Of a DNA stretch of 64,000 nucleotides, positions 1 to 64,000 are shown one piece after another. Origin of the DNA: Desulfocapsa sp. (lineage in GTDB: Bacteria > Desulfobacterota > Desulfobulbia > Desulfobulbales > Desulfocapsaceae); assembly GCA_013792135.1 (NCBI GenBank), contig VMSP01000058.1, positions 24,911-88,910 of the forward strand, given 5' to 3'. The notes below the pieces were generated by a model. It had not been told where the DNA came from, made no database searches, and worked only from the letters and a program-made list of their open reading frames with translations. Made by a program: the position numbers and the translations under genes. The number at the start of each line of letters is the position of its first letter. The stretch's first letter is position 1.

Positions 1-183
1 CATAACATGGGTAGTTTTCTTGACCACGTGAGCAAACTGAACCGGATCGTCAGTGTCTCCAATGTTAAAATAAGCACTCCCAGTAAAAGTGAAGGAGAGA
101 TACTTCTGGATTCTACGTGTCGTCTGGTAACTTACCAGTTTACCAATATAAAGCTGGCGCAACCTAAAGCAGCGAAGAACTAA
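1..183 (+). CDS. pilO: PilO-like type IV pilus assembly protein, C-terminal part (5' truncated by window edge)
   Basis: Open frame from base 1 (HNMGSFLDHVSKLNRIVSVSNVKIS...) to TAA 181-183, directly upstream of pilP. Confidence 0.6.
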   Translation, partial: HNMGSFLDHVSKLNRIVSVSNVKISTPSKSEGEILLDSTCRLVTYQFTNIKLAQPKAAKN

Positions 184-200
184 TCATATTAAATTCTCTG

Positions 201-743
201 ATGAAAACGCAAACAAATATCAGACATCTGACATTCACTCTCAGCTTCTTGCTGGTCTTAAGCGGTCCCCTGTCTCTACAGGCTGTACCTGAGAGCAATG
301 CTAGCAGTGAGACGAATCGGGCCAGCGGACAAGATCCTCTGGGGCTGTCATTACCCACCGATGAGCCATCAACTGTTTTTTCGTACCAGCTCGAAGGAAG
401 ACCAGATCCCTTTTCTCCATTCATCACCGAGAAGGCAACAAGCTCCATCAATATGGACGAGATTGTCGACAATGAGGAAACGCTTTCCGGCATGCAGTTG
501 TTTGAACCAAGCCAGCTAAAATTGGTTGCCATCGTTTTTGAAGATTCTGCTGAACTGGCCATGGTCGAAGATGCTACCGGCCAAGGCTACGCACTTCGAC
601 CTGGCATGAAAATTGGCAGAAAAGGAATAATTACCACCATTGACCCTAACCAAGTTATCATTGAAGAGACATCGGTAACTCGTTCCGGTAAAAAAATAAC
701 TAATAATATCGTTATGCTTTTAAAGAAAAAGGGAGAAGAGTAA
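201..743 (+). CDS. pilP: PilP-like type IV pilus assembly protein
   Basis: 180 aa, signal peptide, GRPDPFSPF motif typical of PilP, position between pilO and pilQ-like gene. Confidence 0.75.
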   Translation: MKTQTNIRHLTFTLSFLLVLSGPLSLQAVPESNASSETNRASGQDPLGLSLPTDEPSTVFSYQLEGRPDPFSPFITEKATSSINMDEIVDNEETLSGMQLFEPSQLKLVAIVFEDSAELAMVEDATGQGYALRPGMKIGRKGIITTIDPNQVIIEETSVTRSGKKITNNIVMLLKKKGEE

Positions 744-746
744 ACA

Positions 747-2696
747 ATGTATCCAAAGCTCTCCACATTCCAACCGACTATTTTTCTCACCCTTTGCCTT
801 TTACTTCTGATGAGCACAGGATCGGTCTTTGCTGAGAACACGTTACCTGCGGCAGATAAATCCTACCTTATCCAGGACATCAAGTCAAACCTGCAGGGCG
901 ACGCTTTAAGCGTTGAAATTATTGGAAATAGCCTACCCGATTATAATACTTTTGAATTATTTAATCCCGCACGGCTTATTCTTGATATTGCTCACGCCAA
1001 GATGGATAGCAAGATCAATCCCGACAAGATCTTACCTGACAACAGCTACGCAAAACTTGTCACTAAACCCTTGACTGATCAAGATCCCAGCATCACCCGA
1101 TTTGAATTCACTATCAATGACAGTCATACCTACTCAGTGGATAGAGACCAAAACAACATATTGATCCTCATTCACCCCAAAACAGATACCACACAGGCCG
1201 TGGCACCACCTGCAGCACCACAAGCGGCAGCACCGGTCGCATCTGCTCAAGATAACAGCGCCCCAACCATGCTCCAGGATATGATCATCAAAAAAGGAGC
1301 TGAGCAATCTGAAATCCTGATTCTTGCCGATACCCCAATCAAAGATTTCCGTCATAATATCGTTGTCGGCAAAAAAGGTCTGCCCGACATGATGTTTATT
1401 GACATAATGGGAGTCGATGGATCGAAGCTGGCACGAGAGACGGAAGTAGGTACAGCCCTGAGCAAGATCAGAGTCGCACCCAAGGGATCAGGGATCCGAC
1501 TGCTCTTTGACTCTGGCCTGCCCTCACTTTTTGATTATACGGTTACTCCAGATCCTCAAGGACTGTTAGTAACTATTAAGGAAGCAAAACAAGACTCACA
1601 GCAAGGCATTAGCAAAAACAGCAAAGCCCCAGCGGACTCTACTCTTGATAATCTTATTGCTTCTTCGGCAACAGCCCTCACCAAGGGAAAGACCAAAGGA
1701 GAAAGCAGCAGTGACAATTTATCAGGAGCATTAGACAACTCTTTTAACTTTGGCGGATACAAAGACACTAAACGGATCAGTGTGGATTTCTTCAAAATCG
1801 ATCTGCACAATGTCTTTCGCCTGTTCCGTGAGATCAGCGGCGTCAATATCATCGTCGATGATTCAGTGCAAGGGTCACTCACCCTGGCACTTAATGATGT
1901 GCCCTGGGATTTTGCCCTCGATGTTATTCTCAATTTGAAAGACCTGCGCAAGGAAGAGCGTTTTAACACTATTGTTATTTATCCGGCACAGAAGGAATTT
2001 TTCTGGCCGGTGCGAGAACAAGACAATCTCTCCGTGGAAGCAGACCTTTCAATTGTCCAGCAAGAACAGGATGCCCTGGTTATTGAACAGTCGGCAGCCC
2101 AATCAGAAGAAAGTGTGCAGTCGAAAGAACTGATACGCAAGGCACGGATTGAAGAAAAGGGAGATAACATGGAACAGGCTGTTGCACTTTACGAACAGGC
2201 CTTCCAACTTGATCCCAAAAACGCAAATCTGGCAAACCGCTTGGCTGTCCTCTATCTGGCAAATCTGGGTATGAATGCCAAGGCCGTTTATTTCGCCAAG
2301 GAGAGTTTGAAGATAGATCCCCGAAATAGTCAAGCAGCGCTCTACGCGGCCATTGGCTTGGCAAACATGAACCAGATTGCTGAGGCCACAGATTATTTTT
2401 CTCAGAGTATCAGCGCCCCGACCCCAATGAAAGAGGCATTGATCAGCTATGCCTCTTTCAGCGAACAGAATGGACAGCCAGAGAGTGCTCTGAAACTGAT
2501 TGCTAAATACAATACGCTTTATGGTGAGTCTGTGGACACTATGGTTGCCAAGGCCAGAATCTATGACAAAATGGGCCAGAAGGAGAAGGCCAATGAACAA
2601 TATCGAGCTCTTCTGGCATCAGGCTATCAACTTGTTCCAGGCCTGAAACAATATATACAAGCTCGGCTTGCAGGAAATGCAGTCCCGAGTATGTAA
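747..2696 (+). CDS. PilQ-like protein with AMIN and secretin/TonB short N-terminal (STN) domains and C-terminal TPR repeats; no secretin barrel
   Basis: Signal peptide; STN-like VDFFKIDLHNVFRLFREISGVNIIVDDSVQGSLTL; TPR-like repeats at C-terminus. Confidence 0.6.
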   Translation: MYPKLSTFQPTIFLTLCLLLLMSTGSVFAENTLPAADKSYLIQDIKSNLQGDALSVEIIGNSLPDYNTFELFNPARLILDIAHAKMDSKINPDKILPDNSYAKLVTKPLTDQDPSITRFEFTINDSHTYSVDRDQNNILILIHPKTDTTQAVAPPAAPQAAAPVASAQDNSAPTMLQDMIIKKGAEQSEILILADTPIKDFRHNIVVGKKGLPDMMFIDIMGVDGSKLARETEVGTALSKIRVAPKGSGIRLLFDSGLPSLFDYTVTPDPQGLLVTIKEAKQDSQQGISKNSKAPADSTLDNLIASSATALTKGKTKGESSSDNLSGALDNSFNFGGYKDTKRISVDFFKIDLHNVFRLFREISGVNIIVDDSVQGSLTLALNDVPWDFALDVILNLKDLRKEERFNTIVIYPAQKEFFWPVREQDNLSVEADLSIVQQEQDALVIEQSAAQSEESVQSKELIRKARIEEKGDNMEQAVALYEQAFQLDPKNANLANRLAVLYLANLGMNAKAVYFAKESLKIDPRNSQAALYAAIGLANMNQIAEATDYFSQSISAPTPMKEALISYASFSEQNGQPESALKLIAKYNTLYGESVDTMVAKARIYDKMGQKEKANEQYRALLASGYQLVPGLKQYIQARLAGNAVPSM

Positions 2697-2718
2697 TAAT
2701 TTATGATAGTTACTGAAT

Positions 2719-2770
2719 CCCGCAGAGGCGCAGAGACGCATAAAAAATATTATCTCTGCGCCTCTGCGGG
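2719..2770. repeat. Intergenic inverted repeat, 18-bp perfect arms (CCCGCAGAGGCGCAGAGA / TCTCTGCGCCTCTGCGGG)
   Basis: Direct reading; related copy at 9456-9510. Confidence 0.7.
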
Positions 2771-2854
2771 AGATAGTTTTTTCACCAGTGAAGAGTTGAA
2801 TAGCTAAAGCTTTTTTAATACAAGTTCATTACGTACCTGTAGGATCGCACAGAC

Positions 2855-4699
2855 ATGACACGTTTCGTTTATTCTTTAATGGCCAAGAGGTTTTCCATGA
2901 AACTCAGATCCAAAGTGGCGTCAACACTCGCCCTCTTCCTTCTTTCCCTTGTTCTTTTGTCTTGTAGTCCCTTGACTGCAGAGCCGGAAAAACCGACAGC
3001 AGAGGCCGCCAAGGTGACCATGCCCGATGCGACGCCTCCATCTCTGCCGGTTCAATATATGAAGCCTTCGTACCGGGTTGATGCTGCCAGCAAAAACGAA
3101 CTGGACAGTCAAGCGGACGATGTGGTTTTCAAGGTAGGCCGGACTATCAGCTCAAAAAAGAAGGTACCTCTCAGTTTGATCATGAAGCCTTTGGCGGCCA
3201 TAAAGAAATTAAATATTTCTTGGGCAGATGATGTCAAACAGGATATTCTGGTAGACGTGGACATTCAGGCCAATGATGACTTTTATAAGGCTATTGACAA
3301 CATTCTCCGTCAGCTCGATTATTTTTATGAAATTGATGGGAGCACCATTGTTATCAAAAGCAACGAAACTAAACAATATCATGTTGCCATGCCTTTTTCT
3401 AAACAGGAATTCTCTACTGGTACCGGAGGTAATGTCCTAGGCGGTGATATCGGCGGTGAAGGAGTAGCCAAAAATGTAGAAGGAACTATAAAGCTCGTCA
3501 GTGAAAAAAACGAATTTGACATATGGGAAAATATCAAATCAAATTTGGACAGTATCCTTGACATAAAACGCACTCGTACTCGAATTGAGACTGACGCTGG
3601 TAACTCAACTGATAGTACAAACGCTAACGCAACAGGTAATGCAGCAGCTAACCAAAATAGTAATAGTGCAAACGTTAATGCAAATCTTAATGCAGCAGAA
3701 AAAAAAGAAAAAGCACTTAATGCACAAAATGTTATACAAGAAGGAATTTCAGTAACAAGCAAAAAGGATAGCTACTATTTTATCGACAAACCTGTTGGCC
3801 TTATAACAGTATCAGCTCCCCGCACTATACAAAAACAAGTTGAAGATTATTTCACTTCACTGCAAAAGGAAATCTACAAACAAGTATCTATTGAGGCAAA
3901 AATTATCGAAGTACAGCTAGTTGACAATTCCTCCATAGGTATCAACTGGGAGTCTGTTCTGAAAAGTTTCAGTATTAAAGGCGCAGTGGAATTTGGCGCT
4001 CAGACTCTCGGTAACGGTGTTACCTCAGTTGGGCAAGTCTTCCCTTATGTCTTTGCCAACGAAAATGCGGCTGGTACATGGAATGATGGAACAAATCATG
4101 GCTCGACCTACGACCCAACCCGGTTCGTGTCCAACATCAGGATCAATACCGCCAATTTTGAGGTCTTTCTCAACGCCCTCAAGACCCAGGGAACAACTAA
4201 GGTACTGTCCAATCCCAAGATCAGCGTCCTTAATGGCCAACCTTCCATGATTACCGTCGGCCAGAATATCACCTATATTGATAAGATAGAGGTAGATGTC
4301 GATGCAACGACTGGAGTCAGGACCTACTCTGCCACTACGGCTAGAGTGCTTTCTGGTGTCGGCCTGGCCCTTACTGCTACCGTTCTTGACAATAATGAGA
4401 TCATCATGAATCTGGTGCCTGTCACCTCAGAACTGGCAGGGGAGATCGAATATAGAGCAGTAGGGGAAGGTACAGTTGGCCTGCCTGTTGTCAATGTTCG
4501 CGAGATGAGCACCACGGTACGGGTAAAAGATGGGGAAATGCTGGTCATTGGCGGACTTATCAGCGACGTGAATGATGAACAAGGGAATTTTGCCCCGGTA
4601 CTTGGCGATATCCCACTGGTCAAATATCTCTTCGGCTATGAAGAAAAGATAAAAAATAAGCGCGAACTGATTATTTTACTGAAACCGCGGATTATCTAA
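2855..4699 (+). CDS. mshL: MSHA-type pilus secretin MshL-like
   Basis: Lipoprotein-like N-terminus, STN domain, C-terminal secretin domain (VNVREMSTTVRVKDGEMLVIGGLI...PLVKYLFG). Confidence 0.8.
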   Translation: MTRFVYSLMAKRFSMKLRSKVASTLALFLLSLVLLSCSPLTAEPEKPTAEAAKVTMPDATPPSLPVQYMKPSYRVDAASKNELDSQADDVVFKVGRTISSKKKVPLSLIMKPLAAIKKLNISWADDVKQDILVDVDIQANDDFYKAIDNILRQLDYFYEIDGSTIVIKSNETKQYHVAMPFSKQEFSTGTGGNVLGGDIGGEGVAKNVEGTIKLVSEKNEFDIWENIKSNLDSILDIKRTRTRIETDAGNSTDSTNANATGNAAANQNSNSANVNANLNAAEKKEKALNAQNVIQEGISVTSKKDSYYFIDKPVGLITVSAPRTIQKQVEDYFTSLQKEIYKQVSIEAKIIEVQLVDNSSIGINWESVLKSFSIKGAVEFGAQTLGNGVTSVGQVFPYVFANENAAGTWNDGTNHGSTYDPTRFVSNIRINTANFEVFLNALKTQGTTKVLSNPKISVLNGQPSMITVGQNITYIDKIEVDVDATTGVRTYSATTARVLSGVGLALTATVLDNNEIIMNLVPVTSELAGEIEYRAVGEGTVGLPVVNVREMSTTVRVKDGEMLVIGGLISDVNDEQGNFAPVLGDIPLVKYLFGYEEKIKNKRELIILLKPRII

Positions 4700-4748
4700 T
4701 TTTTTTTATAAAAACAGAAAACAATACCTTTTTTACAGGGAGAAAATT

Positions 4749-5771
4749 ATGAAGAGGTTGCACTACGCACTGGTAGGCCTGATGATACTGCTGCTGGCCG
4801 GATGCGGACAAACTGTGGTTGAGACCCTCCAGGTACCGGTAGAATCTGGCCCCAATGCGCCGGGCAAGGGAAAAACAATCGTCATCCTTCCCTTTGCTGA
4901 TTACACCTATGCGGATTCACTTTCTGCGGCCCATCGGCGTGATATGGCTATCACCGAATCTTTAACAGACCGCTTGGTTGCCAAAGGGTTCGCACTGCCC
5001 ATCCAGGAGGATGTCTTTAGCTACATGGTAGATCAATCCATCATCAGCCTGGTTGCCTATGAGCAGAATAATTCTGTATCGCTGAACAATGAACTGAGCG
5101 GCGAGTGGTCTGATGTAATGAAAGATCAGATCCGTGGCTATATTTCCGAAGAGCAGACTCAACGTGACAATCAAGTTTCCGCCAGCCCTGGAACCCATGG
5201 CCTCACGCAACAGACTGTCGCCAAGATTGGCCGCAAGTTCAATGCTGACTACATTGTTCGAGGTCGGATTCTCGAATTCAAAACCAGACAAGAACACACC
5301 TGGGCCCCATGGAAACGTGGTATCCTGCCCTTCATCTCCGGCACCACCAGCCAGGTTGCCTTTGGGTTTGCCGACACTGACCAATATGACAACTGGAATA
5401 ACATGATTGCCGGTGGCACCTGGGGAGCTATTATCGGACACAATGTTAATGGTCCATGGGATACCGATGGTGATAGCAATATTCTGGGCATCTCCGGAAG
5501 CCAAGATGCCAATACCATCCTTTGGGGTGCAGTTGGTGCGCTCGTAGGACGAGAAGCCAAAAACAGCGGCCAGGTAGATCAGGCCGTGGTCCAGATGCGA
5601 ATCTGGATTCAGGAAGCAGCCACTGGCAATGTAGTGTGGACTAATAGAGTAGACGTCAAGGTTTCTCCGGAATCAATACTGGCTGACAAACAATATGACG
5701 CCCTCTTTAACCAGGCCATTGAAAAAGGGGTTACTACCCTCGTGGATAACTTTGTAACCACCGCACTGTAA
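4749..5771 (+). CDS. Lipoprotein (LAGC lipobox), CsgG-like fold suspected, pilus-operon associated
   Basis: MKRLHYALVGLMILLLAGCGQ signal; IVILPFADYTYADS motif; same strand after secretin. Confidence 0.5.
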   Translation: MKRLHYALVGLMILLLAGCGQTVVETLQVPVESGPNAPGKGKTIVILPFADYTYADSLSAAHRRDMAITESLTDRLVAKGFALPIQEDVFSYMVDQSIISLVAYEQNNSVSLNNELSGEWSDVMKDQIRGYISEEQTQRDNQVSASPGTHGLTQQTVAKIGRKFNADYIVRGRILEFKTRQEHTWAPWKRGILPFISGTTSQVAFGFADTDQYDNWNNMIAGGTWGAIIGHNVNGPWDTDGDSNILGISGSQDANTILWGAVGALVGREAKNSGQVDQAVVQMRIWIQEAATGNVVWTNRVDVKVSPESILADKQYDALFNQAIEKGVTTLVDNFVTTAL

Positions 5772-5788
5772 ATATAATATAAATCATA

Positions 5789-5845
5789 AACGAACGACAA
5801 AGGCCCTTATTCCCCATGCGGGAATAAGGGCCTTTGTCGTTCGTT
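5789..5845. terminator. 26-bp perfect inverted repeat, bidirectional terminator between convergent genes
   Basis: aacgaacgacaaaggcccttattccc / gggaataagggcctttgtcgttcgtt with 5-nt loop. Confidence 0.8.
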
Positions 5846-5855
5846 GTTCCTTCTT

Positions 5856-5900
5856 CTATTTCCCATGTGCTGCCGCATGTGCAAGCTGCATGGGAAATAG
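5856..5900. terminator. Second hairpin (ctatttcccatg / catgggaaatag) between convergent genes
   Basis: 12-bp perfect arms, just before the secB stop. Confidence 0.5.
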
Positions 5901-5937
5901 ATCACTCATCTTTAATGCACAAGAAGCTGGTTGTTTC

Positions 5938-6420
5938 TTAATTCTCCTGCTGGGCAGCATCCTTCTGTTTCTTGGAATTTTGATAGAGCCCCATAAAATT
6001 AATCGGTTCCATCAAAAAGGGCACAAATCCACCATCAACGGATACCTGGCTCACTATCTGTCGGGTAAAGGGGAAGAGCAAGGTAGGACAATCAACGCTG
6101 AGCACCATCTCCAGATGTTCCTCCGGGATATTCTTCAACAGATAGGCAGCCGCATGTTCAATCTCCATGATAAACATGGTCTTGTCATCGTTCCCTTTAT
6201 CAACAATCTTGGCCGTAATCTGCAGACTCACCTCATAATGATCATCACCTAAATTTTTATGATTCAATTTCAGGTTCACATCCACCTTAGGTTCTGAATT
6301 CTGCAACCGATACACTTCAGGGGCATTGGGATTTTCAAAGGATAAATCCTTAATATACATCTTTTGCATCCGAAAAACCGGACTCTCACCGGCTCCATTA
6401 TTTCCATGTTCTTCAGTCAT
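5938..6420 (-). CDS. secB: Protein-export chaperone SecB
   Basis: VYIKDLSFENPNAPEV-type start and SecB core ...LLFPFTRQIVSQVSVDGGFVPFLMEPINFMGLY; start chosen at MTEEHGNNG. Confidence 0.85.
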   Translation of the reverse strand: MTEEHGNNGAGESPVFRMQKMYIKDLSFENPNAPEVYRLQNSEPKVDVNLKLNHKNLGDDHYEVSLQITAKIVDKGNDDKTMFIMEIEHAAAYLLKNIPEEHLEMVLSVDCPTLLFPFTRQIVSQVSVDGGFVPFLMEPINFMGLYQNSKKQKDAAQQEN

Positions 6421-6565
6421 TGTTCTTATCCTCATTGAATAAACAAAAATACTTTTCACATCACTAGATGCATTCGTAAACGGTAAACGACATTTTAAAG
6501 GAACTACTTTAAAGCAAATACAAAAGGGACGCAAAGAAAAACCAGACATCCATTCTCATTTCCAG

Positions 6566-9421
6566 CTATTTCACAAACTTTTTTTCGGCCGCAAGCACTT
6601 GCCCTAAAAATCTTCCGGTATGCGAGCTCTTTTCAGCCGCGACCTGCTCCGGTGTACCACAGACCACAATCCTGCCACCCATATCTCCACCCTCCGGCCC
6701 TACATCTATAATCCAGTCAGCAGTTTTTATTACATCCAGATTGTGCTCGATCACCACCACGCTATTCCCATGATCAACCAGACGCCCAAGAACTTTAAGA
6801 AGGTGCTGTATATCTGCCGGATGAAGGCCGGTCGTCGGTTCATCCAGGATATACAAGGTTCTGCCGCTGGGTCGCCCGGACAGTTCTTTAGCCAGCTTGA
6901 CTCTCTGGGCCTCACCGCCGGACAAGGTCACCGAGGATTGCCCAAGGGTAATATATGAAAGTCCCACATCAAACAAGGTTTGCAATCGATTTTTGAGGGG
7001 AGGAATATTCTGAAAAAAAGCTAATGCCTCTTCCACGGTCATGGCCAGCACATCATGAATATTTTTATCACGGTAACGAATATCAAGTGTTTCCTGATTA
7101 TACCGTTTCCCTTTACAGGAATCGCAGATTACATAAATATCCGGAAGAAAGTGCATGGCAATCTTATTGACGCCTTCGCCCTCACAGGCCTCACATCGTC
7201 CGCCCTTCATATTAAAGCTGAACTGTCCAATTTTATACCCTCTGGCCCGTGACTCAGGTAATCTGGCAAAAAGCTCGCGAATGGGAGTAAAAACCCCGGT
7301 ATAGGTTGCAGGATTCGATCGTGGCGTCCGACCAATAGGACTTTGATCAATATCTACAATCTTATCCACACACTCCACGCCGGACAAAACCGCCCCGTCC
7401 TGCTGTACCTTGGGCAATCTCTGCGCCACCCCCTTTTGAGCCATCCTGAATAAAGTCTCCATCACCAGAGAACTTTTTCCAGAACCGGACACCCCGGTAA
7501 CACAGGTCATCACCCCTAAGGGAAAAATGACATCAACCTGCTTCAGGTTATTCACCGATCCATTGTGCAGGAAAAGATTATCCTGTTTGCCCTTGCGGAC
7601 AGGTCTTCTTTTCGCTGGCTGTGCTATCATCATTCTGCCGGAAAGATAGGCCCCGGTGAGTGAGCCTTCACAGTCCAACAATCCAGGAACCAGACCATTA
7701 TAGACAACCTCTCCCCCATGCACACCAGCTCCAGGCCCCATATCCAGCACATGATCAGCGGCGAGAATGGTGTCGGTATCGTGCTCAACAACAATGACAC
7801 TATTACCCAGATCACGTAATTCCACCAAGGTCTTGATGAGTTTATGATTATCACGCTGATGCAGACCGATACTCGGCTCATCGAGGATATAAAGGACACC
7901 GGCTAGACGGGAACCAATCTGAGAGGCCAGTCTGATCCGTTGGGCCTCACCTCCTGACAAGGTCCCGGATCTCCTTTCAAGGGACAGATAACCAAGACCA
8001 ACATCTTCCAGAAATGAAAGCCGATCAATAATCTCCTTCAAAATTGGCTGGCCAATCTGCCGTTCCCGTTCACTCAAGGGCAAGAGAGGTATTTCTTGAA
8101 GCAAGGTGGCAATGGAGAGAGAAGTCAACGCATAGATCGACCACCTGCCAATCCGTACAGCTAAAGCCTCAGGCTTCAGGCGCGCACCATTGCAACGGTG
8201 ACAGGTCTGCTCATTCATGTAGCGTCCGAGTTCCTCGCGCACCATAGCTGATTGTGTCTCATGATAACGACGATCCAGTTGAGGAATAACACCCTCAAAA
8301 CTCTGCTCAGAGCGCATCGTTCTTTTTCCTTTCTGATAGTGAAAAGGAATTTCCTCTCGACCAGAACCGTAAAGAATAATCTCTTGCATCCTGGCCGGCA
8401 GTTTCTGAAAAGGCGTCCCCATGGAAAAATGATAATGAAGGGCAAGCGCTGCCAGCATCTGACCTGAATAAGAACTCTCAATTCTTCTCCCCCAAGGAGC
8501 GATGGCCCCATCCAGCAGACTCAATTCCGGCTCGGGAACAAGCAGTTCAGGGTCAAAGAATTGTTTTACACCCAGCCCACCACACTCTTCACAGGCCCCT
8601 TGGGGATTATTAAAGGAAAAGAGCTGAGTAGAAAGAGCCGGCATGGAGAGACCGCAGCTATGACAGGCCGCCAATTCACTTAACAGTTGTTCCCTCTCCT
8701 CATCGGGAAAGAGGGCCAGTAAATACCCCTCTGTCAACTTGACCGCTGTGGATACAGAATCTGAAAGACGACGGCGAATAGATTCCTTCAATACCAGTCT
8801 GTCCACCACCACCTCGATGGAATGACGCTTGTTTTTATCAAGTGCTTCAACCTCATCAGCATGCAGGATATCGCCATCAATCCGAACCCGGACAAAGCCC
8901 TCTTTTCTGATCCGCGCCAGAATCTGTTCGTGCCGTCCCTTTTTATTGTTCACCAGCGGTGCCAGCAAAACTACTTTTGTCCCTTCCTTCAAGGCCAGCA
9001 GGCTAAGCACCATTTCCTCTATGGATTGTGAACGAATCTCCTCACCACATTGAGGACAACAGGGCTGCCCACAGCGGGCAAACAGCAGCCGTAGATGGTC
9101 GTAAATCTCCGTCACCGTGCCAACGGTTGAGCGCGGATTTTTGCTGGTGGTCTTCTGTTCAATGGACACCGCAGGAGAAAGCCCCTCCAGTGAATCCACA
9201 TCCGGCTTATCCATCTGCCCGAGGAACTGTCTTGCATAGGTTGAAAGGGACTCCACGTAGCGGCGCTGTCCTTCCGCGTACAAGGTGTCAAAGGCAAGAG
9301 TCGACTTGCCGGAACCTGAAAGTCCGGTAAAGACCACCAGGCTGTTCCGTGGTAGATCCACATCAATATTTTTCAGATTATGCATCCGTGCCCCACGGAT
9401 ACTCAAGGTCTGTGGTTCCAT
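6566..9421 (-). CDS. uvrA: Excinuclease ABC subunit A
   Basis: 951 aa, two ABC ATPase modules, zinc fingers, canonical N-terminus [19 protein letters not shown]. Confidence 0.95.
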
Positions 9422-9455
9422 AAAAGAATCGTCAAAAAAGATAAAAGACTATTTT

Positions 9456-9510
9456 CCCACAGAGGCACAGAGAATAACCAAAAATGTTTTTTTCCGGCGT
9501 CTCTGCGGGA
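9456..9510. repeat. Degenerate copy of the CCCRCAGAGGCRCAGAGA...TCTCTGCGGGA intergenic repeat
   Basis: Similarity to 2719-2770 by eye. Confidence 0.5.
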
Positions 9511-9584
9511 ACCTGTTCTGTAATTCGTAAACAAATATTTCTTTCCATAAGCTTCGTAATCTTACGGATGTTGTTACTACCAGT

Positions 9585-10001
9585 TCATACAGACCCAAAC
9601 TGCATATGATCGACCTTAATACAACGATCCATAACGACAATCAACCCAGCCTTTTCCGCTAAGTCTGCAGCCTCCCTGTTGATGATTCCCTGCTGCATCC
9701 AGATCACTTTTGCCCCAATGCTAATTGCTTCTTCAACCACCGGCAACACATCTTGAGCGCGTCTGAAGATATCGACCACATCAACAGCCTCAGGGATAGA
9801 AGAAAGATCAGGATAACATTTGAGCCCACAAATCTCACTATGACCAGGATTCACAGGGATCACCCGAAATCCGGCTTGTATCAGATAACAGCCTACCATG
9901 TTACTCGGTCGATTCTCTTTGGGGGAAAAGCCAACGACGGCAATGGTTTTTGCAGTACGTAAGACATCTTTAACAACAGTAAGAGCAGGTAAAGTAAACA
10001 T
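9585..10001 (-). CDS. CoA-binding domain protein (YccU-like)
   Basis: KTIAVVGFSPKENRPSNMVGCYLIQAGFRVIPVNPGHSEICG...VIWMQQGIINREAADLAEKAG. Confidence 0.8.
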   Translation of the reverse strand: MFTLPALTVVKDVLRTAKTIAVVGFSPKENRPSNMVGCYLIQAGFRVIPVNPGHSEICGLKCYPDLSSIPEAVDVVDIFRRAQDVLPVVEEAISIGAKVIWMQQGIINREAADLAEKAGLIVVMDRCIKVDHMQFGSV

Positions 10002-10282
10002 GGCAGTTATAATGTTAACAGAAATAATATATGGATTTTAAAAAGGAGTGAACCCTTTTGCGAGAAAAGGATTTACCACTTATACAGGCTATGGTATTTT
10101 AGGGGCCGTTATGGAATAATCACTCTGGTATTCCATTTCATAACAGCTCCTTTTGCTGTTTGTGCCCTCCAGCATATAAATAATTTTTACCACAACAACT
10201 TAACTTGTTCTTATCATAAGCTGAAAGCAAAATAAAATCTTCAACACTTTTGTCCTCTTTTTCTCACAGGTAAGGAAGCTCA

Positions 10283-11179
10283 ATGAATTTTCAAGATATT
10301 ATCCTGGAACTGAACCATTACTGGGCAGATCAGGGATGCGCCATTCAACAGCCCTATGACATGGAGGTTGGGGCCGGAACATTCCATCCAGCAACCCTGC
10401 TCAGGTCACTGGGGCCTGAACCATGGAAGGCTGCCTATCCACAACCATCAAGACGTCCCACCGACGGCCGTTATGGTAACAATCCGAACCGTTTGCAACA
10501 TTATTATCAATACCAGGTAGTGCTTAAACCATCGCCTATTGATGTCCAGGAACTTTACCTGAACAGCCTGAAACGCTTTGGACTCAGTCCACTGGAACAC
10601 GATATCCGTTTTGTTGAAGATGACTGGGAATCACCGACTTTAGGAGCTTGGGGACTGGGCTGGGAAGTATGGCTCGATGGAATGGAAGTAACTCAGTTCA
10701 CCTATTTCCAGCAGGCAGGCTCCATTGACCTTCACCCTATCACTGTGGAAATCACCTACGGCCTGGAACGACTTGCTATGTATCTCCAAGGTGTGGACAG
10801 TGTTTATGACATTGCCTGGAACGATACCATAAGTTATGGTGAAATCTTTCACCAGGCAGAGGTTGAATTCTCCACCTTTAATTTTGAAGAGGCCAATGTC
10901 GAAAAGCTGGTATCCTTCTTCGACATCTACGAGCAGGAAGCTCTCAAACTCGTTGAGAAAAAACTCATCCTGCCTGCCTATGATTACTGCCTGAAATGCT
11001 CACACACCTTCAATCTTCTGGATGCACGCAAGGCAATAAGCGTTACAGAGCGAACACGCTACATTGGCAGGATCAGAAATATTGCCAGAAAAGTGGCAGA
11101 GCAGTATATCATCCAAAGGGAAGAAATGGGGTATCCGCTCATAAAAGTCGGACAACCCGTACAGGCAGTTGTTGCTTAA
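10283..11179 (+). CDS. glyQ: Glycine--tRNA ligase alpha subunit
   Basis: Full-length Gly[49 protein letters not shown]. Confidence 0.95.
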
Positions 11180-11282
11180 GAATAACCTTGTTCCTTTAGT
11201 GCACGCCAGAAAGAGCACCAGAGGAGCGTTGAGGAACAAACTGCAACGCACGACTCATTTGCTTAACATTCACTAAAAAAAA

Positions 11283-11380
11283 TGGCGGAAGTGCATGGGA
11301 ATCGAACCCACCTGCCAGGCTATTAACCCGACACACCGGATTTGAAGTCCGGGAGGGCCACCAGTACCCTGCCCACTTCC
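11283..11380 (-). tRNA. selC: tRNA-Sec (anticodon UCA)
   Basis: 98 nt, GGAAGTG/CACTTCC acceptor, GGACTTCAAATCC anticodon arm, long variable arm, GGTTCGATTCC, CCA end. Confidence 0.92.
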
Positions 11381-11567
11381 ACAGCATCATAAAAGACAAA
11401 TAAAGCCTAATAGATATTGACCTCGAAAACAACTTTTTATTATACTTCTTTTTGTATTAATAAACTATTAATAGAGTTGCTCCTGACGACAACAAAAAGC
11501 AAACAAAACCCTCACGAATTACTCTACCTCTAACATAACAACAAGCCGAGAGACTAAAATAATCGCT

Positions 11568-11909
11568 ATGCAGTGTGAAAGACTCCTAAAACAGATAAAG
11601 ACATGGTACCTTCATGTCCAAAGTGAAACCATGGCCCCGGCCCGCATGATCAGCTTTATCGAAAGTCATGCCAGCCAATGCGCTATCTGTCTGGCTGACC
11701 CTGATCTCCAGGAAGAAATCACCAAAATTACAGAAATGATTCTTCCAGAGTCCAAGATTCCAAAAGCAGTCCGCCTACAGCAGGAAGATGCTGAAGAAGA
11801 AGAGATGCCCGAAGAGGAAGATGAAAACTCAGAAGACGATGAAGATGGGGAGAAGGGGGATGAGGACGAAGACGACTTGGAAATTTTTGATCTTGACGAC
11901 GAAATCTAA
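11568..11909 (+). CDS. Conserved-type hypothetical protein with extremely acidic C-terminus
   Basis: 113 aa; C-terminal ~40 aa nearly all D/E. Confidence 0.5.
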   Translation: MQCERLLKQIKTWYLHVQSETMAPARMISFIESHASQCAICLADPDLQEEITKITEMILPESKIPKAVRLQQEDAEEEEMPEEEDENSEDDEDGEKGDEDEDDLEIFDLDDEI

Positions 11910-11978
11910 CCTTTTTACCGTGATTTTCTTTGCAGATCAGACCAGCTAGAAGGGTCGACCACTGCTTACACCAGAATT

Positions 11979-12812
11979 TCACAGAGATTTATCCAGCCTA
12001 ACCCTGAGAAAAGAGGGGAACTTAGGAAGACCTGATTTCAAAAAACCATAATACTTAAAGGTAACAATGGAACCGATGGGTGGAGGTTTGTCCCGCTCAC
12101 CATCACTAAACCCCGTTCCTATCTTAAATCTGGTTTGATCCGGCAATTCCACGAGTAAAGAGCCAAGTCGGCCACGGTTTTTACCCTTGCCTTCGATATG
12201 ACCAATTACCACTGCCTCCATGTCAAAAAAACTTTTTACCTTTAAAATCTCGTCACTTCGCCCTCTATTATAGATCGTATCAGATTTTCTGACAATCAAC
12301 CCCTCACCACCCAGTTTCTCTACCTGCTGCAACTCAATCTGGAGCTGCCTTGTATCTTGAAGAGTCTTTTGCGGAATAACAAAGGCAAACGAGGAAGGGT
12401 GCTCAGCAAACCAGTCCTTTGCCTTCTCGAGTCGCTGAGCAAAGCCTCCTGTTTTCTGTGGCACATCAAATATCGCAAACTTCAACTCCAGCCAACCATC
12501 ATGAGGTTGCTGTTGCTTGACAACGCCTGCGGTTTTCTCAAAATTTCCTCGACCTCCCCAGAGCTCCCCCTCCAAGGCAAAAGGAGGAAAATTATGACAA
12601 AATACTGCCGGTGGATGCAAGGGATTACCGTTCTTACTAAGCAGTCTCTTCCCGTCCCAATACCCTCGTATCCCATCCAGTTTCTCACTCACCAACCAAC
12701 CGGAGACATCGATATTCTCCGTATAGACTTGGGGAAGCATGATATCCAGCGCATACGTATTCAACGGCAGGAGACATACAACCAGCCACAACCAGGGAAT
12801 AATTTTCTTCAT
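11979..12812 (-). CDS. ATP-dependent DNA ligase with signal peptide (LigE-like, predicted periplasmic)
   Basis: Motif I EKLDGIRGYW, EGLIVRKSD, KVKSFFDMEAVVIG; N-terminal hydrophobic signal MKKIIPWLWLVVCLLPLNTYA. Confidence 0.8.
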   Translation of the reverse strand: MKKIIPWLWLVVCLLPLNTYALDIMLPQVYTENIDVSGWLVSEKLDGIRGYWDGKRLLSKNGNPLHPPAVFCHNFPPFALEGELWGGRGNFEKTAGVVKQQQPHDGWLELKFAIFDVPQKTGGFAQRLEKAKDWFAEHPSSFAFVIPQKTLQDTRQLQIELQQVEKLGGEGLIVRKSDTIYNRGRSDEILKVKSFFDMEAVVIGHIEGKGKNRGRLGSLLVELPDQTRFKIGTGFSDGERDKPPPIGSIVTFKYYGFLKSGLPKFPSFLRVRLDKSL

Positions 12813-12928
12813 TGGTTCACTCAAAACCTGCCCTACTTTTCCGGCAGGTCCTTTTCTAATAGCTGAGTCTTTCACTCAGGATCGTTGAACAAAAGATATA
12901 GATGAAAGGTTCTGCAACATAAAGAAAA

Positions 12929-13351
12929 CTATTTTCTTGCAGCATCAAGACAGGCTTCGTCCATACGACATTCAAGGTATTGGATCAATGAGTCATTCCG
13001 TGCTTCAATATCGAAACAGATGGCATCTTCGCCGAGCAGTCCTCCCGGCACAAAATCGCCTTTTTCTTCCGGGTCAGTAATCATTTCACTATAAAAACAG
13101 ATTGAAAGCCATCGGGTAACATCTTCAATGACATCAACCATAACAAAAAGCCCTCTTACTTTCTGATGAGCATGAACAGCCCTGAGAGAATAGGTAAGAC
13201 CAGGCCGGGATATGAAGTCGAGCGTCACGCCTTCTTTTTCACTCAGGTATTTTCTGAAATGTGAAAATATCTCTCTATTTTTTTCAGGTGTCTCAGCCCA
13301 TTGTTCAATAAACAAGTTCAGCTCTCGCTCCCTTTCTTCTCTCATACCCAA
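12929..13351 (-). CDS. Hypothetical protein
   Basis: 140-aa ORF with plausible codon usage. Confidence 0.5.
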   Translation of the reverse strand: MGMREERERELNLFIEQWAETPEKNREIFSHFRKYLSEKEGVTLDFISRPGLTYSLRAVHAHQKVRGLFVMVDVIEDVTRWLSICFYSEMITDPEEKGDFVPGGLLGEDAICFDIEARNDSLIQYLECRMDEACLDAARK

Positions 13352-13633
13352 CTCCTTCCATACTGTACTTGACTATAATTTTAATTGTGAGGACCGTTTG
13401 GATTGCACCATAAGGCATTGTGCCCATAAGATTGTTAGAGAAATCAAAATTTTCTTTTGATTACCTACGAAATCATACTATCATGGATGTTATGGAAATC
13501 AAGCACTGACACGGGCCAGACCATCAGATGCAAACAAAGAAAGAATATCGAGCTATTCACAGATTAGCACAAATTCTGATAGGGACAGAAAAATCTATCA
13601 GTACAAACAGTCGAATAAAAAGGAGGAGCACCT

Positions 13634-13936
13634 ATGCAAGGGGCGATTTTTATGATTAAACGGGCCGAATACCGGAAGGAGAAGGAAGCTGTCCTCTTTG
13701 ACCGGGTTATCCAGTGGGCCCGAGAAGACAACGATGATACTATCCTTGAGATCGTCCAACGGGCCTTTGCTGACGATGATGCCGAACACTGGTTGTCCAT
13801 TCACCCAACCAGCTCCTTTTCAGGTCTCATCGGCTATTATATGGATATTGTCGCCAACGAAAAAGAATTAAACGGCAATGAACGGCGTCTCCTTACCAAA
13901 AAGCTGGAGGCCTACAGCAAAAAACTTCTCTCATAG
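13634..13936 (+). CDS. Hypothetical protein
   Basis: 100-aa ORF preceded by aggaggagc RBS. Confidence 0.55.
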   Translation: MQGAIFMIKRAEYRKEKEAVLFDRVIQWAREDNDDTILEIVQRAFADDDAEHWLSIHPTSSFSGLIGYYMDIVANEKELNGNERRLLTKKLEAYSKKLLS

Positions 13937-14204
13937 CTATACCATCTCTATTACCACAGACCCAGCTCAGCAATGCAGATAAATGATTTGTCACCCCTGG
14001 GCTCTCTCTTCTGATTGAATCTTTACTCCTGCAAGAGTCTGCACTACAGATACAAACACACTCAAACTAAAATTTATATAAATTCAAGACACATGTGCAA
14101 AAACAAAAAACCACATTACCTGCTTCAAGAATACAGGAGTGCCTATACGGCATCTGCACATGGACTCTTAAAAAAAATAATGATATCGGTATGATAAAAC
14201 AAGA

Positions 14205-14241
14205 AAGCCCCTTGCCGAGACATGATCTCGACAAGGGGCTT
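14205..14241 (-). terminator. Hairpin downstream of tRNA-Met
   Basis: aagccccttg.cgaga catga tctcg.caaggggctt. Confidence 0.7.
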
Positions 14242-14286
14242 ATATAAGCAAATGTTTCCGTAACTATTCGAAAACTTATAATATTT

Positions 14287-14363
14287 TGGTGGCGATGCAG
14301 GGAATTGAACCCCGGACACTACGGATATGAGCCGTATGCTCTAACCATCTGAGCTACATCGCC
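14287..14363 (-). tRNA. tRNA-Met (CAU), elongator type
   Basis: GGCGATGTAGCTCAG...CGGCTCATATCCG...GGTTCAATTCCCTGCATCGCCACCA. Confidence 0.9.
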
Positions 14364-14560
14364 ATTGATTTTGAGACGGGATAATTACCTTATCCCCTCC
14401 TTCCTGTCAACCATTTTTCCCTAAGGTAGCCGAGGAAAGCTCATAAAAACAGAAATTATATAAAAAGTATAAATAAGGAAAGGGTCCCAACAGAGTCCCT
14501 TTCCTTGTCATTCCCTTTTCATCCTATCACATCCTATCGGATGAGAACAAAAAAGTCTTT

Positions 14561-16282
<1,722 letters not shown>

Positions 16283-16570
16283 TTATTCGACAATACCCAT
16301 GATATCATCTTCACGCATGATGATGAAGTCCTCACCATCAAGTTTTACATCAGTTCCACCGTACTTGGAAAAGAGCACCTTATCCCCGGCCTTTACCTGC
16401 AGAGCCACACGGTCTCCCTTCTCATTGGTCTTGCCAGGTCCAACAGCAACGACTGTACCTTCGGCTGGCTTTTCTTTGGCACTGTCTGGAATGATAATTC
16501 CACCTGCGGTCTTTGTTATCTCTTCCAGCCTTTTTACTAAAAGACGATCATTCAATGGACGAATTTTCAT
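16283..16570 (-). CDS. groES: Co-chaperonin GroES
   Basis: [17 protein letters not shown]...[12 protein letters not shown]. Confidence 0.97.
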
Positions 16571-16700
16571 GTAGTTCCTCCGACACGATTTTATTTAAAG
16601 ATTGGGCATCCGCCCCCTGCATGTTAATCTGGGATATCGATACCAAAAACCGACACCCCTAAAACTGGGCAAAACTATAGGCTGGCTTTTACAAAAATCA

Positions 16701-16731
16701 AGGGGCGAATGTCAAAAAAACATCCGCCCCT
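16701..16731 (-). terminator. Rho-independent terminator of ilvE
   Basis: Arms aggggcgaatg / catccgcccct, followed on minus strand by a T-rich tract. Confidence 0.65.
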
Positions 16732-16890
16732 GCACACGAAACCAACAACTACCTTACCGGAAATCTATGACAACTGAGGCAACAGCCCCTTCAGACCATC
16801 TTCTAAAAACATCAATAACCTTGGGATGCCAGGACCATCAGAAAACAATCATCAGGATATAACAACTATTTCGTAACAAAATCCTGCAAA

Positions 16891-17973
16891 TCAACCGACA
16901 CGGGTAATCCACTTGAATGGATCTTCCTGCTGTCCATTCTGAATCGCCTGCAACTCATCAAAAAGCCGCTGTGAGAACAGACCGGTACGTCCACTATTAA
17001 TCACATATTTTTTATCCTTATAACACAATTCCCCTACCGGCGAGATTACCGCCGCCGTGCCGGTACCAAAGGCCTCGGTCAAACTTCCATCAATACTGGC
17101 CTCAATAACCTCATCAATGGTGACGGGCCTTTCCACAACTTTCATCCCCCACTTCCGGGCAAGCTGAATCACAGAATCCCGAGTAATACCAGGCAAGATG
17201 GAGCCGCCAAGGGGTGGCGTCACCAGCTCATTGTTGATCATGAAAAAGATATTCGAAGTGCCGACCTCTTCCACATACTTTCTCTCACAGGCATCCAGCC
17301 ATAAAACCTGGGTGTAGCCAGCCTTATGTGCCTCTTCAGCCGCCATGATACTTGCCGCATAATTGCCGGCAGTCTTCACATGACCGACCCCACCCTTAAC
17401 GGAGCGTACATACTTATCGGTGACATAAATTTTAGTCGGGCTGAACCCTTCAGGATAATAAGCCCCAACGGGACACATGATAATAAAAAAATAATATTCC
17501 CCGGATGGTCGAACCCCCAGGGCAGGCTCTACGGCAATCATGGTAGGACGAATATAAAGGGTGGCTCCCGCAACCGTAGGTATCCAGTCCCGATCAAGAT
17601 AAACAAGGGCCTTCAGGGCCTTGAAAACTTTTTCAAGCGGCAACCTGGGCATACACATCCGCAGGGCCGATGTATTCATCCGCTCAATATTCTCCTGAGG
17701 CCGAAAAAGATATACTTGCCCTTTTTCTCCTTTGTAGGCCTTCAACCCCTCGAAGATCGCCTGACCATAATGAAAGACCATGGCCGCAGGATCCAAGCTG
17801 AAACTATGATATGGACAGATCTTGGCATCATGCCACCCACTCTGCCGATTCCACTTCATCAAAAACATATGATCAGTAAAATGTGCTCCAAAACCAAGAC
17901 TATCCTGGGCAGGCTTTTGTTTAAGTTGCTCCTGGCTCGCCTTCTCCAGCCCTATCTCCATATTTTCCCACAT
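16891..17973 (-). CDS. ilvE: Branched-chain amino acid aminotransferase
   Basis: PLP fold-type IV aminotransferase; GNYAASIMAAEEAHKAGYTQVLWLDA. Confidence 0.9.
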   Translation of the reverse strand: MWENMEIGLEKASQEQLKQKPAQDSLGFGAHFTDHMFLMKWNRQSGWHDAKICPYHSFSLDPAAMVFHYGQAIFEGLKAYKGEKGQVYLFRPQENIERMNTSALRMCMPRLPLEKVFKALKALVYLDRDWIPTVAGATLYIRPTMIAVEPALGVRPSGEYYFFIIMCPVGAYYPEGFSPTKIYVTDKYVRSVKGGVGHVKTAGNYAASIMAAEEAHKAGYTQVLWLDACERKYVEEVGTSNIFFMINNELVTPPLGGSILPGITRDSVIQLARKWGMKVVERPVTIDEVIEASIDGSLTEAFGTGTAAVISPVGELCYKDKKYVINSGRTGLFSQRLFDELQAIQNGQQEDPFKWITRVG

Positions 17974-18291
17974 GACAATTCCCTCTTCTTACTCAAGAAT
18001 CAAATTTAAGATCTTAACCTCCAAAGAGACTTTCATCTTATTTCTCTTTTCTTCAACCACGTTAAACTATATAGTAAATATATTGAGCACTATTCCTATA
18101 TCAGGATTTTCATTTAATCGAATAGTGGAACCGCCCCACTGAACAAAAAAATAATTTTTCAATATTCTCCTGTTATCCAGTCACGTATAAAGCTCCTGAC
18201 TCAATTTCTAAACTTTATTGAATTACCCAGCTATATAAGAAATTGCAACTTTATTTCTCATTTCCCAACTACCATTCACGTTCAATCCGCC

Positions 18292-19410
18292 ATGAGCAAC
18301 GACCAGACCCCCTTTAAAAGCTCAGACTACCAGCGTCCGTATACCCTGGAATCTGGCTATTTCCTCTTGATCTTTTCCGTTTCAGCGATTTTTCTTGGAC
18401 GCCTCCTCTGGCCATTCTGGTCTATCCTGGTGCTTTCCTTTCTGCTGGCCAGTCTATTCAGGCCAATCTATTCTTTTTTAAGCAACAGGAAGATATCCGC
18501 CCCCTTTGCTTCCATCCTTACCTGCATCTTGATCGTCTTTATCGTTTTTATCCCTCTACTCCTTTTTATCGGCACCCTATCTAACGAAGCATTAAGCCTG
18601 TACCAATGGGGGCGCGATGCAGGTGTCGGACTCAAGATACAATCTTTCCTTCAAAAAAACCCGATAGTGGCCCAGATCCAGACCTACCTTCAGGGCATTG
18701 GCCTCAACTTTGAGCCAGCACAGCTCACAGACACCCTATCGTCTCTGGTCAAAACAGGCGGCCTCTTTCTTTACAACCAGGCAAGCTCGTGGGCAGCTAA
18801 TATCCTGCATTTTCTTGCTCTTTTCTGCATGATGATCCTGATCATCTTCTTTCTGCTCATTGATCAGGAAAAGCTTGTTGCCTTTATCATCCGCCTATCT
18901 CCACTCCCTGACCATGAAGACCTTCTTCTTATTGCCAAATTTGAAGAAATTGCCAACGCTATCCTCAAAGGGAATCTCATTTGTGGACTCATTCAGGGGA
19001 TCATTGCCGGGGGGATCTTTGCCGTACTCGACCTGAATGCCCCAATTCTCTGGGGTTGCATCATGGCAGTTCTAGCCTTTCTTCCGATCTTCGGCATAGG
19101 ACTGGTGATGATCCCAGCGGCAATGATTATAGCTATTAATGGTCAGCCAGGAACCGGAACATTTCTTTTTCTCGTCTACATATGCCTGTCCTTCTCCATG
19201 GAATATCTGGTAAAACCGAAAATAGTAGGCGGACAGGTCAAGATGCACACCCTGCTGGTCTTTCTTTCCCTCATGGGCGGACTTACTGTATATGGGATAC
19301 TTGGTATTATTTATGGACCACTGATTATCACTGCTTTTCTCACCTTGTCAGATCTCTATCTTGCAAGATATGATTTTTCCTTGAAAAGGAATAATGAAGA
19401 ATCAATATGA
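18292..19410 (+). CDS. AI-2E family transporter (PerM-like)
   Basis: Multi-TM protein with AI-2E_transport-type C-terminus (GGLTVYGILGIIYGPLI). Confidence 0.85.
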   Translation: MSNDQTPFKSSDYQRPYTLESGYFLLIFSVSAIFLGRLLWPFWSILVLSFLLASLFRPIYSFLSNRKISAPFASILTCILIVFIVFIPLLLFIGTLSNEALSLYQWGRDAGVGLKIQSFLQKNPIVAQIQTYLQGIGLNFEPAQLTDTLSSLVKTGGLFLYNQASSWAANILHFLALFCMMILIIFFLLIDQEKLVAFIIRLSPLPDHEDLLLIAKFEEIANAILKGNLICGLIQGIIAGGIFAVLDLNAPILWGCIMAVLAFLPIFGIGLVMIPAAMIIAINGQPGTGTFLFLVYICLSFSMEYLVKPKIVGGQVKMHTLLVFLSLMGGLTVYGILGIIYGPLIITAFLTLSDLYLARYDFSLKRNNEESI

Positions 19411-19760
19411 TTTCAAAAAATTAAAGCCTGACACAGCTCCCAAAGACTAACTATCACTTTTCTACCAAAGAAAACTGTAACCCGACCATAGCTTTCTTTG
19501 GGTTTATCATGATATTATTCGAATTAAGACTTGGCTTTTGACAACGAAGGTCAAAGTCAAGCTGTACCTGGGTCTAAAAATCAAGCAATGCATTGAGCCG
19601 CCAGCAAGCATATGACGAAAGTCTCTTACCTGAGGTTGGACTGTGGGAGTTATATTAAATAGACCTAATCTGAAACTTTGAGGCTCGATCTCTACGCGTG
19701 ATGTGACAGGAAAACAGTATACGTCAAATGGAAGGGCAGGCGGCGGGGAAAAAGAAAAAG

Positions 19761-19783
19761 CCAAGCACTAAATAAGTGCTTGG
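19761..19783 (-). terminator. Terminator of the original tRNA-Pro
   Basis: CCAAGCACT/AGTGCTTGG hairpin followed on minus strand by a T-rich run. Confidence 0.75.
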
Positions 19784-19799
19784 CTTCTGTACTGATTAA

Positions 19800-19844
19800 T
19801 GGTCGGGGCGGCAGGATTCGAACCTGCGGCCTCCTGCTCCCAAG
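19800..19844 (-). other. Displaced 3' half of tRNA-Pro (anticodon loop to CCA): attachment site of an integrative element
   Basis: CTTGGGAGCAGGAGGCCGCAGGTTCGAATCCTGCCGCCCCGACCA with no 5' half; abuts integrase stop codon. Confidence 0.8.
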
Positions 19845-20885
19845 TTATCTGTTTTCAGGAGGAAACCCTTTGTCACTATGACTTTGCAGGTTAGCGACAT
19901 TAGCGCATAGCCTTGAGGTCTCAGCCCGCTTGATCGTGTCTGCCACCTGAGTATAAATCTGGGTAGTGGCCAGTTCAGAATGACCGAGAAGCTCCTGAAT
20001 GACACGAATATCAGCCCCACCGTTAATCAATGCCGTCGCGAATGAGTGACGGAAAAGGTGTGGATTGACATGCTTTGTTATCCCGGCCTTCTTAGCAGCT
20101 GTTGTTATCTGTTTGCGAATATCAACCCAAGGCTTACCGGTTCTTGGCGAAATAAAAATCATTCCATTAGGCCGCTGCTTACACAATTCATCTATTCTGT
20201 CCATGATTCCTGATGCCTCAACCGGTGCCAGTCGCCACTTCCCCCCCTTGCCATAGATACGCAACAATTTTCCCGTAAAATCCACCTGCGCTGCAGTAAG
20301 CGTCAGAGCTTCATTTCGTCGAAGTCCACACAGGGCCATGAGAGTGACAATAATCTGGATATCACCATGCAAGTGACTAAGAATATCGCCAAGCTCCTGG
20401 ATTGTCAACACCTGGGGCAACGGCGGCCGCGTCTCTCGGCGAGTGAATCGCTTAGGGAGCTTATGTGTACTGCCAGTGGTCTCATTCTGCCAGTTCAAAT
20501 ATGCGGACAAACCAGAAAGTTCAATATTGATGGTCCGTTTTTTCACTCCATCAGTGAGCCGACGTGCTTTATATTGTTCAATCAAAAGTGCTGTGATATG
20601 TCGTATTTTGTACCCGCCAAAAAATCCGGTCAAATGTCGCATAGAATTTGTCATCACTTCCATTCCCCTGAGGCTGGACCGATTTTTATAGGTCAGCAGG
20701 AAATCAGGGAGCAGATCGTTCCATCCAGGATCAGCATGATTCACTGTCCCGCGTAGCTCAGCCTCGAATTTCAGGGCCTCTTCCTTGCTACCGCAAAACG
20801 GTATATAATCCGGCTTTTCCTTGCGACCATGAAAAATTTTGATCAATTGCCATCCCTGCTTGGTGGGGTGTTTATAAACAGACAT
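19845..20885 (-). CDS. Tyrosine recombinase/integrase
   Basis: C-terminal catalytic residues (HLFRHSFATALINGGADIRVIQELLGHSELATTQIYTQV). Confidence 0.92.
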   Translation of the reverse strand: MSVYKHPTKQGWQLIKIFHGRKEKPDYIPFCGSKEEALKFEAELRGTVNHADPGWNDLLPDFLLTYKNRSSLRGMEVMTNSMRHLTGFFGGYKIRHITALLIEQYKARRLTDGVKKRTINIELSGLSAYLNWQNETTGSTHKLPKRFTRRETRPPLPQVLTIQELGDILSHLHGDIQIIVTLMALCGLRRNEALTLTAAQVDFTGKLLRIYGKGGKWRLAPVEASGIMDRIDELCKQRPNGMIFISPRTGKPWVDIRKQITTAAKKAGITKHVNPHLFRHSFATALINGGADIRVIQELLGHSELATTQIYTQVADTIKRAETSRLCANVANLQSHSDKGFPPENR

Positions 20886-21178
20886 AGTTATTATAAAGTA
20901 GCTGTATGAATTTCAAAAAAGGCATAGCACTGAAAAAAAAATGGCCGGCAAGTTAACGAACAAAACCCACAGCAAAAAACACTCATTGTCCATTTATCAC
21001 ACGGCACAAATTGATCTCTCCCCGTATCTCTTTTCGCTTATATTATTCTTAAAAAGACCTTCTCAATCCTTCCCTATTTTTTTACAACAAATCATTATCA
21101 TTTTCTTTAGTTGCTTGATTAGTTTTTTGCATATCTTTATTATGAGGAGTTGCAGATGATATCCTTGCAGAAACCAAT

Positions 21179-21817
21179 CTAAGCAACGGCCGATTTGTCT
21201 CTTTTTTCTGGCAGAGAGGCTCCGAGAGTAAGCAGCATTTGCTCCATTCTTTCCATGCGCTCACTCATCTCTTTCATTTCCTGTCGTACTAAATCCATTT
21301 CTTCCTCCTTCATAACTGCATCATGAAAAGCTCTAACGCTTGATGCCAGAGCTGACCTAAAAACTGTTTTAGACTCAAGCACCTCAATGGTCATGTTCAC
21401 CATCTCCTTGATGCTAATGACCTCATAGTCGTCCTCAAATTCCTGTTTTTTTGCTTGTGTTTTTTTAACTGGAATCTGATCTACCTGCCGCGTCATACAT
21501 GCCTGAACATATGGACTACATGAATCAGTGCTGGCAGGAACTTGTCCTGTTTGCGCTGGCTCATTTTCTTGAAGAATATTATCTCCAGGTGTTTCACCTT
21601 CCAGGCAACTCACAAAAGAGCCAATAGACATTCCCCCAAGACTTGCAATTTCCTTGAGAATCTTGATCCTTGGCTCCCTATCTCCTGTTTCATACCCAGA
21701 GATTGTACTGGCGGCGAGACCACCCAACAATTCACCGAACTCAGTTTGGTTTAGACCAAGACTGTCCCTAATTCGCTTTATCCTCCTACCCATTTCTATA
21801 TTTTTAAATTTTTCCAT
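21179..21817 (-). CDS. XRE-family HTH regulator
   Basis: GRRIKRIRDSLGLNQTEFGELLGGLAASTISGYETGDREPRIKIL. Confidence 0.75.
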   Translation of the reverse strand: MEKFKNIEMGRRIKRIRDSLGLNQTEFGELLGGLAASTISGYETGDREPRIKILKEIASLGGMSIGSFVSCLEGETPGDNILQENEPAQTGQVPASTDSCSPYVQACMTRQVDQIPVKKTQAKKQEFEDDYEVISIKEMVNMTIEVLESKTVFRSALASSVRAFHDAVMKEEEMDLVRQEMKEMSERMERMEQMLLTLGASLPEKRDKSAVA

Positions 21818-22011
21818 AACTTCATTTTATGTATTTTTTCGTAATTTGCAAACGATTTCGCGAAAAGCGTAACTATTTGTTTTCCATGCACTGATTTATT
21901 TATGTCATAAAATAAATTACGCAGTCATCAATTTTATTAAAATAAATATTGCGTTATGCGAAAAAGATGATAGATAATTTTGCAATATTAGAAATTGAAA
22001 AGGAGATGGGC

Positions 22012-22572
22012 ATGGAATTAGGTGAAAGAATAAAGACGACCAGGAAGAATCAAGGCGTAACTCTTGGCATTCTAAGTTCGGCTACCGGGGTAGGGACCAG
22101 TACATTATCGAAATACGAGAACCGTCGGGCCAAATATATCCCTTACCTGAATGACCTTTGCAAGATTGCCGAACACTTAGATGACATCACCATTCTTACC
22201 GATCTTTGTTGTTCCTGCCCCGTCAGGAAGGATATCATTTCAAAACAATTCCCTGACCTGAAAAGCCCCCAGCACGATTTATCTCTTATTGCTAATAGAT
22301 TACGCGAAGAGATGGTTGAGGCCATTAATACCATTAACCACCTTTCTGAACAGTTTCCCGAAACAAACCTTAAAGCTCTGCAAAATCACAAGGAAGAAGT
22401 TCTTGCCAACATGGAGCAGGTTATCGAGACCAAACTACGCATAGACATTCTTTTATTCGAGCTGATTTTATCAGGAATTTTCACTCCAACCGACTTACAA
22501 AAGGCAAAACATGGCAGGCGACAAGAAGAATGCGCCACTAATAACTACGACCGACATAGCGACGCCAGATGA
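22012..22572 (+). CDS. XRE-family HTH regulator, divergent to previous gene
   Basis: MELGERIKTTRKNQGVTLGILSSATGVGTSTLSKYENRRAKYIPYL; AGGAG RBS upstream of this start (ORF extends to 21949). Confidence 0.65.
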   Translation: MELGERIKTTRKNQGVTLGILSSATGVGTSTLSKYENRRAKYIPYLNDLCKIAEHLDDITILTDLCCSCPVRKDIISKQFPDLKSPQHDLSLIANRLREEMVEAINTINHLSEQFPETNLKALQNHKEEVLANMEQVIETKLRIDILLFELILSGIFTPTDLQKAKHGRRQEECATNNYDRHSDAR

Positions 22573-22814
22573 ATACCGAGCATGAGATACTGATTCGTCT
22601 GGATCGTATTGAGCAAGCCCTGACAAACTTAGCCAAAATGTCACTGCCAGAAGTTGACAACCAGGCTGATCGTTTAATCAGGCTGGCCCGCATTGATCGA
22701 GCTGCGGCAATAGCATCTGCAAAATCAGCATCACGTCAAGATACCTTATTAAGACAAAAGCTGAAGAAGGAGAAAAATAATGCAACTGCAACCAGCTTCC
22801 AGAGCAGGTCATGA
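22569..22814 (+). CDS. Hypothetical protein, ATGA-coupled
   Basis: 81 aa, overlaps upstream stop. Confidence 0.45.
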   Translation: MNTEHEILIRLDRIEQALTNLAKMSLPEVDNQADRLIRLARIDRAAAIASAKSASRQDTLLRQKLKKEKNNATATSFQSRS

Positions 22815-23383
22815 ACATGACGACATCCCTGAGCATATCTATGAATCCAGATAAACAAAACATCTGGCCACTGGCTCAATCCTGGGTGCACTCCAATAGG
22901 GTGTTGATATGGTGCATAGCCGCACCCTATTATCGGTATATGTCATGCGACTCAAGTGATTTGGCCGGAGAGGCAAAGCTTGCTGTGTACCAGGTAATCT
23001 CAGTCTTAATCAATCAAAACAAGGATTTGTCCTTAACGAGCAAGTATTTCCGTATTGTCTTCCGCACCAGATGTGTCCAGATGGCCGCTGGAGTTTCCTT
23101 AGCTAACGAACAACTGGCAACCGTAGCGATTCAAAAAGAGCAATCCCCTGAACTGAACAAATTTTCTGATCTGGATGAATCAGTCATTGCCGAGGCATTG
23201 TCCGCACTAACTAATCGGCAAAGGCTGGTTTCCCAATGGATTCTTTCACAGCCAGAACCCGTCAGCTTTTACACGATTGCCAATCATTTTGGGATACATA
23301 TTCAAACTGTCAGGGATATTTTGTCTAATACTATCAAGAGAATAGAGACCTATGGACATCAGAGAATATGCAAAGAACTCTAA
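22811..23383 (+). CDS. Sigma-factor-like protein (region 2/region 4-like)
   Basis: ALTNRQRLVSQWILSQPEPVSFYTIANHFGIHIQTVRDILSNTIKRIE resembles a sigma region-4 HTH. Confidence 0.5.
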   Translation: MNMTTSLSISMNPDKQNIWPLAQSWVHSNRVLIWCIAAPYYRYMSCDSSDLAGEAKLAVYQVISVLINQNKDLSLTSKYFRIVFRTRCVQMAAGVSLANEQLATVAIQKEQSPELNKFSDLDESVIAEALSALTNRQRLVSQWILSQPEPVSFYTIANHFGIHIQTVRDILSNTIKRIETYGHQRICKEL

Positions 23384-23795
23384 AATTCCCCTTAAAACGC
23401 TACTCTGGATGGAGAAAATAAAAATTGTCAGTGATCCACTCATTGACAATGAGCGGATTGGGTTGGAATTGATCGAAAAGGTTTGGGGGCGGCATGACTT
23501 TATCCGTCCGCAACTTCGTCAAAAAAACATAACATACAGAAAAGCACTCATTAGCACCTGTACCCTGAATACAAAATGGGAACGATATGCATATTCCAGA
23601 TTCATGAATATGGAACCAGGTCAATGGCTTTTAATGAAGAACCTGATACCAGAAATTGAAATAACCTTCCGGTTCAAGTTGTCAGATTCTCAAATCATAC
23701 AACTTTATCGGGTGCGAAAAAGAGCACATAGAACCAAAGAAAGGCAAGCTCAAAATCTTCAAAATGACCAAGAAAAAGATGCGACAAAACATTAA
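23352..23795 (+). CDS. Hypothetical protein
   Basis: 147 aa, translationally coupled to previous gene. Confidence 0.45.
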   Translation: MDIREYAKNSKIPLKTLLWMEKIKIVSDPLIDNERIGLELIEKVWGRHDFIRPQLRQKNITYRKALISTCTLNTKWERYAYSRFMNMEPGQWLLMKNLIPEIEITFRFKLSDSQIIQLYRVRKRAHRTKERQAQNLQNDQEKDATKH

Positions 23796-23819
23796 CTAAG
23801 TAAAAGAAAAATTTTTTAT

Positions 23820-24353
23820 GTGGATGCGACTGCAATGATGCCTCAAACAAAAAAACAAACTCAAAAAATCATTCTGATTATCGGTGCATTTTTTATGTTC
23901 TCCAGTTCGATCTGTAGTTTGGTTTGGGGGCTTGAAATCAGGCAGGATTTATACAGCTACTCGCCCGCCAAAATCACACCTGTACAAATTCCAATCCATC
24001 AAACTTTTGTCATTGAAAGACAACCATCTTTTTACGCCCGGCCAGAAAGCCGCCCGCTGCCTGTGGTTTATTTTGAACTGGGCAGCGCATGGCTATCCCC
24101 TGATGCCAGTAGCAATCTCCTGATGGACTTACGAGAATGTTGTGCCGCCTGCCCTCTCTACCTCACTGGCTACACCTGTTCGCTTGGGGTGGAAAGTGAA
24201 AATCAGAAACTTTCCAGGCATCGGGCCGAGACCGTTGCCGCCCTGCTTCGGAGGAACGGCTACAAGGTGGCTTCGGCGGAAGGAAAAGGGATGATTTACG
24301 GAAGCAACCCCGAAAGTAACCGAATGGTGGAGATCAAACTAACGAAAAAATGA
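23820..24353 (+). CDS. OmpA-like domain protein, element-encoded
   Basis: VYFELGSAWLSPDASSNLL...SLGVESENQKLSRHRAETVAALLRRNGYKV. Confidence 0.6.
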   Translation: MDATAMMPQTKKQTQKIILIIGAFFMFSSSICSLVWGLEIRQDLYSYSPAKITPVQIPIHQTFVIERQPSFYARPESRPLPVVYFELGSAWLSPDASSNLLMDLRECCAACPLYLTGYTCSLGVESENQKLSRHRAETVAALLRRNGYKVASAEGKGMIYGSNPESNRMVEIKLTKK

Positions 24354-24443
24354 TTCTTTGACATGGCAAACAAACCCTTTCTGCCAACAGAATAAAAAAA
24401 CGCACAATCTCGTGCAACAACTGCAACAAAAGGAGAAGCAATC

Positions 24444-24737
24444 ATGAAAAAAGTAACTTTTTTTGCCATCTTAACCGTTTTACTGCTCCAGACAGTTAAT
24501 GTCTTTGCCATGGCAACTCCGGCGGCTGGTTCATTTGCCTATGACCTGTACGATATTGCGGTCACCCAGATTTTACTTGGCCCAATTGGATTTGTCGCTG
24601 GTGTCGCCTCGATGGTTTTTGCGGCCATCCTTGCTATCCGGCAGATGATTCTCCCTGCAGCTGGTGTTGTTCTTGGCGGCGCATTCCTGCTTTCCGCTGA
24701 TACCGTAGTTTCGTCAATCGGCTCTGTAATCATCTAA
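24444..24737 (+). CDS. Conjugative pilin (TraA/VirB2-like)
   Basis: 97 aa, signal peptide and two TM segments, directly upstream of traL. Confidence 0.6.
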   Translation: MKKVTFFAILTVLLLQTVNVFAMATPAAGSFAYDLYDIAVTQILLGPIGFVAGVASMVFAAILAIRQMILPAAGVVLGGAFLLSADTVVSSIGSVII

Positions 24738-24760
24738 CAAGACCATAGAGGCTACAAGCA

Positions 24761-25030
24761 ATGATCGCCAGAAAGTTTCCGCAATATCTGTCTAAACCGT
24801 TTCAGGTGCTGTGGTTTGAGGTGGACGAACTGGTTTTGTTCCTCTTCTTCCTGACCCTGGCCTTACTCTACGGCAAGCTGATGTGGCTTATCTTTCTGGT
24901 GTGTCAGTATTCCTACACCAAAACCAAACGCTCTCAGGCACGGGGATTCTTGAAACATGCACTTTATGTCTTTGGCCTGGTCAAAATGAACAACTATCCC
25001 GACTATTTTCAGCAGGAGTTTCACGAGTGA
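24761..25030 (+). CDS. traL: TraL-like T4SS protein
   Basis: Small membrane protein, FPQYLSKPFQVLWFEVDELV; position in tra operon. Confidence 0.8.
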   Translation: MIARKFPQYLSKPFQVLWFEVDELVLFLFFLTLALLYGKLMWLIFLVCQYSYTKTKRSQARGFLKHALYVFGLVKMNNYPDYFQQEFHE

Positions 25031-25686
25031 AAGCAGATATTTTCGTACAAAAATCCAGTAATTTATTCGTTGAAAACCGACTGCTTAAATTTGCTATCGG
25101 GGCAATGGCCGTAGCCGTCTGTTTTAATTCCCTGATGGTGTATCGGGCCGTTAAATATCAGCGTACCGTGCTGATTCCACCCGCTATGACCGGAACGGTG
25201 GAGTTCGTCCAGGGCAAGCCTACCGAGGGATATGTCAAGGACATGAGCAGACGGATTGTCAATCTGGCAACTACCTACTCCCCACCCACGGCCAGAGGGC
25301 AGTTTGATGATCTCCTTGCTCTCTACACCTCCGAATCCTATCCCGAAGCCTCAAAAAGCTGGTACTCCCTGGCTGGTCGGATTGAAGAATCACAGGTCAG
25401 TTCGACATTTTACATGGAGACAATCACTTTAGGGGAAGGCACTATCGAGATATTTGGAAATTTGGTGCAGTTTGCCGGAGACACAAAACTTGAAACGGCA
25501 GCCAAAACCTATGTGGTCGCGTATCGCATCCGTGATGGTCGTTTTGAGATTAGCGAGTTCAAGGAGAAAAATCTCAGAGCGGACGCAGACCAACTTAAAG
25601 CAGAGGCAGAAACAGAAGCAAAGCTCAAGAAAAACGCAGAGGCAAAAATGAAGAATGACAAGCAAGCGGAGACGATATCGAAATGA
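25027..25686 (+). CDS. traE: TraE-like T4SS protein (GTG start overlapping traL stop)
   Basis: GTGA overlap; ENRLLKFAIGAMAVAVCFNSLM...VILIPP-type TraE organisation. Confidence 0.8.
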   Translation: MKADIFVQKSSNLFVENRLLKFAIGAMAVAVCFNSLMVYRAVKYQRTVLIPPAMTGTVEFVQGKPTEGYVKDMSRRIVNLATTYSPPTARGQFDDLLALYTSESYPEASKSWYSLAGRIEESQVSSTFYMETITLGEGTIEIFGNLVQFAGDTKLETAAKTYVVAYRIRDGRFEISEFKEKNLRADADQLKAEAETEAKLKKNAEAKMKNDKQAETISK

Positions 25687-26726
25687 AAAAAATCTTACGG
25701 TTAAGCCTGTGCTTGCTTTTGACTGCATCCTCGGCGCAAGCCAAAGATGCACCTACTCCACCCGCTTCACCTATTCTGGTGGCGGATTTGGCAGCGCAAG
25801 CAAAACAAGAAGGACAACCACCTGTTCCCGTTCCGGTACCGCCAGTCACCACTGTTCAAAAATCAGCTCCAAATGAAGAACAAACTCCTGCCTTGAAAGA
25901 GCCGTCGAGGAGGCAAACACATGATCTGAAAGACCAAATCTCTATCCTTCCCACACAAACCCAACAGTCTCCGGTTATAAGAGAGCCAAAACCAATAAAG
26001 CCTGCAAATGATTCAACTCCAGCAAATGACCCTTTTGACAATCCCACGCCGGTCAACTTTATTGCCCCTGAAATGCCTACTATCGTCCAGTTGTCCAATC
26101 GTGACATCAACCGGATTGTCTGTTCCGGGCCGATGAGTGATCTGATTTTTTCTGAGGAAAAAGGCGTGACTGGTCATTTCTCCGGCAATAGCGCTTTTAT
26201 TAAATTCAAGGCAGAGGAGTTCAACGGTCTGCTGACCTATGCTGAGACTCCCAGCGAGTTGTTTGTTGTCTGCAATGGAGCGGTTTATACCCTGATTGCC
26301 GAACCTCATGAGATCGCCTCTGTAACCCTGCATTTGGCGGCTCCCGCAAAGGATGTTTTCAAAAAGAATATCGACCATTACAAAAATATGCCTTTGGAAA
26401 AACAGGTCTTGCAAATTATCAAGGAAGGTTATGAAGGCGGCTATCCATCCAGCTACAAGGTTTCAAATGCTGATACCCTGATCCCCCTGTGTGGTGATCT
26501 GAGTGTCAACCTGATGCAGACCGTGGATGTAGAAGGGGTTGGATTGCGATTGAAGCAATTCAAGGTTGCCTCTACTAAGGGTGAGCCAATGGAATTGCAG
26601 GAGAAAACCTTTCTGTCACTTGGCATCAGTGAATCCATCCTGGCCGTGGCGATAGAAGATCATGTTTTGAATACCGGCGAGGCGACCAGGGTGTTTGTGG
26701 TTGAAAAAAGGGAGCAATCGCAATGA
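25683..26726 (+). CDS. traK: TraK-like T4SS protein (secretin-like, VirB9 analogue)
   Basis: Proline-rich N-terminus, VQLSNRDINRIVC motif typical of TraK. Confidence 0.78.
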   Translation: MKKILRLSLCLLLTASSAQAKDAPTPPASPILVADLAAQAKQEGQPPVPVPVPPVTTVQKSAPNEEQTPALKEPSRRQTHDLKDQISILPTQTQQSPVIREPKPIKPANDSTPANDPFDNPTPVNFIAPEMPTIVQLSNRDINRIVCSGPMSDLIFSEEKGVTGHFSGNSAFIKFKAEEFNGLLTYAETPSELFVVCNGAVYTLIAEPHEIASVTLHLAAPAKDVFKKNIDHYKNMPLEKQVLQIIKEGYEGGYPSSYKVSNADTLIPLCGDLSVNLMQTVDVEGVGLRLKQFKVASTKGEPMELQEKTFLSLGISESILAVAIEDHVLNTGEATRVFVVEKREQSQ

Positions 26727-27958
26727 CGCTGAAAGAGAGGTTTAGCAACCTGACACCACAAAACAAAAAGGTTTTAGTCTGGTCGGTAGTCGGTCTCGTT
26801 ATTCTGGGAATCGCTGTTACTGGGTACAATTCCCGCGCCAAAAAAACTGTAGAGGTTGCGGCGACAGAAAAAAACAAGACCATCCATCTTGACCCTGACA
26901 TGATTGAAAAAACCATGCTCAAGGAACAGGGGCGGCAGATTGATACCCTGAAAAAAACCGTGAATGATCTGACGAAAAGCCAGACCGATTTTTTGGCTAT
27001 TGCAGAGAAGAAAAGCAAAGACGAAGAGAGCAGAAAAATAGTTATCCCCACGCCTGAACAATTATCTCAGGGCAAACCAGTGCCTATGCCTGTACTCGAT
27101 GCAAAAGGGAAACCTGTTCTTGATGAACAGGGAAAACCTTTATTCGATACCAGCCCCTCAGCATCAACGCCTGGCCGCAACCTGGGGCCATCACCTCAAG
27201 GTGGCGGTCGCGGAGGCCAGAAGCAGGAAAAAAAGATCGTCGGCAAGATTTCGGTGGTCTCCAATACGACCGCAGCTCTACCCAAAGATGATGGTAAAAA
27301 AAAAGGACGGACGGTTTATCTCCCTCCTTCCTTTATGGAGGCGAGCCTTTTGACCGGTTTCGATGCTGCTACTTCGAGCGGTGCCAAGGGGGGGAACTCC
27401 GAACCTCTTTTGCTCCGTATCCAGACCCCGGCGGTACTGCCAAATGACATCAAGGCGAATCTGTCCGGCTGTTTTGTCATTGCCGAAGCGGTAGGCAGGT
27501 TGGATAAAGAACGGGCCGATGTTCGCCTGGTGTCATTGTCCTGTCTATCCAATGAGGGCAGCGCTGTCATCGACACCCCGATCAAGGGCTTTGTAACTGA
27601 TTCTGACTCCAAGGTTGGCCTTTCTGGACGAGTTGTTTCCCGGATGGGGGCATCAACTGCCAGGGCGATTATAGCCGGATTTTTTGGCGGTGCTGGTGAA
27701 GCGTTAAAAGCGGCGGCCACCACAACCTCATCATCGGTACTGGGAACAACCAACTCTGTTGATGCTTCGCAGGTCGGGAAGTATGCCGTCGGTGGTGGAC
27801 TCTCAGAGGGGGCAAACACCTTGCAAGATTTTTACATGGATTTAGCAAAACAGACGACACCGGTAATCGAAGTGGCTGCCACCAAGAAAATCACGGTCAT
27901 TGTCTCAGAAGGTAAAGACCTTGAGATTAAAGACAACAAGAGAGACGAATCGTTATGA
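26723..27958 (+). CDS. traB: TraB-like T4SS protein (VirB10 family)
   Basis: N-terminal TM, coiled region, VYLPPSFMEASLLTGFDAATSSGAK...PLLLRIQTPAVLPND. Confidence 0.88.
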   Translation: MTLKERFSNLTPQNKKVLVWSVVGLVILGIAVTGYNSRAKKTVEVAATEKNKTIHLDPDMIEKTMLKEQGRQIDTLKKTVNDLTKSQTDFLAIAEKKSKDEESRKIVIPTPEQLSQGKPVPMPVLDAKGKPVLDEQGKPLFDTSPSASTPGRNLGPSPQGGGRGGQKQEKKIVGKISVVSNTTAALPKDDGKKKGRTVYLPPSFMEASLLTGFDAATSSGAKGGNSEPLLLRIQTPAVLPNDIKANLSGCFVIAEAVGRLDKERADVRLVSLSCLSNEGSAVIDTPIKGFVTDSDSKVGLSGRVVSRMGASTARAIIAGFFGGAGEALKAAATTTSSSVLGTTNSVDASQVGKYAVGGGLSEGANTLQDFYMDLAKQTTPVIEVAATKKITVIVSEGKDLEIKDNKRDESL

Positions 27959-28533
27959 AATTACCCTATGTCATTCTGCCCTTATTGCTTCTTGTGCTTC
28001 TGTCAGGTTGTAGCGGATTAGGAAAAGTTGTCAATCCCTACGAAGAAAACTTCAAGTGCCGCACCAGAGATGATGCCGGCAAGTGTATTGATACGCCATC
28101 CGCTTACAAGGAGGCCAGGTTCCCCGATGCTGATGATGCTACCGACATAACAACCTGCTCCGACACCAAGGGCAACAAGATTCCTTGTCCTGAAGCAACC
28201 GAAGGCTCTAAGACATCCTGCACAGATGTTGAAGGCGCAGCGATTCCCTGCCCTTCTCCTACAACTGATGATTCCAAAATCACTATAACAAAAGTGTCAA
28301 AAACCAACATCAACCAGCTAACCGCCCAAAACAGCCGCTACAAGGCACTTACGGAACTCCTGGAGGAACCGGACAAGCCCATGCTGGAGCCACCTAAAAT
28401 CATGCGGGTGCTGATGCTGCCCTACAAAGGGGAGAGCGATGAGCTGTTCATGACTCGCTATGTCTATTTGAAACTAAAAGATTCTCAATGGGTGCTGACA
28501 GATATAAGTGAAAAGGTAAAGGCAAAACAATGA
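27955..28533 (+). CDS. traV: TraV-like lipoprotein
   Basis: Lipobox LSGCSG, ...YEENFKCRTRDDAGKCIDTPSAYKEA. Confidence 0.75.
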   Translation: MKLPYVILPLLLLVLLSGCSGLGKVVNPYEENFKCRTRDDAGKCIDTPSAYKEARFPDADDATDITTCSDTKGNKIPCPEATEGSKTSCTDVEGAAIPCPSPTTDDSKITITKVSKTNINQLTAQNSRYKALTELLEEPDKPMLEPPKIMRVLMLPYKGESDELFMTRYVYLKLKDSQWVLTDISEKVKAKQ

Positions 28534-31076
28534 ATGATTTTTTTGAACGGCTTCTCTACGGCAATACCGAATACCTGAAACACAGCGATCTAGCAAAATT
28601 GACCAGGCGGCATCCCTTTTCTGCCTTCCTGAATTATGTCGCTTACGACCAGAAGAATGAAATCTATGTGAATCAGGACTCCACCTTTGGGATGATATGG
28701 GAGTGTTCCCCGCTTACCTATGCAGGGGAGAAGGCCATGAACTCATTAGAAGGCATTTTCAGGGCAGGTATGCCCTATGGCACTATTATCCAATTTGTTC
28801 TCCATGCTGATTCCCATATAGAACCAATCATAGAGCGGTATCGAAACAGTCGCACCAGAACAGAACCAATCATTGCTACCAATACCGAGCGAGTTACTGA
28901 ATTTCTGATCGACGGGAAAAAAGGGCTGGAGGCATGCAGCTTTATTCCGGTCAGGAATTTCCGGCTGTTTGTAGCGGTTAAAGTCCCTGGGGATGCGACA
29001 GGTATGCCCAAGCCGGAAGAGCTTGATGATAAAAAGAAGGTTGCGCCGATACTCGACATCAAACGGCAGATCAACGAGACATTGAGAGCGGCCCATCTTT
29101 ACCCCAGGAATCTGTCACCAGGCGACCTTATAGAGTGGATGCGGCGGTTACTCAACACCTACCCCAAGGATTATCCAGAGCATAACTTCAATCACTACAG
29201 CCCTGATATTCCCATCCTGAAACAGATTATCAATGCAGATACCGTTATCAAAGAAGGCAGCGATTATATTCAGGCTGGAGACAAATACTGGTGTTGCACA
29301 ACACCCAAGAGCTTCCCCCGTGATGTGGACCCGATGCAGACCAATTCCCTGTTCGGCGGGATATGGGGCATCGTCTCTGATGCGGACCAGATCAAGACTG
29401 ATTTTCTCTATTCCTTCAATATCGTCAATCAGAAGGGATTGGATGTCACAATCCACGCAAAAACCAACCTGATGCTCAACCAGAAAGGGGTTGGCTCGTT
29501 ATCTACCCTGCTTCATCGCAAACAGGCTGAACACATAGAGGCCGCCGACGACCTAGAACATGGCGTGAAATTTCTCAAGATCATCCCCGTTTTCTGGGTG
29601 GTTTCGGACGATGTAGAAAAAGCCAGAGATTCATGTACCCGTGTGAGACGGTTGTGGGAGAATAACGGCTATGTAATGCAACGGGATAATATGGTCCTGA
29701 AAATCCTGTTTATCTCGTCCTTTCCTCTTTGTCTTTATGCCAATGGGAAGAACATAGAAAACCTGGAGCGTGATTTTACTGCACCTGTACCGTCAATCAC
29801 TCCGTTGCTGCCTGTTCAGGGCGATTTTGTTGGTTCCGGCGGTGTTCCGAATCTGATCTTCACGGGACGGAAAGGACAGTTGGTTTCGCTGGACTTCTTC
29901 GCTAAAGGGGCAACCAACTTTAATTGTTTTTGCTGTGCTACATCTGGTTCAGGCAAGTCCTTTCTGGTCAACTTCATCGCCTTTAACTATTTCGCTTGTG
30001 GCTCCATAATCCGCATCATTGATATTGGTGGTTCTTACAAAAAAATAGCTGATATGTTGGGCGCAAGGTATCTGGATTTCAGTCCTGATACAAAAATATG
30101 CCTCAACCCCTTTACTAATATCATAGAGCCGGAGGAGGAATTAGCAGCAGTTGCAACAGTCTTTGCGCAAATGGCCTACGCCAACTCGAATAAAGGATGC
30201 GAGGATGTCGAGGAAACAAATTTATTTTATTGGGCGGTGCATTGGGCTTGGAACCAAAAAGGGCAGGCGGCTGATGCCAATACGGTCTGGGAATTTATGA
30301 AATTATTCCCCAATGGCCCTGGTATGGAACAACATAAAGAATCTGATGCCAACAAAAACTTAATTGAGAAGGCCAGAAAATTAGGCTTTCTCTTGATGAA
30401 TTTCACATCACATGGCTTTTACGGCAAGTTCTTTTGCGGCCCCAGCACCTTTGATATTCGCAATGATGAGTTTGTTGTCCTTGAATTGGAGAACCTGAAA
30501 GTAAAACCTGATTTATACAAGGTTGTCACCATGCTCATTATCAATGCCGTTACCCAAGACCTCTACCTCTCAGACCGGTCACGGCATCGACTCATTATTT
30601 TCGATGAAGCTTGGCAGTTTTTGGATAAGTCCTCAATGCTTGCTCCTGTAGTCAATGAAGGCTACCGCAGGGCCAGAAAATACTCCGGCAGTTTCATGAT
30701 TATCACCCAATCTATTCTTGATCTCGATTTATTTGGTGAGGTTGGAACGGTAATCAAAGACAACTCGGCCTTCAAAATCTTTTTGGAATCTCCTGCTTTT
30801 GACAAGGCGAAAGACCTGAAACTCATTGATTACGATGACTTTTCGATGAAACTCCTGAAAAGCATCAAATCCAACCCCCCACACTATTCAGAGATTTTCT
30901 TCGATACGCCCTTTGGAATCGGCCCGGCCCGGCTGATCGTCAACGATTATGCCTATTTTATCTACACTTCCAAGGCTTCAGAAATCGCCATGATCGAAGA
31001 GCGTGTTAAATCCGGCATGACCTATCACGAGGCTATTCTGGAAATGGTTGAGTTGCGGCAAAATGGCGAACTGTAA
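28530..31076 (+). CDS. traC: TraC-like T4SS ATPase (VirB4 family)
   Basis: 848 aa, Walker A ATSGSGKSFLVN, RLIIFDEAWQFL Walker B. Confidence 0.93.
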   Translation: MNDFFERLLYGNTEYLKHSDLAKLTRRHPFSAFLNYVAYDQKNEIYVNQDSTFGMIWECSPLTYAGEKAMNSLEGIFRAGMPYGTIIQFVLHADSHIEPIIERYRNSRTRTEPIIATNTERVTEFLIDGKKGLEACSFIPVRNFRLFVAVKVPGDATGMPKPEELDDKKKVAPILDIKRQINETLRAAHLYPRNLSPGDLIEWMRRLLNTYPKDYPEHNFNHYSPDIPILKQIINADTVIKEGSDYIQAGDKYWCCTTPKSFPRDVDPMQTNSLFGGIWGIVSDADQIKTDFLYSFNIVNQKGLDVTIHAKTNLMLNQKGVGSLSTLLHRKQAEHIEAADDLEHGVKFLKIIPVFWVVSDDVEKARDSCTRVRRLWENNGYVMQRDNMVLKILFISSFPLCLYANGKNIENLERDFTAPVPSITPLLPVQGDFVGSGGVPNLIFTGRKGQLVSLDFFAKGATNFNCFCCATSGSGKSFLVNFIAFNYFACGSIIRIIDIGGSYKKIADMLGARYLDFSPDTKICLNPFTNIIEPEEELAAVATVFAQMAYANSNKGCEDVEETNLFYWAVHWAWNQKGQAADANTVWEFMKLFPNGPGMEQHKESDANKNLIEKARKLGFLLMNFTSHGFYGKFFCGPSTFDIRNDEFVVLELENLKVKPDLYKVVTMLIINAVTQDLYLSDRSRHRLIIFDEAWQFLDKSSMLAPVVNEGYRRARKYSGSFMIITQSILDLDLFGEVGTVIKDNSAFKIFLESPAFDKAKDLKLIDYDDFSMKLLKSIKSNPPHYSEIFFDTPFGIGPARLIVNDYAYFIYTSKASEIAMIEERVKSGMTYHEAILEMVELRQNGEL

Positions 31077-31695
31077 GGTTTATCTCATAATTGGACTGGC
31101 ATTCATGATCACTGCCCTTGTTCTGGGATCGGTGCTGCTGGTATCTGCCACCTCTCAGACCAAAAATCTTGGCACTATCGGGACTACCTATCCCGTAGTA
31201 GAGCCGGACTTGGTGGAAGAGGTCAAGGCCAGGATTGACAAGGGAAAAATGGCAAAGATCATGGAAGGGCATAGGCAGAACTATAAGCCAAAAGACATCC
31301 ATGCCTTGCCTACAGCCAAGAGAGATCGGACTTTTTTTGTTGATATGACCTACACCTTAGATCACGACATTCCAGGCGAAAATGGTGAGATCATGTACAA
31401 GCGAGGGCTTACCTGGAACCCTTTGGATTATGTTTCCCCACCCGAATTAGTGGTCATCAATGGCGAGAGCGCAAAGCAAGTTGAATGGTTTGAGAAATCA
31501 CCATATTACAAGAATCTAAAAATCAAACTGCTGATTTCCGCAGGATTTGCCGCACCCTTGATAAAGCAATTAGGCAGGCCAGTCTTTTATCTGACCAAAA
31601 CCATAGCTGATCGTCTGCAATTAACCGCTGCCCCCTGCGTGATTACCCAAAATGGGAAAAACATGATGGTGCAGGAGGTGAAGATTGATGAATAA
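31063..31695 (+). CDS. traW: TraW-like pilus assembly protein
   Basis: LGTIGTTYPVVEPDLVEEVKAR; NPLDYVSPPELVVINGES; IVE order. Confidence 0.8.
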   Translation: MANCKVYLIIGLAFMITALVLGSVLLVSATSQTKNLGTIGTTYPVVEPDLVEEVKARIDKGKMAKIMEGHRQNYKPKDIHALPTAKRDRTFFVDMTYTLDHDIPGENGEIMYKRGLTWNPLDYVSPPELVVINGESAKQVEWFEKSPYYKNLKIKLLISAGFAAPLIKQLGRPVFYLTKTIADRLQLTAAPCVITQNGKNMMVQEVKIDE

Positions 31696-32617
31696 ATACC
31701 TGCTGGCCTTAGTGCTTTTGTTTGCAGCAACTCCCGCCTTTGCTCTGTTTAAGTCAGGAGATTCATTCAATGAAGCCTCAGATGTTAATTGGGGTGATAT
31801 TGAATTTATGTTTTTAGGGATTTGCATCTGTCCCAGACCGCCGCCTATCTTTTATGAAGAGGGCGAGATTTACCAATATTGGGATCCGTCCATATTCATA
31901 GATACGGTTTCAATGGCTAATTATTCCGCATTTACAGGGTCGGGTGGAGAAGAAAACACCGGAGGAATCGACGATATTCTTGGTGGAAAGAACAAGAGTT
32001 CGGACGCGGTATCTATTGCCGATGAATCCACCTTTTTTCAGGCACATGCGTTTATCTTTTCGCTAATGGATGAGATGGATTTGTGCGTAAACGACGATAT
32101 TGGAGCCTGGTGGACTGAATTTGATTCTATGTGGCAGAGCGATGAGCTCGTAGTCACTATCACGCCGGAAGTCGCATTATTTGCCAATAAAGCCATGCAG
32201 CTACTTTGTATGACAGATGCAGCGGCGGTAAATCTTGGTTTCCCGCTTGACTTTATGACCTGGTGTATAGGGAGCAGCGGGTCAACCTATCCCGTAAGCG
32301 GCCATGTGGACAACGACAATATCGTTCAGGCCAGCAATACGGTAGCGTCACGACTGATCTTCAAACTGAACCGATTGTTCATGCTCTGCGACCCTGCGCC
32401 TATTTGTGGCTGCGAATACACACCGATCTGGACAAAAAGCCATTACAAGATGCACACGGCCCGCCCTGGACTTCGAGCCACCTGGCCTATAGGAAAAGCA
32501 GCCAAGTTCTATGACTCCGGCCTCAATCCGCCCTATGAGGGAGAGAAGGGGTCAAATGATGAATTCCTCTGGGTGGTATTCAGGAAGGTACTTTGTTGTA
32601 CTTGTTGTGAAGAATGA
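31688..32617 (+). CDS. traU: TraU-like pilus assembly protein
   Basis: WGDIEFMFLGICICPRPPPIFYEEGEIYQYWDPSIFIDTV; Cys-rich. Confidence 0.88.
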   Translation: MNKYLLALVLLFAATPAFALFKSGDSFNEASDVNWGDIEFMFLGICICPRPPPIFYEEGEIYQYWDPSIFIDTVSMANYSAFTGSGGEENTGGIDDILGGKNKSSDAVSIADESTFFQAHAFIFSLMDEMDLCVNDDIGAWWTEFDSMWQSDELVVTITPEVALFANKAMQLLCMTDAAAVNLGFPLDFMTWCIGSSGSTYPVSGHVDNDNIVQASNTVASRLIFKLNRLFMLCDPAPICGCEYTPIWTKSHYKMHTARPGLRATWPIGKAAKFYDSGLNPPYEGEKGSNDEFLWVVFRKVLCCTCCEE

Positions 32618-32618
32618 T

Positions 32619-33434
32619 ATGCGAAGACAAATTTCTATCATAATGCTGGCCGGATTTCTCGGTTTTGCCGGTTCATCGGCGCAAGGCACTGAAAGCTCTT
32701 GCTCTGATACCGTTGCCTCTGATGAAACCAAGGCCCTCGTGGAAAAAGCCAACGAACAGGCCGGGGTGCAGGGAGTAATTGACAGCGAAGCGACCAAAAA
32801 AACTATGGAAGCAGCACGAGAACTGGCCAAGACCATAACCATCCCTGACAATATCCATAAAGAGGCAGGGAAGAAGGCCGCAGAAGAGACCAATGCCGCT
32901 TATCGTTCCAAGGCATTTCAGGACAAAGTGAAAGAGTATGAAAATTGGGAAGACATTGTGCCTGGAGCCAAGGCCAGGAAAGAGCAGGAAGCAAAAGGCA
33001 TCCTTGCTGATTCTGAAAAAGTGTATCTTTTCCTGTCCAGTTCCATCCCCGAGGCATCTTTCCAGGGGTACATGGCCTATCTCGAAGGAGTGCCTGAGAT
33101 CGTGACGGTCATGAAGGGAATGGTTGGCGGTCTGGGTAAAGCAAACAAGAAAGAGAGAGTAAAATGGTGGAGCAAGGTTCTGAAAAAAGATACCACCTGC
33201 GAAAAGACACCGGTGGAGCCATGTGACCTAATTAAACCGGCTATTTCGATCAAGCCAGCACTCTTTAATCAGTACAGCATCACCGAAGTTCCAGCCCTGA
33301 TCTATGACCGAGGTGATGAGATTTTTCAGATTCAGGGAGATGTGGGCATCGTTACCCTCTTGGAAAAAGTTAATCAGGAAGCCAAAAGTCCAGGGATAAT
33401 TGGATTGATAGCCAAGATCAGGGAAAGGCGATGA
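32619..33434 (+). CDS. trbC: TrbC-like (F-type) pilus assembly protein
   Basis: YLFLSSSIPEASFQGYMAYLEGVPEIVTVMKGMVGGL and C-terminal VPALIYDRGDEIFQIQGDVGI. Confidence 0.8.
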   Translation: MRRQISIIMLAGFLGFAGSSAQGTESSCSDTVASDETKALVEKANEQAGVQGVIDSEATKKTMEAARELAKTITIPDNIHKEAGKKAAEETNAAYRSKAFQDKVKEYENWEDIVPGAKARKEQEAKGILADSEKVYLFLSSSIPEASFQGYMAYLEGVPEIVTVMKGMVGGLGKANKKERVKWWSKVLKKDTTCEKTPVEPCDLIKPAISIKPALFNQYSITEVPALIYDRGDEIFQIQGDVGIVTLLEKVNQEAKSPGIIGLIAKIRERR

Positions 33435-33736
33435 GCCAACTTGAATTAAAAAAACCTATACGCTCAGATCAAGATTTCAAAGCTCTGGTTGATAGCGGGG
33501 CTATTACCATAATCGGGGCACACGCATTGGTTGTGTACCTGATAATCAATGCCGAGCAAACATTTCCAACAGTGAAGGTGCTTTGCAAAAAAAGCGGAAT
33601 TTCTGACAAGCCGGTTCGCCGCTCTTTAGTGGTGCTTGAGGAATATGGATATATAGGCAAAAAAGAGACAAAACAGGCTCAGGGCTGTCCGGCCTCTCCT
33701 TTAGTGCCACGGCAAACCAATGACAATCTATCTTGA
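33431..33736 (+). CDS. Small winged-HTH-like protein, ATGA-coupled to trbC
   Basis: FPTVKVLCKKSGISDKPVRRSLVVLEEYGYIGKKETKQ. Confidence 0.5.
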   Translation: MSQLELKKPIRSDQDFKALVDSGAITIIGAHALVVYLIINAEQTFPTVKVLCKKSGISDKPVRRSLVVLEEYGYIGKKETKQAQGCPASPLVPRQTNDNLS

Positions 33737-34649
33737 ACGAAATAGCGTAACTTCTAAATGCGAGGAGGAGATTGTTACTCTCAGCACCAGTGTAAATAAG
33801 CAGATCGACGATATACAACGAAAAGCCTATTTGAACAGCAAGGGCATTAACCCGAACGACCAATTCAAACTTGATAAGATTTTTCCTGAATCTATAGGCA
33901 AGCGCAGCGACTTGCGGCATATCCCAAATGATTATGCCCGTTCATCCCTGTTCACGGCCACGAACAAGAACCAGCCGCGTAAAACCTTGATGCGTAAAAA
34001 GCTGTTTCACTATAACGAATTTGTGTCGATTCTCTACACCGGCATCGAATTACGAGCCGAAGACGATGAGATCGTGTGGATGCAAATCCTCAAATACGGC
34101 CAGGGACTACCGCTTGGTGAGTCATTTGAATTTTCTGTTAAAGACTTGGTGAGAGATGTGGGTTGGGCAAAAAATGGACACAATTACGACAGGGTGCGGG
34201 ATTGTATTTCACGGCTTAGGGCTAATGATGTTTTAGCCTTGAATTCCAAGGCTTATGGGAAAAGTGGTTCAATTTGCCTGATTGGAAATTATGAAGCAGT
34301 CAATGATGAGGAGGGCAAGCCGACAATTTACCGTACCTGGCTTGACCCTAACTTGATTGTCCTCTTTGCCGGTAAGAGCTTTACGAGCCACACATGGGAA
34401 ATCTACCGGAAGTTATCACCTGTAGCTCGCCGCCTTGCTAATTACATCGAGAGCCACAAGCATCCATACCCCCTGAATCTTGAAACATTTCAACAAATGT
34501 GCGGCTCGCAAGAGTCCAGCACTACTGGTTGGCGGCGGACTGTCAAAAAAGCCTGTGCCGAGCTGCAAGAGGTCAACATTGCCGAGACAGCAATGCTCAC
34601 TAAAGATGATAAAATTTGCTGTGTTCGACATAAAGATCGTGACGTATGA
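33720..34649 (+). CDS. trfA: TrfA-like plasmid replication initiator
   Basis: Extended resemblance to RK2 TrfA: IPNDYARSSLFTATNKNQPRKTLMRKKLFHYNEFVSILYTGIELRAEDDEIVWMQILKYG...IVLFAGKSFTSHTWEIYRKLSPVARRLANYIESHKHPYPLNLETFQQMCGS. Confidence 0.85.
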   Translation: MTIYLERNSVTSKCEEEIVTLSTSVNKQIDDIQRKAYLNSKGINPNDQFKLDKIFPESIGKRSDLRHIPNDYARSSLFTATNKNQPRKTLMRKKLFHYNEFVSILYTGIELRAEDDEIVWMQILKYGQGLPLGESFEFSVKDLVRDVGWAKNGHNYDRVRDCISRLRANDVLALNSKAYGKSGSICLIGNYEAVNDEEGKPTIYRTWLDPNLIVLFAGKSFTSHTWEIYRKLSPVARRLANYIESHKHPYPLNLETFQQMCGSQESSTTGWRRTVKKACAELQEVNIAETAMLTKDDKICCVRHKDRDV

Positions 34650-34963
34650 CGCACGTTTTTTCTTCATTTCGTGACGTATGACGCACGGTCGTGACGGATG
34701 AAACATGGTGTTTTTGTGAAACGTGTTTCATCCGTCACGGTTTTAACAGTTTTGAAGGTCAATTCGAGGCCATTTTATAACAAGTGTCACGATTTATCAC
34801 ACATGACGTATAAAAGCGTGACAGATGAAACACGCTTTCGTGACGGATGAAACACGTTTTAACAAAAAACCTATAAAATCGTGACAGATGAAACATGAAA
34901 TCGTGACGGATGACGCACGAAATCGTGACGGATGAAACACAAAATCGTGACGGATGACGCACG
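34638..34963 (+). repeat. Array of ten 18-bp iterons (consensus CGTGACGKATGA[AA/CG]CACG), one inverted: candidate oriV
   Basis: Copies at 34638,34670,34690,34722(inv),34817,34839,34880,34902,34924,34946; 22-bp periodicity in the direct runs. Confidence 0.88.
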
Positions 34964-35112
34964 GTCACTTTTTATATATCGTGTGCGCATAAGGGTTTCC
35001 GGTCTGTTTCTTGAGTCGCTAACTGTTCTTTTAACTGTATGTTTAACCTTTCTTTTAACCCGCGCGCGAGAGTGAGAGAGAAATCACGAGAGTTTAACGA
35101 AATTTCTGAAAA

Positions 35113-35490
35113 ATGAATTTCCAGAAAAACAAAATACCAACAGAAGAAAAAAGCATGACAGAAGAAAAAACAAAAGCTCCTGGTGAAGAAAAAAAACCAA
35201 AAACAACTCCTGGCTATATGGAAATAATCGTTATCACAACTCTCATCGTTTGTAGTGCGATCTGGGGATACGACCAATTTTTTGCCCAGAAGGTTTTTAC
35301 CTTTGACCTCAAGGGCTATCTACGGGAGCAAACGGCTTTGATAAAAGCAGGTGAAATGACGGAAGAGCAATTCAAGTCAAACCTGGACAGGACAGAAGCT
35401 ATCCTCAATGCAGAAGCAGAGAAAAGCAATCATGTCATACTCTTAAAAGATGTAATTGTGCGAAATGGCAATGAGATTTCTCCAAAATAG
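35113..35490 (+). CDS. trbI: TrbI-like (F-type) membrane protein
   Basis: Single TM then VFTFDLKGYLREQTALIKAGEMTEEQF; position before S26 peptidase. Confidence 0.6.
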   Translation: MNFQKNKIPTEEKSMTEEKTKAPGEEKKPKTTPGYMEIIVITTLIVCSAIWGYDQFFAQKVFTFDLKGYLREQTALIKAGEMTEEQFKSNLDRTEAILNAEAEKSNHVILLKDVIVRNGNEISPK

Positions 35491-36010
35491 CCGGTTGGCC
35501 AACTTTCTTTCAGGGCTGTCCTGCAAAGAAAAAACTATAGCCATAGCTTTTCTTGCTGCCTTGTTGCTGGGGTCATTCCTCCCTGGACGGCTCATTGTCG
35601 CAATCAGCGATTCACTCGATCATCGGCTTTTTTTCATGACAGGATTCAATCGGGATAAAATAAAAAATGGAGATTATCTCGTTTTCCTGGGAGACAAAAA
35701 TGAAGTGGAGAAACATGCCAAGCCTATGCTGAACAAAGACCTCGACAAGCTGATAAAAAAAGTCGGCTGTGTTCCTGGTGAAGTGCTTACCCATGATGCT
35801 CAAGGGCAATTTTTCTGCCAGGGTGTTTTTATCGGCAAGGCGTTGGAAGCTGACAGCCTCAAACGGCCTTTGCCTCAGTTTCAGTTTTCAGGGATTGTGC
35901 CGGAAAAGAACTTTTTCATGATCGGCACCAACCCCCGCAGTTACGACAGCAAATATTTTGGATTCGTCCATGAAGACTTGATGATCCACAAGGCCTTGCC
36001 GCTATGGTAG
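35465..36010 (+). CDS. S26-type signal peptidase (conjugal TraF/TrhF)
   Basis: RDKIKNGDYLVFLGD...KKVGCVPGEVL...GTNPRSYDSKYFGFV. Confidence 0.78.
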   Translation: MAMRFLQNSRLANFLSGLSCKEKTIAIAFLAALLLGSFLPGRLIVAISDSLDHRLFFMTGFNRDKIKNGDYLVFLGDKNEVEKHAKPMLNKDLDKLIKKVGCVPGEVLTHDAQGQFFCQGVFIGKALEADSLKRPLPQFQFSGIVPEKNFFMIGTNPRSYDSKYFGFVHEDLMIHKALPLW

Positions 36011-36948
36011 CTGACGTTGGCAACTGGATTGGCTGCTGGCTATGTTGCTGGCTTCTGGCCGTAACCATGACGACCATGCCGACAAAGGCCCTGGCCGAAG
36101 ATAGTTCTTCGCCGGAACCAGCTTTCTATGAAACCGCAAAAGAAGGATGGTTCTGGTATCAAGCCCCGCCTCCCGAAGAGTTGAAAGAGCCAATCAACCT
36201 GCAAAATTCAACCATAACACGAGAGGCCGGGCCAAAGGTATTTGAGACCCAAAATCCTTCGATGGAAAAGTACACCATCAATGACATCTGGAATTTACAT
36301 CCAGACGAATTTCAGGGGTTGCTGAATGGAGTGCAGAAAAAAGCGGTACAAACCCCGAATGAGAAGAACATCCTGGAATACCTCATCATGCAGGATGTAG
36401 CTCGCCGGAAGGCTCTGGCGTATGCCAATGCTACAAAATTCGTGACACAGAAATATAGCGATAAATTCAATATCAATCAGGTTTATCCGACAACGACACC
36501 AGGCATATCGGCCAGGGTACAAGAGCAACAAAAGGAAATCTCCAACACCATTATGGATGCTCGTGAAGATCATGCTTTACTGTTTTTTGTCGGCCAAGGC
36601 TGCGGATTCTGTGACAAGCAAGCGGCAATTCTCGCTTATTTCGTGGAAAAATACGGCTGGCAGATCAAGCCCATTGATATTGGCCAGCACACCACTTTGG
36701 CTGCACGGTTTAATGTCACTACCACCCCAACCCTCGTTCTTATCAAAAACGGAACAGAACAATCCATGCCGGTATCAGTCGGCGTAGTGGCTCAATCGGA
36801 ACTGGAGCGGAAGCTCTATCAGGCCATCCGCTATCTGGGTGGAGAAACGAACATAGATACCTTCCAGACCTATGATTATCAGAAAGGTGGCGCACTTGAC
36901 CCTGGTGCAATTTTAGAAACAGAAGAACAACCCTGGAGGGAAAGATAA
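36004..36948 (+). CDS. traF: TraF-like conjugal pilus assembly protein with thioredoxin fold
   Basis: GWFWYQAPPPEE; LLFFVGQGCGFCDKQAAILAYFVEKYGWQIKPIDI. Confidence 0.8.
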   Translation: MVADVGNWIGCWLCCWLLAVTMTTMPTKALAEDSSSPEPAFYETAKEGWFWYQAPPPEELKEPINLQNSTITREAGPKVFETQNPSMEKYTINDIWNLHPDEFQGLLNGVQKKAVQTPNEKNILEYLIMQDVARRKALAYANATKFVTQKYSDKFNINQVYPTTTPGISARVQEQQKEISNTIMDAREDHALLFFVGQGCGFCDKQAAILAYFVEKYGWQIKPIDIGQHTTLAARFNVTTTPTLVLIKNGTEQSMPVSVGVVAQSELERKLYQAIRYLGGETNIDTFQTYDYQKGGALDPGAILETEEQPWRER

Positions 36949-37172
36949 TGAAAAAAAAGAAAAAAAGAAATTTTATAAATGTAAATTTTGAAGATTGGCT
37001 TTTTGCGGAAATTTGCAGGTTACCAAATGACTATAAAACAGCATTATTTGAAAAATATAAAGGCTTGGAAGATTTTGGCCATCAATATTTAGGGGGGTTA
37101 TCAGGTGATATTGAACAGATAATTACAGGTTGGGCAGAGAATGCGAGTAGTTCAAATAATATAAATCGATGA
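36948..37172 (+). CDS. Small hypothetical protein
   Basis: 74 aa, adjacent to traF. Confidence 0.4.
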   Translation: MKKKKKRNFINVNFEDWLFAEICRLPNDYKTALFEKYKGLEDFGHQYLGGLSGDIEQIITGWAENASSSNNINR

Positions 37173-37188
37173 AGAGCTTGGCCTGAAT

Positions 37189-37500
37189 ATGAAAAACACA
37201 TCAAAACTACAAATAGCTACAATGACGCAGAAAGAGGAAGGCAAAGTCCCCAAATGGCAACGATCAGCCATCATAGACGAGAATCTAAATGTTTATGTAC
37301 CAGCAGCGGCTTCAGGTAATGAGGTTCTTGCTGTCATGTGCGCTCTGCAAGACGGGGTATCGTCGATTAGCTCGCTTGGTCACGCTTTCTTGCCAGCAGA
37401 CTGGATGAAAAACAACTACCCTGATATTGCATGCTATTGTGATAAAGTTTCTGCGAAATTAAGATATGAATTTCACTCGTTCGATTTTAATTCGTTATGA
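37189..37500 (+). CDS. Small hypothetical protein
   Basis: 103-aa ORF. Confidence 0.4.
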   Translation: MKNTSKLQIATMTQKEEGKVPKWQRSAIIDENLNVYVPAAASGNEVLAVMCALQDGVSSISSLGHAFLPADWMKNNYPDIACYCDKVSAKLRYEFHSFDFNSL

Positions 37501-37561
37501 TTACAGTGTCATAACTATGAAATCGGAAAATCAACGGCATGTACAGAGGAAGAAACAAATC

Positions 37562-38992
37562 ATGAAAAAAACAATTTTTGCCCTATCCATGTCCGTAATT
37601 TTGTTATTCTCGGCCCCTGCCAAAGCCGGTTGGGTGGACGATTGGTTGCAACAAAGCAACTCTACTCAATCAGGCTATTTTCAGGGGCAACAACGGGGAT
37701 ATTATTCCGCTGGCAGCTTTTCCGGCCGCTGGAAAAGTACTGCCGATTATCCGGTAACTCTCGAAATGCCAAAAGTAAAGAGCGGCTGCGGGGGTATTGA
37801 TGTTTTTATGGGCGGTTTTTCGTTTATGGATTCTGATTATTTAACAGATAAGCTCCAAGCCATCTTGACCAATGCCGCAGGAGTGGCCTTTGACTTGGGG
37901 CTTAAAACCCTCTGCGAACAATGCTCCAACACAATAAAAAATTTTGAAGCCTTGTCTGATGCTCTTAACCAGATGCAGATTGACGAATGTGCAGCAGCTA
38001 AGACAATGGTTGGGATAGTCGCTGACAAAGATGGTTTTCATTCCGGTGAAGAAATGAAGGAGAGACTCGGTACTGCGGTCAAAGAAAACAAATTAGTCAG
38101 CGGTGTATCGGAAATGTGGACAGATTTGACAACAGAAGAACAGGCAAGCGGCGGCGCTGTCCAATCTGGTGATGTGCAGGCTGTGACCAGTGGATGTAAC
38201 GCAGATGTGCGAGATATGTTCTTAGACGGCGATTCGATGCTCGCTAATGTCGGAGAAAAGATGAGCATACCTGGAACTCACATTGATCTGATTCGTGGGC
38301 TGGTTGGTGATCTCAAATTATCGGGAGCGGCCGAAGCATATAAGATTTCTTATATGCCGCCATGTTCGGAAAATAATGCTGATTCAATCAAATCCATTGC
38401 CAATGGTGATATTTATATCAAAAGCTCTGCCGGTCAATGTTCGCAGGTTACTGATGGCAATAGGGATATGGGCGCGTATGTGAGACTTCAGTTGACCAAT
38501 ATAGCCGACAAAATACGCACTAAAGGCACATACACAGCTACAGAGCAGGCTTTTATGGACTCTAACCCATTGTCTCCATTGCCTATTCTCAAAAGTGCTG
38601 TTGGCACCAATACAGACGGCGCTACCATAAGCGGTCTGGCCGACATAACCGCCACTGCTTACAGCCTGCAAATGATCTCGGATTTGTATGTTCGGGCGGA
38701 AATGATTGCCAGAAAAGCCCGAGAAGTGTTGGAGAAAAAGGCTTCGGGGTCAACTGGTGGACCTGAAAAATGTGCCGCTGTTATTTTTGCGGATAATGCA
38801 AGTCAGGATATTTCCCTCATGTTGGATAAAATCCAAGAACTAAAAACTGGGGCCAAAGCCAGTTATATCGCCTCAACATCCGAGATGAACGCAATTTTAA
38901 GCTATCTGGAACACATGCAGGCCCTTGAAAGCAAGATGAACCAAGAGCTTACCCGCAGGTTCGGGAAAGATGTAGTCGCAAGGTTGCAATAG
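37562..38992 (+). CDS. traH: TraH-like conjugal transfer protein
   Basis: KSGCGGIDVFMGGFSFMDSDYLTDKLQAILTNAAGVAFDLGLKTLCEQCSNTI. Confidence 0.88.
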   Translation: MKKTIFALSMSVILLFSAPAKAGWVDDWLQQSNSTQSGYFQGQQRGYYSAGSFSGRWKSTADYPVTLEMPKVKSGCGGIDVFMGGFSFMDSDYLTDKLQAILTNAAGVAFDLGLKTLCEQCSNTIKNFEALSDALNQMQIDECAAAKTMVGIVADKDGFHSGEEMKERLGTAVKENKLVSGVSEMWTDLTTEEQASGGAVQSGDVQAVTSGCNADVRDMFLDGDSMLANVGEKMSIPGTHIDLIRGLVGDLKLSGAAEAYKISYMPPCSENNADSIKSIANGDIYIKSSAGQCSQVTDGNRDMGAYVRLQLTNIADKIRTKGTYTATEQAFMDSNPLSPLPILKSAVGTNTDGATISGLADITATAYSLQMISDLYVRAEMIARKAREVLEKKASGSTGGPEKCAAVIFADNASQDISLMLDKIQELKTGAKASYIASTSEMNAILSYLEHMQALESKMNQELTRRFGKDVVARLQ

Positions 38993-39025
38993 AACCCAAA
39001 AATGTAATCAAAGGAGAACGGAATT

Positions 39026-39793
39026 ATGTATCGAAAAATTTGCTTTTTTTTAACTTTAGCATCCACAGTTCCCGTCCTTAGTTTTGCGGAAAACCCAAAC
39101 TTTCAGGAAGGGCAAACTACAGCCCCACAGATGCGGCAATATTTTGAAGGTCGAAAAGCTGAATATAATCAATACCTGGCCGATTTGGCGGCATACAATC
39201 TGGCGATTGTAGAGCAACAGGAATGGGACAACCGAAAAAATCAAGAAGATCGGACGCAACAACAAACCCAGGCAAGCCTGCAAACGGCTATAAATCAACA
39301 ATCCCAGGAATGTCCACAAACCCAAACATGCCAACAGGCAATAGCTAATCTGCAAACCCAGGCGTATCTGCACTCCCTGACATGCCCACAAGCACAAACA
39401 GATCAAGAGCTATTAACATGCCAACAAACAGTAGCTGCCTTACAATATCAGGCGTATGAGCAATCTCTGACATGCGAATACACCGCAGAAGATCAATCTC
39501 GCCAGACATGCCAACAAGCAGTAGCGGATAGTCAAGCCCAGATGCAGGAACAAGCTGCAGAATATGCAGAATACCGACAAGACCAGGCAGGGACAAGGCC
39601 GGTTGTAGGCCAACAACCAACCTTTTACGATAATACCGCCGAACTCGACAAGGCGTATATTTTTGATGAAAATCAGAGATTAGAAGAGAAGGTTAATATT
39701 GTTGGTGAAAGAAATATGACAGATGAAAGAGGAAACAAGATTAACACTGAGGAAGATGTCAGGAATTACTACACCCGTAATTACAGAAATTGA
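39026..39793 (+). CDS. Secreted Gln/Cys-rich internal-repeat protein encoded between traH and traG
   Basis: Signal peptide; three degenerate ~40-aa repeats with paired Cys (...LTCPQAQTDQELLTCQQTVAALQYQAYEQSLTCEYTAEDQSRQTCQQAV). Confidence 0.55.
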   Translation: MYRKICFFLTLASTVPVLSFAENPNFQEGQTTAPQMRQYFEGRKAEYNQYLADLAAYNLAIVEQQEWDNRKNQEDRTQQQTQASLQTAINQQSQECPQTQTCQQAIANLQTQAYLHSLTCPQAQTDQELLTCQQTVAALQYQAYEQSLTCEYTAEDQSRQTCQQAVADSQAQMQEQAAEYAEYRQDQAGTRPVVGQQPTFYDNTAELDKAYIFDENQRLEEKVNIVGERNMTDERGNKINTEEDVRNYYTRNYRN

Positions 39794-39824
39794 CGCCCAA
39801 ATAGAAGCAAATCACTGACAAGAC

Positions 39825-42800
39825 ATGAAAAAGACCGCTGTCATCCTTCCAGCCATTCTATTCCCTGCCTTCCTGTTTGCGGCCATATTTCAGGCCACCC
39901 CTGCCTATGCTATGGACATGGAATACTATACCTACGGTGGTTTTGGCCCGATTACGCAAGCCTTTACACGGTTGGCCCTGATCTTCAGTGATGCTGGGTA
40001 TATAGGTTTGTTTACGGTGGTTACGGTTTTGGGTTTTCTTGCAGGGGCAATTTCTTGGCTTGTCCAGGCAGCCAATGGCGGGAAAGCCACGCCATTAATC
40101 TGGGCCGTACCTGTGATCTTCGGGGTAGTTCTCTATCTGGGCCTGTTTGTTCCCAAGGGGAATATCACGGTTTACGACCCCACGCTTAACAGATTTCAGA
40201 CTATTGGAGGAATCCCTGATGCTGTTGTCTTTGCTGCCGGTGTCCTCAACAAAGTCGAGAGAGGGCTGGTAGAGATTATTGATACAGCCTCCGCTCCCGA
40301 TTCCGAATACTCCAGAGGTGCCGGTGGCATAGGTTTCAAAACCTTGGAGTCAGTTAGAAACTCATACATCAAAGACAATCATCTCAGAACAAGCACAATC
40401 CGCTACACCAAAGATTGCGTGACTTTTGAACTGATGCGGCCTGGAACTACTTTGTCCCTTGATACTCTCCGCAATGACGCCACTGATTTCTTGACCGAAC
40501 TTGGCAATGCAGCAAATCCTGCAATCTATACAGTTTATTATGATTCTGCTAATCCGGCAGGTGTAACTAAAACCTGTACAGAAGCATGGAATCTTCTCCG
40601 GCCAATTTATCAAAATCCCAATAATTATAACGAGGCACTCAGAAAGACATGTGGCAAGGCTTCTTTTGATTCCAACAATGCTCTTGAATATAATACCTGT
40701 AAAGACCTCATAACCAGCACCCTGAGATTCACAACGGGTGATACTGTCGTACCAGAGAAGCTCGTCCAGCAACGACAAATCTCAGAAATTCTTTATACTT
40801 TCTACTATCAGGAAGATGTGGAAACGGCGATGCTCATGGAGGCAAACCGGAAGATCACCTCGCAAGGTGTTGGTGTTGGTATTGCCATGAACGAATGGAT
40901 ACCGATCATCAAGGCGATCATGACTGCTATTGCCATAGGCATGATTCCATTCCTGGCCTTATTCTTGCCAACACCTGTAGTCGGCAAGGCACTTTCAGCC
41001 ATGTTCGGTTTTTTCTGTTTCCTGACCATCTGGGGCATCACTGATGCAGTGGTTCATACTGCAGCTATGGATTATGCGGCCTACGCCTTTGAAGAGATGC
41101 GCCAGTCATCTTTAGGCGTTTATTCGATGGCTGCTTTTCCTTCATTATCGGAAAAGATGCTGGGCATGTTCGGCATTATCCGCTCTTCGGGTATCATGCT
41201 GGCAAGTCTCTTCACCATGATGTTGATTAAATTCGGTGGTCATGCCCTGGCGATGATGGCAGGGAGTTTGAGCGGTGCGGTAAGCGGTGCAGGAGGTCAA
41301 TCCGGAGCCTTATTGACCCCGGAAGGAACAGCATCTGCCATGAGCCAGCAGATTAAAGCATCAGGGAATTTGGAAGGTATGCCACAGCATAGGTTTTCCA
41401 ATCAAGCTTCGGCGGAGGCTTTCAATAGTGTCCATAGTCCGGTTGGTGGGTACAATTCCTCTATGAACGCCAGAAGAGCATTGGAACAATCAGGGCAAAT
41501 TCCAAAAGGGACGTCGGATGCCGGCTATGCAGAGATGCAGAAGAACTTCAACCAACAGGCTGGGACAGCATCAGGCCAATCATCGGTTTCACTCGGCCCG
41601 AATGGGCAAGCGACCCAGGGACAAACCAAGTCCGTCAATGCAGACGGCTCAACCAGCATGACCACTAGCAGCGGGGCTGGTGGGGTTGGCGTGCAGACGG
41701 ATAGCATGGCGGCAGGCCAAGCCACCTATGCAACAGATGGGAATGGTGGCACAACACTGACAAAGGCCAGCGTCAACGGGATGAGTCCAATTGCAATGGC
41801 ACATCAAGCCGCATACATAAAAACAAAAGGGGCTGGAGATAGTCTTGCCACCAATGAGAATTGGGCCAATGGACAGAGTTATATAAAGAATGCCGCCCTG
41901 ACCAGCAGCGAGGCCCGTACTTATGGCGAAAATCTTAATAATTCAGTTTCAGCAAAACTGAACAAGGCTATTAATAGTGGATCCAGCTTTAAGGATAGTG
42001 TTGGTGAAGATACAACAGCTAAACTTTTAGCTTTTGCTGAAGCAAGCGGCGGATTACAAATTTTGGGGAACGGTGCTACAGGTGGCGGCAGGTATGACGT
42101 AACAGCCACAGGAAAAGATGGCAGGACAGTGAGCTTTGATGTGGACCAGAAAACATCAGAGGCTATTGGCAATGAAATAACCAAGGCACGATCCGAGGCT
42201 CTACAGGAAAGCATGGGGAGTAGCCAGGGTCTTACCTTTGCAAATAATTTGGCACATAATATTGGCGCAACCAAAGCATCATCGTTGATGAATGATGCCA
42301 GGGATATGCAGCGGTCAACAGAAACAACGGGTGCTGATCTGAGTACCGCCTTCGTTGGACACTATGCGACAGAACGCTACGGCTCAGATAGTCCTGAGAA
42401 TGTCCGCAAGGCGACGGATGCTCTTAATCATATGGCAACTGGAGGGGCTACCGGCATTGACCAATTGAATGGGCATATCAATTCGTTTCTTAAAAATGGT
42501 GCTTACAGTTGGGGTGATGGAAAGACTCAAGTAAGTGCAGCCATTAGTGCAGCCGGTGGGCAGGTTGAAGGTCAAGTCTCAAACATCCAAGAACAGGTAG
42601 GGCCGGCAGTAGGAGAATCAGCAAGTCATACATCCAGGATTACCCCTGGTGATTTCAGCGGCAATCCTGGCGTTCATCATGCTCCATTGGTCGGGCCAGG
42701 AGAAATTACAGGCCATGTTAATGCTACAGCAGATCAAAGGCTCCATGAACACCAAGATGCCAAGTTGATGGGGCCTAATGGAGCATTAGTTGATAATTTG

Positions 42801-42917
42801 ACGGGAGTTAATATACCTGCGGGAATCAAAGATTTAACGAACAACTTAACTGGTAATAAAAAGGTTGTTGCACCTGAAGATACTTCTGAACCAGGAGGAG
42901 AATTCAGTGGCCCGTAA
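39825..42917 (+). CDS. traG: TraG-like conjugal transfer/mating-pair stabilisation protein
   Basis: 1030 aa; N-terminal multi-TM domain and long Gly/Ser/Gln-rich C-terminus. Confidence 0.88.
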   Translation: MKKTAVILPAILFPAFLFAAIFQATPAYAMDMEYYTYGGFGPITQAFTRLALIFSDAGYIGLFTVVTVLGFLAGAISWLVQAANGGKATPLIWAVPVIFGVVLYLGLFVPKGNITVYDPTLNRFQTIGGIPDAVVFAAGVLNKVERGLVEIIDTASAPDSEYSRGAGGIGFKTLESVRNSYIKDNHLRTSTIRYTKDCVTFELMRPGTTLSLDTLRNDATDFLTELGNAANPAIYTVYYDSANPAGVTKTCTEAWNLLRPIYQNPNNYNEALRKTCGKASFDSNNALEYNTCKDLITSTLRFTTGDTVVPEKLVQQRQISEILYTFYYQEDVETAMLMEANRKITSQGVGVGIAMNEWIPIIKAIMTAIAIGMIPFLALFLPTPVVGKALSAMFGFFCFLTIWGITDAVVHTAAMDYAAYAFEEMRQSSLGVYSMAAFPSLSEKMLGMFGIIRSSGIMLASLFTMMLIKFGGHALAMMAGSLSGAVSGAGGQSGALLTPEGTASAMSQQIKASGNLEGMPQHRFSNQASAEAFNSVHSPVGGYNSSMNARRALEQSGQIPKGTSDAGYAEMQKNFNQQAGTASGQSSVSLGPNGQATQGQTKSVNADGSTSMTTSSGAGGVGVQTDSMAAGQATYATDGNGGTTLTKASVNGMSPIAMAHQAAYIKTKGAGDSLATNENWANGQSYIKNAALTSSEARTYGENLNNSVSAKLNKAINSGSSFKDSVGEDTTAKLLAFAEASGGLQILGNGATGGGRYDVTATGKDGRTVSFDVDQKTSEAIGNEITKARSEALQESMGSSQGLTFANNLAHNIGATKASSLMNDARDMQRSTETTGADLSTAFVGHYATERYGSDSPENVRKATDALNHMATGGATGIDQLNGHINSFLKNGAYSWGDGKTQVSAAISAAGGQVEGQVSNIQEQVGPAVGESASHTSRITPGDFSGNPGVHHAPLVGPGEITGHVNATADQRLHEHQDAKLMGPNGALVDNLTGVNIPAGIKDLTNNLTGNKKVVAPEDTSEPGGEFSGP

Positions 42918-42946
42918 AGTCTTTCTTAACCAATGGGATGCCTATC

Positions 42947-43126
42947 CTAATCATCATTTGAGGGATACCATATATTTCCAGGGAGACCTTCATAATTAGG
43001 GCAACTTCGTTTTCGTTCTGTAAGCTCCTCACCACTCAGCGGTCGGATGCTCTTTCCAAACTTGGTGGTAAATATCCTCTTTGTAATAGGCTCAAGCAAC
43101 TTATCAATAGCATCAAAAAGACCCAT
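42947..43126 (-). CDS. Small hypothetical protein (59 aa), absent from supplied ORF track
   Basis: AAGGAG RBS then ATG; MGLFDAIDKLLEPITKRIFTTKFGKSIRPLSGEELTERKRSCPNYEGLPGNIWYPSNDD*. Confidence 0.55.
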   Translation of the reverse strand: MGLFDAIDKLLEPITKRIFTTKFGKSIRPLSGEELTERKRSCPNYEGLPGNIWYPSNDD

Positions 43127-43339
43127 GATTTTTACTCCTTACAATTTCTGGAATCACTTCCGGCAAACCATAGAAAATCAACGGCCACCGAGAATGGGCC
43201 TCCAAAAAAGCTCGTCGGAGGTGGCCGCTCTTCTGTTATCTCTTTCTATCTTCTTGGCACCTTGATAATATGTCCATCTAAAATTCTGTTATCATAAACC
43301 AACAACAAAATCAAAACCCTTTACTATGGCAGAAAATTT

Positions 43340-43612
43340 ATGACTAAAATTGAACTTGTCAATGCCGTTGCAAAAACCCCTGGAATCACTGGGGCTCAAG
43401 CTAAAAAAATCATCCAGAGCTTTATGGCCTCAATTACCACGGCACTCTCTACGGGTGAAAAAGTGACTTTAATTGGTTTCGGGTCCCTTCAAACTGTCAA
43501 AACCAAGACCAGAATGTATCGGGACATTAATAGCGGAGAGTCAAAAAAAGCCCGAGGGAAAACAATTGTCAAATTCCGAACCGGTTCTCATTTATCAGAA
43601 AAGATAAAGTAG
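43340..43612 (+). CDS. HU/IHF family DNA-binding protein
   Basis: MTKIELVNAVAKTPGITGAQAKKIIQSFMASITTALSTGEKVTLIGFGSLQ. Confidence 0.88.
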   Translation: MTKIELVNAVAKTPGITGAQAKKIIQSFMASITTALSTGEKVTLIGFGSLQTVKTKTRMYRDINSGESKKARGKTIVKFRTGSHLSEKIK

Positions 43613-43806
43613 CAAACAGCAAAAAGGAGCGGCTACTTCCGAAGAGCTTTTAAGGCCCATTCTCAGTGACAGCAGATCTTCATTGACATTTTAGACGGTC
43701 AAAGGAAATTGTAAAAAAAACCAAATAGAGAAAGATCTTCAACCAAGCCCAGTTCATCATGATACTAATGCAAGTTGAAAAAATGGGACCCAATGCTCCT
43801 CCCTGC

Positions 43807-45120
43807 TCAAACCACATTCGGTCGTTGGTCTCCAATCGTCGAGGCACAATACAGTGGAAGAAATTGAAGATTCTGGTCAGGTAATTTATTGCTTGTACCG
43901 CTATAAAGTACCAATCCTTGCGGGCAATTATGATATTTTTCAAGCATAAGGTGCAGACTTCGCAAACTCCCACTTGCTCCCGATTTAACCTCTACCGGGT
44001 AAATATTTCCTTGCCGAACAACGAGAAAATCTACCTCGGCACTACTACCACGGGCCTCCCGTGCCCAATAAAATATCTCTGAGCTATGCCAGGCCAGTAG
44101 TTCCTGGGCAACAAATTGTTCCGCAAGTTTTCCACGGTACATCGCCAGAAGGTTTTCCTGCTGCAATTCCAGTTCAACAGGCACCTGACAGAGTCTCTGC
44201 ATAAGCCCTATGTCAAGCATGGATGCCTTGAATTTTTTGGGATTGGCTGTTGCGCCTAATGGCAAACCACTTGGATCACAGGCAGGAATTTTATGAATGA
44301 CCTTCGCCTTGACCAGTAGATCAAACGCTTTGCGATTCATCTGGCTTGAATGCCCATCATTAAGACGGGTATACTTTAATTGTTCTCCAATACTTTTTGC
44401 CACGCTCAAAAAAACTGCATCCAGGCAGATCGTATTGATGTGGGGGGTGTATTTGGAAAAATCATCGCGATATGAATCCAGGATTTCTGATTGAACTTGA
44501 AAGGTTTCAACCATGGAACCAGTGTCACGATAGGTCTTAACACATTCAGGCATACCTCCAACAAAGAAATAGATTCGCAATTCCCTGAGAATGATTTCCT
44601 GGATAGACCCTGCAACGTCATCCGGCTGATTCAGAGTGTATTCAGCCATCTGCTCCTTGCCCATTGCCAGAAGATATTCGTAAAATGTCATCGGATGCAT
44701 ATGCAGATACTGAACGCGACCGACCGGAATGGATATTTCGCCGAAGGCAAACTCCAACAATGAACCGGCTGCTATAACATGGAGTTCCGGCATCTCTTCA
44801 TGAAAGTAGCGTAATGCCATTAGTGCTCGCGGACAGGCCTGAATCTCATCAAAGAAAAGAAGCGTCTGACCGGGTATGATTCGACCAGTTGTCAATTCCA
44901 GAAGGTTCAGTATCGATTGAGGCTCAAGATTCTCAGCAAAATGAGGGTGAAGATCGCGACGTTTTTCCAGATCTATTTTGACAAAGCTATTAAATTGTTT
45001 TGCCAGAACATTCTCAACAAGCCATGTCTTCCCAACCTGGCGCGCCCCACGAATTATGAGTGGCTTACGACGCGGCGAATCTTTCCAGCCTGCAATCTGT
45101 TTTTCAGCCAATCGTTGCAT
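43807..45120 (-). CDS. AAA ATPase with DUF4143 domain
   Basis: IIRGARQVGKTWLVENV; LLFFDEIQACP; C-terminal nuclease-like VDFLVVRQGNIYPVEVKSG. Confidence 0.87.
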   Translation of the reverse strand: MQRLAEKQIAGWKDSPRRKPLIIRGARQVGKTWLVENVLAKQFNSFVKIDLEKRRDLHPHFAENLEPQSILNLLELTTGRIIPGQTLLFFDEIQACPRALMALRYFHEEMPELHVIAAGSLLEFAFGEISIPVGRVQYLHMHPMTFYEYLLAMGKEQMAEYTLNQPDDVAGSIQEIILRELRIYFFVGGMPECVKTYRDTGSMVETFQVQSEILDSYRDDFSKYTPHINTICLDAVFLSVAKSIGEQLKYTRLNDGHSSQMNRKAFDLLVKAKVIHKIPACDPSGLPLGATANPKKFKASMLDIGLMQRLCQVPVELELQQENLLAMYRGKLAEQFVAQELLAWHSSEIFYWAREARGSSAEVDFLVVRQGNIYPVEVKSGASGSLRSLHLMLEKYHNCPQGLVLYSGTSNKLPDQNLQFLPLYCASTIGDQRPNVV

Positions 45121-45765
45121 GCAATATTCTTCCTTGTTTCAGACGTGTTAGTACAGAGTGTCATCAAACCTTAACAGTATACTACCCCCGCTAAAGATAA
45201 AAAGTCAAGGGTATTTCAACCAATTAAAAGTCAGAAGTCAATGGTATTTCTTGTCTGATTGCCAAACAGCTACTATCAACTGCCTTGGCTGCCAATACAC
45301 CAAAACTATTGCTGTTGGCAAGTTTCGTTCAACTTGGCACGCCATGACAGCAGTTTGCACTAATGCTGTATGCTTGTTTGGGACATTACATCGCAAAAGA
45401 ACGTATGTTTTCTCAAGAGCAGGTTCCTGGACCTTACAAAAAAACTATATGGATGAGTTTAGAGAGAAGCTCGTTGAGAAAAAATTGCTGTAAGTCAGAT
45501 TACCTTGGGCACCGTAAAATCCAAGTTGTTTCGGGCTGTGAAGGGATGAGGATTTTTGTTGATGCATATTTTGGATGTAAGGGTACTTCACTTTAACCTA
45601 AAAAAAGGCGCTAACTGAAGGGATTTTATTACGTATATATCCTGATTCTCTTGATGCGACCAAAAGTGACGATACTTTCCAAATACACTGGACCGGTTGA
45701 TAAGAGATATCTGAATTTTTTAGAAACGGAAATACAGCTTTCCTGATAAGCTCTTAATATCTTCT

Positions 45766-45802
45766 TCTTATTAGACAAAATGAATTATTATGTCTAATAA
45801 GA
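45766..45802. promoter_or_regulatory. Operator-like palindrome upstream of EamA transporter
   Basis: TCTTATTAGACA (13-nt AT-rich spacer) TGTCTAATAAGA, perfect 12-bp arms. Confidence 0.5.
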
Positions 45803-45862
45803 GAATTGTAAAAGTTATTACTAAATAAAAATCCCATCTGTTCAAATAAAAAGAGCTTTAGC

Positions 45863-46888
45863 ATGAGCTGGAAAGAGAATATACGTCAACCTGGTGTGCG
45901 AACTGCATTGGGAGCTGCCTTGCTTTTTGGTGCGGGAACTCCAATTGCAAAATTGCTGTTAAACAGTGTCAGTCCTTGGTTACTAGCTGGCCTACTTTAT
46001 TTTGGTTCCGGGGTCGGTCTAACAATATATCGGAAATTGATTCATACCCAGACCGGCAGGCTATCACGCGCTGATATACCTTGGCTTGCCGGGGCAATAT
46101 TGGCAGGCGGTATTATTGGCCCTGTATTGCTTATGATGGGTCTGACCGGAATGACCGCATCAAGCGCATCCTTGTTAATGAATGCCGAAGGCGTATTCAC
46201 AGCACTGTTGGCTTGGTTCATCTTTAAGGAAAATATTAGCTATCAAATAGCATTAGGAATGACAACAATCGTGGCTGGAGCCGTCATTTTAAGTTGGCCC
46301 GACGAAATTCTTTTTGAAGGTTTGTGGCCAGCATTTGCCGTATTGGGGGCTTGTTTTGCTTGGGGTGTAGACAACAATCTGACTCGCCAGATATCACTGT
46401 CAGACGCTACATGGATCGCTTCTATTAAAGGATTGGCCGCAGGGTCAGTCAATCTCACTTTAGCTTTTGCTTTGGGAGCCACAATGCCACCATTGCCAAA
46501 CATAGCTATTACGATGGTCGTTGGTTTTCTCGCTTACGGAGTTAGCTTGACCCTGTTTGTCATAAGCTTACGTCATCTTGGCACGGCGCGAACAGGTGCC
46601 TACTTCTCAGTTGCCCCATTTTTTGGTGCGGTATTGGCTATCGCAATAGGAGAACCTGTGACCGTCCCTCTGCTAATTGCAGGGGGACTAATGATACTTG
46701 GGATATGGTTGCATCTGACCGAAAGGCACGAACACGAACACACGCACGAGGTATTGGGACATGAACACGAGATTCTTCCCGATGAACATCACCAACACCT
46801 TCCCAAAGCTGGCCACCATCATCAACACAATGATTTGAAACACACACACCCACATTTTCCAGATGCCCATCACCGGCACGACCACTAA
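45863..46888 (+). CDS. EamA/DMT-family transporter with His-rich C-terminal tail
   Basis: 10-TM EamA organisation; C-terminal HEHEHTHEVLGHEHEILPDEHHQHLPKAGHHHQHNDLKHTHPHFPDAHHRHDH. Confidence 0.85.
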   Translation: MSWKENIRQPGVRTALGAALLFGAGTPIAKLLLNSVSPWLLAGLLYFGSGVGLTIYRKLIHTQTGRLSRADIPWLAGAILAGGIIGPVLLMMGLTGMTASSASLLMNAEGVFTALLAWFIFKENISYQIALGMTTIVAGAVILSWPDEILFEGLWPAFAVLGACFAWGVDNNLTRQISLSDATWIASIKGLAAGSVNLTLAFALGATMPPLPNIAITMVVGFLAYGVSLTLFVISLRHLGTARTGAYFSVAPFFGAVLAIAIGEPVTVPLLIAGGLMILGIWLHLTERHEHEHTHEVLGHEHEILPDEHHQHLPKAGHHHQHNDLKHTHPHFPDAHHRHDH

Positions 46889-46977
46889 AAGCATAGTCCT
46901 GCAATAATGCAGACCTTGTTGCTCTCTGAATTGATAATTCTCTCGTAACAGAAAATATACTCCGTCGGTCAGATTTA

Positions 46978-48108
46978 TTATATTTTCTGGGGTTCCCTAG
47001 ATGCTGTAATGAATTTCCCTAATATTATCATAAAAACAGTTGCAGCTAGTAGAATACTTGTAAAATTAATTGCGCCGAGTAAAGCATTTGTAAAATACAC
47101 TTTATAAACCATTGATCCCAAAACTTGGGTTCCAACAAACCCTCAGACAATCCCCCATTGTGCAGGAGAAAAATCAGAAGACAGAAAGTTCTTTTGTAAA
47201 TATTCTCTCAATAAGACAACTGAAAAGATGAAGCAAGTTGTTGCAGCTAGATATGAAAACACAAGAACTAAAAATGAAATTGTATTTGTGCTAAAAGCAT
47301 AAGTCTTACCAGCATATCCTAGTAATTTATAGAAACTAAATCCCAAGAGACACATTGGTGGTACTGTTAAAAAAAATGCTGGTAATAAATTTACACCAGG
47401 CATTACTTTCGATTTGATTTGTTGATAAACAAGTATTGTTACTTTTATGGCAAACACAACAATTCCAACCAACAAGGTGATTGTTGTCATAAATGCTGCT
47501 GATGATGATATTAAATTACTATTAGATGAACTTACAATACTTGAACCAAGTAGTGAAACCGCACCAAACGCTAACACATCAAGCAACCAACCAAAATTTA
47601 GTTTTCCATATTCAGAAAAATCTGTAGAAATAACCTTAGCAACTTTTATTTCAAATGATAGCAACATAAACCACAAACAGTTAAATATAATAAATGCTGG
47701 CAACATTAAGCTCTGCATATTTGCTGTTATTTGCGGCACAAAAAAACTAACAGGACCAAATAAAACTACCATAGTCATTGGTAATGAAATTATTGGTGAA
47801 AATATTGCTGAACTAGCCAAAGGATTTTCTATTATTTTTTTGAAATCATTGGTTTTAAGTAACCATACGAAAAGTTCCTTTAAGAAAATTACAGTCAGAA
47901 TAAAATGAATGACTATAAATAATCCCATTACTGCTATTAAAAATATGGCTGTTGCGTACTCTAAGGGACTGCTTGAAAGTAATGATAATTTGGATAAGGC
48001 AATTTCTTCTTCACTTTTGAAAATATTTATTTTTAAAAAAATATATGGCATTAAAGCAACTCCAGCTGCTGCCAATGTTCCTTGAAATTTTAGTGGTGTA
48101 AATTTCAT
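46978..48108 (-). CDS. Putative selenocysteine-containing multi-TM permease (SLAC1/TehA-like organisation suspected); in-frame TGA at 47143-47145
   Basis: ORF track stops at TGA; the same frame continues 59+ aa to TAA as GFVGTQVLGSMVYKVYFTNALLGAINFTSILLAATVFMIILGKFITASREPQKI with further TM segment. Confidence 0.6.
47117..47129 (-). promoter_or_regulatory. SECIS-like hairpin of the permease gene
   Basis: CCCAA-GTT-TTGGG, loop begins 18 nt after TGA, loop starts with G. Confidence 0.5.
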
Positions 48109-48153
48109 AGATACCCTCTTCGCCTCCTTTTCCGTGTATTTATTGAATCGGTG

Positions 48154-48420
48154 TCAGATTGTTTCGGAGAGTATATTGTTCAGATAGTCCGCCATTTTTT
48201 CCTTGGATGTGGCTATATCCAAAGGAACCCATTGCTGGTTGATAAATATATTGGTTGAGCCTTTCAGAGAATAGGCCGTAGCTTCGGGTGAATCGGTAGT
48301 ATAAATGTGCAGGTCAAGTTGATCTTTGAACCTTTCTTGCATAGCGCTGGCCACACCTGTGGCCTTCTGACATGTTACTCAAGCAGGGTTGCCGCTGTGA
48401 AACACAATCATCTCTATCAT
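48154..48420 (-). CDS. Putative thioredoxin-like selenoprotein with UxxC motif (in-frame TGA at 48379-48381)
   Basis: GGAGG RBS, ATG; MIEMIVFHSGNPA-U-VTCQKATGVASAMQERFKDQLDLHIYTTDSPEATAYSLKGSTNIFINQQWVPLDIATSKEKMADYLNNILSETI*. Confidence 0.78.
48349..48364 (-). promoter_or_regulatory. SECIS-like hairpin of the UxxC thioredoxin-like gene
   Basis: GGCCAC-AGGT-GTGGCC, perfect 6-bp stem, loop begins 20 nt after TGA. Confidence 0.75.
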
Positions 48421-48483
48421 GATTTCCTCCATTTTTATTGCTGCATAGGTTTTGGAATTTTTTTCTGACTCTTGTCATTTGGC

Positions 48484-48765
48484 TTATGTCTCTTCTGGGC
48501 ATGGCAATCCTAAGTGACGGCAGATGCACGCCTCTACCGCATCCAGTGACACATCCGCCCCTTCGACCACAATTTCATCCTCCACCATGACCGCCGGGGC
48601 CACAGGCAAGTCCAGCTCAAACCAGGCATCGGTCTGGTACTCGGCTCTGGGTTTTGAAATGGTTTCAATGGTAATACCGTATTTTGCGCCCAGCCTGGGC
48701 ATCATTTCCAGAAAATGGCCTCAGGCCTTACCGTTGGGTTCATTCAGAAAAAACCTCATCAACAT
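48484..48765 (-). CDS. Putative small thioredoxin-fold selenoprotein (in-frame TGA at 48721-48723)
   Basis: GAGGAG RBS; MLMRFFLNEPNGKA-U-GHFLEMMPRLGAKYGITIETISKPRAEYQTDAWFELDLPVAPAVMVEDEIVVEGADVSLDAVEACICRHLGLPCPEET*. Confidence 0.72.
48688..48700 (-). promoter_or_regulatory. SECIS-like hairpin
   Basis: GCCCA-GGC-TGGGC, loop begins 25 nt after TGA, G at loop positions 1-2. Confidence 0.6.
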
Positions 48766-48781
48766 AGTGCTCCTCATCTGA

Positions 48782-49231
48782 TTAAATTTTTTGTTCTCGG
48801 CGCAGCTTGGCAAGCAGGAATATCGCGCCACTGTGAGAGAATCCAAGATTATTCGAAAGATCTTCTGCTTTACTTTCAGGGTGCTGCTGGAGAAAGGTCC
48901 GCACCTCATCTTCCAGTTCTTCAAGCCAGTCCTCAAAAAGGATTAATAACTCAGGATCAGTGACAGATTGGAGTTGTCTGGAGCGAGCCACTTTATCCAC
49001 CAGGCTTTGACACATCTTTGTAGGGTCGACACCTTCGCCCATGCACTCCGCCAGTCAGAGATGTACGAGACTGGCAACCTTGTCGGCGCCAGCTTCACCA
49101 ATGAGATTGACGACAAAATTTAGACGAAGCTCTTCGTTTACCTGGGAGAAAAGTCCGCGGAGAACGACTCCCAACCTGTTCAAGGCTGCTTCTGGTCCCA
49201 TTCTGTCAATTATTTCTTGAATTTCATCCAT
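48782..49231 (-). CDS. Putative selenoprotein of unknown function (in-frame TGA at 49055-49057)
   Basis: MDEIQEIIDRMGPEAALNRLGVVLRGLFSQVNEELRLNFVVNLIGEAGADKVASLVHL-U-LAECMGEGVDPTKMCQSLVDKVARSRQLQ...LLAKLRREQKI*; two track ORFs are in the same frame. Confidence 0.7.
49023..49040 (-). promoter_or_regulatory. SECIS-like hairpin
   Basis: GGGCGA-AGGTG-TCG(A)CCC, 6 bp with one bulged A, loop begins 20 nt after TGA. Confidence 0.6.
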
Positions 49232-49255
49232 ACGAACAGGTACTCCCCCCACATG

Positions 49256-49573
49256 TTAAAAGGTTGTTCTTTCACTGAGTAATGCCGCGCCCAGTTCATC
49301 TAATCCTGCCAATATTATAAGAATCCGTTGATCTGTCATCTCGTAATATACGAAGGGACCGCTTCGCTCCACCTTCACCAGCAAGGCCCTTCTCAGTTCC
49401 TTGAGATGATGAGAAACAAGTGGTTGCGATAAACCGAGTTCTTCAACAATCCTGGAGACAGATTTTTTCACCTTGCTGACACATATCAGAATACGCAGTC
49501 GATTCTCATCAGCCAGGCATTTGGCAAGAAAGGCAAGACTGTGAATATTCAGGTTATCTGCGCGGTTATTCAT
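49256..49573 (-). CDS. ArsR-family HTH regulator
   Basis: LAKCLADENRLRILICVSKVKKSVSRIVEELGLSQPLVSHHLKELRRALLVKVERSGPFVYYEM. Confidence 0.87.
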   Translation of the reverse strand: MNNRADNLNIHSLAFLAKCLADENRLRILICVSKVKKSVSRIVEELGLSQPLVSHHLKELRRALLVKVERSGPFVYYEMTDQRILIILAGLDELGAALLSERTTF

Positions 49574-49597
49574 GTCAAGTTAAATAGAGAGAAAGAC

Positions 49598-49882
49598 TTA
49601 GTATGTAAATTTGCCAAAGATTTCTTCGATGGTCTTGTCATGAACCCCGTGTTCTTCGAGGACATCTTTTGCGTGTGTCAGAAATTGCTGTCGTTTCAGT
49701 TCGGCGCTGCTGTTTGTCAAGCCTTGTCGAGCATAACAAAGAAGTAGGGAAGGAACATCAGTCTCTGCCAAGTCTGCCGCTTCTTGTATTTGTCCCAAAA
49801 GATCGACAGGGATTTTTAACGTTAGCGGAGCGTAATCATTATCATTCGAAGTCATTTGACATTGGCATATGCTTTCTTTCAT
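49598..49882 (-). CDS. Small hypothetical protein upstream of arsR-like gene
   Basis: 94 aa, same strand, short gap. Confidence 0.5.
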   Translation of the reverse strand: MKESICQCQMTSNDNDYAPLTLKIPVDLLGQIQEAADLAETDVPSLLLCYARQGLTNSSAELKRQQFLTHAKDVLEEHGVHDKTIEEIFGKFTY

Positions 49883-50158
49883 GATTCGACCTCCTCACAG
49901 ATTGAAAGGATAATGGGTTCCCACCATTGAGACACCTATCCTTTAGTATATAATTATATATATAGACGTTTATATGTTGATGTCAAGAGAAGAAACTTTG
50001 GATTATTATTGAACTGCACGGGGGGATTCAAAATTGGAATTCCACCTTCGCCGGGAACAATAGATTCCAAAGGTGGAGCTGGTTTCAATTTTAAATATTC
50101 ATCAATTACTTTTCGGCTCGGGTCAATCCATATTCGTTTATTTTGCCATGGCTGAACA

Positions 50159-51505
50159 TCAGAAAAAATACCTCACCCGTAGTTCCACAAGATAATCATT
50201 CGGTTTTTCGCCATATTCACTGGCATCCTCACCCTGGATGATGTTGGCCTTGAGCCGCACTTCCATATTGGTAATCCCGGTATAGATCACTTCAGGAGAC
50301 AGGGAAAAACTGCTGTCCTGCAGGTTCATGATACAGGTGATTGCCGGGGTGAAATACAACAGATCAAAGGGTTCTTTCTGACTGATCCGAGCATACAGAT
50401 AGTCCCGCATCGGATTCATCCTGCCGACCCCGCTTTCACTCGCCACCGTTGCTTTGGCCAGCAGCATTTCATTTCCCGTACTCAGATAGGTATTGTAGGC
50501 GTGGTCAATGAAAGAAAAATAGCCTGCCATCTCCTTGGCTTCATACCCTGTATCGTCATGGTAATATTCAACAATAGTTGTGACATCATTCTCCGTCAAA
50601 TAACGGAGACCTAGCAAATAACTGAAGGCGTCATATTCTGTTACCGATATCTGCCCAAGACTATCAATGGCCTTTTTCTGATAATCATCAATCCTGGCGA
50701 CCTCGCCATGTACTTCAAAAGAGGGCGTTATATTGCGTGAAAAATCGGCGCCATACCTGCTGGTTTTACTGGCACCGCTCAGAACAATGAAATCAATATC
50801 CGTGTCGTAGAACAGAAGATAGACTTTTCCCGCGACATTGAGGTGATCAGCCCTGCCGAAATCATCATTGAACGAATCATAAACAGGAATAAGCACCGGC
50901 GTAAAGGAAAGCGTCTGCAGGGGCCCGGAAAAACTTCTGGTATAGTCGGCAGAGGCCACAACAATACCTTCAAGACTCAACTCCGGGTCATCAGGGTTTT
51001 TAGGCCGGTCAAGGAAGGCCACAGGATTCCAGGCATAGCCCTTGCCCCAGCGCAAGGTCTTCTTTCCCGCCTCCAAAACAAGAGAAGACGAAGGTTTAAG
51101 GGACAGATACCCTTCATACACATTTGCCTCATCAGACCATTCATCAAAGGCATATCCACCGTTAACATTTATTCTGGTGAATAAACGAGCCATCCCCTTT
51201 TCATAGCTGCCTTCCAGTTGCAGCTTAAAGGCATACGCATCGGCAAGGACGGCCTCATCATGATTGTAATGCTTGAGCCGGTACAAAGCCGCGCCTTTAT
51301 CGGCGCTGGAGATTTCCGGGCTAAATTCCGTATATCCTCCGAGATAAAAGGGCTGTTTTTCCGTCTCGGAGAGATCAAATGAATAGTCTTCAGCACTCCA
51401 GGCCGGGGCAGGAGCGAAGAGCAGGAACAAAGCACAGAGCCACCAGAAACAGTGTCGATCCTTCACCTTACTGGCCTTACTTGGCCGCTTCGCGCAAGGA
51501 ATCAA
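50159..51505 (-). CDS. Outer-membrane beta-barrel protein
   Basis: Signal peptide, alternating pattern, terminal aromatic ...LVELRVRYFF. Confidence 0.65.
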   Translation of the reverse strand: MIPCAKRPSKASKVKDRHCFWWLCALFLLFAPAPAWSAEDYSFDLSETEKQPFYLGGYTEFSPEISSADKGAALYRLKHYNHDEAVLADAYAFKLQLEGSYEKGMARLFTRINVNGGYAFDEWSDEANVYEGYLSLKPSSSLVLEAGKKTLRWGKGYAWNPVAFLDRPKNPDDPELSLEGIVVASADYTRSFSGPLQTLSFTPVLIPVYDSFNDDFGRADHLNVAGKVYLLFYDTDIDFIVLSGASKTSRYGADFSRNITPSFEVHGEVARIDDYQKKAIDSLGQISVTEYDAFSYLLGLRYLTENDVTTIVEYYHDDTGYEAKEMAGYFSFIDHAYNTYLSTGNEMLLAKATVASESGVGRMNPMRDYLYARISQKEPFDLLYFTPAITCIMNLQDSSFSLSPEVIYTGITNMEVRLKANIIQGEDASEYGEKPNDYLVELRVRYFF

Positions 51506-52235
51506 TGTTCGGCATGAATGTCATGGTAAACACCTCATCCTTGAATTCCCGCTGCTTGATCTTGGCCATGATCATCACAGATTTATACCCTTTATAGAGC
51601 GGACTGTCGGTTTCAATCACCGAGGGCCGAACGATGCCGCCGCCGAAGTCTTTCACCTCTTTGAAATAAAGGGTTTTGATAAGCATTAACCCCTCGGTCA
51701 GACATTCTATTTTGGTGGGTAACAGGGTTTTCGTATCCGCCCGCAACCTGACCCGATCATACGACACGGTCCTGGTCCTGGCCTTCAAGTGCAGGAGCAC
51801 CTCGCCTCCCTGCTCTTCTTTCTTTTCCACCGTGTATTCGGCGGCATAATCGAGCTGCATGATATCAGCATTATTAAACACCCCGCCAACTACCGACTGC
51901 AGACTGGTAATCCGCACCGGCTTGCCGACATTAGGGATATAGAGCCACATATTGTCACCCAGACGCAGGGTGCTGCGTCCTTTTTCACTGGCCGGCTCAA
52001 GAAAAAGAGAAGCAACCTTATCCGCGTCTTTTTTGACGGTATAGAGGATAAATTCCTTTTTCCGGCCGTCCGGTTCGATATTGATCAGCTTTCTATAGGA
52101 CTCATAGGATTCGGGGTTCATGTTCCGGTCAATCTGCTGCAGGAGTTGGGTGTCTTCCTCAGCGGCAGAAACCGTTCCCGCATAAACCGGGGCCAAAAAG
52201 AAAACGGCCAGTAAAACTGTCAGGTATTTTTTCAT
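51477..52235 (-). CDS. Outer-membrane lipoprotein-sorting (LolA-like) protein
   Basis: Signal peptide; MWLYIPNVGKPVRITSLQSVVGGVFNNADIM. Confidence 0.75.
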   Translation of the reverse strand: MKKYLTVLLAVFFLAPVYAGTVSAAEEDTQLLQQIDRNMNPESYESYRKLINIEPDGRKKEFILYTVKKDADKVASLFLEPASEKGRSTLRLGDNMWLYIPNVGKPVRITSLQSVVGGVFNNADIMQLDYAAEYTVEKKEEQGGEVLLHLKARTRTVSYDRVRLRADTKTLLPTKIECLTEGLMLIKTLYFKEVKDFGGGIVRPSVIETDSPLYKGYKSVMIMAKIKQREFKDEVFTMTFMPNIDSLREAAK

Positions 52236-52248
52236 TGCAATTTCCCCT

Positions 52249-53487
52249 CTACACATGTCTGAGCGCTTGAATCGGATCCATGCGCGATGCTTTGACCGCC
52301 GGATAAAGACTGGCGATAACCGAGACCACAATAACCGTTATGGAGATGAAAAGCAGGTCTTTCGGGTGGAGTTGCGCCACCAGAAGCAGGTCTTTCTGTT
52401 GACCAAAATCAAAGGTAAGGTGGGCTATATTGACAATTTTGACCAGCGCCATGGCCACGAGACCACCGATAATCGCCCCAAACACCCCGAGAAGAAACCC
52501 TTCAACGACAAACATCGACAAAATCTTCCCCGGCAGGGTGCCTATGGCGGCAATGGTGCCGATTTCCCGGATCCTCTCATACACCGCCATGATCATGACA
52601 TTGGTGATACTGATCAGCACAATCATGGTCAGCATCAGTTTGATGGAGAGGGTCATGAGATCGATCATTTTGGAAATATTAAAAAAGGGAGAGAGCTTTT
52701 CCCAGGTGTGAATCTCAAACAGGGGTTTGTTCTCTTTATTCATCTCACCGGCCACAATTCCTTCAAGCCGCGAGCTGAAGGAGTGCAGGGAATCAAAGTT
52801 TTTTAAGCGAATGGCAATCTCGCTGACCTCCGCCTCTTCCATGCGCAGCAGCTCCACCGCATCGTCAAAATGAAGGTAGCCATCCCTGCCGCCGGGACCG
52901 GTAATGCCATCCAGAATGCCGGCCACGACAAACTGCCGACCGTTGACCGATCCATCTTTATTGGTGGCGATGATGACCACAGTGTCGTCGACCTTCACCT
53001 TCATCCCTTTGCTCAACAGGGCCGGAACCAGGATCTCACCACGCTTGAGCGTTTTCCGGCCTTCGGTTATCCGGGAAGAGAGCAGCGGCACCGTGGCAAA
53101 CTCTTTCTCCGGGACCACCCCGTTCAATCTGACATTGCTGGTCTCGGTATAATTGCTGAACATGGCTCCGAACTTGATGCGCGGCGAAGAGGCCTCGATC
53201 TCCGGCTGCCGATCAAGGATCTCTTGCAGACGATGGACGGCCTTGGCCTTCATGTTCAGGGTCAGAGGCAGGTTATCGATGGAGGCCACATACCCCTTCC
53301 TGTGCACCTGCAGATGACCAAGCATGGAATCGGTAATCTGGCCGACCATCATGTTTTTAAACGATCCGGACACCGACATGAAGAGGAGGACAAACACCAC
53401 GCCAACGGTAATAAGCGAGGCGGTCAACAGGGTCCGCCGTTTATAGCGCAGGAGATTACGCAGGGCGATCTGCAGTATCTTAAGCAT
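52249..53487 (-). CDS. ABC transporter permease (FtsX/MacB/LolCE-like)
   Basis: N-terminal TM, periplasmic domain, three C-terminal TMs; ALRNLLRYKRRTLLTASLI. Confidence 0.92.
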   Translation of the reverse strand: MLKILQIALRNLLRYKRRTLLTASLITVGVVFVLLFMSVSGSFKNMMVGQITDSMLGHLQVHRKGYVASIDNLPLTLNMKAKAVHRLQEILDRQPEIEASSPRIKFGAMFSNYTETSNVRLNGVVPEKEFATVPLLSSRITEGRKTLKRGEILVPALLSKGMKVKVDDTVVIIATNKDGSVNGRQFVVAGILDGITGPGGRDGYLHFDDAVELLRMEEAEVSEIAIRLKNFDSLHSFSSRLEGIVAGEMNKENKPLFEIHTWEKLSPFFNISKMIDLMTLSIKLMLTMIVLISITNVMIMAVYERIREIGTIAAIGTLPGKILSMFVVEGFLLGVFGAIIGGLVAMALVKIVNIAHLTFDFGQQKDLLLVAQLHPKDLLFISITVIVVSVIASLYPAVKASRMDPIQALRHV

Positions 53488-54184
53488 GATGCGCCTCCCC
53501 TTTCACCTGTCGGCTGATAAGTTTCCCATCCTCAAGCGTATAGAGGATTTCCGCCTCACCAACAATTTTCTGATCATGGGTGGAAAAGATAAAGGTGGTC
53601 TGCAGCTCATCGCGCATTTTCTTCATGAGTTCAAGGACCCGATAGGCAGTTTCATGGTCAAGATTGGCGGTGGGCTCATCGGCCAAGACCAGTTTGGGAT
53701 TGGTCACCAGGGCCCTGGCCACCGCCACCCGCTGCTTTTGGCCGCCGGAAATCTGGTCCGGGTATTTGCTGCTCTGGCTGCTCATACCCACTGCCTCCAA
53801 AAGCTCCGTCACCCTCTTCTTCCTTTCAGCTGCGGGCGTATTCTGGACCATCAGCAAGGGATATTCAATATTTTCATACACCGTCAACACCGGCAGCAAA
53901 TTGAAATCCTGAAAGATAAACCCGATGGAATGACCCCTGAAATTGGCGCTCTGCCGGCGATTGAATGACCGGATATCGGTATCGCCGATGGTCAAGCTGC
54001 CTGAGGTCGGTTTATCCAGGCAGCCGATAAGATTCAAAAGAGTTGTCTTGCCACTCCCGGAAGGCCCGATAAAAGAGACAAAAGAAGAGGTCTCAATGGT
54101 AAAGCTGACCCCTTTCAGCGCCGTCACCATCACCTCACCAACCTGGTAACTCTTCTCCAGATCCTTTGCGACAATAAATGTCAT
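53480..54184 (-). CDS. ABC transporter ATP-binding protein (LolD/MacB-like)
   Basis: [48 protein letters not shown]. Confidence 0.96.
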
Positions 54185-54502
54185 TTTCCCTCCCGTAGAC
54201 CTTCTTTAAGTTATTCCATTCAGTTGCCAGAATCCATTGCCAATGGCTACCCGCAACCGTCCTTCCAGGCAAAACAGATAATAACAAGCATAATTTACGC
54301 CAATCTTAAATGTTTTTTATCATACTGATAATGTTAGGTAAAACAAACAGCAAGGCCACCACTTGAGGCATCTTCTTTCTTGCTGGTTCAAACTTACCCG
54401 TTTTTTTTCTTTAAGATGAGTATTTCTTACCCAAGTGAGAATCGCACGAAGACATCCACACTCTACACTTATAAAATATGGAAAGAATCACTGCAAGCAA
54501 TG

Positions 54503-55492
54503 CTACAAAAAAAGAATTGAAATAGCCGCTCCGCCAAGAATCACCCAGAGGATATCGATCTTCCACAACAAGGCCACCAGGGCGGCAACTCCTAGCAACA
54601 AATGCAGCCAGTCCCACTGCACCTGCAAGGCAAAACGGACAGTGACTGTCGCCAGCAGGCCGACAAAGGAGCAGAGTACCCCGGAAATGGCCCGGCTGAA
54701 CCAGAGGGATACCCGTAACCGGGCAAAATAAGGGGCAACCCCGATCACCAGCAATAAGGAAGGGAGGAACATGGCCACGGTGGCCACACAGGCACCTACA
54801 ACCCCATGGAGCAGATAGCCAACAAAGGTGGCGGTAATCACAATGGGGCCTGGGGTAAACTGGCCAAGGGCGATACCATCGAGAAAAACAGAACCAGCCA
54901 ACCAGGAATGGACCTCAACAACCTCATGGAACATCAACGGCACAGAGGCAAAGCCGCCGCCAAAGGCCATAAGATCAATTCTGCTCATGAGCAGGGTCAA
55001 ATGCGCAAGGGCAGGACTTAAAAAAGCGAGCAGGGCAAAACTGGCGGCAGCGATCGCAATCAGGCAGACAAGGGGCCGGAAAGAAGCTGCTGTTTGTGCC
55101 CCCGTCCGGGCCTGCAACGGAAAAGCCTGCCTGCTGTGCAGCGCCATACCCAGCAAAGCAGCCAGAAGCAAGATCAGGACAGGATGGACCGCCAGCCAGA
55201 AGAAGGCTGCGGCCATCAGAGCAATGACACCATGCCGCCAACTGATCAGTGTGGTTCGGCCAAAGGAGAGAGTGGCATTAGCAACAACGGCAACAATCAA
55301 GGCCGGCAGGCCAAAGCCGACATAACTGACCACTGCCCCACGCACGCCCCGCACCCGCAGGCCAACATAGGCCGCGACCTGCATAGCCGTGTCTCCTGGA
55401 ATCATCTGACTGAGGGCAACGCCATTCTGAAAGGCCTCCTTGGCAAGCCAGCCCTGCCGCCCAACAGCCAAATCCCGGATATAGGCGCTCAT
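54503..55492 (-). CDS. chrA: Chromate transporter ChrA-like
   Basis: Two-half CHR protein; upstream in-frame residues FFRLGLTAFGGPAMSAYI indicate a longer N-terminus without canonical start. Confidence 0.8.
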   Translation of the reverse strand: MSAYIRDLAVGRQGWLAKEAFQNGVALSQMIPGDTAMQVAAYVGLRVRGVRGAVVSYVGFGLPALIVAVVANATLSFGRTTLISWRHGVIALMAAAFFWLAVHPVLILLLAALLGMALHSRQAFPLQARTGAQTAASFRPLVCLIAIAAASFALLAFLSPALAHLTLLMSRIDLMAFGGGFASVPLMFHEVVEVHSWLAGSVFLDGIALGQFTPGPIVITATFVGYLLHGVVGACVATVAMFLPSLLLVIGVAPYFARLRVSLWFSRAISGVLCSFVGLLATVTVRFALQVQWDWLHLLLGVAALVALLWKIDILWVILGGAAISILFL

Positions 55493-55973
55493 GGCCGGTC
55501 CACCAAAGGCGGTCAGTCCCAGTCGAAAAAAAGCAGAAACAAACGGGACAAGGTCGGCGTAGGTGACTGTACAGTTAATGATTCATTCATGGGTGGAATT
55601 ATAATTATACCTTTTTTATTGTTCTGCCAACGCCATACACGCTTCAACAAAAGCACACCAGACTTCAATGCATCATAACTACTCGGGTGATTAGAATTAA
55701 GATTAGACTATTTCTTTTGGTGCGTTATCGAGTAAGAATAGTTTTGAAGTTCAGTCCGAAAAAGCTGACGACAGCAGCAGTCTGACTCCTGCTCACCATA
55801 GCCCTGGAGATTTTCGGGACATTTCTTGCACAAGTAGGCCTCATCAAGGAGTCGCCGCCTGTGATCTGGGTCTTAGCTTTCCTCGAGTTGTTTGAGAATG
55901 TCATCAATGTCTCTCTTAGTGCACATGATCTCATCTCCTGGTATGATCTTGCCACAAAAAAGTGGAGTCGTAG

Positions 55974-56115
55974 TTAAGCCGCTTTTCTCATATCCCACCA
56001 TTCCTTCTCATATTGAGCTGGAGATTTATGCCCATTAGTAGAATGTTTTCTTCGGCGATTGTAGTAGACTTCAATGTAGTTAAAAAGAGCCTGCTCAGCC
56101 TCCATTACATTCTGA
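55974..56115 (-). pseudogene. IS3-family transposase orfB, C-terminal remnant
   Basis: Reverse translation FQNVMEAEQALFNYIEVYYNRRRKHSTNGHKSPAQYEKEWWDMRKAA*. Confidence 0.75.
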
Positions 56116-56150
56116 AATTTATAATGGCGAATCAAATCGTTGCAAAACGC

Positions 56151-56597
56151 TTTATGGAAAAAGAATCTTTGCGCAAAACCAGTGCGCGAAACTCTTTTTT
56201 CGCTAAAATCAAAAGCATTATTCGAGGCGACATACAGACACGTATCGACCTGACTACCATCGATGGTCTTTTAATCACCACAGTGATTACCAATGATAGC
56301 CTGGAGAGGCTTGGATTAAGTCAAGGCAGGTTGATTACAGCCGAGGTCAAGGCTCCGTGGGTTATCCTGCAAGGCGGTGAAACCAAGCCTGCCTGCAGTG
56401 CGGAAAATAGATTTAAAGGGGTTTTAACAAAAATAAACCGGGGAAAGATCAATACGGAATGCGTTGTCCGAATTTCGGATGCGACTGAAATATGTGCCGT
56501 TGTTTCCTCTGCGGGCAGCTGGCTCCTTGAGTTGAGTGAGGGGGACAATATTTGGGTGCTATTCAACTGCTGTTCTGTGGTGCTGTATGTGGATTGA
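56151..56597 (+). pseudogene. modE: ModE C-terminal fragment (two Mop/TOBE domains), HTH half missing
   Basis: KTSARNSFFAKIKSIIRGDIQTRIDLTTIDGLLITTVITNDSLERLGLSQGRLITAEVKAPWVILQ resembles ModE molybdate-binding region. Confidence 0.65.
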
Positions 56598-56700
56598 CAA
56601 TGAGGGCCCGCAGGCATGGATAACCTTTTGATTTTTGAATAATTTCGAATGGATGCTCTGAAAAGAGCCAATACAATGCCTCTGAAGGAATAAGAAAGAC

Positions 56701-56844
56701 ATGACTGTTCTGGACACAGAAAAATTGCCTGACTCCATGACTATTGACGAAGAGTTGATGCAGGCCACGGGCAAAGGCGATCTTGACGCCTTTGCCGAGA
56801 TCGTCCGCCGTCATCAGAGCTGGGTACGTATTCGGCCAGACTGA
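56701..56844 (+). pseudogene. ECF sigma factor (RpoE-like) N-terminal fragment
   Basis: MTVLDTEKLPDSMTIDEELMQATGKGDLDAFAEIVRRHQSWV then divergent RIRPD*. Confidence 0.55.
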
Positions 56845-57217
56845 TTTTAGATCTTGACTCTTCAAAACATCATTATCCAACGAGCGGCTTGTTCAAATAT
56901 CCAGGGCCATTTCTCACTGTTTTGTCTGGATTCTAATACGGTCAGGAAGATGATCCGTAGCGGAATAACCAACCATCAATACCAACGGGATATCCAGCCA
57001 TTGCTCCGACTGACCTCGTACAGTATGGGTAAAACGACATTTCAACTACTCGGCTGTTTACCAAACGAAGCATTACTTCTGTGTAAATAGGTTTTGAATC
57101 ACTGATTCCGGGAATCAAGATATCTCCTATTTATACGTAACAAAAATATACCCGAAGTTGTGATATAATTCGGTCATTAACCTCCTGTTTTTTCTTCAAA
57201 AGAAAAAGGAGCCCATT

Positions 57218-57530
57218 ATGACCGAACAGGATAATATACAAGAAATCTCTTATTCTTGTGGACCAGGCATTGCCGTCCAAAAAGAACACCAACCCGTTAC
57301 ATTTCTGCCAGCCAATCCAGCCGTAACAAAGCCATATACACCCCTGCCTCGATTTCTCTATTCTCCAGGAACGAGTTCTCAAACTGTCTGTTCTCCAAGC
57401 AAAAGGAAACTGGTCCTCGATCATTTATCTGCCCGCATTATAGATAGAGGCTTTCCTGGTGTAGACATAGCTGTTGAATATCTCAAGAATAAATATAGTA
57501 AAAACATGTCGCCAAATACCTTGCATCACG
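57218..57530 (+). pseudogene. Tyrosine recombinase N-terminal fragment (SAM-like core-binding domain), interrupted by IS3-family sequence
   Basis: DIAVEYLKNKYSKNMSPNTLHHVKLTIKQ, abruptly joined to antisense IS orfB. Confidence 0.45.
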
Positions 57531-58256
57531 TTAAACTCACGATTAAGCAGATTTGGAGCAACCGGCATAGTATGTTTACTGTCCGTGGTCACTTTAAATT
57601 TCATTTTCTGTTTCGCTGCTACATCGGCAAGTTTCATCAATGTTGCAGCCTTGGTACGGCCGCATGAAACGCCATGAGCTTCAACCTCTTCCGCAATACG
57701 CCGGGCACCATAGGTTCCTTTTGACACTTTATGTGCCTCTTGTACCACAGAAGTAAGATGTTCATACTCTTGTTGCCTTGCTGATTTCCCTCGGTTTTTC
57801 CAGAAATAATACCCACTCCGAGAAACTTCCATAACGTCACACAACAGGGCTATTGGGTAGGCCTTCTTCACAGTATCAATCATTTGATACCGCACCCCAA
57901 CTCGCTTGCAAAGAAGGCCGCCGCTTTTTTTAAGATTTCACGCTCCATTCGTAAACGCTTGTTTTCTCTTCTGAGCCTTGCAAGCTCTACCTGAACATTA
58001 TCTTTCCGTTGAGCAGAATCAGAAGCAATACTGTCACATCCTGCTTCTGATTCGCGCTTCCATCGGCCCAAAACGCTTACATTGATACCGAGATTACGGG
58101 CAGCTTCAGATATCTTATAACCCTGTTCAGTAATCAGCTTGACTGCCGAATCCCTGAATTCCTGTGTGTAATCCTTTCTTTTCTTTGTCATTGAACACCT
58201 CCTGATGGGGATCTAACCCGCTCTTAAAAAAGTGTCCATTTTTTTCATACCACTTC
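57530..58256 (-). mobile_element. Partial IS3-family element (complete orfA 57880-58191, orfB 5' part to 57895)
   Basis: orfA MTKKRKDYTQEFRDSAVKLITEQGYKISEAARNLGINVSVLGRWKRE; orfB MIDTVKKAYPIALLCDVMEVSRSGYYFWKNR... Confidence 0.8.
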
Positions 58257-58257
58257 A

Positions 58258-58931
58258 ATAAACCTGTGCCTGCAAAAATGGACGAACGGATTTCCTCCCA
58301 ATGTTCACGGGCAAAGGTCATAAAGTCATCGATGGGCATCTTATCGATACCCGCGCGCCCTTGTTGGCCTTGACCCGTTCCCATGCCTTCAGCATGTTTG
58401 GACGGGAGAGAATCTGTTCCAGCAGGTGTTCATCGAGATCGGGCTTGACGGCAACGCGCCGGTCTTCTGCTCCCCCTGGCGGGTTCATCACAGTGGCCGA
58501 GCTTACCGGGCCTTTTCCCTTCTCTGAGTTCGGTCCTTCGTCCCGTGGAGTGGAACTACTATGGCCTCTGCTGACTCCTGCCCGATCATCTTCCATGTTG
58601 CCATGGAGGACGCTGTCTAGCGTGAACTGAACCGCTTGCCGGGCAGGTCTCCCCGGATAATAACGCGATCTTTCCCTACACTGCCGCGGCATTTACCATA
58701 TCTCCCAAACCCAGGGCTTTGTCATGTTGTGCTGACTTACCCGGAAACTTGGCCTTATATGCCATTTCTGTTCGTCGGCTCATAGTTTTGCACTCCGGCT
58801 TCCTTCAGACGAACTCTCGCGGGGTCGCCCTTGCCTTTGGCTAGTATTTATGGTTCTGTTATCACAACAGTACCGGGTTTACATACAGGGGACTTGCACC
58901 CCATTAGATCACGCCCGTGCCGGGCGTACAC
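58258..58931 (-). mobile_element. 5' portion of a group II intron with frameshifted reverse transcriptase/maturase fragment, truncated by IS3
   Basis: 5' end GTGTACGCCCGGCACGGGCGTGATCTAATGGGGTGCAAGTCCCC; RT fragment LLEQILSRPNMLKAWERVKANKG / GIDKMPIDDFMTFAREHWEEIRSSIFAGT in two frames. Confidence 0.65.
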
Positions 58932-59012
58932 AAGGCACTTCAGCCGGCCGCGTGGAGCTGCTGATTTTTTCTGCACCTTTAGTGGCGCGGTCGGCTGAGT
59001 TTAACGTTATGA
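58932..59012 (+). repeat. attC-like imperfect palindrome abutting the group II intron 5' end
   Basis: TCAGCCGGCCGCG / CGCGGTCGGCTGA arms (58940-58952, 58986-58998) with terminal GTTATGA. Confidence 0.45.
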
Positions 59013-59031
59013 AGAAAGGCACAAGTATTTT

Positions 59032-62000
59032 ATGGATAATAACTCAATCGTTCCTGATAGCTTAGAGCAACTCATTGACCGTTGGAAAATGAAGTATCCA
59101 AATCGTGCTAGAGCAGGAGAATATGCTCTCCTCGGTTTTCGCTTCCAATTGATAGTCGCGCTTCGTGATGCTGTCAGTGCCTTTCTCAGCGGACAAATCA
59201 CAACACCAGCTGTTTTCCTTGAACAAATATCTGACTTTTACCAGAAATTTCCAGACGGTAAAATTCTTTTCACTCAGGTGAAGCTAATAGGGCGGACTGT
59301 TAGCAGCGCACTTGAGGAACTCTGGGGTATTTATTGTTTGGCATCCGATGAATTGCCCTCGCTCACTTCACAGCTTCAATATCGAATACTTTGTTCCAAA
59401 TGGACTCTTCAAGATATTGATGGCGCCATCAAACGTTGGCAGCCCGCAAAGGATTCAGATCCAGCTCGGATTCAGTCCTTTAAAGAACTAGTAAGTATTT
59501 CTACTGATTCAAACCCCTTTGATGAGTTACTAGTCCTGGTTGCGCACGAACTAGACGCCGATGAACCGTTTCAGAAAGTGCTCTCTTGGATAGGCTTACT
59601 CACCAATACTGCTGATGGTTTTAAGCAAGTGTGGTCTGAGCTAGATGAACTTCAGAGAAAGCAGCGAAGGTCAATAAATACACGTTTGCCTCTCTGGTCG
59701 TCAACGGACAGGCCACCTCAGATTGTCGAGAGAGGTCCCGTCCTTACCAGTCATCAACCTAAAGTTATACATCTTCAACGGGGATATTTTTTCGGTCGGT
59801 TGATTTACCGTAAGCTTGCTGAAGAAGCTATTCAATGGATATCTTCCAATTCTTTAGATAGCGAATCAAGCCTTCGAATTCCAGTCTTATGGATAGGTGG
59901 TCGCTCTGGTTGCGGAAAAAGTGTGGCCTTGCTCCATATTCTATCTCATTTTCATGATAATGGTCTTGGGCCTATCCTTGCTCTGGGCAACAGTGTTGAC
60001 CTTTTTCCCCAAGCAATTCGTCGCGCCCCGAGTATAGCCTCCCCGAGCGACCAAATCATTATCGCACTTGACGACCCTTACTCTCCTCGAACTCAAGGCG
60101 ATGCAGAAATGTGGCGCAAAGCTCTTTCAGAACTTAATCTTTTACAAAACCGAACCACTGTAGGGCATCTTCCCATTCTTATTTGCTGTGGACCAACTAG
60201 TATGGCCCGTCAATTAGAAGAAGACTTCGCTGATGATCTCTATATAGAACTACTTACGGTTCCAGATGTGTTGGATGATCGCCAAGCATTAGAGGAATGG
60301 TATGAAATCCGTACTGGTACAAAGCCACCGACAATTGGCGATGGGGATATATTACTGGTCCAATTATTTTTCGAGTGGCAAACTGGACAGCCCCTTTCTT
60401 CCTTTGCGCATCGCTTTAAAAGACGACTAAGAGAAGAAGATCCATCATTGTTGATGCTCGATGCGGTTTATCGTATTGTGACAGCAAACCGTTTATATGT
60501 CGGGTACCAATCGTCTGCTCTAAAACGTTTTAATCCAAAGCAGAGAGATGCATTCGAATTATTGGTTAAAGATCACCATTTTTCTATTGATGAGGATTCG
60601 AGAAGGTCTGGAATTTGGTTGACTCATCCACATTTGGCAAACGGGCTCTTCGAAGCTTGGTTCCCAAAGGCTACAAAGACCCATCAGAGACAGGCAATAA
60701 CTAAGGAAACTATCTTGGATGGTTTACTCTTTGGGAAAACACCTCAAGACCAGACGGGCTTACTTTGGGCAGTAACCCGTCTGTCAAATAAGAACAAGCA
60801 CCTTCGGCAAAGAATGGAGACGGACAACTTCGAAGACATTTTGCCAGTTATCTATTCCGCTTGGCGGCGCAAATGTCGAGGTATCCTCGAAATAAAACAT
60901 TTACCGGTATGGATCGAAATACGGTTCTCACATCCAAACCTCTGTCTAACTCCTGATCCTCTGTACGATGCACTTGCTCAGCTATTACCCGAAAACAGAG
61001 AAGAAATTGGATTCCGTCTTACATGCCATAAGCTCATTGAACATTGGAAAAAGCTTACAGAAACAGAACAGAATGATGTAAGAGATTTCATAGAATATAT
61101 TCTTGCACAAACTCAAGGATGGAAAGAATGGCCAGCCATTGCGGTTGATGCAGCTTGGCGCATCTCTTCAAGACAAATTCTGACCCATGTTGAAAACTGG
61201 CTCTTAGGCAACAACCAAGGGTCAGGTTCAACTCTTTCTTGGTTCAACTTGCGGCAGAACATAGGCTACAATGTGGATTGGTTAATAAATATCAACTTAA
61301 CATGGATTAAGAATAACGGTGATGCACCAGACGCTGGTCCTGTCCTGTCAAGTTTGTTGAAAAGAGTTGATTTAAGCACTAGAAGGTATTCCATTGCGAC
61401 AGTGGCATTAGAATGGGCACAGAAGTACTCTCTTCTACCGCAAGTAGAACGGGTGCTTCGGCGTTTATTAGGACTTCAATTATCCGATGTGGTGATCGCA
61501 AGGGCTGTTCGACTTGCACTCGATTACATTGAAAATACTGATCTCCAGCCATCAAGCAGCTTCTTGCTGTCCGCAATTCTCCGCAAACAAGTTCTCATCA
61601 AGGCTGGAGATTCGCTGGCCGGACAAGTCCGTTTGGAAGAGACAGCAATCCACCTTGGTTTAGCGTGGCTTGAACGCTTTCCAAATGATCTCGGTGCACC
61701 TTACGTTGCTGACCGGCTTCTCCGGCTTCCGCATGTCTCGGATGATGAGTGGTCGAAGATTGCCTTGCAGTCACTTGGGCGTCTGGGCAACAAAATTTGG
61801 GTTCGTGATGTAGATTATACTTTCATGTCTATTGTACGTAGGCGGCACTTGTTGAATCGACAAGACGATGAGTTTCTGTACAAGTTGATTAACGAGTGGG
61901 CTGAGATTGCCAAGCTCAATATGCGCAAATTATTATCTCAAAAAAAATACTTTACCATATGTAAAATACTCACACCAACGTTAATATTAGTGGCGAATTT

Positions 62001-63543
62001 AAAACAAGACACCATACAAACTGAGTTTGAATTGATGGCAATCGAGTTCCGCAATAAGGCTGATATTGAGACACGTAATAAGTTTGATACAGAATTACGT
62101 AGATCATTCAAGTTTAAGGCTTGGCGCAACATTCAAAATACAAGAACAATATTGTACAAACTTGGCCTACATCAGAGTGAACGCGATATTGTTAATAAAC
62201 TAACATATCTGATCGCTACTAAAACAAGTGAAATAGACCCCTCACTCCAAGAGACTCTTGATTTCGCACAAATAGCTACGAAGTCGGTAATTGAACAAGG
62301 TGATTTCAAAACTACTAGCTTTTTATTAGCCAAAATGCTTCCGCTGTCAGCTGTGCTAAGTTCGGAGTACTTGGATGCAATTATTTTGCAGGCACGACTC
62401 TTCATGAATTCACCTTTGCCGCCAGAAGTACACGTAGGCTTTGTTTTAGCATGCGATAAACTAATCGAGCAAAATATATGGCCAAAACCTGATGTAGCCT
62501 ATCAGAGCCTACAAAATGCGGGAATCTACACCCCTAAAGTACTTGAGTATCTGTCCACTACAGAATGCACAAAAATAAAGGAGAGTCTGCCGAAAATTTT
62601 GGGTTTTGTAGAGCTTGTTTTCAAATGCCTGCCGATACGTGCGGGACTATTCCTAGCGCCGCTTTTGGTGTTGACTGAAAAGTCCGGTGATACATCTCTA
62701 ATAAAGTGGTGTCATCGAATTATGCATAGCTTCATCGAATCCTCTGACGTGAGTGATCAGTTTAAAGAATCTCTAGCCAACCGCGTAAAGAGGATTATCG
62801 AAAGAGCATTTCCGAGCACTCCAAACAACCTTCTTACTGTTATTGAATCACTTGGACTTCAATCTCCTTGGCTCATTGAAAATGCAGTGGCCATGAATAC
62901 TATGAATGCTGAAGACTTAAAGAGCCAGCTTTTCGCGGCAAAACGGTTTCTCGAACAAAACTCGCCATCTCGTGCCGGATATATTCTCGCGCCCTTACTG
63001 TTATTATCGACATTTTCCAACGATGACGATTTGTTGAGAGACGTATACGATACAACCTTACAGATGCTTGAGCATCAACGTCTAGCTCATGAAAACCGGG
63101 ACGGTTTTATTGCTTTGTGTAGGTCGTTTAACTGGCCTAATGCTGATATAAAGGATGAAACTTTCCAATTCCTTGGATTGGGTGCACCAAAATTGGAAAA
63201 GCTTTTGTCTGAAAGAACTCCTAACATTACAACTGAGGAATTGCTTCGCAGTCTCGAGCACATAGAGAAGCATTTGAACTCTGAGCGCCCCCGTGGCGCA
63301 TATAAAATCCTTCTTTGTGCTTTACCACTTGCTTCATGGATTCCTGATGTAGAAATACTGGACAGAACTTTGGATCTAACAAAGAAGTTCATGAATCATC
63401 CAAGGATTGACAAGCATATTCTCGATCTGTTTTTAAAAGGATGTGTGAATCGCTTACGAAGCAATCAATGGGCAAGTTTCGATATCGGAACGAAGTACCT
63501 TTCAGCGATTGGGATTAAAGAGTACTTAGAAACAACTGAGTGA
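59032..63543 (+). CDS. Large STAND-type NTPase with N-terminal PD-(D/E)XK-like nuclease domain and helical-repeat C-terminus; candidate antiviral effector
   Basis: 1503 aa; N-terminal GFRFQLIVAL..VFLEQISDFYQKFPDGKILFTQVKL; Walker A GGRSGCGKSVALLHI (about 59896); Walker B IIIALDDP (about 60057). Confidence 0.68.
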   Translation: MDNNSIVPDSLEQLIDRWKMKYPNRARAGEYALLGFRFQLIVALRDAVSAFLSGQITTPAVFLEQISDFYQKFPDGKILFTQVKLIGRTVSSALEELWGIYCLASDELPSLTSQLQYRILCSKWTLQDIDGAIKRWQPAKDSDPARIQSFKELVSISTDSNPFDELLVLVAHELDADEPFQKVLSWIGLLTNTADGFKQVWSELDELQRKQRRSINTRLPLWSSTDRPPQIVERGPVLTSHQPKVIHLQRGYFFGRLIYRKLAEEAIQWISSNSLDSESSLRIPVLWIGGRSGCGKSVALLHILSHFHDNGLGPILALGNSVDLFPQAIRRAPSIASPSDQIIIALDDPYSPRTQGDAEMWRKALSELNLLQNRTTVGHLPILICCGPTSMARQLEEDFADDLYIELLTVPDVLDDRQALEEWYEIRTGTKPPTIGDGDILLVQLFFEWQTGQPLSSFAHRFKRRLREEDPSLLMLDAVYRIVTANRLYVGYQSSALKRFNPKQRDAFELLVKDHHFSIDEDSRRSGIWLTHPHLANGLFEAWFPKATKTHQRQAITKETILDGLLFGKTPQDQTGLLWAVTRLSNKNKHLRQRMETDNFEDILPVIYSAWRRKCRGILEIKHLPVWIEIRFSHPNLCLTPDPLYDALAQLLPENREEIGFRLTCHKLIEHWKKLTETEQNDVRDFIEYILAQTQGWKEWPAIAVDAAWRISSRQILTHVENWLLGNNQGSGSTLSWFNLRQNIGYNVDWLININLTWIKNNGDAPDAGPVLSSLLKRVDLSTRRYSIATVALEWAQKYSLLPQVERVLRRLLGLQLSDVVIARAVRLALDYIENTDLQPSSSFLLSAILRKQVLIKAGDSLAGQVRLEETAIHLGLAWLERFPNDLGAPYVADRLLRLPHVSDDEWSKIALQSLGRLGNKIWVRDVDYTFMSIVRRRHLLNRQDDEFLYKLINEWAEIAKLNMRKLLSQKKYFTICKILTPTLILVANLKQDTIQTEFELMAIEFRNKADIETRNKFDTELRRSFKFKAWRNIQNTRTILYKLGLHQSERDIVNKLTYLIATKTSEIDPSLQETLDFAQIATKSVIEQGDFKTTSFLLAKMLPLSAVLSSEYLDAIILQARLFMNSPLPPEVHVGFVLACDKLIEQNIWPKPDVAYQSLQNAGIYTPKVLEYLSTTECTKIKESLPKILGFVELVFKCLPIRAGLFLAPLLVLTEKSGDTSLIKWCHRIMHSFIESSDVSDQFKESLANRVKRIIERAFPSTPNNLLTVIESLGLQSPWLIENAVAMNTMNAEDLKSQLFAAKRFLEQNSPSRAGYILAPLLLLSTFSNDDDLLRDVYDTTLQMLEHQRLAHENRDGFIALCRSFNWPNADIKDETFQFLGLGAPKLEKLLSERTPNITTEELLRSLEHIEKHLNSERPRGAYKILLCALPLASWIPDVEILDRTLDLTKKFMNHPRIDKHILDLFLKGCVNRLRSNQWASFDIGTKYLSAIGIKEYLETTE

Positions 63544-63576
63544 CGTTGATATCTAACGTGCATAACCCGTCGAGGA

Positions 63577-63636
63577 TTCTAACGAGGCGGGTCCACAGCG
63601 ACGCGCCAATGGCGGTGCGTGACCCGCGTGTTAATA
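63577..63636 (+). repeat. attC-like 60-bp palindromic site after the STAND gene
   Basis: TTCTAAC-GAG-GCGGGTC...GACCCGC-GT-GTTAATA. Confidence 0.45.
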
Positions 63637-63731
63637 TTGCCACATCAAATATCTGACTTTAACCAACTGGCCTCGGGTTAACCTTACTGTCAATAAGGGC
63701 GAGGAGTAGTCCCCGCCCCTTCAGATAATAG

Positions 63732-63868
63732 CTATCCATAAAGTGTTTCTATCCACCTGATCGCTTCGGTATCATTTATCTTGCCGAGATATCGTTGCGT
63801 GGTCGACAAGTCTGCATGCCTCAGGATAACCTTGCTGACAATTTCAATGGGAGTTCCAGTATAATTCC
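63732..63868 (-). pseudogene. Tyrosine recombinase C-terminal fragment
   Basis: NYTGTPIEIVSKVILRHADLSTTQRYLGKINDTEAIRWIETLYG*. Confidence 0.65.
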
Positions 63869-64000
63869 CCCCAATTTTCGGACAGCCCCTTAAGCTCTAA
63901 AATGCTATAAAAGGGTAACCAAAAACATGAGGAGAATGGAAGAACATGCAACGCAAAAACTACCCTGCAGATTTTAAGGCCAAGGTTTCCTTGGAGGCCA
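63868..64000 (+). mobile_element. Left end of an IS3-family element; orfA begins at 63946 and runs off the window
   Basis: Terminal ccccccaattttcggaca; MQRKNYPADFKAKVSLEA. Confidence 0.65.

Follow-up and report, generated by a model that had tools for sequence, protein, structure and literature searches.

TsoA, TsoB, TsoC, TsoX and TsoY are listed among the known or predicted selenoproteins in a 2026 review (PMC13188914), where the set goes by the name Tso (three selenoprotein operon), and the Tso families are credited, as cited in that review, to Haft and Tolstoy (2025, mSystems 10:e0141724, doi 10.1128/msystems.01417-24). In NCBIfam the system is represented by models for TsoR, TsoA, TsoB and TsoC and for the neighbours TsoX and TsoY. 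The locus described here matches five of these models, with selenocysteine (Sec) at the named motifs. However, it has no TsoB, although this is among the three selenoproteins behind the operon's name, either at the locus or in the rest of the assembly, and it carries an extra small gene, p94, before tsoR. A second system, the Sec-assisted organometallic (SAO) operon of Haft and Gwadz (2023, as cited in PMC13188914), also consists mainly of selenoproteins and has membrane transport parts. It differs from ours in that no SAO family is matched by the locus proteins and the locus has no organometallic lyase.

Two of the gene products fall within wider protein groups. TsoY matches SLAC1 over nearly its whole length, and a channel function in the manner of the SLAC1/TehA-type anion channels is predicted for it, but TsoY has a conserved Sec near its C-terminal helices, which is a Cys in the wider TsoY family. 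TsoR belongs to the superfamily of the ArsR/SmtB repressors, and the promoter holds an AT-rich palindrome as its candidate operator, but TsoR lacks the conserved Cys ligands.

We consider it very likely, at a probability of roughly 0.93, that we are dealing with a selenoprotein operon of the tso type, in which all four in-frame UGAs are recoded. The four-selenoprotein set itself is already known and is covered by curated NCBIfam families. A preliminary description of this DNA held that automated annotation would miss it, which is true only of pipelines that do not use the NCBIfam tso models, as such models exist for all five proteins. Our additions are a candidate operator, a tsoR-tsoA core, covariation inside the genes, a winged-helix-like end of TsoA and a VTT/TVP38 neighbour.

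Gene content of the locus and its relatives

On the minus strand of the window, by which we mean the whole 64,000-nucleotide stretch of Desulfocapsa sp. DNA that was analysed, the predicted genes run in the order p94-tsoR-tsoA-tsoC-tsoX-tsoY, with tsoB missing. The first gene of the putative transcript, p94 (49598..49882), is conserved immediately 5' of tsoR in five loci; it has no NCBIfam or Pfam match, and its likeness to ribbon-helix-helix regulators was judged by eye only. The other five proteins all score above the cut-offs of their NCBIfam models. An ArsR/SmtB-type regulator is encoded by tsoR (49256..49573; NF045707, 157 bits against a cut-off of 115), a selenoprotein with an LULAxC motif and Sec59 by tsoA (48782..49231; NF045695, 224 bits against 170), and one with an NEPxGxxU motif and Sec15 by tsoC (48484..48765; NF045708, 145 bits against 45). 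The product of tsoX (48154..48420; NF045809, 140 bits against 52) is a thioredoxin-like selenoprotein (UxxC) with an HSGNPxU motif and Sec14, and that of tsoY (46978..48108; NF047643, 487 bits against 250) is a SLAC1-family membrane selenoprotein with Sec322. TsoY of Desulfobulbaceae bacterium UBA2213, a relative, is 92% identical in the best segment. The likeliest starts are ATG 49231 for TsoA, 48765 for TsoC, 48420 for TsoX and 48108 for TsoY. Strong ribosome binding sites had been proposed at 48420 and 48765, and sites of the GGAG/GAGG type are indeed present at both, as well as at the start of TsoY. The PADLOC defence models returned nothing meaningful.

The profile of TsoX resembles thioredoxin (E 9e-4), and a low-confidence AlphaFold model of TsoC (2 sequences, pLDDT 57), too weak to be used in fold searches, shows its strands and helices in a thioredoxin-like order; the PDB profile search gave nothing convincing for TsoC and no match for TsoY. 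TsoY scores just above the Pfam SLAC1 cut-off (29.8 bits against 27.9), over residues 3-361, close to its full length.

The locus has no room for tsoB between the end of tsoA at 48782 and the start of tsoC at 48765. A TsoB encoded elsewhere in the genome was rejected: the best match scores 74 bits, where the cut-off is 805, in an assembly that is 99.99% complete. In the relatives that have it, TsoB joins in one protein a rhodanese carrying two Sec residues (two U in 26/26 relatives), a membrane domain of the DsbD-like kind and a thioredoxin domain with WCTPC. In the 46 TsoA loci for which 4.5 kb or more of downstream sequence is available, the commonest downstream set is B and C only (21 loci), followed by none of the genes (8), C only (5) and C, X and Y (3); X with Y, C with X, and X only occur in two loci each, and B, B with C and Y, and X with B and C in one each. 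TsoB is missing downstream in 22 of the 46, and the close relatives of our locus share the TsoB-less form. Within the clade of the locus, all of the same genus, the arrangement is R-A-C-X, in some cases with p94 and Y as well; another genome of that genus (L071) has the form R-A-B-C-C, with a TsoA from a different clade.

What recurs is tsoR, which lies no more than 800 bases 5' of tsoA in 64 of 70 loci, including loci without B, C, X or Y. The six exceptions comprise a contig end (L089, L092 and L144), overlapping genes (L141), a Sec-less relative (L146) and L067, which alone among them appears truly to be without tsoR. The near-obligate core of the system is thus tsoR-tsoA rather than A-B-C, and TsoB is dispensable.

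A membrane protein of the VTT/TVP38 type is encoded near 15 loci, mostly directly 3' of the operon. In one of the loci surveyed (L133:10729-11901) a VTT/TVP38 protein encoded 3' of the tso operon is fused to an arsenate-reductase-like domain, and a separate ORF resembling that domain lies near the tso locus L081. A gene directly 3' of a divergent tsoR-tsoA pair (L090:8121-8945) encodes a protein related to MbdU (NF045648), a metal-binding double selenoprotein, and MbdU-related genes were seen in five other loci.

Directly 5' of the tso operon in the window lies a cassette of porin-like (50159-51505), LolA-like (51477-52331) and ABC permease (52249-53487) genes. In five genomes of the same order (L099-L103) a Cys-type TsoY-family gene sits between the LolA-like and porin-like homologues; the cassette of our locus (50159-53487) has no TsoY-family gene between the two. 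We do not claim a functional tie between tso and the porin, LolA and ABC genes, which are not beside tso in the same-genus loci examined. The window also holds matches to group II intron D1-D4 (58533-58826, minus strand; Rfam RF01998 and RF02001).

The four UGA codons and the hairpins that follow them

Four minus-strand genes downstream of an ArsR gene, each with one in-frame TGA, had been read from this DNA as putative selenoprotein genes, and the frames, coordinates and positions are as claimed. Residues at the UGA columns were counted among full-length relatives, in alignments of loci fetched across the phylum. The UGA of tsoA (49055..49057, like the others on the minus strand) corresponds to U in 69/69 relatives, that of tsoC (48721..48723) in 52/52 and that of tsoX (48379..48381) in 14/14, and a Cys form was not seen among the full-length relatives of these three proteins. 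In the phylum-wide search, all 33 TsoA matches above the 170-bit cut-off have exactly one TGA. The second residue of each motif is kept as well: U and C of the TsoA UxxxC motif are both present in 69/69, and those of the TsoX UxxC motif are invariant in 14/14. The UGA of tsoY (47143..47145) falls in a column that reads QWGxVU in nine relatives and QWGLIC in six TsoY-family proteins whose genes have no UGA there. The pairing of Sec with Cys at a single column is the classical test for a selenoprotein. Relatives thus align through all four TGAs, with U or, for TsoY, Cys in the column, and none was found to terminate at them. The true stop of tsoX is also a UGA (48154-48156); homologues finish near it, and the sequence that follows is AT-rich and has no obvious hairpin.

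The genome appears equipped to decode UGA. The tRNA-Sec gene selC, placed at 11283-11380 by the preliminary description, was recovered there on the minus strand (11283..11380) by both ARAGORN and Rfam (RF01852), and selA, selB and selD, for which a check had been proposed, are located elsewhere in the assembly, which completes the selA/B/C/D set. The selD gene of this genome (G000:C18:13761-14702, L066) itself has an in-frame TGA, and its product is probably a selenoprotein too.

A hairpin with a G in its loop had been described 18-25 nt after every TGA. We find the loops at separations of 20 (tsoA), 25 (tsoC), 20 (tsoX) and 18 nt (tsoY), with a G within the first two loop positions. On the minus strand, the stems and loops are GGGCGA-AGGUG-UCGACCC with loop GG in tsoA (49023..49040), GCCCA-GGC-UGGGC in tsoC (48688..48700), GGCCAC-AGGU-GUGGCC in tsoX (48349..48364) and CCCAA-GUU-UUGGG in tsoY (47117..47129). 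Single-sequence folding of the window gave no significant signal (z from -1.0 to +0.9), and we dropped folding energy as evidence for SECIS elements, using tests of fixed geometry and of covariation instead. In the first of these, hairpins whose first two loop bases contain a G, 15-27 nt past the UGA, were compared across each family with control windows inside the same genes. The hairpins scored above the controls in all four families (Mann-Whitney p = 2e-32 for A, 1e-23 for C, 3e-8 for X and 1e-7 for Y, values inflated by the relatedness of the sequences), and the geometry is nearly fixed, the loop starting at +20 in 63/69 TsoA, at +25 in 51/52 TsoC, at +20 in 13/14 TsoX and at +17 or +18 in 10/11 TsoY.

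We regard the covariation of the stems, which supports the same conclusion, as the stronger argument. In TsoA, 34 of the 68 sequences have A-U at the pair +17/+30 and 29 have G-C. This change links the alternation of Gly and Asp at one codon (GGC/GAC) with a synonymous change in the third base of an Asp codon further on, and the loop GG is invariant (68/68). The five pairs of the TsoC stem are kept in 49-52 of 52 sequences, with some two-sided changes, and its loop GG is present in 51/52. One pair of the TsoX stem is C-G in five sequences and U-A in seven, covarying at two third codon positions, and all five pairs of the TsoY stem are kept in 10/10 relatives. In the Cys homologues of TsoY, the hairpin after the Cys codon is missing.

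The four TGAs might instead be true gene ends, or else nonsense mutations or assembly errors in a region that is decaying; every one of them does interrupt its frame under table 11, and the hairpin energies of the window taken alone are unexceptional. Such a reading is already contradicted at the level of the sequence, and we give it next to no chance of being right: the UGAs are kept in every relative of TsoA, TsoC and TsoX counted above, in independent assemblies from many genera and with both flanks conserved, the hairpins behind them covary, and a Cys is aligned with the UGA of tsoY. All four genes almost certainly encode selenoproteins, as first proposed.

TsoR, its candidate operator and the C-terminus of TsoA

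Read from the sequence, the candidate promoter consists of a -35 box, TTGACA (49981..49986), and a -10 box, TATATA (49957..49962), both on the minus strand and separated by a spacer of 18 nt; an alternative TATAAT (49953-49958, minus strand) overlaps the -10 box and would give a spacer of 22 nt. The candidate TsoR operator, ATATAAACGTCTATATATAT (49956..49975, minus strand), lies within the spacer and across the -10 box, and it matches ATATAAA-N6-TTTATAT with one mismatch. A site over the spacer and the -10 box is a classical position for a repressor. We derived this consensus here, and binding by TsoR is a candidate assignment. Within two mismatches, the motif occurs 5' of tsoR (or 5' of p94 in loci that have this gene) in 39/64 loci, against 0.4% of dinucleotide shuffles. 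In ten genomes searched as a whole, most of them picked for having the motif at their tso locus, exactly one perfect copy was found in eight, always 5' of tsoR. In a ninth genome (G251) there are two perfect copies, and one of these lies close to an ArsR-like gene and a tsoC-like ORF. The copies in the genome of our locus all have one mismatch and none is perfect. Copies with one mismatch are no commoner genome-wide than a control pattern, so the case for the site in the window comes from its position and its relatives.

No conserved Cys was found among 66 TsoR sequences. This argues against a classical thiol site for metalloids, which TsoR probably lacks.

The C-terminal third of TsoA is winged-helix-like in profile matches to the PDB (E 0.014), and a stand-alone relative of this part (L146) scores above cut-off for both HTH_24 and FeoC in Pfam. 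For the TsoA of our locus, Pfam gave no winged-helix similarity, and the likeness is weak in full-length proteins generally. AlphaFold models of TsoA (3 sequences, pLDDT 55) gave no confident fold and were too weak for fold searches. C-terminal domains of TsoA that stand alone, with the Sec part missing, occur next to tsoR-like genes in L145 and L146, the latter also with a VTT gene. A divergent second subfamily of TsoA-like proteins with a UGA (L075:7557-7997, L089, L090 and L092) shares 24-27% identity with the TsoA of the locus; the member in L075 has its own tsoR-like gene and is oriented divergently from the main operon.

Proposed role of the operon

We suggest that SelB recodes all four UGAs and that TsoR may repress the operon through the AT-rich palindrome of the promoter, releasing it upon meeting an inducer or a redox partner. 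TsoX (UxxC), TsoC (GxxU) and TsoA (UxxxC) could then act together as a redox relay of selenols and thiols on a small oxidised species of sulfur, selenium or a metalloid. TsoY, as a channel of the SLAC1/TehA-like kind with its conserved Sec/Cys, would carry that species, or the product made from it, through the inner membrane. Such a role fits the rhodanese, DsbD-like and WCTPC architecture of TsoB and the 15 VTT/TVP38 neighbours. We put forward this combination of relay and transport tentatively, as a proposal with somewhat less than an even chance of being correct as a whole.

TsoA might also be a selenium-based sensor or regulator acting with TsoR and not an enzyme, whose UxxxC motif reports a redox or chalcogen signal while the winged-helix part contacts DNA or TsoR, thereby switching the rest of the operon. 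The place of tsoR directly 5' of tsoA in 64 of 70 loci, even where B, C, X and Y are lacking, would suit a partnership of this kind, as would the missing Cys of TsoR and the winged-helix-like C-terminus. However, the putative recognition helix of TsoA, SHSGAIFLLAKL, is hydrophobic and has few residues of the kind that contact DNA, the winged-helix likeness is as weak as described above, and nearly all known selenoproteins are redox enzymes or carriers, and we think a sensory TsoA unlikely. A broader form of the idea, in which tsoR-tsoA would be a selenium-dependent transcription switch with a single-target operator, common across Desulfobacterota, and B, C, X and Y exchangeable effector modules, seems to us rather doubtful. 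That the operon serves strictly for resistance to arsenic or metalloids, with an ArsR protein that senses As or Sb and other proteins that detoxify it, is suggested by the family of the regulator, by the VTT-arsenate-reductase-like fusion in L133 and by the similar separate ORF near L081. Yet TsoR has no conserved Cys and arsenic genes are not recurrent neighbours apart from those two loci, which makes a dedicated resistance unit improbable.

Whether its proteins form a relay or not, the tso locus belongs to a rare class, that of operons made up mainly of selenoproteins. Comparison across its relatives provides several handles on the system: the tsoR-tsoA core, a dispensable TsoB, a single candidate operator per genome and a covarying RNA pairing inside the coding sequence.
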